This document shows, in pieces, positions 1 to 64,000 of a stretch of DNA of 64,000 bases. The stretch covers positions 372,001-436,000 of the forward strand of contig WGLP01000003.1 of the NCBI GenBank assembly GCA_016125505.1, written 5' to 3'. The stretch comes from Gammaproteobacteria bacterium. Its GTDB lineage: Bacteria > Pseudomonadota > Gammaproteobacteria > UBA6429 > Thiohalophilaceae. Positions within the stretch are counted from its first letter, which is position 1. Each line of letters starts with the position of its first letter. Position numbers and translations under genes: made by a program. The notes under the pieces were generated by a model, which was not told the origin of the DNA, did not search any database, and worked only from the letters and a program-made list of their open reading frames with translations.

Positions 1-230
1 CGATCATCGAGGCGGCCGGCGCTAAGGCGGCGGGGGTCGCCATCGCCCTCAACCGGCAGGAGCGGGGACAGGGAGCGCGGTCCGCGATCCAGGAAGTGGA
101 AGACACTTACCAGATACCGGTAATCAGCATCATCGGCCTGGAGCATCTTATCGCCTATATCAGCGAGAACAGCACCTATTCGCCCTATTTGCCGGCAATT
201 CAGGCCTACCGTACGCAGTACGGAATTTGA
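1..230 (+). CDS. pyrE: Orotate phosphoribosyltransferase, C-terminal part (cut by window edge)
   Basis: The first 230 bases read as one open frame from base 3, 75 codons ending in TGA at 228-230. The visible residues (AKAAGVAIALNRQERG, then SAIQEVE and PVISIIGLEHLI) are the C-terminal part of bacterial PyrE, which transfers orotate to PRPP to make OMP in pyrimidine synthesis in the cytoplasm. The PRPP-binding loop lies upstream, outside the window. PyrE close to slmA, argB, dut and coaBC is a conserved gammaproteobacterial arrangement, which supports the call. Confidence 0.85.
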   Translation, partial: IIEAAGAKAAGVAIALNRQERGQGARSAIQEVEDTYQIPVISIIGLEHLIAYISENSTYSPYLPAIQAYRTQYGI

Positions 231-243
231 GCACGGGTATTAC

Positions 244-1011
244 TTATCCAAACAGGCGTGCCCTGCCTAACAGCAGCAATATCCCCACCAGCAAGGTCAC
301 GATTTCGTAGGCACGCTTGATCCAGCGGTTGCCTTTGACGATGGACCAGTGGGCGCCGACATAGCCCCCCAGCAGGGAACCCAGCACCAGCGCCGGCAAC
401 CAGGCCCAGTATATGATGCCGTGCAGGCCCAGGGTCAGGGCACCGCTGCCGTTCCAGAACAGGCCTACCAGCACGAGCGTGTGTGCTACGGCCCGCTTGT
501 AATCCAGACCGAACCAATGAATCAGCCATAAGGTCACGAACAGGCCAGTCCCCGAGGTTAAGGACCCATTCAGAATGCCGATGATAAATAAGACTGAACC
601 GCCCACCGCCAGGCCCGTTCGGTCACGGTGGCGCGGCATGACCTGTTGACCCAGTCCGGGTTTAAATATGGAATATATACCCAGGCTTATGGTCAAAATA
701 CCCAGCGCGACTTCCGCGGTACGGTCCGGGATAAAGAGAATGACATTCGCGCCAATGACTACACCGGGAATGCCAGTGAGCAGCATCGTGATAATGACAT
801 GGCGTTCCAGACTGTGTTCACGGAAATGACGCAGCGTAGCGCCCAAACCAAGAAAGACTGTGGCGACTTTATGTGTCGCCAGCGCCGCGCCAAAAGGTAA
901 GCCCAGGAAGATCAGCAATGGCAGCTGTAACAAACCTGCGCCACCACCGGCAAAGGCCGAAAAGGCATTGGCAAGGAACGACGCAATGAATAGTAGAGTT
1001 TGATCAATCAC
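244..1011 (-). CDS. TSUP (TauE/SafE) family membrane exporter
   Basis: This 255-residue protein is almost entirely hydrophobic, with about eight membrane segments. It opens with LFIASFLANAFSAFAGGGAGLLQLPLL, the first half of the TSUP repeat, and the Gly-rich pattern recurs near residue 145 (ILNGSLTSGTGLF), as expected from the internal duplication of this family. TSUP proteins move anions such as sulfite or small organosulfonates across the inner membrane; the substrate cannot be read from sequence. Its stop lies 13 bases from the pyrE stop, in convergent orientation, so it is a separate unit. ATG start at 1011. Confidence 0.8.
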   Translation of the reverse strand: MIDQTLLFIASFLANAFSAFAGGGAGLLQLPLLIFLGLPFGAALATHKVATVFLGLGATLRHFREHSLERHVIITMLLTGIPGVVIGANVILFIPDRTAEVALGILTISLGIYSIFKPGLGQQVMPRHRDRTGLAVGGSVLFIIGILNGSLTSGTGLFVTLWLIHWFGLDYKRAVAHTLVLVGLFWNGSGALTLGLHGIIYWAWLPALVLGSLLGGYVGAHWSIVKGNRWIKRAYEIVTLLVGILLLLGRARLFG

Positions 1012-1081
1012 ACAGAAGCGAGTTTAATTGCAAACTAGGATGATAGTAGCGTCCCTTGTGCGGCGTGATTAGCCAAGGAAT

Positions 1082-1721
1082 ATGAAATCAATGTCAGTCA
1101 AACATAACACAATTCTTCTCTGCGTGGCGCTGGCCTCCACGCTTTCCCTGCCTCTGGCTCAGGCGGCCAGCTCCGGCGGCACGATAAAATGCTGGCGGAA
1201 CGATCTTGGCATCCGGGAGTGTGGCAACGTCGTCCCGCCCGAATACTCCCAACGTCGGATCGAGGTGCTAAACGATCGTGGCCTGGTCATTGACGTGATC
1301 GAACCGCCAAAAACAAAAGAGCAACTGGAAAAAGAGCGCGAACAGGCGCAACTACATAAAGCGGAAGAGGCCGCCAGGAAAGAGCAGGAACGCCGTGACG
1401 CCATCTTGCTCAATTCATACACGACCGAACGCGACCTGATCATCGCCAGAGATACCAATATCAAGGCTGCGCAGGGCCAGCTGGATATCGCCGAAGGCAA
1501 TTTGAAATTACTGCAAAATAGCCTGGCCGATCTGGAAAACCGCGCGGGCAACTACGAGCGTAGTGGCGGCAAACCACCTAAAAAACTGATCGATGAGATC
1601 GAAAAGACCAAACAACAGATCGCAGACAAGGAAAAAGTGATCGAGAAACGCAAGGAAGAAAAGGCTGTCATGGAACAGCGCTTCAACAAGGATCTGGCGC
1701 GGTTTCGCAAGCTGAAGGGTA

Positions 1722-1732
<11 letters not shown>
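1082..1732 (+). CDS. Secreted coiled-coil protein with DUF4124-like N-terminus
   Basis: 216 residues. A signal peptide ends near residue 29 (SLPLAQAAS), followed by a short domain with two Cys (TIKCWRNDLGIRECGNVVPPEY) that resembles DUF4124, a small periplasmic module of unknown function. From residue 75 onward the protein is charged and heptad-like (EREQAQLHKAEEAARKEQERR and QQIADKEKVIEKRKEE), so a long periplasmic coiled coil is expected. The start is backed by AAGGAAT just before ATG. Its 3' end overlaps the convergent slmA by 11 bases. The DUF4124 assignment is tentative. Confidence 0.65.
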
Positions 1733-3235
<1,503 letters not shown>

Positions 3236-3318
3236 TTAGTGAACGATTACATAATAATATTTTTTGGAGAACAACGCACTCAGGAAGTCGAATTATTTGT
3301 GCTGATTCAATACATAAA

Positions 3319-3351
3319 GTGGTTATCCGCATTACCTATGCGAATAACCAC
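3319..3351. terminator. Hairpin downstream of algC
   Basis: Arms GTGGTTATcCGCAT and ATGCGaATAACCAC (one mismatch) enclose a 5-base loop, lying 22 bases past the algC stop and upstream of argB. It is followed on the minus strand by CTTTATG, only a weak U-tract, so termination is plausible but not certain. The rest of the 164-base algC-argB gap is AT-rich and may hold the argB promoter. Confidence 0.5.
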
Positions 3352-3372
3352 CTTCGCTGTAACCTGGAAAAA

Positions 3373-6072
3373 TCAGAAAGGTAATTTCAAGTCCGGCTTG
3401 ACTGCCAGCATCTGTGCCTTGAAGAGCTGTTGAATGCGTCCCATGGCACGCGCATCCTTGCCCTCGAAACGCAATACCAATACAGGTGTTGTATTCGAAG
3501 CGCGCACCAGACCCCACCCATCATTAAAATCAGCGCGGATTCCATCAATCATGGAGACATTGGCCTCACCGAAGTCAGCACGCATCATCAGGTCCTCAAT
3601 GAATTTGTGTGTCTCGCCCTCACGCATTTGCACGTTGAGTTCCGGTGTATTGACCGCATCGGGCAAGGCACCAAACACCGCGTCTGATTTCGTATTGGTC
3701 TTGGACAGGATCTCCAGCAACCTCGCACCGGAATACAGACCGTCGTCGAATCCATACCAGCGATCGTTGAAAAATATATGGCCGCTCATCTCTCCTGCCA
3801 GCGGCGCACCTGTCTGTTTCAGTTTGGCCTTGATCAGCGAATGCCCGGTCTTCCACATCAACGGCTCACCGCCTTTTTCCCAAATGACACGGGTCAGATT
3901 ATTACTGCATTTGATGTCATATATGATTTGCGCACCGTGATTATTCGCCAGCACATCTGCGGCAAATAACATCATGTAACGATCCGGATAAATGATCTTG
4001 CCACCGGCATCGACTACACCCAGTCGGTCGCCATCGCCATCAAACGCAATACCAAGATCTGCACCTTTGCCTTTTACGGTAGCGATCAGGTCCTGCATGT
4101 TCTCCGGTTTACTCGGGTCGGGATGGTGGTTGGGGAATTTACCATCGACATCGCAGTAGAGTTCCGTGACACGACATCCCATGGACTTGAACAGCAAAGG
4201 TGCAATCGCACCAGCCACACCATTGCCACAATCGATGACGATATTCATCGGGCGCTTGAGTTTAACGTCACCGATGATGCGTTCGATGTAGGCCTTGGCA
4301 ACCGACTGATTGGAGTAATGCCCCTCGCCAGTCGCGAAATCATCGTTCTCGATACGTTCCCGCAGCGCCTGGATAGCCTCCCCGGACAGGGTTTCACCGC
4401 CCAGCATCATTTTGAAGCCGTTGTATTGCGGTGGATTATGGCTGCCGGTCAGCATCACACCCGTACCGTTTGCCAATTCGTTGGCGGCGTAATACAAAAC
4501 CGGTGTTGGTAACATCCCGATATCGATCACATCGACACCGGATTGCTGCACCCCTTTGACAAAGGCACCGCCAAGTTCCGGCCCGGATAAACGGCCGTCA
4601 CGAGCAAACACCAATTTTGTCAGACCGCGTGCCACTGCCTCGCTGCCAATAGCGCGGCCAATCAATTGTGCGTGTTGCGCCGTCAGGCTGACCCCAACCA
4701 CACCGCGAATATCATATGCCTTGAAGATTTCCTTAGGTGGTTTCGCCGGCGCGTTTTGTGGTGCGGCTGATGCCGTCGGCGTGGTACCGGGCTTGTCCTG
4801 CGTAGCGCCTGCAGTACGCGCCGTTGGGGCGCTTTGCGTCATTGCGTGTGGCTCAAACTGCATATTCGGGTCGCGCGCACTGAAAATCGCCTTATCCTGT
4901 GCCGAAGTTGCTGCCTGGGCCTGGGCTTTCGGCATGACTTCGGACTCATCCAGTTCTTCAACACTCACGCCACCGCTGAATACCGCGAGAGGATCCAGTT
5001 GGCCCATCTTTGCTGAATTGACGTTGATGGCATTGGGATCGTAATCGCGCTCACGCTCGGTACTGGATTTGTCCTGCAACTCATCGATACGGCGGGCAAC
5101 CTCTGTTACTTCTGGCATAACAAAATGGTAGTCGTGCTGGCGCACGCCGCGTAAATTATCGGCGCTCATTTTAATCAGGTTACCGGCATCTTCGCGTACC
5201 GTATTACTGACCGAACGCTTAAGCGAAAAGAATGCAAACCCCATCAATACAACACCGATCAGATAGAAAAATACCGCCTGCAGGGTAATGGGCAAGATCG
5301 TCTCGGAGGCTGGCGACCACACGGCGACCTTCCAGCGCGTCCCTCTGACATCACGATAAGTATAAAGACTGTTGCGCAGATCGCTGTTACCTATCTTGCC
5401 GAGCATGACTGAGGGCTGTTCGCCTGTTTGTTGCATCAACTCAATATAGTGATCGCGCGACACGCCCTCCAGCCAGAACCCGATCACTTTTGTGTCCAAC
5501 GCGAGTTGTATCACGCCGATGGGATTGCCCTTGTCCAGGATAGGTCGCACGATCTCTACGTGTGCCTGAGATGTATTGGGCGCATGGACCTCCACTGCCG
5601 GACTCATATTGCCGCGCTCAACCGAGTTGATCACATCCAGACAGGCATAGCCGATGGGCGGTGAAACCGAGTTATCCAGATGCGCGCTGCCGCGGCGAAA
5701 AATACGCAGCGCCAGCGCAAAGGGAAAGGCCTGGTACAGCTGGGCGGCACGCCGTTGCAGGGCGGCCTCATCACCGCTGTTGATTAACTGGATCAGCGCC
5801 GGATCACGCGCCATGTTTTCCAACGAACTGGTGTAGGACTGCACGGAACTGGCAAGCTGATAGGCAACGCTGCGCTCGACTGCCTCACCTGCTGTGCGCT
5901 GCTGCATCCGAATCTGGTTATAGGACGCATACTGACTCAACCAGAACGTCAGCGCAAAGATCAAAACGAAGAACAAAAATCCCGTTAAGATCGCTGTATT
6001 AAGGGTGACTCCACCGAGTTTCCCTGCTTTCTGCCCGCGTCTACGGGCACGACTTCCTCGACGTCTAGCCAT
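3373..6072 (-). CDS. algC: Phosphomannomutase/phosphoglucomutase with membrane-anchored N-terminal extension
   Basis: 899 residues. Residues ~445-899 are a complete alpha-D-phosphohexomutase: KAYDIRGVVG, the phosphoserine loop TGSHNPPQYNG (Ser544), the metal loop DGDGDRLG and the phosphate-binding RASNTTP near the C-terminus. AlgC interconverts hexose 6- and 1-phosphates for LPS, exopolysaccharide and rhamnose precursors. Ahead of it is an extension of ~445 residues: a basic tail, a membrane segment (~24-45), a ~210-residue presumed periplasmic domain, a second membrane segment (~260-284) and a disordered Ala/Gln/Pro-rich linker. Long AlgC forms are known in Pseudomonas and relatives; the role of the extension is unknown. 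ATG at 6072 has no strong ribosome-binding site. Confidence 0.92.
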   Translation of the reverse strand: MARRRGSRARRRGQKAGKLGGVTLNTAILTGFLFFVLIFALTFWLSQYASYNQIRMQQRTAGEAVERSVAYQLASSVQSYTSSLENMARDPALIQLINSGDEAALQRRAAQLYQAFPFALALRIFRRGSAHLDNSVSPPIGYACLDVINSVERGNMSPAVEVHAPNTSQAHVEIVRPILDKGNPIGVIQLALDTKVIGFWLEGVSRDHYIELMQQTGEQPSVMLGKIGNSDLRNSLYTYRDVRGTRWKVAVWSPASETILPITLQAVFFYLIGVVLMGFAFFSLKRSVSNTVREDAGNLIKMSADNLRGVRQHDYHFVMPEVTEVARRIDELQDKSSTERERDYDPNAINVNSAKMGQLDPLAVFSGGVSVEELDESEVMPKAQAQAATSAQDKAIFSARDPNMQFEPHAMTQSAPTARTAGATQDKPGTTPTASAAPQNAPAKPPKEIFKAYDIRGVVGVSLTAQHAQLIGRAIGSEAVARGLTKLVFARDGRLSGPELGGAFVKGVQQSGVDVIDIGMLPTPVLYYAANELANGTGVMLTGSHNPPQYNGFKMMLGGETLSGEAIQALRERIENDDFATGEGHYSNQSVAKAYIERIIGDVKLKRPMNIVIDCGNGVAGAIAPLLFKSMGCRVTELYCDVDGKFPNHHPDPSKPENMQDLIATVKGKGADLGIAFDGDGDRLGVVDAGGKIIYPDRYMMLFAADVLANNHGAQIIYDIKCSNNLTRVIWEKGGEPLMWKTGHSLIKAKLKQTGAPLAGEMSGHIFFNDRWYGFDDGLYSGARLLEILSKTNTKSDAVFGALPDAVNTPELNVQMREGETHKFIEDLMMRADFGEANVSMIDGIRADFNDGWGLVRASNTTPVLVLRFEGKDARAMGRIQQLFKAQMLAVKPDLKLPF

Positions 6073-6107
6073 GCGTTTGTCTGTTCATGTTGTGTAAGAA
6101 AACTGTT

Positions 6108-6566
6108 TCAGGCGCGGCCGGTATGTCCGAAACCACCCTCGGCACGATGACTCTCATTAAACTCTTCGACGATTTGCAGCGCTGCCTGCACCACGGGCAC
6201 AAACACTAATTGTGCAATACGATCACCGATCGCGATGGTGAAAGATTCACTACCCCGATTCCAGCATGAGATGAACAGCTGCCCCTGGTAATCGGAGTCG
6301 ATCAACCCGACCAGATTCCCTAACACGATGCCGTGTTTGTGACCCAGACCGGAGCGCGGCAGGATGACAGCCGCCATCGCCGGGTCTTCGATGTGAATAG
6401 CCAGGCCTGTCGGGATCAGCCTGGTTTCACCCGGTGCGATGGTCACAGGCGCTTCCACGCAGGCACGCAAATCCATGCCAGCTGCACCGCCGGTTGCATA
6501 CTCTGGTAACGGGATCTCCTGACCGATACGTGAATCGAGAATTTTTAATTGCACATCGCGCTTCAA
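6108..6566 (-). CDS. dut: dUTP diphosphatase (dUTPase)
   Basis: Trimeric dUTPase that hydrolyses dUTP to dUMP, keeping uracil out of DNA and feeding dTMP synthesis. All five motifs are visible: [35 protein letters not shown] and the C-terminal EGGFGHTGR. There is no in-frame ATG. A TTG at 6614 that overlaps the coaBC stop would give 168 residues, but a TTG at 6566 is preceded by GGGGGA at good spacing and yields 152 residues starting KRDVQLKIL, matching the usual family N-terminus and length; I prefer that start. Lies between coaBC and algC as in many gammaproteobacteria. Confidence 0.93.
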
Positions 6567-6610
6567 AACTTTTCCCCCGTGTCTATTAGTCGCCAGCACT
6601 AGTTGCTTTT

Positions 6611-7876
6611 TCAATTATCCGGCTGCTTGGTGAATCGCAAAACGTTGTCGCCCGTCAGCGCGGACTTATGCCGTACCTGATACCGTTGCGCGATATGTCC
6701 AATCAGCTCTCGCGCCAGTTTGGTTTTCGGCGCCATGGCCAACTCCAGCTCCCCTTCGCGCCATACGAGCCGTATAGCATTCTCATCACTGCCGAAGCCA
6801 CCGTCGCCTGCGTTCACGCCGACCCAATTGGCAGCAATCATATCCACGCCCTTGTCATGCAGTTTACTACGGGCATGATGTTCAAGGTTATCGGTCTCGG
6901 CTGCGAAACCTACACAAAAACTTGCCGGGTATCGGCGTTTGACGCTGGCCAGGATATCCGGATTGCGCACCAGGGTCAGACTCAAAGTCTCTTCATCCTT
7001 TTTGATCTTGCTACTGGCAACCAGCTCTGGCCGATAATCCGCCACTGCCGCCGCACCTATATATATGTCGACATCTTCCATGCGTGGCATGACGGCATCA
7101 TACATGTCCTGCGCACTGAGCACCGGAATATGCTGGACACCATCGGGCACAGGCAGGCACACCGGACCGCTAACCAAAGTCACACGAGCCCCCGCTTCGA
7201 ATGCGGCAGCAGCCACGGCATAACCCATCTTGCCGGAACTGTGATTGGACAGATAGCGCACGGGGTCGATGGCCTCCTGGGTTGGGCCTGCAGTGACGAG
7301 TACGTGCAAACCCGCCAGGGCACCCGTCTCGAAGACTTCCGCCAATTGTCCAACCAGTTGCGTCGGTTCCTGCATTCTGCCGGCGCCCGTCTCGCCACAG
7401 GCCTGCTCTCCGCTATCCGGTCCGAAGATCAACACACCGCGGCTACGCAACACGCGGATATTGTCCTCGGTCGCCGGGTCGGACCACATCTGGTGATTCA
7501 TGGCAGGCGCCACCGCCAAGGGGACATTGCTGGCCAGGCAGACGGCCATTAACAAATCATCGGCGCGGCCAATACGTAAACGGGCCAAAAAATCGGCGCT
7601 TGCCGGGGCAATGAGAATAGCATCCGCCCAACGCGCCAATTGGATATGCCCCATGCCGGCCTCGGCGCGGGTATCCAGGAGATGTTCGTGTACGGGATGG
7701 CCTGACAGGGCCTGAAAGGTCAGGGGAGTAACGAATTCTGTCGCGGCGCGGGTCATGACCACGCGGACTTCAGCGCCATGATCGCGTAAACGGCGAATGA
7801 CTTCACCGGCCTTATACGCGGCAATACTACCGGTGACTCCGAGTACGATACGTTTGTTGCTTAAGCGTTCGAGCAT
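6611..7876 (-). CDS. coaBC: Bifunctional phosphopantothenoylcysteine decarboxylase / phosphopantothenate-cysteine ligase
   Basis: 421 residues, full length for the CoaBC (Dfp) fusion, which performs two consecutive steps of coenzyme A synthesis. The N-terminal flavin-dependent decarboxylase has [10 protein letters not shown], the catalytic-His region [10 protein letters not shown] (His77) and [10 protein letters not shown]; the Cys lid appears as [16 protein letters not shown]. The ligase domain starts near residue 188 with [11 protein letters not shown] and SNHSSGKMG, the CTP-binding region. ATG start at 7876. It heads the coaBC-dut transcript; TATAAT on the minus strand at 7902-7907 is a possible -10 without a clear -35. 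Confidence 0.95.
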
Positions 7877-7964
7877 GCATGACGTCCTTGAATGTCAATC
7901 CATTATAGCTTGCTTAGCTTTCTATAATCGCCTAAGTTAGCAAAGTACGCATAATATTGAAAAA

Positions 7965-8105
7965 CAGGTTATTTCCAAGCGTTACGAGCGAAGGTAAGAC
8001 AAGGCAAAAAATAGCGAGAAAGCGGAGTTGACAGGGTAGTCAATGAGCATTTGGAGCCATTTTTTAACGCCGTATTACCAAGCGCAGTAGCTTAGAAATA
8101 ACCTG
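7965..8105. repeat. 141-bp hairpin repeat with 16-bp terminal inverted arms (largest copy of a window-wide family)
   Basis: The ends are inverted copies: CAGGTTATTTCcAAGC at 7965-7980 and, on the opposite strand, CAGGTTATTTCtAAGC from 8105. The left inner end reads GTTACGAGCGAAGG and the right inner end CCAAGCGCAGTA; between them are nested palindromes (AAAAAATAGCG against AGCCATTTTTT, and GTTGACAGGGTAGTCAA). It fills most of the coaBC-radC gap and stops five bases before the radC leader. Shorter relatives with the same inner sequences but different arms lie at 22056, 54080 and 60698. It has no coding capacity. Confidence 0.8.
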
Positions 8106-8122
8106 ACGACATGGAGGTCGAT

Positions 8123-8800
8123 ATGTTACCCATCACCCAGTGGCCTGCCCACGAACGTCCACGGGAACGCCTGCTCACACACGGTCCACAATCCCTCAGC
8201 GACGCGGAACTGCTTGCCATCTTTCTGCGTACCGGGATCGCCGGTAAAACCGCGGTCGATCTGGCCCGCGAATGCCTGCAGGACTTCGGCGGCCTGCGCA
8301 ACCTGCTCACCGCCGAGCAGACACGCTTTTGCCGGCACAAAGGCCTGGGGCAGGCCAAATATGCCCAACTCCAGGCTGTCCTGGAAATGGCCCGCCGTCA
8401 TCTGGCCCAATCCCTTAACCAGAGCGAGGGTATCAGCCATCCCAGCCAGGCCAAAGAGTTTATCCATGCCAAGCTCCGGGATTACCCCCATGAGGTCTTC
8501 GCCTGCCTGTTTCTGGACAATCGTCACCGGGTCTTGCGCTTTGAGGAACTGTTCCGCGGCACCATCGACGGCGCCAGCGTCCATCCGCGCGAGGTGGTCA
8601 AAACCGCCCTACGGCATAATGCGGCAGCGGTGATCCTCGCCCACAACCATCCCTCCGGGGTGGCCGAACCCAGTGCCGCTGACCGTCATATCACGGAACG
8701 GCTGAAATCCGCCCTGCTACTGGTGGATATCCGGGTGCTGGACCATCTGGTGGTGGGAGACCGGGAATGTGTGTCCTTTGCGGAGCGTGGCTGGTTATAA
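8123..8800 (+). CDS. radC: RadC family JAMM/MPN+ metalloprotein
   Basis: 225 residues. The C-terminal JAB1/MPN domain has the metal motif AHNHPSG (His174, His176) with Asp187 and a likely catalytic Glu near 141-142, ahead of it a helix-hairpin-helix region ([15 protein letters not shown] and the [14 protein letters not shown] segment). RadC was once called a DNA-repair protein; its cellular role is unresolved. An ATG at 8111 is in frame, but GGAGGT four bases before the ATG at 8123 makes the second start clear, and the protein then begins as family members do. Followed by rpmB-rpmG, the usual neighbour order. Confidence 0.92.
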
Positions 8801-8814
8801 AATGCAGCTCCTCC

Positions 8815-8843
8815 TTGCCAAGGGGAGGCCGATTCCGTAAAAT
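8815..8843 (+). promoter_or_regulatory. Sigma70-type promoter for rpmB-rpmG
   Basis: TTGCCA at 8815-8820, a 17-base spacer and TAAAAT at 8838-8843 each differ from the consensus by one base. It sits 43 bases upstream of the rpmB ATG, just after the radC stop. The -35 overlaps a small imperfect hairpin (CCTCCTT against AAGGGGAGG) that may end radC transcription. Confidence 0.65.
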
Positions 8844-8886
8844 TCGCGCTCTTTTTCGCAACAGCAAGTTGGAGTGGGAGCCAATC

Positions 8887-9123
8887 ATGGCCAGAGTATG
8901 CCAAGTAACCGGTAAACGCCCGATGGCGGGGAATAACGTGTCGCACGCGAACAATAAGACCCGTCGCCGTTTTCTGCCGAACCTGCACACGCACAAGTTC
9001 TGGGTCGAATCCGAACAGCGTTTCGTCAAACTGCGCGTCAGCTCCCATGGCATGCGCATCATCGACAAGAAGGGCATCGACGCCGTCCTGTCCGATATTC
9101 GCCAACGTGGCGAAAGCATCTAA
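8887..9123 (+). CDS. rpmB: 50S ribosomal protein L28
   Basis: 78 residues, the standard size. L28 is a late-assembling protein of the large subunit. It starts [21 protein letters not shown] and carries [17 protein letters not shown] and the C-terminal [10 protein letters not shown], very close to the enterobacterial protein. Only one Cys is present, so this is the zinc-independent form. A purine-rich GGAGTGGGAG element precedes the ATG. Co-transcribed with rpmG ten bases downstream. Confidence 0.97.
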
Positions 9124-9130
9124 GGAGTAA

Positions 9131-9301
<171 letters not shown>

Positions 9302-9309
9302 TCCAAATA

Positions 9310-9337
9310 AAATCAGGGGCCTTGCGGTCCCTGATTT
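9310..9337 (+). terminator. Intrinsic terminator after rpmG
   Basis: Perfect 9-base arms AAATCAGGG and CCCTGATTT with a 10-base loop begin eight bases after the rpmG stop and are followed by CGTTAAGTTTTT. Position and structure fit the end of the rpmBG transcript. Confidence 0.75.
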
Positions 9338-9410
9338 CGTTAAGTTTTTCGCCCAAACCTCCGATATATAGTCTGCAGACTCTGACTTTGCCTGTCAGTA
9401 CGGGGGCGAC

Positions 9411-10631
9411 ATGACTTCCATTTACATTGGCAGACAGCCGATCTATACCCGCGATCAATCGGTTTATGCCTATGAATTATTATTCCGCGACGGCGATGCC
9501 AACCGCGCCAACATCGACGACCCGGATCGGGCAACTTCGCAGCTCATCGTCAATGCCCTGACCGAATTCGGTCTGCGCAACATCGTCGATGACAAACTCG
9601 CGTTCATCAACCTGACCCGCAACTTCACCACGGGGACCTTCCCCATCCCCGGCGCACAATCCCAACTGGTGCTGGAGATCCTCGAAGACATCGAACTGGA
9701 CAAACAGGTGCTGGCCGGTATCGTGCGACTCAAACACCAGGGGTACACCATTGCCCTCGACGATTTCATCTTTCATCCGCATTTGAAACCCCTGGTGCAA
9801 ATCGCGGATATCGTCAAGCTGGATGTCTTGCAAATGGACGCAGAGAGCCTGCGCTCGCACGTCACCGCCTTAAAACGCTACAAGGTCAAACTGCTGGCGG
9901 AAAAGGTCGAAGACCATGCAATGTTTCAGCAGTGCCTCGATCTGGGTGTTGATTACTTCCAGGGTTATTTCTTCTGCAAGCCAAACGTCATTGCAGGGAA
10001 ACGTACACCCGCCAACCGCCTGGCATTACTCAACCTGCTCACCAAACTGAGCAGCCCGGACATTGGTACCGCGGAACTTGAAAAACTGATCGCGCAGGAT
10101 GTCACGCTGTCCTTCCGTTTGTTGCGCTATATCAATTCATCACAGTATTCCGTGGGGAATACCGTCGACTCGATCAAACACGCCATCATGTTGCTGGGTC
10201 TCAATACCGTGCGTTCGCTGTGTTACCTGATCGTGATCTCCACCGTTGAAGACAAACCCTTTGAACTTTTCATCACGGCCCTGATTCGCGCCCACATGTG
10301 CGAATGCCTGGCCGCGGTATTTGATGACAAGGCCCAGCAGCCGGCGTATTTCACGGTTGGCCTGTTATCCGTGCTCGATGCCATGATGGATCAACCCATG
10401 CAGAAGGTATTGGAACAGCTGCCCTTGCGCGAAGACATCCGTCTGGCCCTGTTGCAGCACGAAGGCAGGATGGGCAAGGCCCTGCAGTACGCCGTGTCGT
10501 ATGAGCGCGGTGAGTGGGATGAAATCAAGCCGAGTGACGTCAGCAGCGATCAGATTCGCGCCATCTATCTGCGTGCTATCGCCTGGTGCAAGGAATTCAC
10601 CGATTCCATGGCACAGGCAAACGCCGCCTGA
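9411..10631 (+). CDS. EAL-HDOD signalling protein (YuxH type), EAL site degenerate
   Basis: 406 residues. Residues 1-~200 follow the EAL phosphodiesterase fold (IYIGRQPIYTRDQSVYAYELLFRD, ALDDFIFHP, IVKLDVL, LLAEKVED, YFQGYFFCKP), but the EAL signature reads YEL, the DDFGTG loop reads DDFIFH and other metal ligands are absent, so cyclic-di-GMP hydrolysis is unlikely; it may bind the nucleotide or proteins instead. Residues ~205-400 are an HDOD domain (VTLSFRLLRYINSSQY, SIKHAIMLLGLNTVRSL), which is an HD-related domain without catalytic metal residues. Such proteins regulate motility, biofilm or stress. Monocistronic; its stop faces the stop of the next gene 26 bases on. Confidence 0.88.
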   Translation: MTSIYIGRQPIYTRDQSVYAYELLFRDGDANRANIDDPDRATSQLIVNALTEFGLRNIVDDKLAFINLTRNFTTGTFPIPGAQSQLVLEILEDIELDKQVLAGIVRLKHQGYTIALDDFIFHPHLKPLVQIADIVKLDVLQMDAESLRSHVTALKRYKVKLLAEKVEDHAMFQQCLDLGVDYFQGYFFCKPNVIAGKRTPANRLALLNLLTKLSSPDIGTAELEKLIAQDVTLSFRLLRYINSSQYSVGNTVDSIKHAIMLLGLNTVRSLCYLIVISTVEDKPFELFITALIRAHMCECLAAVFDDKAQQPAYFTVGLLSVLDAMMDQPMQKVLEQLPLREDIRLALLQHEGRMGKALQYAVSYERGEWDEIKPSDVSSDQIRAIYLRAIAWCKEFTDSMAQANAA

Positions 10632-10657
10632 CATACAAATATTTCGCTGATAATTCT

Positions 10658-12640
10658 TTATTGTTTTTTTCGCGTCAGCAACAGATTCCCAAAGCGATCT
10701 TTTGTCGCCTGCCAGCCGCGGGCAAGATAAGTCGTCGAAATCGTTTCCGTGATCAAGGCCGGCCCCGTGATCGTGATTCCCTCGTTAAGGTCTGCACGCG
10801 AGTATAATTGCGCAGCCTCCTCGATCCCGTGGAGCCTAATCGTTTGGGTCTTTGCTGCTGCGGCAGCATGATCTGCTGACAAGGAAGGTTTGTCGGCTTC
10901 ACTGAACAAGGCCACGCGCAGATTAACGATCTCCAGCGGCGTCTGCAGTGCATGACCATAGCGCTGTTCATGCAACTCGTGAAAGGCGCGCGCGGTCTGT
11001 TCGACATCGTGCCAGACCACGTTCAGATAATACGATTGCCCCTGATAGCGCACATCCACACTGCGCACGATCTCAATTGAATCTTGCGCAACGCCTTCGT
11101 GCATCAAATCCTCTTGACCCTGGGCGATCAACGGTGCATACATTGCATCCAAGGTATCTGCATGACAATCCTGCAAGAGCTGATTCACGGTCTGCGATAA
11201 CTGGCGCGAGCGCGGCGCCACCAGCATGCCCAGTGCCGACAACACACCGGCATGCACCGGGACCAGGGCCGCGCGCATCTCCAGCGCATCAGCCAGCGCG
11301 CACACGTGCAAACCACCGGCGCCACCGAAAGACACCAGCGTCAACTCACGCGGATCAATACCGCGTTGTACCGACATTACGCGCAAGGCCTGCGCCATGT
11401 GTTCGTTGGCCAGTTGCACAATACCCAAGGCAGCTGCATGCATATCCAGACCCAAGCTGGCGGCAACCTCACTCACCGCACGTTGCGCTGCGGTTTCATC
11501 CAGCCGCATGCCACCACCAAGGAAGGCATCGGCGCGCAAGCGCCCCAGTACCAGATTGGCATCGGTCACCGTCGCCTGGGTGCCGCCCTTGCCGTAACAG
11601 GCCGGTCCCGGGTCTGCACCCGCCGACTGCGGCCCGACCTGCAACAGACCACCGGCATCGACACTCGCAATGGAACCGCCGCCGGCGCCGATGGTATGCA
11701 TGTCCACCATCGGCACCGCGACCGGGTAATCACCAATGCGGCCTTCATTGGTCAATTGCAGCTCGCCTTCAATCAAGGCCACGTCGGTGGACGTGCCGCC
11801 CATGTCGAACGTCAGCAATCGATCCCGTCCCGCCAGTTGCCCCACAAAACGCGCCGCGGCCAAACCACCGGCCGGGCCCGACAACAGCATGCGCACGGCA
11901 TGGCGTCCGGCCTGTGCCGCTGCGATAGTGCCCCCCGAACTCTGCATCACCGACACCTGGGCACCGGCAACACCCTCGCACAAACGCTGCAAATAACCTT
12001 GCACCAGCGGCCCGACATAACTGTTGAGCCAGGTGGTCATGCCACGCTCATACTCTTTGTATTCCGGCAGGATTTCAGAGGAGCGTGACACGAAGACGTT
12101 CGCAGGCATGGCCGCGGCAATGTCCTTTTCAAAGCGATCGTCGAGGTAGGAGAACAATAAATTGATCGCGACTGCCGCCGGCGCCAATTGGGTGATCTGT
12201 TCACGCAGGGTCGCAAGGTCCAGTTCACTCAGCGCCTCGATGACCTCGCCCTGCGCGGACAAACGCCCGCCCGTCTCCAGACAATATTCCCGTGGTATGG
12301 GTGGCGGTACCGGTGCAGGCTCAAGGTTGTATAACTCTTTGCGTGTCTGACGGCCGATGGTTAACAGGTCGCGCAAACCCCGATTGGTGATAAAGGCAGT
12401 GCGCACCCCCTTACCCTCAAGCACGGCATTGGTGGCGACAGTGGAACCGTGCACGATAAAAAACCGTGCATCAGCGCCGATGTCGTGTAGCCCCAAGTCG
12501 GTGACACCTTGCAGAATCGCCTGTTCCGGTGCCTGCGGCGTCGACAGAACCTTGTGGATACGTATCTGACCGTCATGCCAAAGCACAAAGTCGGTGAAAG
12601 TGCCGCCAGTGTCGATCCCGAGTAGAAATTTTTTGGGCAT
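10658..12640 (-). CDS. Hydantoinase/oxoprolinase A-type (HyuA) protein
   Basis: 660 residues from the ATG at 12640; a TTG at 12664 is in frame but the ATG places LLGIDTGGTFTDFVL, the phosphate-1 motif of the actin-like ATPase fold, at the very N-terminus as in the family. Further hallmarks are VATNAVLEGKG, SGPAGG, FDMGGTSTDVALI and GAGGGSIA. Relatives are the ATP-dependent subunits of hydantoinase, 5-oxoprolinase and acetone carboxylase, hydrolysing cyclic amides or carboxylating ketones. No HyuB partner gene is next to it, so the reaction cannot be named. Divergent from the ABC operon at 12771. Confidence 0.8.
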   Translation of the reverse strand: MPKKFLLGIDTGGTFTDFVLWHDGQIRIHKVLSTPQAPEQAILQGVTDLGLHDIGADARFFIVHGSTVATNAVLEGKGVRTAFITNRGLRDLLTIGRQTRKELYNLEPAPVPPPIPREYCLETGGRLSAQGEVIEALSELDLATLREQITQLAPAAVAINLLFSYLDDRFEKDIAAAMPANVFVSRSSEILPEYKEYERGMTTWLNSYVGPLVQGYLQRLCEGVAGAQVSVMQSSGGTIAAAQAGRHAVRMLLSGPAGGLAAARFVGQLAGRDRLLTFDMGGTSTDVALIEGELQLTNEGRIGDYPVAVPMVDMHTIGAGGGSIASVDAGGLLQVGPQSAGADPGPACYGKGGTQATVTDANLVLGRLRADAFLGGGMRLDETAAQRAVSEVAASLGLDMHAAALGIVQLANEHMAQALRVMSVQRGIDPRELTLVSFGGAGGLHVCALADALEMRAALVPVHAGVLSALGMLVAPRSRQLSQTVNQLLQDCHADTLDAMYAPLIAQGQEDLMHEGVAQDSIEIVRSVDVRYQGQSYYLNVVWHDVEQTARAFHELHEQRYGHALQTPLEIVNLRVALFSEADKPSLSADHAAAAAKTQTIRLHGIEEAAQLYSRADLNEGITITGPALITETISTTYLARGWQATKDRFGNLLLTRKKQ

Positions 12641-12770
12641 AAGATAAAAAAATTCGTGAACCAATCGGACGTAGCAGGCTCAAACACTTGTTTGTAAAAT
12701 TTGGGCGCTTATAATCTTGCGTCTGCCAGCATACTAACATAAGCATCGAATAATAACGGCTAACATCAGG

Positions 12771-13745
12771 ATGAGCAGCGAAACACTCATCGACGTCACA
12801 CACCTCAGTCGACGCTATGGCCCCATCCAGGCGGTCAGCGATATCTCATTTAAGGTGAGTCGCGGCGAGGTCCTCGGCTTTCTCGGACCTAACGGGGCCG
12901 GCAAATCCACTACCATGCAAATGCTGACGGGTAACCTCGCGCCCAGCCATGGCTCGATCAAGATCTGCGGTATCGATCTGCTGGACAAGCCCAAAGAGGC
13001 AAAGGCGCAAATCGGTTATCTGCCGGAACAACCGCCGGTGTACCGCGAACTCACCGTCGATGAATACCTGACATTCTGTGCCCGCATCAATCGCATTCCC
13101 AAACACCAGATTGCCAATGCACGCACACGCGCCAAGGAACGTTGCGGCCTGAACGACGTCAGCCGGCGCCTGATAGGTAATCTGTCCAAAGGCTATCAGC
13201 AACGCGTCGGCATCGCGCAGGCCATTATTCACTCCCCCGCCATCGTGGTGCTCGACGAACCGACTGTCGGCCTCGACCCGATTCAAATCCGTGAGATCCG
13301 CAGTCTGATCCGCGAACTCAGCCAGGAACACGGCGTGATCCTCTCTACGCATATTTTGCCGGAAGTGCAAATGACCTGTGACCGGGTCCAGATCATCAGC
13401 CGCGGCCACCTGGTCTACAACGATTCCATGGCCAACCTGAATCAGCAAACCGCGGCAAGCAGTGTCGTTGTGAGCCTGTCAGATCCGGTCAGCGACAATG
13501 ATCTGATGGCCTTGCCGGACATCCAGCGCGTGGACCAACTGGGGCCGCAACGCTGGCGCCTGCATTTTCAGCCGGACACGCAACCCACACCCGCCATCGC
13601 CAAAGCGATCATCGACCAGGGCTGGCAATTACTGGAACTGACACCGGAACATAAAACCCTGGAACAGATCTTCGTCGATATCACCACGGCCGAAGAGATT
13701 GCCGCGCATCATAAAGAAACTGAATCCGCGGAGGCCGCTGCATGA
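12771..13745 (+). CDS. ABC transporter ATP-binding protein (GldA/YhaQ-like)
   Basis: 324 residues. Walker A GPNGAGKST (39-47), signature LSKGYQQRVG (138-147) and Walker B VVLDEPTVGLDP (159-170) are intact, and the H-loop is STHIL. The C-terminal ~100 residues form the extra domain typical of ABC-2 exporter ATPases. It overlaps the permease start (ATGA), followed by a GldG-like protein and a DUF4340 protein. The set resembles the gliding-associated GldA/F/G transporter, widespread in non-gliding bacteria with unknown cargo. ATG at 12771 has only CAGG before it. Confidence 0.9.
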   Translation: MSSETLIDVTHLSRRYGPIQAVSDISFKVSRGEVLGFLGPNGAGKSTTMQMLTGNLAPSHGSIKICGIDLLDKPKEAKAQIGYLPEQPPVYRELTVDEYLTFCARINRIPKHQIANARTRAKERCGLNDVSRRLIGNLSKGYQQRVGIAQAIIHSPAIVVLDEPTVGLDPIQIREIRSLIRELSQEHGVILSTHILPEVQMTCDRVQIISRGHLVYNDSMANLNQQTAASSVVVSLSDPVSDNDLMALPDIQRVDQLGPQRWRLHFQPDTQPTPAIAKAIIDQGWQLLELTPEHKTLEQIFVDITTAEEIAAHHKETESAEAAA

Positions 13746-14494
13746 TCTTCACCATCGCCGGCCGTGAAATCCGCAGCATGTTCCTGTCGCCCCTGGCCTG
13801 GGCCATCATCGGCGTGTTGCAGTTTATCCTGTCTTATCTATTTGCGATTTATTTGCAGAATTTTCTGATAAATATACAACCACAACTGCATCGGCTCACT
13901 GCCCCAATGGGTATTACCGATTTTGTGATAGCACCAATGTATGAAGCTGCTATCTACTCCATGATGTTTACTATCCCGCTGATCACCATGCGTGTCATCA
14001 GCGAAGAAAAGCGCAGTCATTCACTTGCCTTGCTGTTCTCTGCCCCCTTATCCATGACCGAGATCGTAGTGGGCAAATTCCTGGGCGTGGTTGGCTTCCT
14101 TGGCATCATGCTGGTTATCTACAGCCTGATGCCACTCTCGCTGCTGCTTGCCGGCAGCATTGACTGGGGCCTGTTTGCCAGTATAGTTCTTGGTACTTTT
14201 CTCATGATCTCCGCCTGCGCCGCCATCGGTGTCTTCATGTCGAGCCTGACCGCGCAACCCACAATTGCCGCCATCAGTACCTTCGGTGCCATCCTGTTGT
14301 TATGGATCCTCTCTCAAGTTGGAAGCGCCAGCGATACCACATCCGTAATGTCGTACTTATCGATGCTGAATCATGTACAAACCTTCATGCGTGGCATTTT
14401 TAACACCAGCGATTTTGTGTATTACCTGCTGGTCATCACGATCTTTGTCGTCCTGAGTATCCGCCGTCTCGACGGCGATCGTTTACAACGTTAA
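13742..14494 (+). CDS. ABC-2 type permease (GldF-like)
   Basis: 250 residues with about six membrane segments: residues ~15-40, then IYSMMFTIPLITMRVISEEKR, the central FLGVVGFLGIMLVIYSL and the final VITIFVVLSIRR. The pattern (amphipathic EEKRSHS loop after the second helix) is that of ABC-2 membrane proteins such as GldF and NosY. It is translationally coupled to the ATPase by a 4-base overlap and precedes the GldG-like gene by six bases. The substrate is unknown. Confidence 0.85.
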   Translation: MIFTIAGREIRSMFLSPLAWAIIGVLQFILSYLFAIYLQNFLINIQPQLHRLTAPMGITDFVIAPMYEAAIYSMMFTIPLITMRVISEEKRSHSLALLFSAPLSMTEIVVGKFLGVVGFLGIMLVIYSLMPLSLLLAGSIDWGLFASIVLGTFLMISACAAIGVFMSSLTAQPTIAAISTFGAILLLWILSQVGSASDTTSVMSYLSMLNHVQTFMRGIFNTSDFVYYLLVITIFVVLSIRRLDGDRLQR

Positions 14495-14500
14495 TACACC

Positions 14501-15892
14501 ATGGAAATCAACAAAAAGACACGTCGCCAGCTCCGCATTGAGGCCTGGATCTTTATTATCCTGTTCCTCACGGTCATGGTACTGCTGGGCTGGCTCGCCA
14601 ACCGTTACAACAAAGAACTCGACTGGACCGCAACTGGCCGCAACACCCTGTCCAGCGCCAGCGTTGCCGTGCTCGATAAACTCAGCGGCCCGGTTTCCAT
14701 AACGTCCTATGCCAGCGGTGACGAGACGAGCCCGCAGAACACACGCATCCGTGATCTCATCACACGTTACCAGAACGCCAGCGACAAGATTCATTTCAAG
14801 TTTGTAGACCCAAATCTTAGCCCGGACCAAACCCGCAAACTTGGTATTCATACACCTGGTGAAATGATCGTGGACTATCAAGGCCGCACAGAACACGTCA
14901 CTAGTTTTACTGAAGAAAATCTTACCAACTCACTACAACGTTTATTACGAAACGCTGAACGCAAAATTGTATTCATCACTGGTCATGGCGAACGCAATCC
15001 GGAAGGACATGCCAATTTCGACTTTGGCCAATTTTTCCAGTCGTTGCAAAACAAAGGTTTTAAAGTCAGCACACTGAATCTCACCGCAACATTGAGCATT
15101 CCAACCGATACTTCAGTACTAGTTATCGCCAGCCCACAATTGGATTACTTGCCAAGCGAAATCGATGCGATTAAGCAGTATATCGCAAAAGGAGGCAATC
15201 TATGGTGGATGCAAGAACCTGACAGTAATGCACATCTTGCACTATTGGCTAATCAGCTACATATAAAATTTATGAACGGTATTATAGTGAGTGCAGTTAG
15301 AATTTATGGAGTAAACTCTCCAACTGCCATCGTTGCCAAATACCTGCCACATACAATTACAAATGAATTCGAATATAAGACACTATACCCTGAAGTCGCT
15401 GGTATTGAATTCGAACAAAAAGATAATTGGAGTATCACGCCATTTCTCGAGAGCCTACCCGATGTAATTGCCCAAGGCAGAACCGTTCTCGCCAGCTGGC
15501 TGAAAACTGGGAAATCAGGTGGCGATCTCAATTACGTAAGTGGTATTGATGTAAAGGGTCCAATCAAGTTCGGGATTGCAATGACGCGTACTGCCAAACC
15601 GGATAGTTCGCAAAAAAGTAAAACCCAACGAATTGTGGTCATGGGTGATGGCGACTTCATTTCCAATACCTACCTCGGGCTCTTAGGTAACCAGGAAATG
15701 GGCGAACACATCCTGAACTGGCTGACTCACGACGATAACTTTATCAACATCCCGGAACCGAAGGCGCCGGGTACGCACATCGTCCTGACCGATACCTCGA
15801 TGTGGATGTTCGGCATGTTGTATCTGATCATTCTACCGCTGCTGCTGATCATCGGTGGCGTCGCCATCTGGTTGCGCCGGCGTAAACGTTAA
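14501..15892 (+). CDS. GldG-like ABC auxiliary membrane protein
   Basis: 463 residues: membrane segment ~17-34 (WIFIILFLTVMVLLGWL), a large outside domain and a C-terminal membrane segment ~435-457 ending in RRRKR. The N-terminal WTATGRNTLSSASVAVLDKLSGPVSIT matches the GldG family start. The central stretch (about 14880-15640) is strikingly AT-rich: I counted 63 G/C in 180 bases at 15241-15420, against 37 of 60 at 14641-14700 in the same gene. That suggests replacement by recombination or relaxed selection, yet the frame is intact. GldG proteins accompany the GldA/GldF transporter; the function is unclear. Confidence 0.82.
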   Translation: MEINKKTRRQLRIEAWIFIILFLTVMVLLGWLANRYNKELDWTATGRNTLSSASVAVLDKLSGPVSITSYASGDETSPQNTRIRDLITRYQNASDKIHFKFVDPNLSPDQTRKLGIHTPGEMIVDYQGRTEHVTSFTEENLTNSLQRLLRNAERKIVFITGHGERNPEGHANFDFGQFFQSLQNKGFKVSTLNLTATLSIPTDTSVLVIASPQLDYLPSEIDAIKQYIAKGGNLWWMQEPDSNAHLALLANQLHIKFMNGIIVSAVRIYGVNSPTAIVAKYLPHTITNEFEYKTLYPEVAGIEFEQKDNWSITPFLESLPDVIAQGRTVLASWLKTGKSGGDLNYVSGIDVKGPIKFGIAMTRTAKPDSSQKSKTQRIVVMGDGDFISNTYLGLLGNQEMGEHILNWLTHDDNFINIPEPKAPGTHIVLTDTSMWMFGMLYLIILPLLLIIGGVAIWLRRRKR

Positions 15893-15902
15893 ACCTTGCC
15901 AA

Positions 15903-16820
15903 ATGTCATCACGCACCCTGCTCAATCTGGCCCTGCTCGTCATCATCGCTGTGCTGGTGGCGGTGCTCGTCTACAAACCTGGCGAGAAAGCCGAACCGGT
16001 TATCAAACTGACCAGCCTCGCCGAAACGGCTATACATAAAATCGAAATCCAGCACATCGGCGCACCCACGATCATCCTGGAGAAACAAGGCGACAACTGG
16101 CAGATGAGCAAACCCTATGCCATTGCCGCCGATAAATTCAAGGCTGAAACCGTCACGGAACTGGCCGCTGCCAAATCCACCGCACAATACCCCATCAAGG
16201 CCGGCGAGGACCTCAAGCCCTATGGTCTCGATATCCCGCGCCTGACGGTGATCTTCAACGACAAGGATAAACTGCAATTCGGTGGTACCGAGCCGCTGAA
16301 ATACCAGCGTTACATCCGCATCGGCGATACCCTGCACCTGATCTTCGATCGCTTTTATTACAACCTCAGCACGCCAGCCCCCGAGTATGTCTCGCATGCC
16401 TTGCTGCCGGTAAACGCCGTCATCACCAAACTCGTCTTGCCGAAACTCAGCCTGACGCAACAAGGCAATGCCTGGGAGGCCGAACCGCCGATCAAGCAAC
16501 TCTCCAACGACCAGGTGAACGAACTGCTGGACAACTGGACCGGTGCCCACGCCACCCAGATGCTCGAATACAAACCCGCGAAAGACAGCGAACACGCGCA
16601 AGTCTATCTCAAGGGCCAGGACAAACCCCTGGTGTTTGATGTACTGCATGAAAAAGACGCCATCGCGCTGGGCCGCGCCGACCTGGGCCTGAAATACAAA
16701 TTCACCGAAGACGTCGGCAACAGCCTGTTGAGCTTACCTGCCAAGCTAAGCGCCGAAACGGATAAAGGCGAAAAACAACAACCGGCGTCACCCGCCAAGC
16801 CCGAAGCGCTCAAGAAATAA
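15903..16820 (+). CDS. DUF4340 domain protein
   Basis: 305 residues from the ATG at 15903 (an upstream in-frame ATG at 15855 lies inside the GldG-like gene and would add an unrelated leader). A membrane anchor (LLNLALLVIIAVLVAVLVY) precedes the DUF4340 pattern: IHKIEIQHIGAPTIILEKQGDNWQM, then YGLDIPRLTVIFND. The C-terminus is Lys/Pro/Gln-rich and probably disordered. DUF4340 proteins are regular last members of GldA/F/G-type ABC operons and are thought to act at the outer face of the inner membrane. Function unknown. Confidence 0.82.
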   Translation: MSSRTLLNLALLVIIAVLVAVLVYKPGEKAEPVIKLTSLAETAIHKIEIQHIGAPTIILEKQGDNWQMSKPYAIAADKFKAETVTELAAAKSTAQYPIKAGEDLKPYGLDIPRLTVIFNDKDKLQFGGTEPLKYQRYIRIGDTLHLIFDRFYYNLSTPAPEYVSHALLPVNAVITKLVLPKLSLTQQGNAWEAEPPIKQLSNDQVNELLDNWTGAHATQMLEYKPAKDSEHAQVYLKGQDKPLVFDVLHEKDAIALGRADLGLKYKFTEDVGNSLLSLPAKLSAETDKGEKQQPASPAKPEALKK

Positions 16821-16903
16821 TCCCGTATCGCCAATGGCATAAACACTTTGCCAGAGGTCGCCAAACCCAATATAGTCCGGCACAGACCATCACGCTGTGC
16901 ACT

Positions 16904-17719
16904 ATGCCTGAATTACCCGAAGTCGAAACCACCCGTCGCGGGATCGCGCCGCATGTTCAAGGACACACGATCCGGCAGATCATCGTACGGGATCGCCGCC
17001 TGCGCTGGCCCGTGCCCGCGAACCTGAACGCGAAACTGCAGGGACAAACGATTCGTGAAGTAAGCCGGCGTGGAAAATATTTATTGCTGCGTACTGACGT
17101 TGGCACACTGATCCTGCACCTGGGCATGTCCGGCAGCCTGCGCGTGCTCGCTTGCGATACCCCCGCGGAAAAGCACGATCACGTCGATATCGTCCTCGAC
17201 AATGGACACTGTGTTCGTCTGCGCGACCCGCGTCGCTTCGGTGCCGTGTTATTCAGCGACAGCGACCCCCTGCAACACGAGTTACTGCGCGATCTGGGCC
17301 CGGAACCCTTAAGCGATCAATTCAACCTCGAGTACCTGTTTAGCAAATCGCGCAAGCGGAGTGCCTGCATCAAGGCCTTCATCATGGACAGTCACATCGT
17401 GGTCGGCGTCGGTAATATCTATGCGAACGAGGCCCTGTTTGCCGCCGGGATTCATCCCCGCCGTGCCGCGGGCAAGGTAAGCCGTGCGCAATATCAATTA
17501 CTGGTGCAGGCAATCAAGGATGTACTGCGTGCCGCCATCAAGGCCGGCGGCACCACGCTGCGCGACTTTACCCGCAGCGACGGCAAACCGGGTTACTTCC
17601 GACTCTCGCTGCAGATCTACGACCACGCGGGCGAACCCTGTCCCAAGTGCGGAAAGCCCATCTCCCTCGCGGTCATTGCACAACGCGCAACGTATTACTG
17701 CACGCACTGCCAGCATTAA
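16904..17719 (+). CDS. mutM: Formamidopyrimidine-DNA glycosylase (Fpg)
   Basis: 271 residues, full length. MutM removes 8-oxoguanine and formamidopyrimidines and cleaves the abasic site. The catalytic N-terminus MPELPEVETTRRGI (Pro1, Glu2 after Met removal) is intact, as is Lys in LHLGMSGSLR, the VVGVGNIYANEALF helix-two-turn-helix segment and the C-terminal zinc finger CPKCGK...YYCTHCQ. ATG at 16904 is fixed because Pro must be residue 2. Downstream of the ABC operon by 83 bases and convergent with ggt. Confidence 0.97.
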   Translation: MPELPEVETTRRGIAPHVQGHTIRQIIVRDRRLRWPVPANLNAKLQGQTIREVSRRGKYLLLRTDVGTLILHLGMSGSLRVLACDTPAEKHDHVDIVLDNGHCVRLRDPRRFGAVLFSDSDPLQHELLRDLGPEPLSDQFNLEYLFSKSRKRSACIKAFIMDSHIVVGVGNIYANEALFAAGIHPRRAAGKVSRAQYQLLVQAIKDVLRAAIKAGGTTLRDFTRSDGKPGYFRLSLQIYDHAGEPCPKCGKPISLAVIAQRATYYCTHCQH

Positions 17720-17737
17720 GCAGTCTCCCCGTCCACG

Positions 17738-19420
17738 TCATTCCACTTGCGCCGCACCTTCCACGCGCGGATCGCTGGCAGCCGTCACTGCCTGGGTGCG
17801 CTTATCCAGGATGACAAGCTGCATGTTTCCATACGGGCCATCCAGTTCACGTAAGTTATATCCCATGAATTGCAGGTCCTCCTGCAGCTCGGCACTGAAG
17901 GCCCCGGGTTCGAACTGCACGACATCCGGCAGATACTGATGATGAAAGCGCGCTTGCGCGACGATCGCGTGTGCATTCTTGCCGTCGATAAACGCAAGGA
18001 TGCCTTCAAACACCATGGTGATGATGCGGCTGCCACCGGGGGTACCGATAATTGCCAGGCGGTCCTTGTTCTCCACAAAGGTCGGGCTCATGCTCGACAA
18101 CATACGCTTGCCCGGCGCAATCGCATTGGCCTCCGCCCCCACCAGACCATACGCATTCGGCGTACCCGGCTTGGCGGAGAAATCGTCCATCTCATCGTTG
18201 AGTAGTACCCCTGTGCCCGGCGGGACAAAACAGGAACCGAAGGGATAGTTCACACTCAGGGTCGCCGAGACGCGGTTGCCGTCCTTGTCGATAATGGAAA
18301 AGTGTGTCGTATGATTACCGCCCGGTTGTTCGCTGATGCCGGGCAGTTCGCTGCTGGGTGTGGCCTTGTCCGGCTGGATGTCGGCACTCAGTTTCTGTGC
18401 ATAGGCCATGCTGGTAAGTCGGGTCACAGGCACGTTTACCTTGTCCGGATCGCCCAGATACAAGGCGCGATCGCGATAGGCACGACGCATCACCTCGATC
18501 TCGTAGTGTCGCCTTTGTAAAGTTGACATGCCTTGCCAGTCCCATTGCGACAACATGTTAAACATCTCGGCCATGACGATACCACCGGACGACGGCAATG
18601 CCGCGGTGGTAATGGTATTGCCACGATAGTGAATGACCTGTGGCGTGCGCAGCCTGATTTGATAATCGTGCAGGTCTTTATGTGTCCAGATACCGCCTGC
18701 CTGTTGCACACCCTGGATCAATTTGTCCGCGACCTCACCACGATAAAATCCATCACGGCCCTTATCCGCCATGGCCTGCAAGGTTGCCGCAAGCTCCGGT
18801 TGCGTGATCGTGTAGCCTAGTTGCGGCACCTCGTTATCCTGCAAAAAACTGGCAGCGGCCGCAGGCGAACGCCGCAATACATCCCGGCGGAATGTCGCCA
18901 TCTGCCGGTAATGCGGTGTGACTCTGAAACCAGCACGCGCGGCACGAATGGCCGGCGTCAGCGAAGCCGCTAAAGACAACTTGCCATAGTGCCTGGCGAT
19001 ATAATCCAGGGCCGCCGGTTCACCGGGGATGCCCGCCGCACGCGGACCGTCGATCGAGGCCTTCGGATCCACCTCACCATTTTTTTTCAGATACATGTCG
19101 CGTGATGCCTTGAGTGGCGCGACCTCGCGACCGTCGACCATCACCGTAGTGTTGTCGCTGGCTCGATGTAATAACCAGAAACCGCCACCGCCGATGCCCG
19201 AGCTGTACGGCTCCACCACCGCCAGTGTCGCACTCACCGCCACGGCCGCATCGAAGGCGTTGCCACCCGCGTTGAGAATCTCCAGACCCGCCACCGTCGC
19301 CATGGGATGCGCCGAGGCCACGGCTTGTTGATGTGTAACGACTGCGTGTTTCGGCGCTGACTGGCACGCAACAAGCAAAATAGACAAACTGAATAACGCA
19401 ATTTTTCTCAAGGTGATCAT
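17738..19420 (-). CDS. ggt: Gamma-glutamyltranspeptidase, lipoprotein-type precursor
   Basis: 560 residues from the ATG at 19420; the frame is open further upstream but this start gives a clean lipoprotein signal (ALFSLSILLVACQS, lipobox Cys19). GGT cleaves gamma-glutamyl bonds of glutathione in the periplasm. The autoprocessing site GGNHTTHFSIID puts the nucleophile at Thr371, the first residue of the small subunit; the substrate-binding SSGIGGGG and PSSGG loops and the late GTPGGSRII are present. A membrane-anchored form differs from the soluble E. coli enzyme. Convergent with mutM, 18 bases apart. Confidence 0.9.
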   Translation of the reverse strand: MITLRKIALFSLSILLVACQSAPKHAVVTHQQAVASAHPMATVAGLEILNAGGNAFDAAVAVSATLAVVEPYSSGIGGGGFWLLHRASDNTTVMVDGREVAPLKASRDMYLKKNGEVDPKASIDGPRAAGIPGEPAALDYIARHYGKLSLAASLTPAIRAARAGFRVTPHYRQMATFRRDVLRRSPAAAASFLQDNEVPQLGYTITQPELAATLQAMADKGRDGFYRGEVADKLIQGVQQAGGIWTHKDLHDYQIRLRTPQVIHYRGNTITTAALPSSGGIVMAEMFNMLSQWDWQGMSTLQRRHYEIEVMRRAYRDRALYLGDPDKVNVPVTRLTSMAYAQKLSADIQPDKATPSSELPGISEQPGGNHTTHFSIIDKDGNRVSATLSVNYPFGSCFVPPGTGVLLNDEMDDFSAKPGTPNAYGLVGAEANAIAPGKRMLSSMSPTFVENKDRLAIIGTPGGSRIITMVFEGILAFIDGKNAHAIVAQARFHHQYLPDVVQFEPGAFSAELQEDLQFMGYNLRELDGPYGNMQLVILDKRTQAVTAASDPRVEGAAQVE

Positions 19421-19579
19421 GGCAGTAACCGGCTCGCAGAAGGAGGTTTCTCGATACAGAAATAAGTTTACACGTCTCATTTCAGTAGATATACACCGAA
19501 ACGAGACGTGATTTATTAAAGCAGGCGAGAATACAGGGGAAGATGGCGGCAGCCTGGACACAGGCCGTGGTTGAATTCG

Positions 19580-19610
19580 CTGCCAGGTCGCGCTTTCCGT
19601 GACCTGGCAG
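19580..19610. terminator. Hairpin downstream of the outer-membrane barrel gene
   Basis: Perfect 10-base arms CTGCCAGGTC and GACCTGGCAG with an 11-base loop, 22 bases past the stop of the minus-strand gene at 19633. The U-tract (TTTT) lies on the plus-strand side, so on the minus strand it is a hairpin without a good tail. A role in ending or stabilising that mRNA is inferred. The remaining gap up to ggt (19421-19579) shows nothing else. Confidence 0.5.
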
Positions 19611-19632
19611 TTTTAAAATATTGATGTACAGA

Positions 19633-20202
19633 TTAGAACACGTAGCCGATAACCACGCCGATTGAACTGCCATCCACCTTGCTCGACAGGCCCGTAACCG
19701 GATACTTGATGTTCGTGTACTGACCACCGAAATATGCGTGCGGCCCAAACTGGTAATCCGCTTCCAGAACCGTACCGACAGCATCGTCGAAATTTACATT
19801 CAGCACAGAAGCCACTCCATCTCCCTTCAGTTTGATATTGCGATGATGCGTCAGGCCGCCGCCGAGCTTCCATTTGTCGACCCGATATAACAGGAGAAGA
19901 TTCGAGACCCAGCGAGTGAAGTCAATACTGCCATTGCTCGCATTGACTGAATCGGCCTTGTAGTTTTCGACAAAGCGTAATTCGAGTTTATCAGTGATGT
20001 TCGCGGCTAGCCCTGCACCTAAGGTCACCAGTGAACCACCCTTGATACTGGCAGTGGATCCGTCAGAAAAGGTAACATGGATCAATTCGTCACCACCTGT
20101 ATGCACACCCGCCTCAAGCAGGAAATGGACATCGGACCAGGCAAGTTGAAACGGCAGCAGAAAACCTGCGATTAAACTAATACGCACAAAAAGAGATTTC
20201 AT
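19633..20202 (-). CDS. Small outer-membrane beta-barrel protein, uncharacterised
   Basis: 189 residues from the ATG at 20202, which has GGGGA six bases upstream (a TTG 12 bases earlier is also in frame). A signal peptide ends near residue 23 (LPFQLAWSDV). The rest alternates polar and hydrophobic residues in short strands (LEAGVHTGGDELIHVTF, KLELRFVENYK, AYFGGQYTNIKY) and ends in Tyr-Val-Phe, the terminal aromatic signal of outer-membrane barrels. It looks like an 8-stranded OmpA/OmpW-like barrel; I do not recognise a family. Confidence 0.7.
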   Translation of the reverse strand: MKSLFVRISLIAGFLLPFQLAWSDVHFLLEAGVHTGGDELIHVTFSDGSTASIKGGSLVTLGAGLAANITDKLELRFVENYKADSVNASNGSIDFTRWVSNLLLLYRVDKWKLGGGLTHHRNIKLKGDGVASVLNVNFDDAVGTVLEADYQFGPHAYFGGQYTNIKYPVTGLSSKVDGSSIGVVIGYVF

Positions 20203-20514
20203 GATTTTCCCCAAGGTTAGTTGATGAGTTTATATATTGTTTGTAATTAACGTCTTTCCCTAATCATAAATATTGGTCTTCGCGATTGTCAATACATGAC
20301 GTTCCCGACTACCGCGGTTACACGCATTCGGTCTTTTTCGCCTTTATGTTCGCATTGTTCGTGCAACGATTGTTTTCCATCGTAATTTAAATCAGTAGAT
20401 CTTTTTTAACAGCTGAAAGCGTAAAGTAGTATTGATTCATGACAATCCGGTTTTCTTCGGGTAACATCCCACTTCATTCATTTTATCGACATTGCAAGCG
20501 CACATAATCCAGCC
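20203..20514. other. 312-base AT-rich intergenic region between divergent genes
   Basis: The stretch separates the minus-strand barrel gene from the plus-strand carbonic anhydrase and must hold both promoters. It is noticeably AT-rich (for example TTTATATATTGTTTGTAA near 20229). I could not pick a convincing -35/-10 pair, operator or small ORF. Confidence 0.4.
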
Positions 20515-21144
20515 ATGATCGACGCCATCACTGCATTAAATCGTCTGCGCGAGGGGAATCACCGCTTCGTGAATAATCTCAGCAGTTCCGAACCACTGGC
20601 GACGCATACCCGCCGGGCTGAGCTTGCGACGTATCAGGCGCCCTTCGCCATTATCCTGGGGTGTTCCGATTCACGGGTACCCGCGGAGCTGGTCTTCGAT
20701 CAGGGACTGGGCGATCTGTTCGTGATCCGCGTGGCCGGCAACATCGTCGCACCGTCGCAGATCGGCAGCGTCGAATTCGCGGTCTCGCGTTACGGTACAC
20801 GGCTGGTCGTCGTGCTCGGACACTCGCAATGCGGGGCGATTCTGGCGACGCTGGATGAATTGACCCACGGTAACAACGAATCCTCGAAAAACATCCGTTC
20901 CATCGTGGATCGCGTGAAGCCCTCGGTAGAGGGATTGTTGCATACCGGGATTCGCCACGATCACGACGCCCTGGTGACGGAAGCGGTGCGCGCCAACGTG
21001 CGCGCCTCGGCGAATCATCTGCGGCATGGCTCGGAGATCATCGAGAAGCTGGTGGAGAGCGACGGCCTGCTGGTGGTCGGGGCCGAGTATTCACTGGAGA
21101 CGGGCGAAGTTGTGTTCTTCGACGGCGTACCCGCGCTGGTTTGA
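20515..21144 (+). CDS. Beta-class carbonic anhydrase
   Basis: 209 residues. It interconverts CO2 and bicarbonate in the cytoplasm. Zinc ligands and the catalytic dyad are visible: Cys50-Ser-Asp52-Ser-Arg54 in GCSDSRVP, and His103/Cys106 in LGHSQCGAI; the RVAGNIV strand is intact. No signal peptide. The C-terminal part (SLETGEVVFFDG) is typical of the bacterial clade. Convergent with the pirin gene, 7 bases apart, with no terminator seen between. Confidence 0.93.
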   Translation: MIDAITALNRLREGNHRFVNNLSSSEPLATHTRRAELATYQAPFAIILGCSDSRVPAELVFDQGLGDLFVIRVAGNIVAPSQIGSVEFAVSRYGTRLVVVLGHSQCGAILATLDELTHGNNESSKNIRSIVDRVKPSVEGLLHTGIRHDHDALVTEAVRANVRASANHLRHGSEIIEKLVESDGLLVVGAEYSLETGEVVFFDGVPALV

Positions 21145-21151
21145 TCTTATT

Positions 21152-22009
21152 TCACGCGGTGATAAACGCCGCCTTCTTCTGCACCAGCCGCCCGTCACGA
21201 TAATCCGCCATGGCCTGATGGATCTCGTCGGTGGTATTCATCACGAACGGACCATACTGTGCAATCGGCTCTTTAAGCGGACGGCCTGCCACCAGGATAA
21301 ACCGCGCACCCTTGCCACCGGCAACGGCTTCAATGGCATCACCACCGCTCAAGACTGCAAAGCTGTGTTGCGGCAACGGCGAGTCGGCAAGTCTGGCGTC
21401 ACCCTCGAAGACATACACAAAGGCCTGCAAATCCGCAGGCAGGGCATGCCTGAACTGCGCAGTCGCCTCCAGCCTCACATCGAAATACTGCACCTGCGTA
21501 AACGGATCCTCGATCGGACCGCGCACGCCCTGATACTCGCCGCACAAGACACGTACGCGTATCCCGCTGTTGTTGTATTCGGGAATCGCGGTTGCGGAAA
21601 ATTCCTGATACGCCGGCTCGCTCATTTTTTCCTTGCCCGGCAGGTTGATCCACAATTGAAACCCGCGCATGAGACCGGCGGTCTGCTGTGGCATCTCGGA
21701 ATGGATCACTCCGCTGGCGGCCTTCATCCACTGTGCACCGCCCGCCTTGAGATCGCCGTGATTGCCCATGCTGTCGCGATGCAACATGTGGCCATCGAGC
21801 ATATAGGTCAGGGTAATGAAACCGCGATGCGGGTGATCGGGAAAACCGGCAATGTAGTCGTCCGGGTCATCACTGCTGAAGTGATCCAGCATGAGAAACG
21901 GATCGAGGTTACGCAAGGCAGGTGTGCCGATGGTGCGATGAACGGTCACCCCGGCACCCTCGGTGACAGCCGTAGCGGCGATGATTTTGGCGATCTGGCG
22001 TGCTGACAT
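21152..22009 (-). CDS. Pirin family protein
   Basis: 285 residues from the ATG at 22009, preceded by AAGGAG; an earlier in-frame ATG overlaps that ribosome-binding site and is rejected. Pirins are iron-binding bicupins, some with quercetin 2,3-dioxygenase activity, others acting as regulators. The metal-binding motif is complete: HPHRGF (His59, His61), then HSE (His103, Glu105) in GVIHSEMP. The C-terminal cupin has GGDAIEAVAGGKGARFILVAG. Biological role here is not evident from neighbours (carbonic anhydrase, ferredoxin). Confidence 0.9.
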   Translation of the reverse strand: MSARQIAKIIAATAVTEGAGVTVHRTIGTPALRNLDPFLMLDHFSSDDPDDYIAGFPDHPHRGFITLTYMLDGHMLHRDSMGNHGDLKAGGAQWMKAASGVIHSEMPQQTAGLMRGFQLWINLPGKEKMSEPAYQEFSATAIPEYNNSGIRVRVLCGEYQGVRGPIEDPFTQVQYFDVRLEATAQFRHALPADLQAFVYVFEGDARLADSPLPQHSFAVLSGGDAIEAVAGGKGARFILVAGRPLKEPIAQYGPFVMNTTDEIHQAMADYRDGRLVQKKAAFITA

Positions 22010-22055
22010 ATTCAAACTCCTTCTCGTCATAATGATACGACTGAGTGAGTAAACA

Positions 22056-22100
22056 AACAGCTTAGGAAAAAACGTTACGAGCAGTATTTTTTACAAGCTG

Positions 22101-22102
<2 letters not shown>
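22056..22102. repeat. Short hairpin element, shared core with locus-specific arms
   Basis: Outer arms AACAGCTT and AAGCTGTT, then six A against six T, enclose the 14-base core CGTTACGAGCAGTA. That core is the left inner end (GTTACGAGC) of the 141-bp element at 7965 joined to its right inner end (GCAGTA), as if the middle had been deleted; the arms are unrelated. The right arm includes the first two bases of the ferredoxin stop codon, so on the minus strand it can act as a terminator. Confidence 0.6.
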
Positions 22103-22379
<277 letters not shown>

Positions 22380-22410
22380 TCAAAATGAAGGCGTTAAGGT
22401 GTTAACAATA

Positions 22411-22914
<504 letters not shown>

Positions 22915-22963
22915 CTATGGCAAAACAAGCCAAATAGCCGTTTCGCATTTCCTACCATTATCA

Positions 22964-23063
22964 GGGCGAGATGACCTTTACCTGGACACGCGGTAAATAC
23001 ATCCCTGTACGCTCGGCAGCAGCATCCATGCTGCTGACGGTCCTGGTAAAGGTCATCTCGCCC
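22964..23063. repeat. 100-bp palindromic element with perfect 19-bp arms
   Basis: Left arm GGGCGAGATGACCTTTACC at 22964-22982 is exactly mirrored by 23045-23063. The interior contains two smaller palindromes, TACATCCCTGTA and CAGCAGCAT-CC-ATGCTGCTG (23017-23036). It occupies most of the 223-base gap between coaD and rsmD. The interior differs from the GTTACGAGC elements, but the plan (core inside unrelated long arms) is the same. It could also end rsmD transcription. Confidence 0.75.
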
Positions 23064-23116
23064 CGACTTGTCAAATGGATGGAAATTCGAAGTGCATTTG
23101 TGAATTCAACACAAGA

Positions 23117-23683
23117 TTATGTGCGCTGCGCCAAACGGTAGGCGACCTGCCCCGCGGTTTTCTCGCGCGTGATCTCCCAGTTATCCGGCAGGGCTGGCAA
23201 CGGGCTTTCACTGGCCGTTTCTATATATATGTATGCCTTGGGATGTAGCCACGCCTGTGATTCCAGTGCCTGGCAGCACGGCAGCAAGACATCCGATTGA
23301 TACGGCGGGTCGAGGAACACGATGTCAAAACCGCGCGCGGCACCGGCAAGGTAGTCGAGGGCATTCGCCTGAATCACCTCAGCGTGTTCGGCCTTGAGCA
23401 GGCGCAGGGTTTCGCGCAGGTAGGTCACTACTTTCGGGTCGCGATCGACAAACACCACCTCGGCAGCGCCACGCGACAAGGCCTCCAGGCCCAGGGCCCC
23501 GCTGCCGGCAAACAGATCCAGGCAACGCGCACCGTCGATGACCGGCATCAGCCAGTTGAACAGGGTCTCGCGCACGCGGTCCGGGGTCGGACGCAGTTGT
23601 GGCAGGTCGGGGAAATGTATTTTGCGGCTGCGCCACTGCCCGGCGATGATGCGCAGGCTTTGCTGGCCGCGGCCGGCGCTCAT
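23117..23683 (-). CDS. rsmD: 16S rRNA (guanine966-N2)-methyltransferase
   Basis: 188 residues. RsmD uses SAM to methylate G966 of 16S rRNA. The start LRIIAGQWRSRKI and PTPDRVRETLFNWL match the family; the SAM-binding DLFAGSGALG is at 56-65 and the catalytic amino-methyltransferase motif DPPY at 125-128. Its ATG follows immediately on the TAA of the upstream M16 gene, so the two are probably co-translated. Confidence 0.95.
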   Translation of the reverse strand: MSAGRGQQSLRIIAGQWRSRKIHFPDLPQLRPTPDRVRETLFNWLMPVIDGARCLDLFAGSGALGLEALSRGAAEVVFVDRDPKVVTYLRETLRLLKAEHAEVIQANALDYLAGAARGFDIVFLDPPYQSDVLLPCCQALESQAWLHPKAYIYIETASESPLPALPDNWEITREKTAGQVAYRLAQRT

Positions 23684-25060
23684 TTATTTTGACTTGCTAT
23701 CCGCGGTATCAAGGTCACCCACCATCACCGTAATCATCCGGTCCGGATGGACACGGCGTTTGAAGGCATCCATGATCTGTGCGCGCGTAACGCTCTCGAC
23801 TCTGGCATTGAAGGTTTTGAGATAATCCAGAGGCAGGTCATAGAACCCGATCATCGATACGTACTCGGTGATTTCCTTGTTGGAATCCAGACGCAGGGGA
23901 AAACCCCCGGTAATATTTTTCTTGGCGTTATCGATTTCTTTCGGCGTCGGCCCCTCGGCAATAAACTTGGCGACGGTTTTCTTTAACAGCGCCAGTGCCT
24001 GCTTTGCCTGATTGTTCTTGGTTTGCAGGCCCATGATAAACGGCCCGCGGGCCTCCATCGGATAGAAGTAACTGTAACTGCTGTAAGCCAGTCCGCGCTT
24101 TTCACGAATCTCATCCACAATGCGCGAACCAAAACCGCTGCCGCCGAGAATGTGGTTGCCTACATACAGAGGAAAGTAATCCGGGTCCGTGCGCGTCTCA
24201 CCGATCTGGCCGACCAGGATCGTCGTCTGCGTAGAGGGATGTTGCTGCTTGACCGTCTTCGCCTCAGTGATATCAGGTACCTTCGGCAAGACAGGCGCCG
24301 GTTCGCCTTTTTGCATGGGCAGCATCAGCTTGTTTGCGATCGCACTGGCCTCGGTTTTGTCCACCGCACCCACGATAACCACGATGGCATTGGATGCCAC
24401 ATAATATTTTTTGTAGAAAGCCTCAACGTCCTGACGCGTCAGCGCACTGACACTCTCCTTGGTGCCCAGGGGCGGTGAAGCATACGGCTGCCCCTGGTAC
24501 AGCGCTTTATAAAACGCGAGGTCCGCCAGGTCAGACGGTGATTCCTGTTGATTGCGCAAGGCCACCAGGGTGCGCTGGCGTTCGCGTTCCAGTTCGCTCT
24601 TCAGGAATTTCGGTTTCTGCAGGATGACCGCCATGGTATCGAGCGCGGTATTAAACCAGTCTTTATCAGTGAGCGTACGCAGACTCACTACCGCCATGTC
24701 GCGCAGGGAATCCGTGGAAAACTGCGCACCCACGCTGTCGAAGCGATCCACGATCTGGTTGGTATTCCAGTTGCCGGCACCGTGGTCCAGCAGCGTGTTG
24801 GTCATGCTGGCAAGACCGGGCTTGTCGCCGTCGCGCGCGCTGCCGGCATTGAACACCACCCGCACATCCACCATCGGCAATTGCGGTGCCGGTACATAAA
24901 ATACCTTGGCGCCGTTCGCGGTCTGCCAGGTCTCGATGTTCAGACCCGCTGTTGCGGTTTTTGGTTTCTCGGCGATATCGCCGTGTGTCGCACATGCAGA
25001 TACTGAAAACAAAATAATGCCGAAGAGTGACAGAGAAGTAACAAGACGTTTGGTCAACAT
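23684..25060 (-). CDS. M16 family peptidase-like subunit, catalytically inactive, lipoprotein
   Basis: 458 residues. A lipoprotein signal ends at SVSACAT (Cys23). The M16 fold is recognisable (VFNAGSARDGDKPGLASMTNTLLDHGAG, then GEDVEAFYKKYY-type and GSGFGSRIVDEIREKRGLAYS segments), but the zinc motif HxxEH is replaced by SMTNT, so it cannot hydrolyse peptides itself. The partner gene just upstream retains the site. In the M16B family an active and an inactive chain form one clam-shell protease, and the C-terminal R-GL-Y motif here supplies substrate contacts. Both probably work in the periplasm. Confidence 0.88.
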   Translation of the reverse strand: MLTKRLVTSLSLFGIILFSVSACATHGDIAEKPKTATAGLNIETWQTANGAKVFYVPAPQLPMVDVRVVFNAGSARDGDKPGLASMTNTLLDHGAGNWNTNQIVDRFDSVGAQFSTDSLRDMAVVSLRTLTDKDWFNTALDTMAVILQKPKFLKSELERERQRTLVALRNQQESPSDLADLAFYKALYQGQPYASPPLGTKESVSALTRQDVEAFYKKYYVASNAIVVIVGAVDKTEASAIANKLMLPMQKGEPAPVLPKVPDITEAKTVKQQHPSTQTTILVGQIGETRTDPDYFPLYVGNHILGGSGFGSRIVDEIREKRGLAYSSYSYFYPMEARGPFIMGLQTKNNQAKQALALLKKTVAKFIAEGPTPKEIDNAKKNITGGFPLRLDSNKEITEYVSMIGFYDLPLDYLKTFNARVESVTRAQIMDAFKRRVHPDRMITVMVGDLDTADSKSK

Positions 25061-25078
25061 GTGCAGCCCGATCGGTTG

Positions 25079-26443
25079 TTATTGATGTGAGTAATTTGGA
25101 AGCACAAACGGTTTGCGCTTGGGTTTCAGATCCATACTTTGCGGTTCGAGTGTCGCCACCGTCAGGTGATCGTCAATCAGATACTTGCGTGCCACTTCCT
25201 GCACCTGTTCCGCGGTCACGGCCTTGATCTTGTCGACATACTCGTCAGCAAATTTGTAACTCAGACCAACCGTCTCCAGCATGCCGATGACCATGCCCTG
25301 ATAAAACACGGAGTCCTTTTCGTAAACCTTGCTGGCGATCACCTGCGCCTTCACGCGATCGAGTTCGGCCTTACTCACCTTGTCGTCACGCAGGTGTTTG
25401 ATCTGTTCGTGCAGGGCCTTTTCCAGTTCGGCGACGGTATGACCCGGGGCTGGCGTTGCGTCCAGCTCGAACATATTGTTGTGCAAGGCATACATGTTGT
25501 AACCGGCATCGGCATCCACGGCGATCTGTTTTTCACGGACCAGGATACGCGGCAGCCGCGCGCTGCGGCCGCTGCTGAGAATGCCCGACAGGACATCCAG
25601 CGCATACGGCTCCCATGCTTCCTTCGCTGACTTCAACACCGGAACCTTATAGCCCATCAGCAGGTAAGGTACGCGTGCCGGGGTACGCACGACCAGACGA
25701 CGCGGGCCATCCTGCGGGTCCTCGATGCGCGGTTTGTCCGGGATGATCTTGCCGGCGGGGATATCGCCGTAATACTTCTGCGCCATCGCGTAGACCTCGT
25801 CCGGATTCACATCACCGGCAATCACCAGGGTGGCGTTGTTGGGTTCGTACCAGCGGTTGTACCAGGCGCGGACATCATCGACGGTCAGGTTATCCAGATC
25901 GTTGGGCCAGCCGATGACGGGATTTTTGTAGGGATTGTTGTTATACGCGACGGCGTCGAATTGTTCGTTGGTCAGCGCACGCGGATTGTCGTCGGTGCGC
26001 ATGTGCCGCTCTTCCTTGACCACTTCCAGTTCTTTTTTATATTCCGCCGGCGGCAAGGTGAGGTTGCGCATGCGATCGGATTCCATCTCCATGCTTACCG
26101 GCAGGCGGCTCTTTTCCAGCATCTGGAAATAGGCGGTGTAATCGGTCCCGGTAAAGGCATTTTCGCGCCCGCCATTCTCGGCGATGATGCGGGAAAATTC
26201 GCCCGGTCCGTGCTTTTCGGTGCCCTTGAACATCATGTGTTCGAGGACGTGGGAAATACCGGTGATACCGTTGTACTCATAGCTGCTGCCGACCTTGTAC
26301 CAGATCTGGCTGACAACGACCGGGGCGCGATGATCCTCTTTGACCAGGAGCTTCAAACCGTTTTTGAGCTGATATTCGTGCACCACACTGCTGGCCTGGG
26401 TGCTGAACGGTACGATTAATAACAACCACCACAATTTGCGCAT
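25079..26443 (-). CDS. M16 family zinc peptidase, active subunit
   Basis: 454 residues from the ATG at 26443, which begins a clear signal peptide (KLWWLLLIVPFSTQASS); an upstream in-frame ATG at 26479 would add 12 polar residues. The inverted zinc motif HVLEH (His65, Glu68, His69) lies in GISHVLEHMMFKGTE, with the downstream third-ligand region ELEVVKEERHMR. It is the likely catalytic half of a periplasmic heterodimer with the next gene, 18 bases on. Divergent from ftsY. Confidence 0.9.
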   Translation of the reverse strand: MRKLWWLLLIVPFSTQASSVVHEYQLKNGLKLLVKEDHRAPVVVSQIWYKVGSSYEYNGITGISHVLEHMMFKGTEKHGPGEFSRIIAENGGRENAFTGTDYTAYFQMLEKSRLPVSMEMESDRMRNLTLPPAEYKKELEVVKEERHMRTDDNPRALTNEQFDAVAYNNNPYKNPVIGWPNDLDNLTVDDVRAWYNRWYEPNNATLVIAGDVNPDEVYAMAQKYYGDIPAGKIIPDKPRIEDPQDGPRRLVVRTPARVPYLLMGYKVPVLKSAKEAWEPYALDVLSGILSSGRSARLPRILVREKQIAVDADAGYNMYALHNNMFELDATPAPGHTVAELEKALHEQIKHLRDDKVSKAELDRVKAQVIASKVYEKDSVFYQGMVIGMLETVGLSYKFADEYVDKIKAVTAEQVQEVARKYLIDDHLTVATLEPQSMDLKPKRKPFVLPNYSHQ

Positions 26444-26564
26444 CAAGCGAAGTCTCTCCTGGTTTGTCTCATTCTGCACTGACGGTTAACACAACTGATG
26501 GTAGGATAACGCACAAAGCCGTACCCCTGCCATGTTAACCACGACGTGTAAATGCTAGACCAAG

Positions 26565-27545
26565 ATGGCGCTGTTTAGTTTCAGAAAAAGCAAGACCAAG
26601 GAATCGCCCACAGACGGCTGGCTGGCGCGTCTGCGCAATGGGCTGGGCCGCACCCGCGATAATCTTGCCAGCGGATTTGGCGATCTGTTCCTGGGTAAAA
26701 AGGCCATCGACGATGCGCTCTTCGAGGAAATCGAAACCTGCCTGCTCATGGCCGACGTCGGTGTCGCGGCCACCAGGATCATCATGGATGAGCTGACCGC
26801 ACAGGTGTCGCGTAAGACACTCAAGGACAGCGGTGCCCTGTATACCGCCCTGCGCGAACAAATGCTCGCCCTGCTCGCACCGGTGGACCAGCCCCTGGTC
26901 CTGCCCGATCAGGACAAGCCGTTCAGCCTGTTGATCGTGGGGGTCAACGGCGCCGGCAAGACCACTACCATTGGCAAACTGGCCAAGCATCTGCAAAACG
27001 CCGGAAAAAAGGTCATGCTTGCCGCGGGCGATACCTTCCGCGCCGCCGCGGTGGAACAGCTGCAAACCTGGGGCGAACGCAACAAGGTCCCGGTGATCGC
27101 ACAAAAGACCGGTGCGGATTGTGCCGCCGTGATCTTCGATGCCATGTCCGCGGCGAGCGCCCGCGAGGTGGATGTCCTGATTGCGGATACAGCGGGCCGC
27201 TTGCAGACCCAATCCAATCTGATGGAAGAACTCAAAAAAGTAAAACGCGTGATGGCACGACAGGACCCGGACGCACCGCAGGAAGTCATGCTGATCCTCG
27301 ATGCCGGTACCGGCCAGAACGCCCTGTCGCAGGCGCGTCTGTTTCACGAGGCCGTGGGTGTCACCGGGATTACTCTAACCAAGCTCGACGGCACCGCCAA
27401 AGGCGGTATCCTGTTCGCCATTGCCCAGGAATTGAAGATCCCCATTCGCTTCATTGGTGTGGGCGAGGGCGTGGATGATTTACAGGCCTTCGATGCCGAG
27501 GCATTTGTGGATGCATTGTTAGGTGGTATCGCGCACGAATCTTGA
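26565..27545 (+). CDS. ftsY: Signal recognition particle receptor FtsY
   Basis: 326 residues. FtsY docks SRP-ribosome complexes at the membrane. The N-domain helices ([25 protein letters not shown]) are followed by the SRP GTPase: [15 protein letters not shown] (126-140), [30 protein letters not shown] and the closing [19 protein letters not shown]. The acidic A-domain of enterobacterial FtsY is nearly absent: only ~20 residues precede the N-domain. First gene of ftsYEX. Confidence 0.96.
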
Positions 27546-27590
27546 AAAAAGCGGTTGCCTGTCATACCGGCAATGCATCATAAAATAACG

Positions 27591-28256
27591 ATGATTACAT
27601 TTATTCAGGCCAGCAAACGTTATCCCGGTGGGCATGATGCCCTGCTCAATGTCAGTTTCGAATTGCAGCAAGGCGAAATGGCATTTCTCACCGGCCATTC
27701 CGGCGCGGGCAAGAGCACGCTGCTCAAGCTGATTGCCTTGATCGAACGTACCAGCCGGGGCCAGGTGCTGGTCAATGGCGAGAACACGGCCAAGGTCAGC
27801 CGCCGACGCATTCCGTATTTTCGCCGCAATATTGGCATTATCTTTCAGGACCACCAATTGCTGTTCGATCGTACGGTGTACGATAACGTCGCCCTGCCGC
27901 TGGTCATCGCGGGCTATCCCGCGAGTGAGATCGGCCGGCGCGTGCGCGCCGCACTGGATAAAGTCGGCCTGTTAAATAAAGAAAAGAGTTTTCCTATCAC
28001 GCTCTCCGGCGGCGAACAACAACGCGTCGGCATTGCCCGTGCCGTGGTGAACAAGCCCGCGTTATTGCTGGCCGACGAACCGACCGGCAACCTCGACCCG
28101 GATCTGTCCTGGGAAATCATGCAGACCTTCGAACAATTCCGCCAGGTCGGTGTGACCGTCCTGGTGGCCAGTCACGATCTCGAACTCATCAATCGCATGG
28201 GCCATCGCATCCTGCGCCTGAAGAACGGGCAACTGGTGGGAGACACTACCTTATGA
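27591..28256 (+). CDS. ftsE: Cell division ATP-binding protein FtsE
   Basis: 221 residues from the ATG at 27591, chosen because the protein then begins [14 protein letters not shown] as FtsE does; an ATG at 27573 is also in frame and neither has a good ribosome-binding site. Walker [10 protein letters not shown] (35-43), signature [10 protein letters not shown] and Walker [14 protein letters not shown] are intact. FtsE and FtsX form a mechanotransmitting ABC complex that activates septal peptidoglycan hydrolases. The stop overlaps ftsX by four bases. Confidence 0.95.
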
Positions 28257-29230
28257 ACCGACCGGAGGTTTTGCACGAGACCATACAGCGGGACCGGCCA
28301 GGTCTTGTTACCGGCATCAAGACCTACTTCCTGCGCCATGCCCAGGTCTTTTTTTACAGCCTCGGCCAGCTCGCGCGCGCGCCGTTTGCCATGCTCATGA
28401 CCGCCGCCGTAATCGGCATTGCCTTGGCCCTGCCGACCGGGCTGCACGTCCTGCTGCGCAATGCCCAGGATATCAGCGGCGGCTGGGACGGCGTGGCGAA
28501 ACTGTCGCTGTTCCTGAAAACCGGCGTCAGCGACGAACAGGCCAAACAACTGCGCAAACGTGTCCAGCAACTGCCGCAGGTGGCCGAGGTGGACTACATC
28601 TCGCGTGAGCAAGCGCTTACTGAGTTCAAACGCCAGTCCGGCTTTGGTGATGCCCTCGCCGCCCTGGACGATAATCCCCTGCCGGCGGTACTGGTGATCA
28701 CCCCCAAGCTGGAACACAACGACGCGCAATCCATCCAGGCCCTGGCCGAGCAGCTGAAACGGGACAAGGCTGTGGAATTCACCCAGCTGGATCGGCAGTG
28801 GCTGCAGCGCCTGTATGGCATCATGGACATCGTCGGACGGGGTGTGTTTATCCTCGGCACCGCCCTCGCCCTGGCGGTGATCTTGGTCGTGGGTAACACC
28901 ATCCGCCTGGCCATCCAGAATCGACGCCAGGAAATCGTGGTGGTCAAACTCATCGGGGGGACCGATGCCTTCATCCGCCGGCCGTTCCTTTATACGGGTT
29001 TCTGGTATGGCCTGTTTGGCGGCATCATTGCCCTGGTGCTGGTCCAGCTGGCCCTCTGGATTATTGGCGGCCCGGTGGAGAACCTCGCCGGTCTCTATGC
29101 CTCAAGTTTTTCCCTTCATAAACTCGACGCGGGGACGATAACTACCTTACTCACCGTGAGTATCCTGCTTGGCCTGGGGGGCTCCTGGCTGGCCGTAGGG
29201 CGTCACTTGCGTGAGATAGAACCGCGCTGA
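28253..29230 (+). CDS. ftsX: Cell division protein FtsX
   Basis: 325 residues with four membrane segments: one at ~45-68 (APFAMLMTAAVIGIALALP) and three near the C-terminus from ~190 (GRGVFILGTALALAVILVVGNT, then FWYGLFGGIIALVLVQLALWII, then LLTVSILLGLGGSWLAV). The ~110-residue periplasmic loop (VSDEQAKQLRKRVQQLPQV) is the part that contacts hydrolase activators such as EnvC. The ATG at 28253 overlaps the ftsE stop. Confidence 0.95.
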   Translation: MNRPEVLHETIQRDRPGLVTGIKTYFLRHAQVFFYSLGQLARAPFAMLMTAAVIGIALALPTGLHVLLRNAQDISGGWDGVAKLSLFLKTGVSDEQAKQLRKRVQQLPQVAEVDYISREQALTEFKRQSGFGDALAALDDNPLPAVLVITPKLEHNDAQSIQALAEQLKRDKAVEFTQLDRQWLQRLYGIMDIVGRGVFILGTALALAVILVVGNTIRLAIQNRRQEIVVVKLIGGTDAFIRRPFLYTGFWYGLFGGIIALVLVQLALWIIGGPVENLAGLYASSFSLHKLDAGTITTLLTVSILLGLGGSWLAVGRHLREIEPR

Positions 29231-29295
29231 ATTCCCGATTTGGATCATTTGGCGAGGTGCGTTATAAACTGCACTTAATACATTGAAATTACCCT

Positions 29296-30687
29296 ATGTC
29301 TGATCAGATGACCCGGATTATTGTCGTCGATGGTTCCTCCGTCACCCGCGCGATCCTGGCCCGTATCCTCCAGGATGAAGTGTCCAATGCCGAGGTATAC
29401 CCTTGCGCCACAGGTGAGGAGGCGCTCGCTCTCCTGCGCCAAAGCAAATTTGATCTGATCTCCACCGCACTCATGCTGCCGGACATGGACGGTCTGGAAC
29501 TGAGCCGCCACGTACGTGCCTCCAAGGGCCACAGCTACATCCCTGTCATCGTCGTCTCTGGCGATGCCGATTCGCGCCTGCTGCGTGAAGGCTTTGAGGC
29601 CGGTGTCACCGATTATTTTGATAAATCCCAGGGTTATAAGGCCTTTGGCGGCTTTATCCGGTCCTTCATTCAACGCCACTCCGGCCTGGTGGGGCGTATC
29701 CTGTTCGTGGAAGACAGTGCGACAGCGGCCGCCGTTACCCAGAAAATCCTGGAGAAACATGGCCTCAAGGTTACCCGCCTGGCCAATGCCGAAGACGCGG
29801 TTGTGCTGATGCAGCCGCACGAGCGGGGTAGTGGCACCGCCCTGGACGAATATGACATGGTCATCACCGATTTTTACCTGGAAGGCGATATGACCGGTGG
29901 CGACCTGCTACATGCGATTCGCGCCAAACTACACCTGTCCCAGCAGGAAATGCCGGTCCTGGTGCTCACCAGCACCGAGGACCAGAGCACCCAGGTCGAG
30001 GTATTCCACGCCGGGGCCAACGACTTCGTCAGCAAGCCGATTGTAGAAGAGGTCCTGATTGCCCGGGTACGCGCGCTGCTCCTGATTAAGCACCAATACG
30101 ATGCCCTGAAAGAACAGACCGAGGCCATGCGTTGGATTGCGGTAACCGACAGCCTGACCGGGGTGCGCTCCAAGCGCTATCTGGTGGACAATGGTGAAGA
30201 ATACATCCGTAACAGCGCCAACCAGCCGGTGTGGGGCGTATTGATCGACATCGACCACTTCAAACAGATCAACGATACCCTGGGGCATATCACGGGTGAC
30301 CACGTACTGGCCGAAATGGGTGAACAGCTGAACAAGTCCTTCAAAGACAGTATGGTTGTCCGCTTTGGCGGCGAGGAATTTTGTATCCTGGTGCCGAACA
30401 TGCAAGCCGAGCAGATGCTGGAACGTGCCGAAAAACTGCGCCGTGAGGTCGCCCAGCTGCGTCCTGCCAATGTCAACATCACCGTCAGTATCGGGCTGGC
30501 TTGTAGCTGCGACCACCCCGACGAGCCACTGACCCGGTTTCTTGCCCTCGCGGACAAGGCGCTCTACCGGGCCAAGGAATCCGGCCGCAATCGTGTCTAT
30601 CTGTATGCCAAAGAGGGCCCGATACCCTCCCCCTGGAACGAATCGGAAACCGAAGTCCCCAACCCCCTGTCAAACTATAACCACTGA
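29296..30687 (+). CDS. Two-receiver diguanylate cyclase (REC-REC-GGDEF)
   Basis: 463 residues. REC1 (~6-125) keeps the acidic pocket (Asp12) and Lys110, but the phospho-acceptor is Ala58 (STALMLPDMDG), so it cannot be phosphorylated. REC2 (~133-262) is complete: VEDS, Asp192 in VITDFYLEG, and Lys247 in VSKP. The GGDEF domain has TDSLTGVRSKRYL and an active GGEEF at 358-362; the upstream RxxD inhibitory site is missing (FKDS). The protein should make cyclic-di-GMP in response to phosphorylation of REC2 by an unlinked kinase. It resembles the WspR/PleD-like response regulators in output only. Monocistronic between ftsX and rpoH. Confidence 0.93.
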   Translation: MSDQMTRIIVVDGSSVTRAILARILQDEVSNAEVYPCATGEEALALLRQSKFDLISTALMLPDMDGLELSRHVRASKGHSYIPVIVVSGDADSRLLREGFEAGVTDYFDKSQGYKAFGGFIRSFIQRHSGLVGRILFVEDSATAAAVTQKILEKHGLKVTRLANAEDAVVLMQPHERGSGTALDEYDMVITDFYLEGDMTGGDLLHAIRAKLHLSQQEMPVLVLTSTEDQSTQVEVFHAGANDFVSKPIVEEVLIARVRALLLIKHQYDALKEQTEAMRWIAVTDSLTGVRSKRYLVDNGEEYIRNSANQPVWGVLIDIDHFKQINDTLGHITGDHVLAEMGEQLNKSFKDSMVVRFGGEEFCILVPNMQAEQMLERAEKLRREVAQLRPANVNITVSIGLACSCDHPDEPLTRFLALADKALYRAKESGRNRVYLYAKEGPIPSPWNESETEVPNPLSNYNH

Positions 30688-30727
30688 AAACTTAGGTAAA
30701 TCGCTGTTCGCACAGCGAAAATTCTTC

Positions 30728-30755
30728 GGAACTCACACCGGCATTGGCACTCTAA
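30728..30755 (+). promoter_or_regulatory. SigmaE-like promoter upstream of rpoH
   Basis: GGAACTC at 30728-30734 and TCTAA at 30751-30755, 16 bases apart, fit the sigmaE pattern (GGAACTT, ~16 bases, TCTGA/TCTAA). The E. coli rpoH gene is known to have a sigmaE-dependent promoter, so the placement is sensible. The -10 part overlaps the CIRCE left arm and spacer. Confidence 0.5.
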
Positions 30756-30770
30756 CGACTCGAGTGCTAA
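30744..30770. promoter_or_regulatory. CIRCE operator (HrcA site) in the rpoH leader
   Basis: TTGGCACTC at 30744-30752, nine bases (TAACGACTC), then GAGTGCTAA at 30762-30770. The CIRCE consensus is TTAGCACTC-N9-GAGTGCTAA, so 17 of 18 arm bases match with exact spacing. CIRCE is the operator of the heat-shock repressor HrcA. It lies 38 bases upstream of the rpoH ATG. No hrcA gene is in the window. Confidence 0.85.
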
Positions 30771-30773
30771 CAT
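30744..30773 (+). promoter_or_regulatory. Sigma70-like promoter embedded in the CIRCE element
   Basis: TTGGCA (30744-30749, one mismatch) and TAACAT (30768-30773, two mismatches) are spaced 18 bases. The -35 lies in the left CIRCE arm and the -10 begins in the right arm, so HrcA binding would block RNA polymerase directly. Confidence 0.5.
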
Positions 30774-30808
30774 AAACCCATTACCAACCTCAGGGGTCAC
30801 AACGAATC

Positions 30809-31654
30809 ATGAGTAAAACGCTGGATATGCATTTACCTGTACCTACTGGCAGCCTGGATGCGTACCTACAGGCTATCAATGCCATTCCGGTGCTAAGCGC
30901 CGACGAAGAGCGGGCGCTGGCCATTCGCCTGCATGAGGAAAATGATTTATCCGCAGCCCGCCAATTGATCATGTCGCACCTGCGCTTTGTCGCGCACATC
31001 GCACGTGGCTATTCTGGCTATGGCCTGCCGTTGTCCGATTTGATCCAGGAAGGCAACATCGGCCTGATGAAGGCCGTGAAACGTTTCGACCCGCAGGTCG
31101 GCGTGCGCCTGGTTTCTTTCGCGGTGTACTGGATCCGCGCAGAGATCCATGAATTTATCCTGCGCAACTGGCGCATCGTGAAGGTTGCCACGACCAAGGC
31201 CCAGCGCAAACTGTTCTTTAACCTGCGCAGCGCCAAAAAGCGTTTGGGTTGGTTGAACAAGCAAGAAGTGGAAAGCGTGGCTCAGGATCTCGGTGTCTCG
31301 GCCAGCGAGGTTCTCGAAATGGAATCGCGCATGAGCGGTCAGGATGTGGCCTTCGATCTGCGTGAAGACGATGACGAGGATACGACCGTTGCGCCGGCAG
31401 CATATCTGCAAACCGCGACCGCAGGCCCGGACGAAGAGCTGGAAGAAAGCCAGTGGGAAGCGCATAACCATGATCGCCTGCAGGCAGCGTTGAGTACGCT
31501 GGACGAACGCAGCCAGGATATCGTGCAGCGTCGCTGGCTGGATGACAGTAAGTCAACGTTACAGGATCTGGCTGACAAGTACGCGGTCTCCGCCGAACGT
31601 ATCCGCCAGCTGGAAAACAACGCAATCAAGAAATTGCGCAACGCCTTGATTTAA
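30809..31654 (+). CDS. rpoH: RNA polymerase heat-shock sigma factor RpoH (sigma32)
   Basis: 281 residues, full length. It directs transcription of chaperone and protease genes. Core-binding region 2 ([47 protein letters not shown]), the RpoH box QRKLFFNLR at 132-140 that distinguishes sigma32 from other group factors, and region 4 with [28 protein letters not shown] are all present. Upstream lie a CIRCE operator and sigma70- and sigmaE-like promoters, so regulation may be transcriptional as well as by chaperone-linked turnover. A strong terminator follows. Confidence 0.97.
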
Positions 31655-31674
31655 ACATTTGCTAATGCACAAAT

Positions 31675-31702
31675 AAAAAGGCCGCTTTCGCGGCCTTTTT
31701 TT
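31675..31702. terminator. Bidirectional intrinsic terminator between rpoH and the convergent coiled-coil gene
   Basis: AAAAAGGCCGC and GCGGCCTTTTT around a TTTC loop, followed by more T. Because it has A-tract before and T-tract after, it should work for rpoH on the plus strand and for the VWA/coiled-coil pair on the minus strand. Confidence 0.9.
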
Positions 31703-31714
31703 GTTATATGCCGG

Positions 31715-32410
31715 TTACTCACCGGCCTTCTTCCCTGGCGTTATATCCGGCAGTTCCTCATCATCCTCGGTGACATCTTCCACAAGATTCTCAGCAATCT
31801 TACGTTTGAGTTGAGTCAATTCGTTTTCGATATGTTTGACACCCTCTTTTTTCGCACCACCGCCGGAATACATCTGGGTGTACTCCTTGAGCATGTTGTC
31901 CATGGATATCATCGACTCGTCCAGGTCTTCCTGCAGTTTCTTTTTTTCCGCCTCAAGCTGTTTGACCTGCATGCGCAATTGCGCCTCACGCTTGGGGCTG
32001 TCACCCCGGTCAGGCTCCGTAATATGCAGCGCCCTGATACTGTCGATCAACTTGCGATAAGTCGACGCCATGTTTTCCACGTCTTTCTGCAATTCGACAA
32101 TACCATCGCGTTCGTGACCCAGGAACATTTTGAGCACACGGTTGTAAATGCGTTTCTCACTGGAGAGCATGGCTTGAGCCGTCTGTTCCGCAAACTCCTC
32201 ATCCACTTCATGGACCTTCTGCAGGATGTCCATCAGATTTGCCTTGCGCGCATTCTCACTTTCGCGCAGAGTCTCCACTACCTGCTGCACCAACAGGTTA
32301 TCTTTATGTTTGCGGCGCATCACGAAGAAAATCACGATGATCGCCACCAGCGCCAGCAATAAACCGACCTCGGAAAATATAACTAAAAAACTCGTCACGG
32401 TTTCGTTCAT
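31715..32410 (-). CDS. Membrane-anchored coiled-coil protein, uncharacterised
   Basis: 231 residues. One membrane segment at ~8-30 (FLVIFSEVGLLLALVAIIVIFFVM) with a basic RRKHKDN after it suggests a short outside N-terminus and a cytoplasmic body. A heptad-rich coiled coil runs through ~128-165 (REAQLRMQVKQLEAEKKKL), and another helical part near 180-205; the tail is acidic. It overlaps the VWA gene by four bases and must be translated with it. The body, rich in Glu/Lys helices, suggests a scaffold. No known family recognised. Confidence 0.75.
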   Translation of the reverse strand: MNETVTSFLVIFSEVGLLLALVAIIVIFFVMRRKHKDNLLVQQVVETLRESENARKANLMDILQKVHEVDEEFAEQTAQAMLSSEKRIYNRVLKMFLGHERDGIVELQKDVENMASTYRKLIDSIRALHITEPDRGDSPKREAQLRMQVKQLEAEKKKLQEDLDESMISMDNMLKEYTQMYSGGGAKKEGVKHIENELTQLKRKIAENLVEDVTEDDEELPDITPGKKAGE

Positions 32411-34293
32411 GCTGTCACTCCTGTGTCAACATCCGCTACCGCTTTATTCTGGCGTTTTTTCCAGAACCGGTAGCCCAACCAACCGCCAAGTATCAATAAG
32501 ACGTTAACACCAACCACCAGGATAATCACGATCGTCCAGCTAAAGCCTTTCTTGGTTGCCGCAGGCGTATGTTCCTTCTCCTGCGCTGGCTCTGCGTGAT
32601 GTTCCTCCGCTGTCGTTACAGCATGCGTCGTCTCTTCCGCTTGAGCCACCGGTGCGTGTACAGGTTCCGGCTTGGCTTCCGTTGCTTTCGCTAGCAAAGA
32701 CAAGGCCTGTGGTTTACTTGTTACCGCAAGCACTTCATCGAAGTCCATCTTCACATCCTGATCATTATAGCGCTTGCCTACCAGAGTGACAGTAATGTGC
32801 TGATTGGCATACTTGTTCGGAATGCCGGCCTGCCATTCCAGATCGCCGACCTGTTTCAGAATTTGTGTTTCGCCATCGGATAATTTGACCTGCATGGAAA
32901 TACTTTCCGGCCGGATTAAACCGGCATGTGGTTGTACCCCAAGGACAAACGGCTGTTCAGCCCCTGGTTGGGTGATGGTGTAATCTGCGGGACTGGCATA
33001 CACCTGCAAGGTATGGTGTATCTCGCGCTGGAAGGTCAGGCTGCTGGCGGTGATGACAAATTCAAATTCACCGGGCTTTTCCTGTGGCATCACCTGCGCG
33101 CTATACACGCCATCACCTTTGAGGACGTCAGGCGCCTTACCATCATCTTTTAATACCCGGGTAGCAACGGTTTCACTGCCCTGGTTCTCGCGTAGATCAA
33201 ATTGTGTTTTGGTGAGAAGCGCTTCCTTGTCTACTGTTTTACCGTCTTCCAACAGGCGCGCACGTACATCGAAATCATCGCCAAGTAACAGGGTGTTAGG
33301 GATCTTGTCCAGTTTTAAACGAAGATTGGTGACGATCATGACCCGATTGTCCGGATCGACCTTGGCCTGCAAACGCCATTCGCCTGCCGCCGGTTGTTTC
33401 ACGGTGATCAGGTCATAGCTGTCTTCATGGTGCCAATTCACTTTGTCCGGATGTGATTCCTGTTTCCATTGCTTGCCATCCGGCGTCATCAACACCGTTT
33501 CAGGAGAATCCTTGGCGCGAAACAGCAGCACGGTGAAATCGCTGACGTGTTTGTCGACGGTAAATTTGTTGTCCTCGATGGGCAGGGCATCCGGTGCCAC
33601 CGACTTTTCAAACAACTTAAGAAATACGCGCTGCAACATGTCAGCATTGTCCACCTGCACGAAGGCACCTTTGGTCGCAGCGGACAGCGCGGACAACAAC
33701 TCCTTGTCGGCGTTTTTCGACAAGGCAATGGTATGAATGGACACATCGGCGGCCTCGAGTCGTGGCAACACATCCTGCAGTAAACGTTGCCGTGAGGCCT
33801 CATCAAGTTTGCTGTCCTTGCCCACGTCGACCATGCCATCCGTCAACAGAATCAAATGCCGTTGATAGGCGGGGTCCGGGCGGGTCCAGTCCGGTGTCGC
33901 CTTGGTGACTGCAGCTTCGATGTTAGTGTACAAACCGTGCGAACTGATCTTCCCTGCCTCCGCCATGGCCTTGTTCTTCCAGGCCTGATCGACCTTCCCC
34001 AGTGGCACCTGCATATTGACGTACTGCCCGAAGGTCCAGACACCACTACGTGTCCCCTCGGGCATCAGTCCCACCAGCATGCGTAATGCCGGGGCACGCA
34101 GGTTTTTGGGGTCGTTCTGCTTCATGCTGCCGGAGATATCGATGAGCACCCGCACATCCGGCACGGCCTCCGCCCTGGTGAGGGCCGGGATCAATAAAAT
34201 CAGGAAAAACAGCAGGCCACGCCACCCCCGTCGCCAGGAGTCGCTGCCGAGAGGGAAAGGGATACCCGAGACTCGCAGATTCCGCTGTGTCAT
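32407..34293 (-). CDS. Secreted/membrane-anchored VWA domain protein (TIGR03503-like)
   Basis: 628 residues. A signal segment ends near 42 (LILLIPALTRAEA), then a von Willebrand A domain (~47-235) with a full MIDAS: DISGS (Asp52, Ser54, Ser56), Thr123 and Asp152. Residues ~240-530 are beta-rich Ig-like modules (VYSAQVMPQEKPGEFEFVITA), followed by an Ala/Glu/His-rich linker and a C-terminal membrane helix (~585-608, WTIVIILVVGVNVLLILGGWLGY) with a basic tail. So the VWA and Ig regions are in the periplasm. It resembles gammaproteobacterial VWA proteins such as TIGR03503; that label is from memory. Translationally coupled to the coiled-coil protein. Confidence 0.8.
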   Translation of the reverse strand: MTQRNLRVSGIPFPLGSDSWRRGWRGLLFFLILLIPALTRAEAVPDVRVLIDISGSMKQNDPKNLRAPALRMLVGLMPEGTRSGVWTFGQYVNMQVPLGKVDQAWKNKAMAEAGKISSHGLYTNIEAAVTKATPDWTRPDPAYQRHLILLTDGMVDVGKDSKLDEASRQRLLQDVLPRLEAADVSIHTIALSKNADKELLSALSAATKGAFVQVDNADMLQRVFLKLFEKSVAPDALPIEDNKFTVDKHVSDFTVLLFRAKDSPETVLMTPDGKQWKQESHPDKVNWHHEDSYDLITVKQPAAGEWRLQAKVDPDNRVMIVTNLRLKLDKIPNTLLLGDDFDVRARLLEDGKTVDKEALLTKTQFDLRENQGSETVATRVLKDDGKAPDVLKGDGVYSAQVMPQEKPGEFEFVITASSLTFQREIHHTLQVYASPADYTITQPGAEQPFVLGVQPHAGLIRPESISMQVKLSDGETQILKQVGDLEWQAGIPNKYANQHITVTLVGKRYNDQDVKMDFDEVLAVTSKPQALSLLAKATEAKPEPVHAPVAQAEETTHAVTTAEEHHAEPAQEKEHTPAATKKGFSWTIVIILVVGVNVLLILGGWLGYRFWKKRQNKAVADVDTGVTA

Positions 34294-34420
34294 AGGGACG
34301 TTAGCGGAAAAATACGCAAAAGCATTAGCTTAGCGCACGAGCCTCATAGCCGTAGCGAGATTTTAGGGTAGATCTGGTATCAAAAAGCGGAAAGTGGCAG
34401 CAAACCACAGGTGGATCAGA
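34294..34420. other. Leader region of the VWA gene pair
   Basis: 127 bases between the small membrane ORF and the VWA gene. It contains GCCGTAGCGAG near 34354, similar to the core of the hairpin element at 60698, but I see no flanking inverted arms. No clear promoter or terminator was found. Confidence 0.3.
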
Positions 34421-34516
34421 CTACAGAACCACGCTGAAGAAACTGAGATACGCAAGGACCACCAAGGCAACGACTATTACCATGGGAAAGTTCTGGAAGG
34501 TAAACATCTCTTTCAT
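34421..34516 (-). CDS. 31-residue single-span membrane peptide at the end of the cco operon
   Basis: Translation gives a polar start (MKEMFTFQNFP), a 20-residue hydrophobic helix (VIVVALVVLAYLSFFSVVL) and a stop directly after it. GAGGTG is six bases ahead of the ATG, a good ribosome-binding site. It lies 38 bases past ccoS on the same strand. Small single-span peptides (for example CcoM in Pseudomonas stutzeri, and CydX) stabilise terminal oxidases; the sequence is not similar to CcoM as I remember it. That it is translated is inferred. Confidence 0.55.
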   Translation of the reverse strand: MKEMFTFQNFPMVIVVALVVLAYLSFFSVVL

Positions 34517-34554
34517 TGTGGCACCTCGGTACAAAAATATTAGTGAATTCTAAT

Positions 34555-34755
34555 TTACTCTTTATCGGCTGGCAAGGCGTCCTTGTCGTCGCTTTTCCTG
34601 CCCGGAATCCGTGGATCATCGTCGTCCATCAAAATCCGATGCGCCGGACCTTCAAGGTCGTCAAACTGGCCGCTGCGCACCGCCCACATGAACGCCCAGA
34701 TCGCCACCGCCAGCAGGACCAGGCCCAAAGGAATCAGCAGGTAAAGTATCGTCAT
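34555..34755 (-). CDS. ccoS: Cbb3 oxidase maturation protein CcoS
   Basis: 66 residues: one membrane helix (ILYLLIPLGLVLLAVAIWAFMWAV) followed by the family signature SGQFDDLEGPAHRIL and an acidic tail. CcoS is needed to insert the haem and copper cofactors into CcoN. It follows ccoI by six bases. Confidence 0.95.
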   Translation of the reverse strand: MTILYLLIPLGLVLLAVAIWAFMWAVRSGQFDDLEGPAHRILMDDDDPRIPGRKSDDKDALPADKE

Positions 34756-34761
34756 GATGTG

Positions 34762-37221
34762 TCATCCTGTTTTCATTGCGGGGAGCAGTTTATCGCCAGC
34801 CACCGGTTTTTTACTGCGCTGCGTCAAACGCAGCGCATTTAAGACCACCAGCAGTGAGCTGACCGACATACCGATGGCCGCCATCCACGGCGCCACCCAT
34901 CCAGCCGCCGCCAGGGGAAGTGCCACCAGGTTATAGACCACAGCCCAGGCCAAATTCTCCCGAATAATCCGCCGGGTCTGGCGGGCCACCTGGAGCGCAT
35001 CGACCATCTGCCCGAGGTCTTCGCTAAGCAGCACCATGTCGGCACTGGCCTGGGCAATCTGGGTCCCGCTACCCATGGCGAGCGAGACCTGGGCACCTGC
35101 CAGCACCGGCGCATCGTTAACGCCATCGCCCACCATCGCCACCACCGCACCCGACTCCTGCAGGGCGTGTAATTGTGACAGCTTGTCGGCCGGGGTCATC
35201 TCGCCAGTGGCGTGATCAATCCCTATCTCTTCTGCGGTACGTTGCACCACGGCCTTGCGATCACCACTGAACAAATGCACACGGCAACCCAGTTGCTTCA
35301 ATCCTGCAATCGCCTGCGCCACGCCGGGCCGTAACTGGTCACTGAAGATAAATTCCGCCAGCACCCGTTGTGCATCCGCCAACACCACCGTGGTATGCGT
35401 ATGTTCCTGCTGCGCGACTTGATTGAGATGCTGCGCGATAAAACCGGGATTCCCGATGATGTAACGTTTACCGGCAATGGTGCCGCGCAGACCCTGTCCG
35501 GGGATCGCCTGGACCTGCTCTGCCGGCAGCGCAGCCAGATCGGAACGGGACTGCAGGATGGCCTTTGCCAATGGATGTTCGGAATGACGTTCCAGCGCCA
35601 TCGCAATCTGCAGGCATAGCGTCTCGTTAACATCGCTTTTCAGCAGTATGCGATCCAGGGATAACTGGCCGCGTGTCAATGTCCCTGTCTTGTCGAAGAC
35701 CACGTCGGTAACGCGCGCGAGTGTCTCCAGGGCATGACCACGTGTCGTCAGAATGCCATCGCGAGTCAGCCGGCCGGTGGCCGCCGTCAATGCCACGGGT
35801 GTCGCCAGGGACAGCGCGCAGGGGCACGTAACCACCAGCACCGAGATAACGATCCAGAACGCCTCTTGCGGCTGTACTTGCCACCAGTAAAGACCAACAG
35901 CCACGGCGAGCAGCAATAACACGGCCACGAAATAACCGGCAACCCGATCGGCAAGTTCCGCCAGACGCGGCTTTTCCGACTGCGCACGATCCAGCAGGCG
36001 CTGAATGCTGGCCAGTACCGTATCCTGACCGACGTGCTGCACGCGCATCTGCAGGTTGCTTTCGATATTCACGCTGCCACCGATGAGTTGATCGCCTTCG
36101 TGCTTGCTGATAGGCAAACTCTCGCCCGTCAGCAATGATTCATCAACACTGCTGGTGCCGCCGAGACTGATACCGTCGGCAGGGATGCTTTCACCCGGTT
36201 TGATCAGCACGATATCGCCAGGGCGTAATTCACTGACGGGCACGACCTCCTGTTTGTCGTCACTGCTCAGTCGCGTCGCCATGGCCGGAATCAGTTTTAC
36301 CAGTTCCTCCGCGGCCTGACCGGCGCGGTGACGTGCGCTCATTTCAAGGAAACGGCCGGCCAACAAGAAGAAGGTGAACATGGTGACCGAATCGAAATAG
36401 ATCTCGCCGTGACGCATGATGGTGGCCCAGGCGCTGGCAGCGAAGGCGGCACCGATGGCGAGGGCCACCGGTACATCCATGCCAAGCCGGCGCATTTTCA
36501 AATCACGCCACATACCGATAAAAAACGGTTTGGCGGAATATGCGATGACCGGCATCGCAATTAACAGGCTCACCCAACGCAAGAACAGTTTCAGGTTGGC
36601 ATCCATGCCTTGCCCGACACTGGCATACAGGGCGACGGCGATCATCATGATCTGCATGGCACCGACACCGGCAACGGCGAGCCGGCGCAAGGCAGCGGAT
36701 TTTTCCCGCTTGTACACCTGCTCCTGACGATTGGGGTCCAGTGGATGTGCGAGATAGCCAATATCACTGATGGCCTTGAGGATCTCGCTCAGCTGGATCT
36801 GGCGTTGATCCCATTTGACCTGCGCGCGGTGGGTGGCGTAATTCACGCTGAAGGAAACGACGCCCGGCAACTGCATGATGTGGTGTTCGCTGAGCCAGAT
36901 GCAGGCGGCGCACACAATCCCCTCCAGGATTAATGAGGCCTCCCGGTAATCGCCACGGCCACTGACAAAACTCTGCTGGATATCGTCGCGATCGTAGAGC
37001 TCGAGATTCTTCAATACCTCGGGCACCAGCTGCCGCGCCATGGGTGACTGTTCGGTGCGATAGCGGTAGTAGTCGGTCAGTCCGTTGTCGACGATGGCCT
37101 GCGCCACCGCCTGACAGCCGGGACAGCACATCGCCCGGGATTCACCATCGATCTCCACCGCATAGTGACTGCCCTTGGGTACAGGCAGGCCGCAGTGGAA
37201 ACAGCTCGGTGTCTCACTCAT
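34762..37221 (-). CDS. ccoI: Copper-exporting P-type ATPase of cbb3 assembly (CcoI/FixI)
   Basis: 819 residues. The N-terminus has two Cys pairs (CFHC at 7-10, CCPGC at 32-36), then a heavy-metal domain with CAAC at 104-107. Eight membrane helices follow, with the metal-site CPC in TCPCALSLA, the phosphorylated DKTGTLTRG and the hinge GDGVNDAPVL. FixI/CcoI pumps copper out of the cytosol towards the CuB site of CcoN. It overlaps ccoH by eight bases. Note ATG at 37221. Confidence 0.95.
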   Translation of the reverse strand: MSETPSCFHCGLPVPKGSHYAVEIDGESRAMCCPGCQAVAQAIVDNGLTDYYRYRTEQSPMARQLVPEVLKNLELYDRDDIQQSFVSGRGDYREASLILEGIVCAACIWLSEHHIMQLPGVVSFSVNYATHRAQVKWDQRQIQLSEILKAISDIGYLAHPLDPNRQEQVYKREKSAALRRLAVAGVGAMQIMMIAVALYASVGQGMDANLKLFLRWVSLLIAMPVIAYSAKPFFIGMWRDLKMRRLGMDVPVALAIGAAFAASAWATIMRHGEIYFDSVTMFTFFLLAGRFLEMSARHRAGQAAEELVKLIPAMATRLSSDDKQEVVPVSELRPGDIVLIKPGESIPADGISLGGTSSVDESLLTGESLPISKHEGDQLIGGSVNIESNLQMRVQHVGQDTVLASIQRLLDRAQSEKPRLAELADRVAGYFVAVLLLLAVAVGLYWWQVQPQEAFWIVISVLVVTCPCALSLATPVALTAATGRLTRDGILTTRGHALETLARVTDVVFDKTGTLTRGQLSLDRILLKSDVNETLCLQIAMALERHSEHPLAKAILQSRSDLAALPAEQVQAIPGQGLRGTIAGKRYIIGNPGFIAQHLNQVAQQEHTHTTVVLADAQRVLAEFIFSDQLRPGVAQAIAGLKQLGCRVHLFSGDRKAVVQRTAEEIGIDHATGEMTPADKLSQLHALQESGAVVAMVGDGVNDAPVLAGAQVSLAMGSGTQIAQASADMVLLSEDLGQMVDALQVARQTRRIIRENLAWAVVYNLVALPLAAAGWVAPWMAAIGMSVSSLLVVLNALRLTQRSKKPVAGDKLLPAMKTG

Positions 37222-38032
37222 GTTGTGCTTGCGGGTTCTCTATTGTCGTGGTGGTGCGCAACTCCAGCTTGTCGCGGTTGCGTTCGATCGATAATACCAG
37301 ATCCCAGGTGCCGGCCCTGTCCATGCTCAGGTCCGCTGCGTACATCCCGCCGCCAATGGAATGCATGGTGAAGACCTTGTCCAGCTTCACATCACCGGGA
37401 AACATGAAATGCCCCATGATCGTCGCATCTTCGATGGCCTGCTGTTGTGCATCTTTGAGCGAGACCTTGAGACGATTGCCGCGATTGATCGTCGCGGTCT
37501 CTTCCCAGCCGATACGCGACTCCCAGCCCAGGGCCTTCTGCTTTGCACGTTCCGCCTGGTAGGCATTGAATTCGGCTTCCTTCTCGTGAAAGTCATGGCT
37601 CACCACGCCCGGGAAGCGGGATTCGAGCGCATTGCCGCTCTCCGGTGTCGGCAGGATATGTCGCGCCCAGTCAGGACCGACGCCGCGCTGGGCCAGTACG
37701 ATAAAGACCGAGTCCACGCTCACGATCACCACAAAAAATCCGATAATCGCCGCCGGCGCCCAGTGCAAACGACGGCTTGTCTCACCACTGGTATAACGCT
37801 GATGCCCGGTGATCGTCAGGATGTATACCGTAATCAGATACAAGGCGATGTGAACGGCAAACACGTCGCCACCCTGCCAGAAGCGCAGGGAGAAGCCCAC
37901 ATAGATAAGGGTCGTCAAGACGGCGGTAACAAAACCGGTGCGCAAGGGCCGAATCGTGACGAAACGCTGCAGCGCAAAGAAACACACGATGACCAGCAGG
38001 ATACCGACAGGCAGGGTGATTAACAGGCTCAT
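37214..38032 (-). CDS. ccoH: FixH/CcoH-like protein with extra N-terminal membrane domain
   Basis: 272 residues, well above the ~150-170 of usual CcoH. The first ~115 residues hold three or four membrane helices (SLLITLPVGILLVIVCFFAL, FVTAVLTTLIYVGF, HIALYLITVYILTI); a further helix at ~122-142 is followed by the periplasmic FixH-like domain (DAQQQAIEDATIMGHFMFPGD, SIGGGMYAADLSMDRAGTWDLVLSIE). FixH/CcoH associates with CcoN and is needed for stable cbb3 oxidase. The usual YYKxG motif is not evident. Between ccoG (4 bases) and ccoI (overlap). Confidence 0.8.
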   Translation of the reverse strand: MSLLITLPVGILLVIVCFFALQRFVTIRPLRTGFVTAVLTTLIYVGFSLRFWQGGDVFAVHIALYLITVYILTITGHQRYTSGETSRRLHWAPAAIIGFFVVIVSVDSVFIVLAQRGVGPDWARHILPTPESGNALESRFPGVVSHDFHEKEAEFNAYQAERAKQKALGWESRIGWEETATINRGNRLKVSLKDAQQQAIEDATIMGHFMFPGDVKLDKVFTMHSIGGGMYAADLSMDRAGTWDLVLSIERNRDKLELRTTTTIENPQAQHE

Positions 38033-38036
38033 GTGA

Positions 38037-39449
38037 TTACCTCATGGAATGCGGAATATAAAAATCGACTTCGGCGCTGACCAGGGGTTTGTCGGTACCT
38101 TCCTGTTCCAGCACAAACTCAAAATCCTTGTCGTGCTCGGTGTCGGCGCCGGGCTTCAGCCAGACACGGACTTCGAAGCTGGCGCTTTCACTCGGCCCCA
38201 GGCTGATGTTCTCCGTGGGCCGTACCTCCCAGTGCGCGTCGGGCAGATCCTTCACCGTCAGACGATACGTGACCGCCTTAGGCTGCTTGTTGTTGATCTT
38301 GATGGTATAGCGGTTTTGAATGCTGCCATCGGATAACATGACGTAGAGCGGCTGGCGGACCTGATGAACGCTCATTTCGAGCAAGGAGCGGTGACTGATG
38401 CTCCAGCTTAGCAGACCGATCACAACCAGGATAGCCACGGCGTACCCGATGTTTTTAAACTTGAACCAGTTGGTACGCTTACCCTGCAATTCGTTTTCCG
38501 ACGTGTAGCGAATCAGCCCGGTCGGATACTTGATTGAACTCATGATCGTGTTGCAGGCATCCACGCACAAGGCACAGGTAATACACTGATATTGCATGCC
38601 GTTACGAATATCGATACCGACCGGACACACCTGTACGCAATAACCGCAGTCGATACAATCGCCCACGTCTTTGTCGATACGCTGCTGTTGTTCCAGCATC
38701 CCCTTTTCCGGCTTGGCGCGTCCGCAACCGCGTTCGCCGCGCTTCTCGTCATACGCGACGATCAGGGTATCCTGATCGAACATTGCGCTTTGAAAACGCG
38801 CATAGGGGCACATGTAGGTACAGACCTGTTCGCGCGCCAGGCCCGCCATGACAAACGTCGTCGCGGTCAGGAACAGTGTGGTGGCGTAGGCGGGAAACGG
38901 CGCATGGCCGGTGAAAAAGTCGATGAATAACTGCGGCGCCCTGCCCCAATACAGGGTGAAAGAAAATCCGGTCCAGAAGGCGACCAGCAACCACAACAAC
39001 CAGGTCAGGCTCATGCGCGTGATCTTGTTGGCGGTCCAGGGTGAGGACGCCAGTTTGATCCGTGCATTGCGTTCGCCCTGCACCAGGCGTTCGATCAGCT
39101 GATAGACATCCGTCCACAGTGTCTGAAAACAGAAATAACCGCAGAACACGCGACCCGCGATACCGGTGACGAAGAACAGCAGAAACGCGGCAACAATGAG
39201 AAAACCCGCCAGCCAGAAGATATCCTGGGCATAGACCGTCAGGTTGAAAATATAGAAACGGCGTTCGACGATATCGAACAGGACGGTCTGGCTGGGGCCA
39301 TCGAGACGCGACCACGGTACCCACGGCAGTAAAAAATAGACCGCGTAGGCGACGAACAAAATGAAATATTTGAGTGAGCGGTAGCGGCCCTTTACCGAAC
39401 GCGGGAATATCGGTATTCGTTTCTGATAAAGCGCCTGCTCATCCGCCAT
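38037..39449 (-). CDS. ccoG: Cbb3 oxidase accessory protein CcoG (polyferredoxin, cupric reductase)
   Basis: 470 residues. Five membrane helices, with CGYFCFQTLWTDVY and CTYMCPYARFQSAMFD at the membrane face, then two [4Fe-4S] motifs, CIDCGYCVQVCP and CITCALCVDACN, and a C-terminal periplasmic Ig-like domain (ESASFEVRVWLKPG). CcoG reduces Cu(II) to Cu(I) for delivery to the oxidase. It follows ccoP by 64 bases. Confidence 0.95.
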   Translation of the reverse strand: MADEQALYQKRIPIFPRSVKGRYRSLKYFILFVAYAVYFLLPWVPWSRLDGPSQTVLFDIVERRFYIFNLTVYAQDIFWLAGFLIVAAFLLFFVTGIAGRVFCGYFCFQTLWTDVYQLIERLVQGERNARIKLASSPWTANKITRMSLTWLLWLLVAFWTGFSFTLYWGRAPQLFIDFFTGHAPFPAYATTLFLTATTFVMAGLAREQVCTYMCPYARFQSAMFDQDTLIVAYDEKRGERGCGRAKPEKGMLEQQQRIDKDVGDCIDCGYCVQVCPVGIDIRNGMQYQCITCALCVDACNTIMSSIKYPTGLIRYTSENELQGKRTNWFKFKNIGYAVAILVVIGLLSWSISHRSLLEMSVHQVRQPLYVMLSDGSIQNRYTIKINNKQPKAVTYRLTVKDLPDAHWEVRPTENISLGPSESASFEVRVWLKPGADTEHDKDFEFVLEQEGTDKPLVSAEVDFYIPHSMR

Positions 39450-39513
39450 TGTCTAGCGTCCACCATCTAGCCCGGTGCTCGCAACCGTATGGACGCCAAT
39501 GTACGAATGTCGC

Positions 39514-40428
39514 TTACTTGCCACCACCCAACTCGTGGACGTAAAACGCCAGCATCTTGATTTGCAGCGGGGTCAGACGATGCTTCCAGGTCGGCATCGT
39601 GCGGCTGACACCATGCGTGATCACCTGAATGATCGCCTGCTGCTTCTGATCGTGGGTCATGCCCGGATGAATCTGGGCAATGGTCCAGATTTGATCGGTC
39701 AGGTTGGCGGAGCCCATCATGATGTTACCGGTACCCGCATTGGTATGACAGGCAAAACAGCCGGCCTCACCATGGAAAAGCTTGTCGCCCAGTTTGACCT
39801 TGGCCACGTCCACCGCCTGACCGGACAGGCTCAGGACAAATTCACTCACCTCATCCATCTGTGCTGGCGTGAGACGACCGGCGAAAGAAGGCATGTTGCC
39901 GTGGCGGCCTTCGGTGATCGTGGTGTCGATCTGCTGGAAGGTGCCACCCCATAACCAGGAGTCGTCCGCCAGGTTCGGATATTTGCCGACGATACCGGCA
40001 CCACCGGCCTGGTGACAGGCCGCACAGTTGTCAGCGAACAATACCTTGGCAAAGGACAAGGCGAAGCCACGCTTCTGCGGGTCGTTCAGGATCTCTTCGA
40101 AGCTGGCATCCTTCAATTTGGCCAGATAGGTCGCCTGCTGTTCACGCGCGACTTGCATCTCTTCTTCGTACAAGGCACGGGTATTCCAGTGCGTCTTCAC
40201 CACCTTGCCTTCCTTGGTGGTGTATTCGATCTGGTTACCGATACCCTTGGTGAAACTGGTGCCGACAGGCCAGGCCGGATACAAAAACCAGTACACGACA
40301 GCAAACACGACCGTGGCGTAGAAACCCCAAAGCCACCAGGTCGGCAACGGGTTGTTGAATTCCTGGAGATCACCGTCCCACGAGTGACCAGTAGTCTGTA
40401 CTGTCTGTTTTGATTTTTCGTTGCTCAT
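39514..40428 (-). CDS. ccoP: Cbb3 cytochrome c oxidase subunit III (di-haem CcoP)
   Basis: 304 residues. An N-terminal membrane anchor (~32-52) after NNPLPTWWLWGFY, then two haem c sites, CAACH (135-139) and CFACH (224-228), with distal Met ligands in HGNMPSF and ISRTMPTW-like segments. CcoP takes electrons from soluble cytochrome c and passes them to CcoO. Downstream of ccoQ by 32 bases. Confidence 0.96.
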   Translation of the reverse strand: MSNEKSKQTVQTTGHSWDGDLQEFNNPLPTWWLWGFYATVVFAVVYWFLYPAWPVGTSFTKGIGNQIEYTTKEGKVVKTHWNTRALYEEEMQVAREQQATYLAKLKDASFEEILNDPQKRGFALSFAKVLFADNCAACHQAGGAGIVGKYPNLADDSWLWGGTFQQIDTTITEGRHGNMPSFAGRLTPAQMDEVSEFVLSLSGQAVDVAKVKLGDKLFHGEAGCFACHTNAGTGNIMMGSANLTDQIWTIAQIHPGMTHDQKQQAIIQVITHGVSRTMPTWKHRLTPLQIKMLAFYVHELGGGK

Positions 40429-40460
40429 GTTGTCTTGCCTGCCTGAGTCTCAATTAGTTG

Positions 40461-40625
40461 TTAGTCATCATCCAGCGGAATGTTCTTATGACTTTCGATG
40501 CGCTCACTGCGTTCTCTGCCAAGGAACAGATAAACGAGGATGCCAACGAATGTCACGAAGTAAAGCACCAGCGCAAACGGCTTGGTGTTTTCCATGTGCG
40601 TGAACCATTCAAAAAATTCCTGCAT
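40461..40625 (-). CDS. ccoQ: Cbb3 oxidase small subunit CcoQ
   Basis: A 54-residue ORF too short for usual ORF lists: an N-terminal amphipathic stretch (MQEFFEWFTHMENTKP), one membrane helix (FALVLYFVTFVGILVYLFL), then GRERSERIESHKNIPLDDD. This is the CcoQ/FixQ pattern, and the position between ccoO and ccoP is canonical. CcoQ stabilises the complex. A purine-rich GGGGCGGG precedes the ATG at 40625. Confidence 0.92.
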   Translation of the reverse strand: MQEFFEWFTHMENTKPFALVLYFVTFVGILVYLFLGRERSERIESHKNIPLDDD

Positions 40626-40637
40626 GCATGCCCGCCC

Positions 40638-41387
40638 CTAACGGTACTTGGCAAAGTGACCGTCTTCGAACTTGCTGAAGTCAACCATGGTGCCAAGGAC
40701 CTGCAGATAGGCAACCAGGGCATCCATTTCGGTAACACGACCCGGAATCCCGTCGTAGTTGTTGTCCTCGGCCTCTTTCAACAGGTTGTCATCCGCCTTG
40801 TTGATATCCAGCTCATCGGCAATGTCCTTGCCGAAACGCTTGACGTTCGCCTCGTATTCTTTTTCGGTAATGCTGTACGGCACACCGGTCTTGCGCAGTG
40901 CGCGCATGTGTTCGTCGATATCGTTGTATTTCAGGTCGGTCTTAATCAACCAGGGGTAATCCGGCATGATGGATTCCTTCACGACGGAACGCGGGGCTGT
41001 CAGGTGTTGCACATGCCATTCGTTGGAATACTTGTGGCCAACGCGAGCCAGGTCAGGACCTGTACGTTTCGAGCCCCACTGGAACGGGTGATCGTATTGT
41101 GATTCCGCTGCCAGCGAGTAGTGACCGTAGCGCAGCTTTTCATCACGGAACGGACGGATCATCTGCGAATGGCACAGGTAACAACCTTCACGCTGATAGA
41201 TATCGCGGCCAGCGAGCTGCAGCGGGGTGTACGGATGAATCGTCTCGATACCGTTCACCTTCACTTCTTCAATCGTGTCCTTCACATAGAACAGCGGCAC
41301 GATTTCCACCAGACCGCCGATACTGATGACGATCATGGTGAGGATGACCAATAAACCAGCGTGTGTTTCTATTTTTTCGTGTTTCAT
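40638..41387 (-). CDS. ccoO: Cbb3 cytochrome c oxidase subunit II (mono-haem CcoO)
   Basis: 249 residues. An N-terminal membrane anchor (~11-33) and one haem c motif CYLCH (69-73) in [16 protein letters not shown], with Met ligand region SIMPDYPWL. Transfers electrons from CcoP to the CcoN active site. ATG at 41387; 12 bases downstream of ccoN. Confidence 0.97.
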
Positions 41388-41399
41388 TTATGACAACCT

Positions 41400-42860
41400 C
41401 TATGCACCAGCTTTGGCCAGCTTATCCGCGAGCTTGGCTTCGATTTCCGCCTGTTCATTGCGACCCTGACGAATCGTCATGAACACGTTATATGCCATCA
41501 GGATCATACCGACGACAAAGAACATGCCACCCACGGCGCGCACCACGTACGGCTTATGTACGAAGTTGACCGCTTCAACAAAGGTGTAAGCCAGGTTGCC
41601 GTACTGGTCGAATGCACGCAGCATCAGACCCTGACCGATACCGGCCACCCACATGGCGCTGATATACAGAACGATGCCGATGGTCGCCAGCCAGAAGTGG
41701 ATGTAGACAAGGCGCTGGGAGTACATGCGGGTTTCCCACAGACGCGGCACCATGTGATAGAACGAACCGAAGGTCACCATGGCTACCCAACCCAGCGCAC
41801 CGGAATGCACGTGACCGATGGTCCAGTCGGTGTAGTGAGACAGCGCGTTCACGCTCTTGAGTGACATCAACGGGCCTTCAAAGGTCGACATGCCGTAGAA
41901 CGACAGGGCAACGATCAGGAAACGGATAACCGGGTCGCTACGCAGTTTGTCCCAGGCGCCAGACAGGGTCATGATGCCGTTGATCATGCCGCCCCAGGAC
42001 GGCAGCAATAACAGGATCGAGAAGGTCGCTGCCAGCGTCGAGGTCCAGTCCGGCAATGCGGTCCAGTGCAGGTGGTGCGCACCTACCCACATGTACAGGA
42101 AGATCAGGGCCCAGAAGTGGATGATGGACAGGCGATAGGAATACACCGGCCGGCCTGCCTGTTTCGGTACGAAGTAGTACATCATCCCCAGGAACGCGGC
42201 CGTCAGGAAGAAACCGACGGCGTTGTGCCCGTACCACCATTGCGTCATGGCGTCCTGCACACCGGAGTGGATGCTGTAGGACTTGAGGCTGAAGAGGCTG
42301 ACGGGAATTTCGATGTTGTTGAAGATATGCAGGATGCCGGTGGCAAGAATGAAGGCGACGTAGAACCAGTTTGCGACGTAAATATGCGGTTGCGAACGTC
42401 TCGCCAGGGTACCGACATAGACAATGAAATAAATCACCCAGGTCACGGCAATCAGGATGTCCGCCGGCCAGACCATCTCGGCGTATTCACGCGATTCGGT
42501 GTAGCCCAGGGTGTAACCGAGGGCGGAGATACCGATTGCCAGTTGCCAGCCCCAGAAGGTCAGGTTGGCCATGAAATCGGAATTGAGCCGAACCTGGCAG
42601 GTACGCTGCACGACGTAATACGAGGTCGCAAACAGGGCGCTGCCTCCAAAACCGAAAATCACCAGCGTGGTATGCACCGGCCGCAGGCGTCCGAAGGTGA
42701 TGTAGGGTATATCAAAGTTGAACATGGGCCAGGCCAGTTCCATGGCGATATACACGCCGACCAGCATGCCGATGACGCCCCAGACAACGGCCATAAACGC
42801 GAACTTGCGTACGATGTCGTAGTTATAGGGTTGAACGGAGGTTTGACTTATCGCTGACAT
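41400..42860 (-). CDS. ccoN: Cbb3 cytochrome c oxidase catalytic subunit I (CcoN)
   Basis: 486 residues with twelve membrane helices. Haem and CuB histidines appear in [29 protein letters not shown] and [12 protein letters not shown]; the [11 protein letters not shown] segment includes the cross-linked Tyr of the C-type oxidases. CcoN reduces O2 with very high affinity, pumping protons. Heads the operon ccoNOQP-ccoGHIS. I saw no FNR/ANR box (TTGAT-N4-ATCAA) in the upstream 240 bases, although such operons are often so controlled. Confidence 0.97.
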
Positions 42861-42946
42861 ATTTTCTGACCCCGTAGCCTGATTGAGTTAAACATTCCTC
42901 TGCGGATATTCAGTATCGGACACCACAGCAAGTATTCCAGTCAAAA

Positions 42947-42976
42947 AAACACCCGCGGCCAAGCATGCGGGTGTTT
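42947..42976 (-). terminator. Intrinsic terminator between cyoE and ccoN
   Basis: On the minus strand AAACACCCGC, a 10-base loop, GCGGGTGTTT and seven T in all. It ends transcripts arriving from cyoE and so isolates the ccoN promoter in the 86 bases before its ATG. Confidence 0.85.
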
Positions 42977-43041
42977 ATAGAAATTCAGAATATCCTGATA
43001 TTGTAATTAGCAGGAAATATGGGATCAAGATGTCGCCGGAC

Positions 43042-43069
43042 AATTTGTCAGTTTAATGCATGACAAATT
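43042..43069. promoter_or_regulatory. Inverted repeat downstream of cyoE
   Basis: AATTTGTCA and TGACAAATT, nine-base perfect arms around GTTTAATGCA, 31 bases past the cyoE stop. Could be a protein-binding operator or an mRNA hairpin; I cannot decide. It shares no core with the other repeats. Confidence 0.4.
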
Positions 43070-43099
43070 CAATGACTTAGATTTTCGCGGGACATTTGC

Positions 43100-44029
43100 T
43101 TACGGATTTAGGGAAGGCAGTATCAGCACATAATGGTCAATCAGCAGCGCCGCGAACAACAACATCAAATAAAGGATTGAATAACCAAATGTTTTCATCG
43201 CGATCGAAGGCTGCTTGCCCGCCATCAGACGGATAGCGTAGGACAGGAAAATACCGTTGAGGATCAATGTGCTAACCAGATAGATGAGGCCACTCATTCG
43301 CACCAGATACGGCAACAACGTTACCGCGCACAATATAATGGTATAGAGCAGGACATGCAGACGTGTGAATTGCACGCCATGGGTCACCGGCAGCATCGGT
43401 ATATCCACTTTGGCATATTCATCGCGCCGGTGAATCGCCAGCGCCCAGAAGTGCGGCGGTGTCCAGGCGAAGATAATCAAAAATAACAGGAGGCTGTTGG
43501 GATCGATCGTGCCGGTGACCGTGGACCAACCGAGGATCGGTGGTGCGGCGCCGGCAGCACCGCCGATGACGATGTTCTGCGGCGTGGCCCGTTTCAGGAA
43601 CATGGTATAGATCACGGCGTAGCCAATCAGGGAGAAGAAGGTCAGCACCGCGGTAATCACGTTCACCAGAAATACCAGGATCAGCATCGCGATAATGCCG
43701 ACGATCACCGCGAAGATCAGCGCCTGGTTCTTGGTGAGATGGCCCGTGGGCAGCGGCCGCTTGCTGGTCCGGCCCATGATGGAATCGACCTGCTGATCGA
43801 CCAACTGGTTGATTGCCGCCGCGGAAGCCGCAGCGAGACCGATGCCCAGGGTGCCGAAGATCAGCGGTTGCAGCGGCACCATACCGGGAGAGGCGAGAAA
43901 CATACCGACGATGGCGGTAAACACGATCAGGAACACTACCTTCGGCTTGCACAGCTCGTAATAGTCACGACAGCTGGCAGAGATTAAATGTACCCGGCCT
44001 GGATTCACATGATCATGCATCGTTTTCAT
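43100..44029 (-). CDS. cyoE: Protohaem IX farnesyltransferase (haem O synthase)
   Basis: 309 residues, nine hydrophobic helices. The polyprenyl diphosphate motif [23 protein letters not shown] and the second loop [14 protein letters not shown] are typical of CtaB/CyoE, which farnesylates haem B to haem O. It sits at the end of the caa3 oxidase cluster. The next enzyme (CtaA, haem O to haem A) is not next to it: only 45 bases separate it from the SCO-like gene. Confidence 0.94.
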
Positions 44030-44074
44030 AGGCTTCGATCCCGCTTTAGTCTTGAATAAAATTACGCAACGCGA

Positions 44075-44689
44075 TTAACCCAGTTGCGACCACTTCAACA
44101 GGTATTTCAAATCTTCCATCAAACCGATATGACGAAAACCGTACGGATAGTGCATCAGCAGCACGCCGGCCGGATCGACCAGGTATAACCGATTGTCACT
44201 GCCTGGCTGCTGGTTTTTATCAACCTGAAATTGTTGCAGCAACTGCATGCGCTGTTGCTCGTCACCGTGCAGGAAAATCATGCCCGGATAATTCTTTTCC
44301 AGTTTGCTCAGGTCTCCCGTGAACTTATCCGCATCCAGCACATAGTAGTAATTGATACGGCCTGCCTCGGTACCCTGCCCCCAGCGCGCATCGCGGGCCT
44401 TGATAAGGGTCTCTTCACAGGCCCGATCGCAGCTTCCGGCACCGATGTATATCAGTGACCACTTGCCGCGCAGCTTGTCCAGATCAAACGCCTTGCCGTC
44501 CACCGTTTGCATGGTGAATGACTTGAGATTGATCGTGGGTTTGTACAGGACACCGTAATTTTTCGTCGATTTCGGCATCCATTCCGGATTTTTATGAATC
44601 ACATACGCTGCCACGATGGGCAATAAAAACACCGCCAGTAACAACAGCAGCTTGGCCCGCGAACGATTTACCGCTTGCCTGTCATTCAT
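44075..44689 (-). CDS. Membrane-anchored SCO/thioredoxin-like oxidase assembly protein
   Basis: 204 residues from an ATG at 44689 that overlaps the SURF1 stop; an earlier ATG at 44707 is possible. One membrane helix (AKLLLLLAVFLLPIVAAYVI), then a thioredoxin-like fold with SCDRACEE in place of the SCO copper motif CxxxC and late residues VDPAGVLLMHYPYG. Genes of this type lie between SURF1 and ctaA in Pseudomonas-like cox clusters. A role in copper or thiol chemistry of CoxB is inferred. Confidence 0.75.
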   Translation of the reverse strand: MNDRQAVNRSRAKLLLLLAVFLLPIVAAYVIHKNPEWMPKSTKNYGVLYKPTINLKSFTMQTVDGKAFDLDKLRGKWSLIYIGAGSCDRACEETLIKARDARWGQGTEAGRINYYYVLDADKFTGDLSKLEKNYPGMIFLHGDEQQRMQLLQQFQVDKNQQPGSDNRLYLVDPAGVLLMHYPYGFRHIGLMEDLKYLLKWSQLG

Positions 44690-45425
44690 CTTGCGTTCCG
44701 GATTCATGAATACGTTTTGTATTGACCACGATATAAATCACCAATAGCACCAGTGCCATGGTAAACCACTGCACGGCATAACTGACATGCTTTGCCGGCG
44801 GCATGTTCACGAATTGCCAGTTGCGAACAAAGCCGTATCTTTCCTTTGGATCCAGCAGCAACATAAACGGCGCCAGATCCAGTTTCGTCTCTGCCTGAAT
44901 CTCCTGGATATCGACCCAACGTACGACGGCAGGCCAACCCTGATTACTGCGATTAGCAGCACCGAAAGACACAACGTCCTTGGTATGGTAATCGGCGATA
45001 CCGGTAAGCGTGACCTCCTGATCAGGCGTATCGATATGCGGTAACTCCGCACGCGAATTGCCGAGAGGCACCCAGCCTCTATCCACCAGTACCACCTGAT
45101 TCGTTTGCTTGATCCGGAGCGGTGTCACCACGTCGTAGCCAGCCTGTCCTTGAGAGACCTTGTTATCGATGAAGATCTGGTACTTATCGAGAAAGGTCCC
45201 GCTGACCTGCAAATGGCGATATTCCAGATCATCGTTCGCACCTACTCTCTGCACAATCGGTAATGGCGGTAAATCCATCTTCGCGTGTTGATTTGCGAGA
45301 ATAACGCGCTTTTGATCCGCCCTCGCCAACTGCCAGAAGCCAAGCCGCAATAGCAAGGGGAACAACACTACCACCAGTAGTGATGGGATCAGGCGCGGTT
45401 TGAACTGATATTTTCCGATTCGCAT
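44682..45425 (-). CDS. SURF1 family cytochrome oxidase assembly protein
   Basis: 247 residues from the ATG at 45425 (a TTG two codons earlier is weaker). Two membrane helices, at ~12-30 (PSLLVVVLFPLLLRLGFWQL) and at the C-terminus (AVQWFTMALVLLVIYIVV), flank a periplasmic domain. Family signatures: GFWQLARADQK, YDVVTPLRI, VLVDRGWVPLG and HVSYAVQWF. SURF1 delivers haem A to subunit I. Divergent from the DUF2909 gene, so it starts its own transcript with the SCO-like gene and cyoE. Confidence 0.92.
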   Translation of the reverse strand: MRIGKYQFKPRLIPSLLVVVLFPLLLRLGFWQLARADQKRVILANQHAKMDLPPLPIVQRVGANDDLEYRHLQVSGTFLDKYQIFIDNKVSQGQAGYDVVTPLRIKQTNQVVLVDRGWVPLGNSRAELPHIDTPDQEVTLTGIADYHTKDVVSFGAANRSNQGWPAVVRWVDIQEIQAETKLDLAPFMLLLDPKERYGFVRNWQFVNMPPAKHVSYAVQWFTMALVLLVIYIVVNTKRIHESGTQDE

Positions 45426-45474
45426 GCACAAGCAGATTGTTTATACTGAGTGTCTATCCCGCACGGAGTTAATC

Positions 45475-45714
45475 ATGAAAATCATCATACTGGGATTGCT
45501 GTTCCTGATCATCGTCAGTCTGTTCGTGGCCTTGTACACACTGGTCAAGGACCGTGGACAATCCAATCGTACAGTACGTGCGTTAACCATGCGTGTCGCT
45601 CTCTCTATCCTGCTCATCCTGATTCTGCTGATCAGCTATAAAGCCGGCTTGATTCACCCGAACTATTCACCGTTTGACTACAAAAACAAGTCCGCTCTCG
45701 AGCACGGTAAATAG
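45475..45714 (+). CDS. Twin transmembrane protein (DUF2909)
   Basis: 79 residues: helix one (IIILGLLFLIIVSLFVALYTLV), a polar KDRGQSNRTVRALTMR loop and helix two (ALSILLILILLISYKAGL), then a short tail. The ATG at 45475 has GGAG seven bases upstream; an ATG 17 codons earlier is out of context. Such twin-helix proteins sit in cox clusters of gamma- and betaproteobacteria, function unknown. It is the only plus-strand gene in the cluster, and convergent with coxC. Confidence 0.85.
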   Translation: MKIIILGLLFLIIVSLFVALYTLVKDRGQSNRTVRALTMRVALSILLILILLISYKAGLIHPNYSPFDYKNKSALEHGK

Positions 45715-45761
45715 AAATATCCTCTCTTCAGCATTTCGTCACCGCCTGTTTGAAAATAAAA

Positions 45762-45784
45762 GGGCGCCAACGGCGTTGGCGCCC
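45762..45784 (-). terminator. Intrinsic terminator after coxC
   Basis: GGGCGCCAAC-GGC-GTTGGCGCCC, ten perfect pairs, followed on the minus strand by TTTTATTTT. It closes the coxB-coxA-cox11-coxC transcript before the SURF1 unit; it lies also 47 bases past the DUF2909 stop on the other strand. Confidence 0.9.
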
Positions 45785-45810
45785 CAAATCTCCCTGGCGT
45801 TAATATTTTT

Positions 45811-46683
45811 TTATATCCAGTAAACAAAAATAAACAGGCCGACCCATACAACGTCCACAAAGTGCCAGTACCAGGAGGCCGCCTCAAACGCAAAGTGATG
45901 GTCCGGTTTGAAGTGCCCCTTGAGACAACGGAGCAACATGATGGTCAACATCGTGGCGCCGATAGTGACGTGCAGACCGTGGAAGCCGGTCAACATGAAG
46001 AATGTCGTGCCGTAGATGCCGCTGCTCAGTTTCAGGTCCAGAGCTTCATAGGCATGCGCATATTCGTGGATCTGGAAACCCAGGAAGCTAAAGCCCAAAA
46101 CAACCGTCACCAGCAACCAGAAATTCAGTGCACCACGCTTGTTCGCCTTCAGCGCGTGATGCGCCAGGGTCACAGTCACACTGGAACTCAACAGGATAAT
46201 GGTATTCAGCAAAGGAATACCGCTGGCTTCAATCACGCCTTTAGGCGACGGGAACTTGCCCGGATCCGGTGTATTCAGCAGCGGCCAGGTCGAGGAAAAC
46301 TTGTTCCACAGATACTGGTGTGTAGCCGGATCCGCGCCGCCCAACCAGGGTACGGATAACTGACGTGCATAAAACAGGGCACCGAAGAAGGCGGCAAAAA
46401 ACATGACTTCGGAAAAGATGAACCACATCATCGCCATGCGGAAGGTCGTATCGACCTGAGCATTGTATTTTCCGCCTTCGCTTTCGCGAATGACCGTGCC
46501 AAACCAGCCGAACATCATGAAGGCAATAATCGCAAGACCGATATACATCACGGTCAGATTGCCAACGCCGCCGTTACCCGTCACCAGTGCATGTGCAAAA
46601 CCAAACGTGGTGGCGAACAAACCAAGTGAGCCAATGAGCGGCCAATAGCTTGGTTCGGGCAAATAATATTTTTGTTCTGACAT
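45811..46683 (-). CDS. coxC: Cytochrome c oxidase subunit III
   Basis: 290 residues with seven membrane helices. Signature segments: YYLPEPSYWPLIGSLGL, GGKYNAQVDTTFRMAMMWFIFSEVMFF (the conserved Glu), LLLSSSVTVTLAHHALK, GFHGLHV and WYWHFVDVVWVGLF. Subunit III stabilises the proton uptake path of subunit I. Follows cox11 by two bases. Confidence 0.96.
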   Translation of the reverse strand: MSEQKYYLPEPSYWPLIGSLGLFATTFGFAHALVTGNGGVGNLTVMYIGLAIIAFMMFGWFGTVIRESEGGKYNAQVDTTFRMAMMWFIFSEVMFFAAFFGALFYARQLSVPWLGGADPATHQYLWNKFSSTWPLLNTPDPGKFPSPKGVIEASGIPLLNTIILLSSSVTVTLAHHALKANKRGALNFWLLVTVVLGFSFLGFQIHEYAHAYEALDLKLSSGIYGTTFFMLTGFHGLHVTIGATMLTIMLLRCLKGHFKPDHHFAFEAASWYWHFVDVVWVGLFIFVYWI

Positions 46684-46685
46684 GT

Positions 46686-47303
46686 TTACCCCTCTTTGCG
46701 CTTTAATAGTAATTCGTTATTCGACTCTTTACTGGTACTGGCTGTTTGCTTCAGTTCGATAAAGCGGTAGCTCAAAGTCAGTATCGGTATATTCCTGGGA
46801 ATGCTGCTATCCACAACAAACCGCAACGGCATTGATTTCGCCTCACCCGGTTTAAGTACCTGCTTGGAGAAACAGAAGCATTCAATCTTGGCGAGATACT
46901 TGGTGGCTACGCCGGGTGACACGCTCGGTATGGCCTGAACCACCATTTCCTTATCCGAGAGGTTCTTGACGTAATAAGCAACTTCCTTGACCTCACCGGG
47001 ATTGACCTCCACCTGTCGTATCAGTGGACGAAACTCCAAATCCAGGGCCCGATTGTCTGTCACCAGGAACTGCATGGTCACCTGACGGGTTTTATCGATT
47101 CCCCCGTGCAGTACAGTTTGTTTCGCGATAGCGCTGGCCTGATAAGTACCGTTTTCGATACTGGTAATGCGCCCGTTTATTCCAAACGCATCGCAGAATA
47201 CGTTGTAAAGCGGCACCAGCGCGAAACCAAAACCGAACATGCCGATGACCGCAACCATCAACACCACGACAACTCTACGGTTCTTGGTTTGTGTCTTGCT
47301 CAT
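46686..47303 (-). CDS. ctaG: Cytochrome c oxidase copper chaperone Cox11/CtaG
   Basis: 205 residues from the ATG at 47303 (GTG at 47306 also in frame). One membrane helix (VVVVLMVAVIGMFGFGFALVPLY) then the Cox11 Ig-like domain: CDAFGINGR, FLVTDNRALDLEFRP, and the copper-binding IECFCFSKQ. It inserts CuB into subunit I. Overlaps the preceding 37-residue ORF by one base (TGATG). Confidence 0.95.
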   Translation of the reverse strand: MSKTQTKNRRVVVVLMVAVIGMFGFGFALVPLYNVFCDAFGINGRITSIENGTYQASAIAKQTVLHGGIDKTRQVTMQFLVTDNRALDLEFRPLIRQVEVNPGEVKEVAYYVKNLSDKEMVVQAIPSVSPGVATKYLAKIECFCFSKQVLKPGEAKSMPLRFVVDSSIPRNIPILTLSYRFIELKQTASTSKESNNELLLKRKEG

Positions 47304-47416
47304 CACTTCCAGTGCATCATTACAAATACGGCATAAAATGCGATTGCCATTCCTGCCACCACCACCACGGTAATCATGATACCGCGCCGGGTCTTTGCAT
47401 CTTGTTCCTGCTTCAT
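47303..47416 (-). CDS. 37-residue membrane peptide between coxA and cox11
   Basis: MKQEQDAKTRRG, one hydrophobic helix (IMITVVVVAGMAIAFYAVFVM) and MHWK, ending in TGA that overlaps the cox11 ATG. The coupled stop-start and the conserved position match the 'cytochrome oxidase small assembly protein' annotations of beta- and gammaproteobacteria. Likely a single-span assembly factor of the aa3/caa3 oxidase. Too short for ordinary gene calls. Confidence 0.75.
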   Translation of the reverse strand: MKQEQDAKTRRGIMITVVVVAGMAIAFYAVFVMMHWK

Positions 47417-47437
47417 TACAACCTGCATACTGCTAAA

Positions 47438-47467
47438 GCGGTTCGCCGGACAAGTCCGGCGAACCGC
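47438..47467. terminator. Strong hairpin after coxA
   Basis: Perfect 14-base arms GCGGTTCGCCGGAC and GTCCGGCGAACCGC separated by AA, six bases past the coxA stop. On the minus strand only TTTA follows, so it is more likely a partial terminator or 3'-end stabiliser that lowers expression of the downstream assembly genes relative to coxBA. Confidence 0.7.
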
Positions 47468-47473
47468 GGGTTC

Positions 47474-49036
47474 CTACTTGATTTCCGGTGCCGTCTCAAA
47501 CGTGTGGTATGGCGCCGGTGACGGAATCGTCCATTCCAGACCTTCCGCTCCATCCCAAACCTGGGCTGTCGCCTTCTCGCCGCCACGAATGGTTTTGATC
47601 ACGATATAGAGGAACAGCAACTGGCTGGCGCCGAAGACGAAGCCACCGATAGACGACACCATGTTCCAGTCGGCAAAAATCGGTGAATAGTCCGGAATCC
47701 GGCGCGGCATGCCTTCCAGACCAAGGAAGTGCTGCGGGAAGAACAGGACATTTACCGCGATGGCAGACAGCCAGAAATGCAGCTTGGATAATTTCTCGTT
47801 GTACATATGGCCGGTCCACTTCGGCAGCCAGTAGTACACGCCACCGAGAATCGCGAACAAGGCGCCGGTCACCAATACATAGTGGAAGTGCGCCACCACA
47901 AAGTAGGTATCGTGATATTGGAAGTCAGCCGGCGCGACACCCAGCATCAGGCCGGTAAAGCCGCCGATGGTGAACAGGAAGACGAAGGCGATGGCCCACA
48001 GCATCGGTACTTCGAAGGTCATGGAACCGCGCCACATGGTCGCTACCCAGTTGAAGACCTTCACCGCGGTCGGTACCGCGATCATCACGGTGGCATACAT
48101 GAAGTACAGTTCACCGGCAACCGGCATGCCTACGACGAACATGTGGTGCGCCCACACGATGAACGACAGGAATGCAATCGCGGCAGTCGCATACACCATG
48201 GAGGCATAACCGAACAGCTTCTTGCGCGCGAAGGTCGGAATGATCTGCGACACGATACCAAAGGCCGGCAGAATCATGATGTACACCTCAGGGTGACCGA
48301 AGAACCAGAACACGTGCTGGAACAATACAGGGTCACCACCGCCGGCGGCATCGAAGAATGACGTACCGAAGTATTTATCCGTCAGCATCATGGTCACGGC
48401 ACCGGCAAGCACCGGCATCACGGCGATCAGCAGGAACGCAGTGATCAGCCAGGTCCAGACGAACATCGGCATCTTCATCAGGGTCATGCCCGGGGCGCGC
48501 ATGTTGAGGATGGTCGCGATGATGTTAATCGAGCCCATGATGGAAGAAATACCCAGCAAGTGGATTGCAAAGATAAAGTAACCGAGCTTGCCGTATTGAC
48601 CGGATAACGGCTCATAGAAGGTCCAGCCGAAGTTCGGGCCCTGGCCTGCAAAGAAATCACCACCCATAAACATCGGTGAAACCAGCATGAAGGCCGCAAA
48701 CGGCAGGATCCAGAAACTCCAGTTGTTCATACGCGGCAAGGCCATGTCGGGCGCACCGATCATCATCGGCACCAGCCAGTTTGCCAGACCGACCGTGGCC
48801 GGCATGATGGCGCCGAACACCATGATCAGACCGTGCAGGGTCGTCATCATGTTGAAGAAGTTCGGATCAACGAACTGCATGCCCGGCTCGAACAGCTCAG
48901 CACGAATTACCATGGCCATGGAACCGCCGATGAGCAGCATGATAAAGGAGAACCAGAGATATAAGGTGCCGATGTCCTTGTGGTTGGTGGTGAACAACCA
49001 ACGCTTGATCCCGGTCGGATGATGATGATCACTCAT
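47474..49036 (-). CDS. coxA: Cytochrome c oxidase subunit I
   Basis: 520 residues from the ATG at 49036, near AGGTTT; a longer open frame upstream runs into coxB and is rejected. Twelve helices. Haem-copper ligands: [11 protein letters not shown] (His), [15 protein letters not shown] (CuB His, its cross-linked Tyr and the Glu of the D-channel), [10 protein letters not shown] (CuB His pair) and [14 protein letters not shown]-type, A1 subfamily, which uses haem A and pumps protons. Between coxB (25 bases) and the small ORF. Confidence 0.97.
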
Positions 49037-49061
49037 TGCTATAAACCTCCGTTCGCCCAGA

Positions 49062-50216
49062 TTACTTAGAACTTTTCTCAACAGTGATGACATCTGACGG
49101 TTGCGCCATGTCACCCATGTGATTGCCGAATGAATTCCGCTCAAACGTGACTACCGCAGCGATATCGTAGGCACTCAGCTGCTTGCCGAACGCCTGCATC
49201 GCGGTACCCGGTCTGCCGAAAATAACCGTATGCAAATGGCCTTCAATCGGGCCATCCACCGTCTTGCTGCCCGCCAATGCAGGGAAGACGCCCGGCAGGC
49301 CCATGCCGTTAGGCTGGTGACAGGCCGCGCAATCTTTATTGTAGATCGCTTCACCATGCTTCATCAGCTCTTCCTTGGTGTACACCTTGTTGACGTCCTG
49401 CGCGGCGGCAGCGGCGGCCTTCTTCTGCTCCTCAACCCAGGTGTTGTAGTCGTTTTCCGATACCACCTTCACCACAATCGGCATAAAGCCGTGGCCCTTG
49501 CCGCACAGCTCCGCACATTGGCCGCGATAAACACCTTCTTTATCCGCACGGAACCAGCTTTCATTGATGTAACCCGGAATCGCGTCATGCTTCACACCCA
49601 GCTGCGGTACCCACCAGGAGTGAATAACGTCATTACCCGTGATCAACAGGCGCACCTTCTTGCCAACCGGCACCACCAGCGGGTGATCCACATCAAGCAG
49701 GTAATGATCGACCTTGGTCACATCGGCCCCTGAGTGCAGCTGACTGGCCTTCACGGAGGATTCCGCAAGATTTGAAAAGAAGCGCACGCCGTTGTCGAGA
49801 TAGTCGTATTCCCATTTCCACTGCCAGCCGACCACCTTGATGTTGACGTCCGGATGGCTCATGTCATCCATTTCCAGCAAGGTCTTGGTTGCCGGTACAG
49901 CGATGGCAACAAGAATGACGAAGGGAATGATTGTCCAGATAACTTCCACGACTGTGCTTTCGTGGAAGGTCGCAGGCTTCACGCCTTTTGACTTGCGGTG
50001 GTTGATGATGGAATAAATCATCACACCGAACACGAGTATGCCGACGATGGTCACAATCCAGAGTACGAGCATATGGATGTCGTAGATCTCATGGCTGATC
50101 TTGGTAACACCTTGATGGAGATTAAGTTCGAAATCTGCCATAGCGGCTGCAGGCGACAATGTGAGTATGGCGCCCAGCAAGCCCACGAGCTTTTTGATTG
50201 TTTTACTTGCCGACAT
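49062..50216 (-). CDS. coxB: Cytochrome c oxidase subunit II with fused cytochrome c domain (caa3 type)
   Basis: 384 residues. Signal peptide to ~27, two membrane helices (~48-70 and ~90-112), then the CuA cupredoxin: His199 in VIHSWW and Cys234, Glu236, Cys238, His242, Met245 in [13 protein letters not shown]. An Ala-rich linker leads to a C-terminal cytochrome c with CAACH (296-300) and Met in GTAMQAF. The fusion defines a caa3-type oxidase that can accept electrons directly. First gene of the operon; 360 bases of AT-rich sequence lie upstream. Confidence 0.97.
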
Positions 50217-50576
50217 ACCTCTACCTCTTGGTTAGGACTTTTAAAAAGGAAAGCGTTTTATCTTATGCACCGCTTCTGCCGACTCCAGGCGAGCAATGCT
50301 TTGTAATCTTTTTTGTTCTCGAAATGCATTTGCCATTTTTAGCGCCTCTTTAAATTTCGTTACTGAGAGCAGGCAAATTGTGTTGGCGGGATGCTATAGC
50401 ATGGCCTTATAGGCTGCAATAAAAAATCTAGAAATGGGTGTATAACCTCTAAATATATTATTTCAGACTAATATTCTAATAATAAAATTAGAAAGGACTT
50501 ATATAGCAGTGTTAACCCCATACAACATCGGGAATAAAACATACATTCTTTGCAAGTATTTGCCAAGCGGAGATCG
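50217..50576. other. 360-base AT-rich region between coxB and bioD
   Basis: Holds the coxB leader (both flanking genes are on the minus strand). Very AT-rich, with short weak hairpins such as CTAATAATAAAATTAG near 50476. I see no convincing ORF, promoter or operator. Confidence 0.35.
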
Positions 50577-51260
50577 TTATGACGATTTCTGTAACAAATA
50601 ATGCATATCGATGCGCATTTGTGCGGTGCTTGTTGCTGTATCCAGGTAGGGCATGACGCCACACATAGGTGCGTGGATCATTTTGTTGAGTGTGTCGATG
50701 TTTTCGTTGAGTACGGGCATCGCAGGATCGAGTGTATTGGCGATCCAGCCGCGAAGCGGGATTGCACGTTGCTGGATTTGTGCTGCGGTTAACAGTGCGT
50801 GATTCAGACATCCCAGTCGCATACCCACTACCATCACCACAGGCAAGTCTAGTCGCGCCACCAGATCCGCCATTGTCTGCGTGTCACTGATCGGAACCAG
50901 CCAACCGCCCACACCTTCGACCACCACCACATCCGCCAGGGCGGACAATTGCTGGTACGCGTCTTGAATGGCAGCAATCGAAATGACGATCCCCTCCTGT
51001 TTCGCCGCGAGGTGAGGGGCGATCGGTGGCGCGAAGCAATAGGGATTCACATATTCATACGGCGCATCGACATTTGATGCCCTCATGAGCTGCAAGGCAT
51101 CTTCGTTACGTAATCTTCCAGCATGCATCTCCGCGCCGCTGGCGACCGGTTTCATCCCCACGACACGCAAGCCTTCGGCGATGAACTGACGGATCAGGGC
51201 GCATGTCACCCAGGTCTTGCCAACCCCGGTATCCGTACCTGTGACAAAAAGCGATGACAT
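50577..51260 (-). CDS. bioD: Dethiobiotin synthetase
   Basis: 227 residues. Uses CO2 and ATP to close the ureido ring of dethiobiotin. P-loop GTDTGVGKTWVT at the N-terminus, substrate Lys in GMKPVASG, and VEGVGGWLVPI. Last gene of bioB-F-H-C-D, ten bases from bioC. The biotin gene bioA is not in the cluster. Confidence 0.94.
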   Translation of the reverse strand: MSSLFVTGTDTGVGKTWVTCALIRQFIAEGLRVVGMKPVASGAEMHAGRLRNEDALQLMRASNVDAPYEYVNPYCFAPPIAPHLAAKQEGIVISIAAIQDAYQQLSALADVVVVEGVGGWLVPISDTQTMADLVARLDLPVVMVVGMRLGCLNHALLTAAQIQQRAIPLRGWIANTLDPAMPVLNENIDTLNKMIHAPMCGVMPYLDTATSTAQMRIDMHYLLQKSS

Positions 51261-51269
51261 GGAGTAGCG

Positions 51270-52130
51270 CTACGCAACAGGTTTATGAATCTGCTCGAGT
51301 GTGATGTTCACCACACCGGGCTGTTGCTGCACCGGCGCCCACGCGTGGCCATAGACCACTTCATAGCTGGCGGGCAACACGTCTGCGTGCCGGAAACGTT
51401 CGTATTCCTGTTCGACGCGCCTGATCCGGGTTTTCCCGGTGAGGCCACGCGCGCGTTCATGCGTGACATTGTGCGCGCCGATGGCCTTGAGCTCGCGCAT
51501 GAGGGAATACACATCCGGATAGGTCAGCGTAAAGCGCTCGGCATCCATGACCGGTTCCGCAAGTCTTACCCGCATCATGGTATCGCCGATATCGTGCAAA
51601 TCGATAAAGGCATTCACATGGGTAAACGCATCTACTGCCTGCCAGGCCTCACGCAACTCCATTAAGGTATCCGGTCCGAAAGTTGAAAAGAGGATCATCC
51701 CGCCCGGACGTAGCACCCGGGCGAATTCACGCAGGGTAGTGTCCAGATCGTTTACCCATTGCAAGGTCAGATTGGAAAACACCATATCCACGCAATGATC
51801 CGCCAACGGTAAAGTCTCGGCATCGGCACAGACATAATCGGTTTTATTACGCAGACGTGACCACCAGGAGGTTTTACTGCGGGCATGCAGCAACATCGCC
51901 TGTGCAATATCCAGCGCCAGGATATGCGCCTTGGGGTATTTTTTCTGTAGCAGCGCCGTGCAGTACCCGGTGCCGGCACCGACATCAAGAATTGTCGCGG
52001 GATTGACCCGAATATAGTCCAGGCGTTCCAGCAGACGATTACCGACTTCACGTTGCAACACGGCTGCCGCATCATACTGTTCCGCCGCGCGCGCAAAGGA
52101 CCGTTGCGTCTGGTGCTTGTCAATCTTCAT
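51270..52130 (-). CDS. bioC: Malonyl-[acyl-carrier protein] O-methyltransferase
   Basis: 286 residues. SAM-dependent methylation of malonyl-ACP, which disguises it so that fatty-acid synthase can build the pimeloyl chain. Motif I LDVGAGTGYCTALL, then LPLADHCVDMVFSNLTLQWV typical of BioC, and RPGGMILFSTFGPDTL. Overlaps bioH by 11 bases. Confidence 0.94.
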   Translation of the reverse strand: MKIDKHQTQRSFARAAEQYDAAAVLQREVGNRLLERLDYIRVNPATILDVGAGTGYCTALLQKKYPKAHILALDIAQAMLLHARSKTSWWSRLRNKTDYVCADAETLPLADHCVDMVFSNLTLQWVNDLDTTLREFARVLRPGGMILFSTFGPDTLMELREAWQAVDAFTHVNAFIDLHDIGDTMMRVRLAEPVMDAERFTLTYPDVYSLMRELKAIGAHNVTHERARGLTGKTRIRRVEQEYERFRHADVLPASYEVVYGHAWAPVQQQPGVVNITLEQIHKPVA

Positions 52131-52920
52131 GAATAAAACGTTCCATAAACTGCGTTACCGTCGCTGTGTGCGAAAGAAAGGGCGCATGCCCGGCGCCCTT
52201 GATAATCACACTGCGCCCATTCGGCAAGTGTTCGGCAAGGTATTGTGCCGCCGCCGGTGGCACCAAAGTATCGCGCTCACTATTAATGATCAGCGTCGGA
52301 CAGGTAATCTTGTCAAGCTGCGTGCGTAAATCTGCTTGCTCGAGCAGTTGCAGGCCCTGTTGCAACATCGCGGGTTGCGGCTGTCGGCGAGAAAACACTA
52401 AATCCCGGGCACGGCGTAACTGTGTCTTCTGATCCTGCGATCCCAGAAACTGCAAGGCAAGAAAGCGTGACAGGGTCCCTTCGTAATCGCGTAGCAGGTT
52501 CTCTGCAAATAACCGCAACACGGCGTTATCGATTGCGTATTTCCAGTCCTCACGCTCCACGAAAGACGGCGTACTGCACACCAAGACCAATCGCCTGACA
52601 TATTGTGGATACTGCGCCGCGATAGACTGCGCCAGCAAACCGCCCAGCGACCAGCCTACCAGTGTTACGCCTTGTTCGAACAAGGCGGACAATTGTGTCA
52701 CGAGATAGTCAGCATGCCGTGTCGGGTCCGCAACGTGATCGAAACCGGCACTGAAGCCATGCCCGGGCAAATCCACGGTCGCAACAGAATGCTTGCGCGT
52801 GAATGCGTCCACCAGGGGTTTGAACATGCCGCCATGCATACCCCAGCCATGCAGCATCACAATAGGACGGCCACTGCCGCTGCTATCGACATGGATCAAT
52901 TCAGACTGTGGCGCCATCAT
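52120..52920 (-). CDS. bioH: Pimeloyl-ACP methyl ester carboxylesterase
   Basis: 266 residues, alpha/beta hydrolase that removes the methyl group after two elongation rounds. GWGMHGGMF oxyanion region, nucleophile elbow GWSLGG, catalytic Asp in SERDTLVP and His in GAGHAPFLSH. Translationally coupled to bioF (4-base overlap) and bioC. Confidence 0.93.
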   Translation of the reverse strand: MMAPQSELIHVDSSGSGRPIVMLHGWGMHGGMFKPLVDAFTRKHSVATVDLPGHGFSAGFDHVADPTRHADYLVTQLSALFEQGVTLVGWSLGGLLAQSIAAQYPQYVRRLVLVCSTPSFVEREDWKYAIDNAVLRLFAENLLRDYEGTLSRFLALQFLGSQDQKTQLRRARDLVFSRRQPQPAMLQQGLQLLEQADLRTQLDKITCPTLIINSERDTLVPPAAAQYLAEHLPNGRSVIIKGAGHAPFLSHTATVTQFMERFIHED

Positions 52921-54077
52921 TGTCCGACACCCAAGGTGTGTAACGTCTCGATCAAGCGCGTGATCTGTGCAGAGGTATGCTCCGCACTCATCGTGATGCG
53001 CAGACGTGCCGTGCCTTGCGGGACCGTCGGCGGGCGAATCGCGGTCACCAGTATGCCCTGCTGTTTGAGTCCATGACTCACCTGCAGTGTCGGTTCGACA
53101 TCACCGAGGATTACCGGTTGAATCGCGGTTTCCGAATCACTCAAGGGGATCTTCGCTTGACTAGCGAGTTCACGGAATAGCCGGACATTCTCGCGCAGGC
53201 GATCCCGCCGCCAGGCCTCGTCATCGATCAAACGCAGACTTGCCAGGGTCGCGACGGCGATAGCCGGTGGCAAGGCCGTGGTATAGATATAGCTACGCGC
53301 CTTTTGTATCAGCGTTTCAATCAAGTCGTCATTGCCGGCCACAAAGGCACCGAAGGTACCGAACGCCTTGCCCAAGGTACCAACCAGGATCGGTACCTCT
53401 GCATTGGTAATAGACAACAGCTCCAGCACACCACGGCCCCGCTCGCCGACAACACCCAGGCCATGGGCATCATCGATCATCAGCCAGGCATTGTGACGCT
53501 GGGCGGCGCTGGCCAGCGCCTTCACCGGCGCCAGATCGCCATCCATGCTGAACACACCGTCGCTGGCAACCAGTTTGGTCTGCGCCTTGCTCGCGCCTAA
53601 TTTATTTAATAAGTCACGGGCATCCGCATGTAGATAACGCTGCAAACGCGCCTGCGACAACAGACCACCGTCCAGCAGGGATGCATGATTGATCCGATCC
53701 TCGAAGACATGATCACCTTTGTTTAAAAGTGCGCTGATGACACCGAGGTTCGCCATATAGCCAGTCGAAAATAATAATGCGCGGGGCCGGCCGACAAACG
53801 CCGCCAGCGCCTCTTCCAGTTCGTGATGCGCACGGCTGTGTCCGCTGATCAGGTGCGAGGCGCCACTGCCTACACCGTATTGACGCACGCCATTGATAAA
53901 TGCCTCGGCAAGTTTGGGATGATTGGCATGACCGAGGTAGTCATTACTGCAAAAATTCAGATACGACTTACCATCGATGAGCAACTCGGCAGCTTGCGGA
54001 CTATCGACAACGGCGCGCGCGCGATAAAGGTGATTGGCCTTCTGGGTGTCCAGAAATTGCTGAAGTGTTGTTTTCAC
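52917..54077 (-). CDS. bioF: 8-amino-7-oxononanoate synthase
   Basis: 386 residues. PLP enzyme joining pimeloyl-ACP and alanine. NFCSNDYLG near the start, SGHSRAHHELE, DDAHGLGVVG, and the PLP Lys in GTLGKAFGTFGAF. The start is GTG at 54077; its ribosome-binding site AGG lies in the right arm of the hairpin element at 54080-54136, so that repeat supplies or masks the initiation site. Overlaps bioH by four bases. Confidence 0.95.
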   Translation of the reverse strand: MKTTLQQFLDTQKANHLYRARAVVDSPQAAELLIDGKSYLNFCSNDYLGHANHPKLAEAFINGVRQYGVGSGASHLISGHSRAHHELEEALAAFVGRPRALLFSTGYMANLGVISALLNKGDHVFEDRINHASLLDGGLLSQARLQRYLHADARDLLNKLGASKAQTKLVASDGVFSMDGDLAPVKALASAAQRHNAWLMIDDAHGLGVVGERGRGVLELLSITNAEVPILVGTLGKAFGTFGAFVAGNDDLIETLIQKARSYIYTTALPPAIAVATLASLRLIDDEAWRRDRLRENVRLFRELASQAKIPLSDSETAIQPVILGDVEPTLQVSHGLKQQGILVTAIRPPTVPQGTARLRITMSAEHTSAQITRLIETLHTLGVGQ

Positions 54078-54079
54078 GA

Positions 54080-54136
54080 GAACCTATCTCAAAATTGCTG
54101 CGCTTGGCGATTCGGTGTTAAATTTGAGATAGGTTC
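54080..54136. repeat. 57-bp hairpin element with 14-bp perfect arms at the bioF ribosome-binding site
   Basis: GAACCTATCTCAAA at 54080-54093 and its exact inverse at 54123-54136. The interior contains CTGCGCTTGG-N5-CGG-N-GTTAAA, which agrees with the right inner half of the 141-bp element in 21 of 25 bases, while the arms are unrelated to those there. The left arm holds the bioF AGG motif, so a closed hairpin would hide it. Confidence 0.75.
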
Positions 54137-54200
54137 CAGTTTTATCTCGATGCATGACGACCGCCTGCAGTTCCACTGTCATGGCGCGCGCAAACAAAAC

Positions 54201-55169
54201 TCAGACGGGCTGAATGCCCAGCTTCTCAAACAATACCTTATCGTGCATCGCCGCGGGATTCGGCGTGGTCAGCAGTTTTTCGCCATAGAAGATCGAGTTG
54301 GCGCCGGCGAGGAAACACAGGGCCTGCATTTCATCGCTCATCTCCTCACGGCCCGCGGACAGACGCACATAAGAGGTCGGCATCAGGATGCGGGCAATGG
54401 CAATGGTGCGCACAAATTCGATGGGGTCGAAATCCTCAACGGACTCCAGCGGCGTGCCCTGCACCCGCACCAGCATGTTAATGGGCACGCTTTCAGGATG
54501 CGGTTGCTGTATGACAAGTTCATGCAACAGACCCACGCGATCCGCACGCGATTCGCCCATACCCAGAATACCCCCGCAACAGACATTGATGCCGGCGCTG
54601 CGCACATGGTGCAGGGTCTCCAGGCGATCCTGGTAGGTGCGCGTGGTGATGATGTCGTTATAGAACTCGGGTGAGGTATCGAGATTGTGATTGTAGTAAT
54701 CCAGGCCGGCGTCTTTTAAACGTTTTGCCTGGGCTTCGTTCAACATACCCAGCGTCAGGCAGGTCTCCAGACCCAGATCTTTCACCGCCTCGACCATATC
54801 GATGACCTGCTCGAGATCGCGGTCCTTGGGACTGCGCCAGGCCGCACCCATGCAAAAACGTGACGCCCCGTTTTGTTTGGCGCGTTCCGCCGCCGCAATC
54901 ACCTCGTCCAGCGGCAGCAACGGTTCGGGTTGCAGTTCGGTCTCAAAGCGCACGCTCTGCGGACAGTAGGCACAGTCCTCAGGGCACTTACCGGTCTTGA
55001 TGCTCAGCAAGGTACTGACCTGCACGGCATTGGGGTCGAAATGCTGGCGGTGAACGGTTTGCGCCTGAAACAGTAAATCCGCAAACGGACGCTCGTACAG
55101 CTCGGCGATTTCTTCACGCCGCCAGTCGTATCGCGACGCCTGTGTCATGGCCTGTGCAGACTGCTTCAT
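54201..55169 (-). CDS. bioB: Biotin synthase
   Basis: 322 residues from the ATG at 55169, chosen because GAGGAGGGGGC precedes it and it overlaps the upstream stop as ATGA. Radical SAM enzyme that inserts sulfur into dethiobiotin. The cluster motif CPEDCAYCP is at 62-70 (Cys62, 66, 69); the auxiliary cluster region and Arg in [11 protein letters not shown] are present. The next gene, bioF, follows after 123 bases containing a hairpin element. Confidence 0.97.
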
Positions 55170-55561
55170 GCCCCCTCCTCTTCTCGATAGGTGTCCTGCC
55201 ACTCCTCACGGTAGATCCGCAGCAAGTCATAGAGAGTCCAGGGGATCAGGATCAGGGCCATCACCGCCCAGGTGATCAGCCAGACGTGCAGCCCCTTGGT
55301 ATAAAACGTGGCCTCCGCCACCACAAATCCCACCACCCCGTAAAACCGGTACGCCGCCCATTGGGTGTAGTAGCCCACGCGCGGATTCGGGTGATGACGG
55401 TTCATGGCGTACACCACCATGGAGGCACCCAGCCAGAAGATGCCCAACGGCAGCGGCATCAGGGTGGCAATCAGGTTACCGTAATTGAACAGGGCCGCCG
55501 AGCGGCGCGCAGAGGCACCGGTAATCAGTGTCGGTTGCTGAGGTTTGGCGTTTTCGGTCAT
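55166..55561 (-). CDS. Small membrane protein upstream of bioB, unknown
   Basis: 131 residues. Three hydrophobic helices: ~28-50 ([22 protein letters not shown]), ~72-86 ([13 protein letters not shown]) and ~93-112 ([19 protein letters not shown]). The N-terminus is soluble ([18 protein letters not shown]). It shares a 4-base overlap with bioB, so is co-transcribed; similar small proteins precede bioB in related gammaproteobacteria as I recall. Function unknown; a biotin or pimeloyl link is only suggested by position. Confidence 0.7.
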
Positions 55562-55631
55562 ATGCTAGACTGCGGTTGGCTGAACGGGATGTTAGCGACA
55601 AGGATTTGTTTGTCAACGAAAAGGATTTTAT

Positions 55632-56342
55632 ATGGTTTACCAGTGGTTAAATAGTTTTATTTCGACGTGGCTGCCTCAATCCTGCGTCCTGTGCGGCCTC
55701 AGCTCCCACCGCCAGGCCCTCTGCCCCGACTGTCTGCAAGACCTGCCCAGGTTGTCACCGGACCTCTGTCCCCGCTGCGGTCTACCCGCCGGCCTGTCAA
55801 ACGCCCAGGATTGCGGCCACTGCCTGCAACTGCAGCCCGCATATCACCGGGTCTACAGCGCCTTTGGCTACGCCCCGCCCGTGTCGCAGTTAGTGGCCAG
55901 GCTCAAATTTCGTGGCCAGATCCAGCTGGCGCGTCTGTTCGGGGAATTGCTGGCGCAACGGCTTGCCGAGCACACTATCCAGGCCGATGCGCTCCTGCCC
56001 GTGCCACTGCACCCAAATCGCCTGCGCCAACGAGGTTTCAATCAGGCCCTGGAAATTGCCCGCCCGCTGGCGCAGGCCTTTGGCTTGCCCTTGTTAACCG
56101 GGGGCGTCCATCGCCAGCGAGACACCGAGCCGCAATCGACCCGCGCCGCCTCCCAGCGCGGACACAATTTGCGTGACGCCTTTCGCCTGGTGCAATTACC
56201 CGCGTATGAACGCATCGCCATCGTGGACGATGTCATGACGTCCGGACATACCGCCAATGAGCTGGCAAAACTGTTACGCGAAGCGGGAGTAAAAGAGATA
56301 GAGGTGTGGTGCGTGGCGCGGGCCCTGCCGCATCCACATTAA
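55632..56342 (+). CDS. comF: ComF family phosphoribosyltransferase-like protein
   Basis: 236 residues. Eight Cys in four pairs (18/21, 31/34, 46/49, 61/64) form N-terminal zinc ribbons, then a phosphoribosyltransferase fold with RLRQRGFNQALEIAR and the PRPP loop IAIVDDVMTSGHTANE. ComF is needed for DNA uptake in competent bacteria (GntX in E. coli). Divergent from the bioB unit; ends overlapping the next minus-strand gene by four bases. Confidence 0.92.
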   Translation: MVYQWLNSFISTWLPQSCVLCGLSSHRQALCPDCLQDLPRLSPDLCPRCGLPAGLSNAQDCGHCLQLQPAYHRVYSAFGYAPPVSQLVARLKFRGQIQLARLFGELLAQRLAEHTIQADALLPVPLHPNRLRQRGFNQALEIARPLAQAFGLPLLTGGVHRQRDTEPQSTRAASQRGHNLRDAFRLVQLPAYERIAIVDDVMTSGHTANELAKLLREAGVKEIEVWCVARALPHPH

Positions 56343-56971
56343 AAACGGTATTTGAAATCCAGGAATGGGCCCTTGGTCTCGAAATCCGCCTGCACGTCAG
56401 GACTGTCGACGTTGAAGCGCTGGTGCTGCCAGCCGCCCTCGAGACCGAAGCCATTGTCCCAGGTGTAGCTCAGCTTGGCCTTGTAATCGAACGCGAAATA
56501 CTCGTCGTATTGCAGATGGCTGCCGCCGATGCTGGCGGACATGCCCTTGAACGGCAGATTGAAAAAGGCCGACGCATACAGCATGGGTAAGGTGGTATTG
56601 ATGTGGGCACCGGTTTGATCCAGGCTCTGGCCTTTTAACTCCGCATCAACGTAGCGCAGGTTAATACCCAGATCGAAGCTCACGACGTTATGCATGGCAA
56701 ACGGATAGGTAATCGTGGCATCGAACTGATTGATGTCACCGGAAAACGGACTGTTCTTGTCCAGCATGAGGACATCGGGGGCACTGAGGAGATCGCTGCG
56801 CATCAGCTCGTCATGCCGGAAGGATTTACCGCCGCTCAGGCGCTGATGCTGGAATTTGAAATTCGGCTGAAACAGACTGGTGACATCATTGTTTTCGGCG
56901 GCCTGAACTCCCGCGGCAGAACACAGCGCGGTCAGGCAAAATCCAGCAATGAGCTTTTTCGACGTCATCAT
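56339..56971 (-). CDS. TIGR04219-like outer-membrane beta-barrel protein
   Basis: 210 residues from the ATG at 56971 (another follows directly; a TTG-type extension upstream is unlikely). Signal peptide to ~25 (LCSAAGVQAAE), then alternating strands and Gly-rich turns, ending in KYRF with terminal Phe as in outer-membrane barrels. The pattern (RHDELMRSDLLSAPDVLMLDKNSPFSGD, FDLGINLRYVDA) recalls TIGR04219. Function unknown. Convergent overlap with comF. Confidence 0.75.
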   Translation of the reverse strand: MMTSKKLIAGFCLTALCSAAGVQAAENNDVTSLFQPNFKFQHQRLSGGKSFRHDELMRSDLLSAPDVLMLDKNSPFSGDINQFDATITYPFAMHNVVSFDLGINLRYVDAELKGQSLDQTGAHINTTLPMLYASAFFNLPFKGMSASIGGSHLQYDEYFAFDYKAKLSYTWDNGFGLEGGWQHQRFNVDSPDVQADFETKGPFLDFKYRF

Positions 56972-57052
56972 GTTGATTATTTTAGAACAAAACAGCACCG
57001 GTCTTTTAATTCACGTCACATTTTTTAGAAATTCTGTCTACCTGGCTATACC

Positions 57053-57934
57053 CTATTTGGCGTAGACATAGTCCAGAACAATACCGATAAACAGGATCAT
57101 TCCCAGCCAGTTGTTGTTCAAAAAGGCGCGAAAACACTGGGCCGGCTCGCGCTGGCGGATCAAAAACTGCTGATACAGGGCCAGAATCCCCGCGAATCCC
57201 ATCGCCATATGGTAAGCGCTATGCAGACCGGCCTGCCTGCCCAGCAGGTAGAGCCCGGCGAACATCATTAACTGCAATATAAATAGTATGAGCCGATCCG
57301 CCTCGCCAAACAGGATAGCGGTAGATTTGACGCCGATCTTTAAATCATCCTCCCGATCCACCATCGCATACATGGTGTCGTAGATCACCGCCCAGATGAC
57401 GGTGATCACATAGATCAGCCAGGCCTCCTTGGGCAATGCACCCGTCTGCGCGGCAAAAACCATGGGCACCGCCCAGGCGAAGGCCATGCCCAGCACCACC
57501 TGGGGCAGATGCGTGTAGCGCTTGGCGAAGGGATACGCCGCCGCCAGCAGCGCCCCCGCGACCGACAGGTAGATCGTGAGTCGGTTCAGCAGCAGCACCA
57601 GGCCGAAAGAGACAAGCGCCAGCACGCAAAACACGAATAGCGCCTCCCTGGGCGAAACCTTGCCGGCAGCGATGGGGCGCTCGCGCGTACGCGCGACATG
57701 GGCATCGATATTGCGGTCGGCATAATCGTTCATGGCGCAGCCGGCCGAACGCATTAACACCGTGCCCACAACAATGACCACCAGCACCACTGGATCAGGT
57801 TTACCATCTCCCGCGATCCATAATGCCCATAAGGCCGGCCATAACAACAGGTAAATACCGATTGGCCGGTGCAGACGCACCAGCAAGTAGTATTGTCCGA
57901 GACGTTCAAGGATGTGTGGAGATAACAACTTCAT
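57053..57934 (-). CDS. ubiA: 4-hydroxybenzoate polyprenyltransferase
   Basis: 293 residues, nine membrane helices. UbiA prenylates 4-hydroxybenzoate in ubiquinone synthesis at the inner membrane. Both Asp-rich motifs are present: [19 protein letters not shown] and [13 protein letters not shown]. Directly follows ubiC, seven bases apart; ubiquinol from this pathway feeds the respiratory chain that ends in the oxidases above. Confidence 0.95.
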
Positions 57935-57941
57935 GGCTTCG

Positions 57942-58550
57942 TTACGGGGGAAATGACTCGAACATTCTAGCAGCCCGCGACTTCAAGGTAGCGCAACGCG
58001 CAATACCCGGCAAAAAAAATTCGCTGACCAGGAGGGGCTTGCGATTGACATAAAATACCGAACGTCGCCCCCAGATAGTGACAGGCACCTGCGTCAACAC
58101 GGCAGCGGCCTTGTGAAACAATTTTGCGCTGGCATCCACACGCGCCAGCTCGAGTTCGTCCCGGCGCATATGCGGATCGGCAAACAGCACCGCGCCTAAC
58201 GGGCGCGAACCGAGCCGCAACAGATGCTTCTGTTTGCCGCTAAGTGTCTTGCGCGGGATCACGGTGCGCGCGAAGACGACAGGCTGATCGTCACAATACA
58301 AATAGACTTCGCGGATAAACGCCATCTGGCGCTGGCGCATGCGCAGGCGTTTGCTCTCGTTATGCATGGGTGGCCGCCAGACCTGGGACAACACGCGCAC
58401 ATGAAAGTGGCCGGGACAGGCCTTGATCAGGCGCGCGGTCAGCGAGCCCGGGTCGCACAGCCAGTTCGACAACTCGGCGGGCAGACTGCCGTGGCGCCAT
58501 TGGCGCGTGAAATACCAGACCGGTTCATGCTGCTGAGGCAGGCTATGCAT
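57942..58550 (-). CDS. ubiC: Chorismate pyruvate-lyase
   Basis: 202 residues from the ATG at 58550, placed 13 bases after the recG stop; a TTG at 58595 would overlap recG. UbiC splits chorismate to 4-hydroxybenzoate and pyruvate. Family signs: [36 protein letters not shown] and the C-terminal [10 protein letters not shown]. Adjacent to ubiA, its next enzyme. Confidence 0.88.
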
Positions 58551-58563
58551 ATAAAGACTTTCA

Positions 58564-60657
58564 TCAAACCTGGGCAAAGCGCTGGTTGTGTCCAACCCAG
58601 CGGTTGATTAATTGAGTCACCCGTTGCGGCTGGCTCAGCACAAGTTCATCGGTCCAGCGTTGCAGGCGCGGCAATAAATCCTGGTGTTTGACCAGATCGG
58701 CGATGCGGAGTTGCAACATGCCGGTCTGTCGCGTGCCCAGGATCTCACCGGGACCGCGCAATTCCAGATCTTTTCTGGCGATGACGAAGCCATCGTTGGT
58801 CTCGCGCATCGCCGCCAGCCGTGCCCGCGCATTCTCGGAAAGGCCGCCATGATACATGAGCACACAGGCACTGTCCTGGGTGCCGCGGCCGACGCGTCCC
58901 CGCAGCTGGTGCAATTGCGCCAGGCCAAAGCGTTCCGCGTTTTCGATGATCATCAGGCTGGCGTTGGGCACGTCCACACCGACCTCGATCACCGTCGTCG
59001 CCACCAGCAGGTCCAGCTTGTGTTGCTTGAACTGCTGCATGGTTTGTTCTTTCTGTTCCGGCTTGAGCCGGCCGTGCACCAGCCCTACCCGCACCTGTGG
59101 CAATGCCGCGGCCAGCGACTGCGCCGTATCTTCCGCGGCCTGACACTGCAAGACCTCCGATTCTTCAATCAGGCTGCACACCCAGTACACCTGGCGGCCC
59201 TGATCGCAAGCCACCTTGACGCGATGAACCACATCGGCGCGCCGGCTGTCCGGGATCACCACCGTCTCCACCGGCTTGCGTCCCGGCGGCAATTCGTCAA
59301 TCACGGAACAATCCAGGTCGGCATACACCGTCATGGTCAGGGTGCGCGGAATCGGTGTCGCCGTCATGATCAACTGGTGGGGATACTTGCCGGCCTTGAC
59401 GCCCTTTTCGCGCAGGGCCAGGCGCTGATGCACGCCAAAGCGATGTTGTTCGTCGATCACGACCAGGGCCAGATGATGAAACGTCACCTGCTCCTGGAAC
59501 AGGGCGTGGGTGCCGACGATCACCTGTGCCTCGCCATTCTCAATCGCCGTTATGGCGGTACGACGTTCCGCCGCCGGCAACTTGCCGGATAACCAACAGA
59601 TGTGAATGCCCATCGGCGTCAACCATTGACTGATATTTTTGAAATGCTGTTCGGCAAGAATTTCCGTCGGCGCCATCATCACCGCCTGGTAACCCGCCTC
59701 GATGGCCGACAACAGGGCACACACCGCCACCAGCGTTTTTCCCGAACCCACATCGCCCTGCACCAGTCGCTGCATCGGGTGTCCCTGTTGCAGGTCATGT
59801 TCGATTTCCTGAATGACGCGTTGTTGTGCCGCGGTCAGCGAAAACGGCAGGCCGGCCAGCAAGGCGGGTTTGAGTCTGTCCGAGGCAGGCAAAGAGATCG
59901 CTTCATGTTCCGCGGTCAGACTGCGCAACTGGCGCATGCTGCAGGTATAGGCCAGTAACTCCTCGAAGGCCAGACGCGTTTGCATGATGTGTTCGCGATC
60001 CTGCAGCGCCTGCACCGGGGCATCCGGTGGCGGTCGATGAATGTATTCCAGCGCCTGCGCCAGTTGCGGAAACTGATTCTGCGCCAGAATGGATTCGGGT
60101 AATAATTCGCTCAGCGCCAGTTTATTCTCGCGCAACAATTGCAGCGCCTGCTCGGTCAAGGCGCGCAGGGTTAACTGGTGCAGCCCTTCGGTAGTCGGAT
60201 AGATCGGCGTCAGCGATTCTTCCACGGCATTCAGTTCCGCATCGGGATCCACCCGCCGGTATTCGGGATGCACCATTTCCAGGGAGTGTGCGCCTTTGCG
60301 CGCCTCGCCGTAACAGCGCAGGCTCACGCCACGCGCCAGGGATTCCTTTTGCTGCGCATTGAAATGGAAAAACCGCAGGAGCAGACGCCCGGTGCCATCG
60401 GAAAGATGACACAACAGCATGCGCTTCCTGCCGTACTTGATCTCGGTCAGTTGCACCTCGCCCTGGACGACGGCGCTGTCGCCTGCGCGCAAACTGCCGA
60501 TGGGTACCACCCGCGTGCGATCTTCATACCGCAGCGGCAAATGAAACAGGAGGTCTTCGATGCAATGGATATCCAGACGCGCCAGCTTCTCCGCCACCCG
60601 CGGCCCCACACCCTTGAGTCGGTTTAACGGTGTTTGCGATTGTGAAGAACCTGCCAT
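58564..60657 (-). CDS. recG: ATP-dependent DNA helicase RecG
   Basis: 697 residues from the ATG at 60657 (TTG four codons upstream in frame). RecG reverses stalled replication forks and branch-migrates junctions. N-terminal wedge domain (LLFHLPLRYEDRTRV), helicase motifs I GDVGSGKTLVA, II DEQH in VVIDEQHRFG, III MTATPIPRTL and VI QLRGRVGRG, with the C-terminal TRG region GTRQTGML. Downstream of ridA with a hairpin element between them. Confidence 0.97.
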   Translation of the reverse strand: MAGSSQSQTPLNRLKGVGPRVAEKLARLDIHCIEDLLFHLPLRYEDRTRVVPIGSLRAGDSAVVQGEVQLTEIKYGRKRMLLCHLSDGTGRLLLRFFHFNAQQKESLARGVSLRCYGEARKGAHSLEMVHPEYRRVDPDAELNAVEESLTPIYPTTEGLHQLTLRALTEQALQLLRENKLALSELLPESILAQNQFPQLAQALEYIHRPPPDAPVQALQDREHIMQTRLAFEELLAYTCSMRQLRSLTAEHEAISLPASDRLKPALLAGLPFSLTAAQQRVIQEIEHDLQQGHPMQRLVQGDVGSGKTLVAVCALLSAIEAGYQAVMMAPTEILAEQHFKNISQWLTPMGIHICWLSGKLPAAERRTAITAIENGEAQVIVGTHALFQEQVTFHHLALVVIDEQHRFGVHQRLALREKGVKAGKYPHQLIMTATPIPRTLTMTVYADLDCSVIDELPPGRKPVETVVIPDSRRADVVHRVKVACDQGRQVYWVCSLIEESEVLQCQAAEDTAQSLAAALPQVRVGLVHGRLKPEQKEQTMQQFKQHKLDLLVATTVIEVGVDVPNASLMIIENAERFGLAQLHQLRGRVGRGTQDSACVLMYHGGLSENARARLAAMRETNDGFVIARKDLELRGPGEILGTRQTGMLQLRIADLVKHQDLLPRLQRWTDELVLSQPQRVTQLINRWVGHNQRFAQV

Positions 60658-60697
60658 GGCGGCGCACAAGAGAAGTCCGGAAAGTTTTTAGAAACCG

Positions 60698-60736
60698 TCG
60701 ATTGAAAACGTAGCGAGCGTAGCCGTTTTCAATCGA
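60698..60736. repeat. 39-bp hairpin element overlapping the ridA stop codon
   Basis: Perfect 13-base arms TCGATTGAAAACG and CGTTTTCAATCGA around the core TAGCGAGCGTAGC, a variant of the GTTACGAGC core at 7965 and 22056. The right arm contains the last ridA codon and its stop (60729-60731), so this arm looks native and the left one like an inverted copy of it. Weak tail, so terminator function is uncertain. Confidence 0.65.
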
Positions 60737-61112
60737 TGACCATGACGGCATCCATCTCCACCGCCGCCCCCTTGGGTAACGCCGCCACGCCAATGGCCGC
60801 ACGCGCCGGATACGGCTGGGAGAAATACTCGGCCATGATCTCGTTGACCTTGGGAAAGTTCGCAAGATCGGTGAGAAAGACATTCAGTTTAACCACGTGT
60901 TTGAGATCGCCGCCGGCAGCCTGCGCCACTGCCTTCAAATTATCAAACACGCGCCGGATCTGGGCACTGATGTCGCCCGTTACCAGTTCCATGGTCTCTG
61001 GAATCAGCGGAATTTGCCCGGACAGGTAAACTGTCTCGTCGACTTTCACCGCCTGGGAATAGGTCCCGATGGCCTGGGGTGCCTTGTCGGTATGGATGAT
61101 CTCACGTGCCAT
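60729..61112 (-). CDS. ridA: RidA family reactive intermediate/imine deaminase
   Basis: 127 residues, full length. Hydrolyses reactive enamine/imine intermediates formed by PLP enzymes. Signatures: [42 protein letters not shown] and the Arg-containing [22 protein letters not shown]. Lies between spoT (terminator in between) and recG. Confidence 0.96.
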
Positions 61113-61137
61113 GCATGTCTCCCTGTAGCTAATAAAA

Positions 61138-61158
61138 CGGCAGTGACTATCACTGCCG
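61138..61158 (-). terminator. Intrinsic terminator between spoT and ridA
   Basis: CGGCAGTGA-TAG-TCACTGCCG on the minus strand, nine perfect pairs, followed by TTTTATTA. It separates rpoZ-spoT from ridA. Confidence 0.88.
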
Positions 61159-61201
61159 GTGCATTGTATGCGTGACGGAATTGCTTATGCCAGTACTGTG
61201 T

Positions 61202-63301
61202 TTATTTTTGGGCGCGATTGATACGCACGACATTCGGCAGACTGCGCAGGTGTTTGATGATGCGCGCCAGGTGCTTGCGGTTTTTAACGGCGACGGTGAA
61301 CGTCAGTTGTGAATGCTGGCCGTCGCGTTCGTCCATCACCACGTTTTCGATATTGGCGTCGAGATCGGAAATGGTGGCGGCGATGGTGGCAAGCACACCG
61401 CGCTGATTCACCACCAGCAGGCGCAACTCCACCGGGAATTCACCGGCAACGTTGTCTTCCCACTCGACATCGATCCATTTTTCCGGCTTGTTGCGGTAAT
61501 CGGCGACGTTCTTGCAACCTTCGACATGAATCACCACGCCACGCCCCGCCGTGACAAACCCCAGGATCTTGTCGCCGGGAATGGGCCGGCAGCACTTGGC
61601 ATAGGTCACTACCGTACCCTCGGTACCCTTGATCGCCAGCGGCTTAGTCTCGCTGGTGCTGCTGCGGATTTCCTTGCCGGCCTTTTCTTCGTCACCCTGG
61701 ATCAAGGCGCGCGCCACCTGCATTGGCATGCGATTGCCCAGGCCGATATCCATCAGCAGACGATCGAAGCTTTTGACATTGAAGGACTCGGTCACCTGCC
61801 ACAGACTTTTCTCCGACAGCGACTGCAGATCGGTTTCATATTGCTCCAGACTCTTGTTCAACAGGCGCTGGCCGAGGCTCACCGCTTCGTCGTGTTGCAG
61901 GTTCTTCAGGAAGTTGCGAATGTTGGCCCGTGCCTTGGCGGTGTGCACGAAGTTGAGCCAGGCGGGATTGGGTCGCGCGCCGGCAGCGGTAATGATCTCC
62001 ACCGTCTGGCCGTTGCGCAATTCGCTGCGCAGCGGCATCAGGCGTCGATCGATCTTGACCGCAACGCACTGGTTACCCACATCGGTATGCACCGCATAGG
62101 CGAAATCAACTGCCGTCGCGCCGCGCGGCAAGGCCATGATCATGCCCTTGGGGGTAAAGACATAAACCTCATCCGGGAACAGATCGACCTTGACGTTTTC
62201 CAGAAACTCCATGGAGTTGCCGGCACGCTGCTGAATCTCCAATAAATCGAGCAACCACTGACGCGCGCGCGCCTGCGCACTGTTGCTGCTCTCATCGCCG
62301 CTCTTGTACAACCAGTGTGCGGCAATACCGGCCTCGGCCACGCGGTGCATGTCTTCGGTGCGGATCTGCACCTCGATAGGCACACCGTAGGGACTGAACA
62401 ATACCGTGTGCAGCGATTGATAACCGTTGGCCTTGGGGATGGCGATGTAATCCTTGAAGCGACCCGGCACCGGCTTGTACAGGTTATGCACGACACCCAG
62501 TACGCGATAACACATATCCACCGACTCGACGATAATGCGAAACGCGTACACATCCATGATCTCGTTGAACGGTACCTGTTTCTCACGCATCTTGTTGTAA
62601 ATGCCGTACAGGTGCTTCTCCCGGCCAATCACCTGGCCGCCAAGACCTTCCTGCTTGATGCGTTCGGTGATCGAACTCTCGATCTTGCTGACGATCTCCT
62701 TGCGGTTACCGCGCGACTTCTTCATGCGGTCGGCGATCACGCGATAACGCAGCGGATACAGGGCGGCGAAGCCCAGCTCTTCCAGTTCCAGACGCACCCG
62801 GTTCATGCCCAGGCGATTGGCAATGGGTGCATAGATCTCCAGCGTCTCGCGGGCGATACGACGGCGCTTGTCGGGGCGCATGGCGCCCAGGGTACGCATG
62901 TTGTGCAGACGATCGGCGAGCTTGACCAGGATGACGCGGATGTCCCGTGTCATCGCCAGGATCATCTTGCGGAAGTTTTCGGCCTGGGCCTCGATGCGTG
63001 ATTCAAATTCGATGTTGGTGAGTTTGCTGACGCCGTCGACCAGCTCCGCCACCTCCTCGCCAAACAACTTGATGATTTGTTCCTTGGCGGTGGGGGTGTC
63101 TTCGATAACGTCGTGCAGCAGGGCGGCGATGAGGCTCTTGGTGTCCATGCGCATCTCCGCCAGGATCTGCGCCACGGCCACCGGATGATAGATATACGGC
63201 TCGCCGCTGGCGCGCGACTGACCGTCGTGCGCCTCGGCACCAAATAAATAAGCCCGATAAACCTCCGCGATTTGATCGGGCTCAAGATAGTCCTCCAGCA
63301 T
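61202..63301 (-). CDS. spoT: Bifunctional (p)ppGpp synthetase/hydrolase SpoT
   Basis: 699 residues. Hydrolase HD domain HPVAVAQILAEM and LLHDVIEDTP (His63, Asp64), synthetase GREKHLYGIYNKM and YRVLGVVHNLY, TGS domain DLFPDEVYVFTPKG, and C-terminal ACT. Only one standard start (ATG 63301) is in frame, yet residues upstream (RISHLCE before MLEDYLEPDQI) continue the family alignment and the frame stays open back to the rpoZ stop; the true start may be a rare codon such as the CTG at 63310. Confidence 0.95.
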   Translation of the reverse strand: MLEDYLEPDQIAEVYRAYLFGAEAHDGQSRASGEPYIYHPVAVAQILAEMRMDTKSLIAALLHDVIEDTPTAKEQIIKLFGEEVAELVDGVSKLTNIEFESRIEAQAENFRKMILAMTRDIRVILVKLADRLHNMRTLGAMRPDKRRRIARETLEIYAPIANRLGMNRVRLELEELGFAALYPLRYRVIADRMKKSRGNRKEIVSKIESSITERIKQEGLGGQVIGREKHLYGIYNKMREKQVPFNEIMDVYAFRIIVESVDMCYRVLGVVHNLYKPVPGRFKDYIAIPKANGYQSLHTVLFSPYGVPIEVQIRTEDMHRVAEAGIAAHWLYKSGDESSNSAQARARQWLLDLLEIQQRAGNSMEFLENVKVDLFPDEVYVFTPKGMIMALPRGATAVDFAYAVHTDVGNQCVAVKIDRRLMPLRSELRNGQTVEIITAAGARPNPAWLNFVHTAKARANIRNFLKNLQHDEAVSLGQRLLNKSLEQYETDLQSLSEKSLWQVTESFNVKSFDRLLMDIGLGNRMPMQVARALIQGDEEKAGKEIRSSTSETKPLAIKGTEGTVVTYAKCCRPIPGDKILGFVTAGRGVVIHVEGCKNVADYRNKPEKWIDVEWEDNVAGEFPVELRLLVVNQRGVLATIAATISDLDANIENVVMDERDGQHSQLTFTVAVKNRKHLARIIKHLRSLPNVVRINRAQK

Positions 63302-63388
63302 TTCGCACAGGTGACTGATGCGAAAAGCGGTCGGATCCCCGTTGGGGGTAAGCTCTGTTATTGGCGTAGCAATTGCCGACGCTCCCGC

Positions 63389-63718
63389 TTATTCCTCGCC
63401 GCTGTCTTCCACGACCGGGCCAGCGGCCTCTTCAACGTCAGGCGGGACCATGTCCACGCCCGGGACAATCTCCATATCTTCCGCGGTAACCTCAACGCCC
63501 GCGGCCTGGGCCTTGGTCTCTTCCTCATCGAGGATCTTGTTGTCGACCAGGCCTTCGGCGATTTCACGCAGGGCCAGCACGGTGGGTTTGTCATTTTCCC
63601 AGGGCAGCATGGGCTCCTTGCCATACACCAACTGGCGGGAGCGCTTGGTTGCCAGCAGCACCAGCTCAAAACGGTTCGCAACGTGGTCTAGACAGTCTTC
63701 TACGGTTACACGGGCCAT
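63389..63718 (-). CDS. rpoZ: RNA polymerase omega subunit
   Basis: 109 residues. The core [30 protein letters not shown] and [10 protein letters not shown] is that of omega, which aids polymerase assembly and forms part of a ppGpp site. A long acidic tail (~65-109) extends beyond the E. coli protein (~90 aa). Followed by spoT, the normal neighbour. Confidence 0.96.
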
Positions 63719-63805
63719 GCACTACTCCTAAGTATCTGAATTCATTAAGCCACAAACGGGGCGCGCCTATGCGCGGGACTGGCGATTATACTGGCGAACC
63801 CTTGT

Positions 63806-64000
<195 letters not shown>

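Follow-up and report, generated by a model that had tools for sequence, protein, structure and literature searches.

The 64-kb window, by which we mean the whole stretch of DNA analysed, contains on its forward strand a gene for the heat-shock sigma factor sigma-32 (rpoH), whose 281-aa product scores 420 bits against TIGR02392 (cut-off 323), possesses the Pfam sigma-70 regions 1.2, 2 and 4 and, among the matches to named genomes, is 73% identical to RpoH of a metagenome-assembled genome labelled Thiohalomonas denitrificans, which probably places the source organism close to Thiohalomonas. On the same strand, 5' of rpoH, there are ftsY-, ftsE- and ftsX-like frames, named by reading their translations, and between ftsX and rpoH lies a response regulator (29296-30687) that combines a GGDEF domain with two receiver stretches. 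All 30 loci checked in the family of the source genome have a GGDEF-like motif upstream of rpoH; in E. coli, ftsX directly precedes rpoH. The interval between the GGDEF gene and rpoH also includes a perfect 7-bp hairpin (TCGCTGT-TCGC-ACAGCGA, 30701-30718) that was left unscored by the terminator scan. The features of the leader and the gene are the following:

30729-30734, + strand: sigma-E-type -35 element GAACTC, with GAAC at the exact offset in 35 of 35 own-family leaders
30744-30770, + strand: predicted HrcA-binding CIRCE operator, TTGGCACTC-N9-GAGTGCTAA, 17 of 18 arm positions
30744-30749, + strand: putative sigma-70 -35 element TTGGCA in the left CIRCE arm (consensus scan)
30751-30755, + strand: sigma-E-type -10 element TCTAA inside CIRCE, 16 nt past the -35, including the conserved spacer positions A10 and A11
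30768-30773, + strand: putative sigma-70 -10 element TAACAT, extended by TG at 30765-30766 (consensus scan)
30792-30796, + strand: probable ribosome-binding site AGGGG (read from the sequence)
30809-31654, + strand: rpoH

The full operator, TTGGCACTC-TAACGACTC-GAGTGCTAA, has a spacer of exactly 9 nt and departs from the CIRCE consensus TTAGCACTC-N9-GAGTGCTAA at a single arm position, position 3, where A is replaced by G; its 3' end lies 38 bp from the rpoH ATG. When up to three mismatches were allowed, it was the only CIRCE site in the window, for which dinucleotide shuffles give an expected mean of 0.01 sites, and the match of 17 of 18 positions with exact spacing that an earlier note on this DNA had claimed is borne out. 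The source genome encodes a full-length HrcA of 351 aa in which PF01628 and PF03444 (DNA-binding and C-terminal domains) both exceed their cut-offs. The hrcA gene is followed, in an operon-like arrangement, by grpE, dnaK and dnaJ frames, these latter names being taken from their translations. Perfect GCACTC-N9-GAGTGC cores occur three times in the 4.16 Mb genome, before groES, hrcA and rpoH only, the first two being located as follows:

C2:41120: perfect CIRCE core about 70 bp upstream of groES; CIRCE 18/18
C2:1049381: perfect CIRCE core before hrcA-grpE-dnaK-dnaJ

The earlier note had suggested checking its proposal of HrcA control by looking for hrcA, for further CIRCE sites in the genome and for conservation of the repeat among relatives, and regarded the lack of hrcA or of that conservation as refuting. 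All three were found: hrcA is full length with both domains, groESL and hrcA-grpE-dnaKJ are each preceded by CIRCE, and the operator is retained in every own-family rpoH leader that could be read. The order sample comprised 40 genomes, all of one family, and yielded 36 rpoH genes above the family cut-off, 35 of them with readable leaders and one with a leader ending at a contig edge; CIRCE was present in 35/35 of the readable leaders, representing 16 genera, with comparable spacing to the start codon. The operator before rpoH, a predicted HrcA-binding site, is confirmed. In the same family, CTTGACA and a CCGNTAT-like stretch, which could serve sigma-70 or sigma-32, stand upstream of most groES CIRCE sites (L292 and other groES loci among L267-L296).

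Predicted promoter elements overlapping the operator

The promoter calls described here, both sigma-70 and sigma-E, are based on consensus and conservation. TTGGCA-N18-TAACAT with its TG extension is the only sigma-70-like site that the consensus scan detected between 30500 and 31000 (0.3 expected), in agreement with the earlier note, which had laid this promoter over the operator. The G at CIRCE position 3, which turns the left arm into TTGGCA, is present at rpoH in 34 of 35 own-family leaders, compared with 3/29 sites at groES and 7/25 at hrcA (p = 1.5e-13 and 8e-9, respectively, with kinship ignored), and this preference fits selection for a TTGACA-like -35 inside the operator. In addition, TG-N-TANNNT follows the -35 in 35/35 own-family rpoH leaders, and among the sites sampled across the class the three bases past the operator usually read AAT or TAT, finishing an extended -10 and differing from what is seen at own-family groES CIRCE sites. 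The predicted sigma-70 promoter is conserved; because its elements and the operator overlap heavily, this conservation is inseparable from that of CIRCE except at position 3 and at the three bases past the operator.

The predicted sigma-70 promoter of the earlier note stands, but that description overlooked a second predicted promoter, of sigma-E type, at 30729-30755. GAAC lies exactly 15 nt 5' of CIRCE in all 35 own-family members, with weakly conserved flanks, and within the spacer A stands at operator position 10 in 89% and at position 11 in 86% of the family, the other spacer positions being more variable. The combined own-family pattern, GAAC(T/C)(T/C)-N16-TCNAA, corresponds to the layout of a sigma-E promoter, with a GGAACTT-type -35, a TCNNA-type -10 and a spacing of approximately 16 nt. 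The genome encodes RpoE (318.8 bits to TIGR02939, cut-off 236.15), and GAACTC-N16-TCAGA precedes its own rpoE gene. The possibility that GAAC 15 nt upstream is a general trait of CIRCE was rejected, since the motif is absent at the groES and hrcA CIRCE sites; it is therefore a feature of rpoH, not of CIRCE.

Distribution of CIRCE upstream of rpoH

To the own-family genomes we added a class sample of rpoH leaders from 142 genomes of other families, most of which contributed a single genome, in which a CIRCE site was scored when at least 15 of 18 positions matched within 450 bp upstream of rpoH. Of the 112 genomes with hrcA, 102 had CIRCE before rpoH, versus 5 of 30 without it (Fisher p = 4e-15, with kinship ignored), in a sample that is biased towards leaders of higher-scoring RpoH, includes some incomplete genomes and relies on searches to call hrcA absent. 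The exceptions are thus ten hrcA-positive genomes lacking CIRCE before rpoH and five hrcA-negative genomes carrying it, some of which may reflect genome incompleteness. Named carriers of the CIRCE-rpoH arrangement include Pseudoalteromonas, Alishewanella agri, Rheinheimera and Catenovulum, and the sigma-E-type motif alone precedes rpoH in several enterobacterial records, e.g. Xenorhabdus, Pantoea and Rouxiella. In other classes of the phylum, CIRCE was found before rpoH in none of 20 genomes. Two loci of a single family with no hrcA match (L071 and L062, genomes G104 and G219) have a diverged palindrome, TGTGCACTC-N9-GAGTGTTAA, before rpoH, and this palindrome adjoins a GAACTT motif.

At the class level, GAAC precedes the CIRCE site of rpoH by 15 nt in 63 of 107 cases and by 16 nt in another 10 (73/107 together), with an average of 0.64 sites per other offset; the sigma-E part of the arrangement is not universal, as GAAC is absent at 15-16 nt in the other 34. 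Altogether, CIRCE over rpoH is the usual state in the sampled hrcA-positive Gammaproteobacteria and looks like a shared design. The link between HrcA and rpoH that the earlier note had proposed is supported by this comparison; rather than being peculiar to this genome, the arrangement is the rule among the sampled members with hrcA.

The predicted composite operator-promoter and its alternatives

It is quite likely that the rpoH leader is a composite operator-promoter in which HrcA, bound at CIRCE, represses nested sigma-70 and sigma-E promoters. CIRCE spans the sigma-70 -35 together with half of its -10, and also the sigma-E-type -10. Repression of rpoH by HrcA is strongly supported by the comparative evidence; HrcA binding, the use of the promoters by each sigma factor and the steric nature of the repression we infer from the sequence. 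GroEL is assumed to be the sensor of HrcA here by analogy with Bacillus subtilis, where the dependence of HrcA activity on GroEL is well established. Under this model, transcription of rpoH could start either from the sigma-70 promoter TTGGCA-N18-TAACAT with its extended -10 or, with sigma-E (RpoE), from GAACTC-N16-TCTAA, with predicted start points near 30780 for sigma-70 and near 30760-30763 for sigma-E, and plentiful GroEL would maintain an active HrcA dimer on CIRCE that blocks both starts. Once misfolded protein occupies GroEL, HrcA activity would be lost, and rpoH, groESL and hrcA-grpE-dnaK-dnaJ would be released together; newly made sigma-32 would then induce the wider heat-shock regulon and raise the chaperones further, until restored chaperonin allowed HrcA to shut the system off again. 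Envelope stress, acting via sigma-E, would lift rpoH only within the limit set by HrcA. With one chaperonin-dependent repressor on rpoH, groESL and the dnaK operon, the predicted interactions form a coherent cascade.

A more restricted role of HrcA, in which it represses the sigma-70 promoter only, GAAC being a relic or the sigma-E promoter remaining usable despite bound HrcA, appears unlikely. The sigma-E -35 lies entirely outside CIRCE, and the class sites without GAAC at the fixed distance are in line with such a role; however, the sigma-E-type -10 is located within CIRCE, where an HrcA dimer on the DNA should keep polymerase away, and a GAAC that is invariant at exact spacing across 35 own-family members is unlike a relic. 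That the palindrome arose by chance or is the operator of another regulator is hardly conceivable, given that 0.01 sites are expected per window, that it occupies the same place in every relative with a readable leader and that it follows hrcA across the class.

We also consider it improbable that the main control of rpoH is of the E. coli kind, exerted through an mRNA thermometer and turnover of sigma-32, and that CIRCE has a small effect on the mRNA level. In favour of such control, the protein retains the conserved segment QRKLFFNLR, which we take to be the RpoH box, so that sigma-32 is probably still subject to chaperones and proteases as an extra layer of control. Nevertheless, the leader and early coding sequence fold no better than shuffles (z of +1.46, +0.85, -0.63 and -0.08, a weak test) and a search against Rfam matched no family, so that a thermometer in the rpoH leader is supported by neither, folding energy alone being unable to exclude one. 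Furthermore, an operator of minor effect would not be expected to persist in the great majority of hrcA-positive genomes.

Comparison with known heat-shock systems

The textbook control of E. coli rpoH operates largely through mRNA structure and sigma-32 turnover. Our comparisons suggest that in most hrcA-positive relatives rpoH is also directly repressed by the chaperonin-sensing HrcA over a shared sigma-E-type promoter; if true, one short stretch of DNA is the meeting point of the cytoplasmic chaperone sensor and of two sigma factors, those of envelope stress and of heat shock. We would give even chances to the broader proposition that, throughout the hrcA-positive Gammaproteobacteria, one operator gates both sigma-E and sigma-70 transcription of rpoH, that the E. 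coli P3 promoter is a remnant of this element in a lineage that lost hrcA and CIRCE, and that control at the mRNA level is a stand-in for the lost repressor. Should this be correct, the way in which the E. coli arrangement arose would be a testable case of rewiring following repressor loss.

In E. coli, GAACTT-N16-TCTGA lies between ftsX and rpoH and represents rpoH P3, the sigma-E-dependent promoter. The arrangement described here shares with P3 the type of -35 element and the 16-nt spacing, and differs in the distance from the sigma-E-type -35 to the start codon, which is 120 bp in E. coli and 80 bp here. The E. coli rpoH leader contains no CIRCE (best match 10/18), and a control search of E. 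coli gave no hrcA match. With HrcA/CIRCE control of the Bacillus subtilis type, the present system has in common the operator consensus, the repressor family and the groES and hrcA-grpE-dnaK-dnaJ targets. The rpoH target, the G at position 3 and the overlap with a sigma-E-type -10 go beyond that type of control, B. subtilis being without sigma-32.

Another parallel is Geobacter sulfurreducens, for which Table 8 of Rodionov et al. 2004 (PMC545781) gives a predicted CIRCE before rpoH, TTAGCACTC-[N9]-GAGTGCTAA at position -51. As in our case, the same operator is listed there for rpoH, groESL and hrcA-grpE-dnaK-dnaJ as one predicted HrcA regulon; unlike our case, the table entry concerns a single genome of a delta-proteobacterium, and a sigma-E promoter over the operator is not described in it. 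In Vibrio alginolyticus, RpoE has been shown to bind the rpoH promoter (PMC4890791). Beyond the Geobacter case, our literature search returned no report of CIRCE before rpoH, and none of a gammaproteobacterial CIRCE-rpoH arrangement or of its overlap with a sigma-E promoter; part of the distribution may already be recorded in Permina and Gelfand 2003 or in RegPrecise. The operator and each of the two promoter types are thus of known kinds, and what appears to be new is their composite layout and its breadth.
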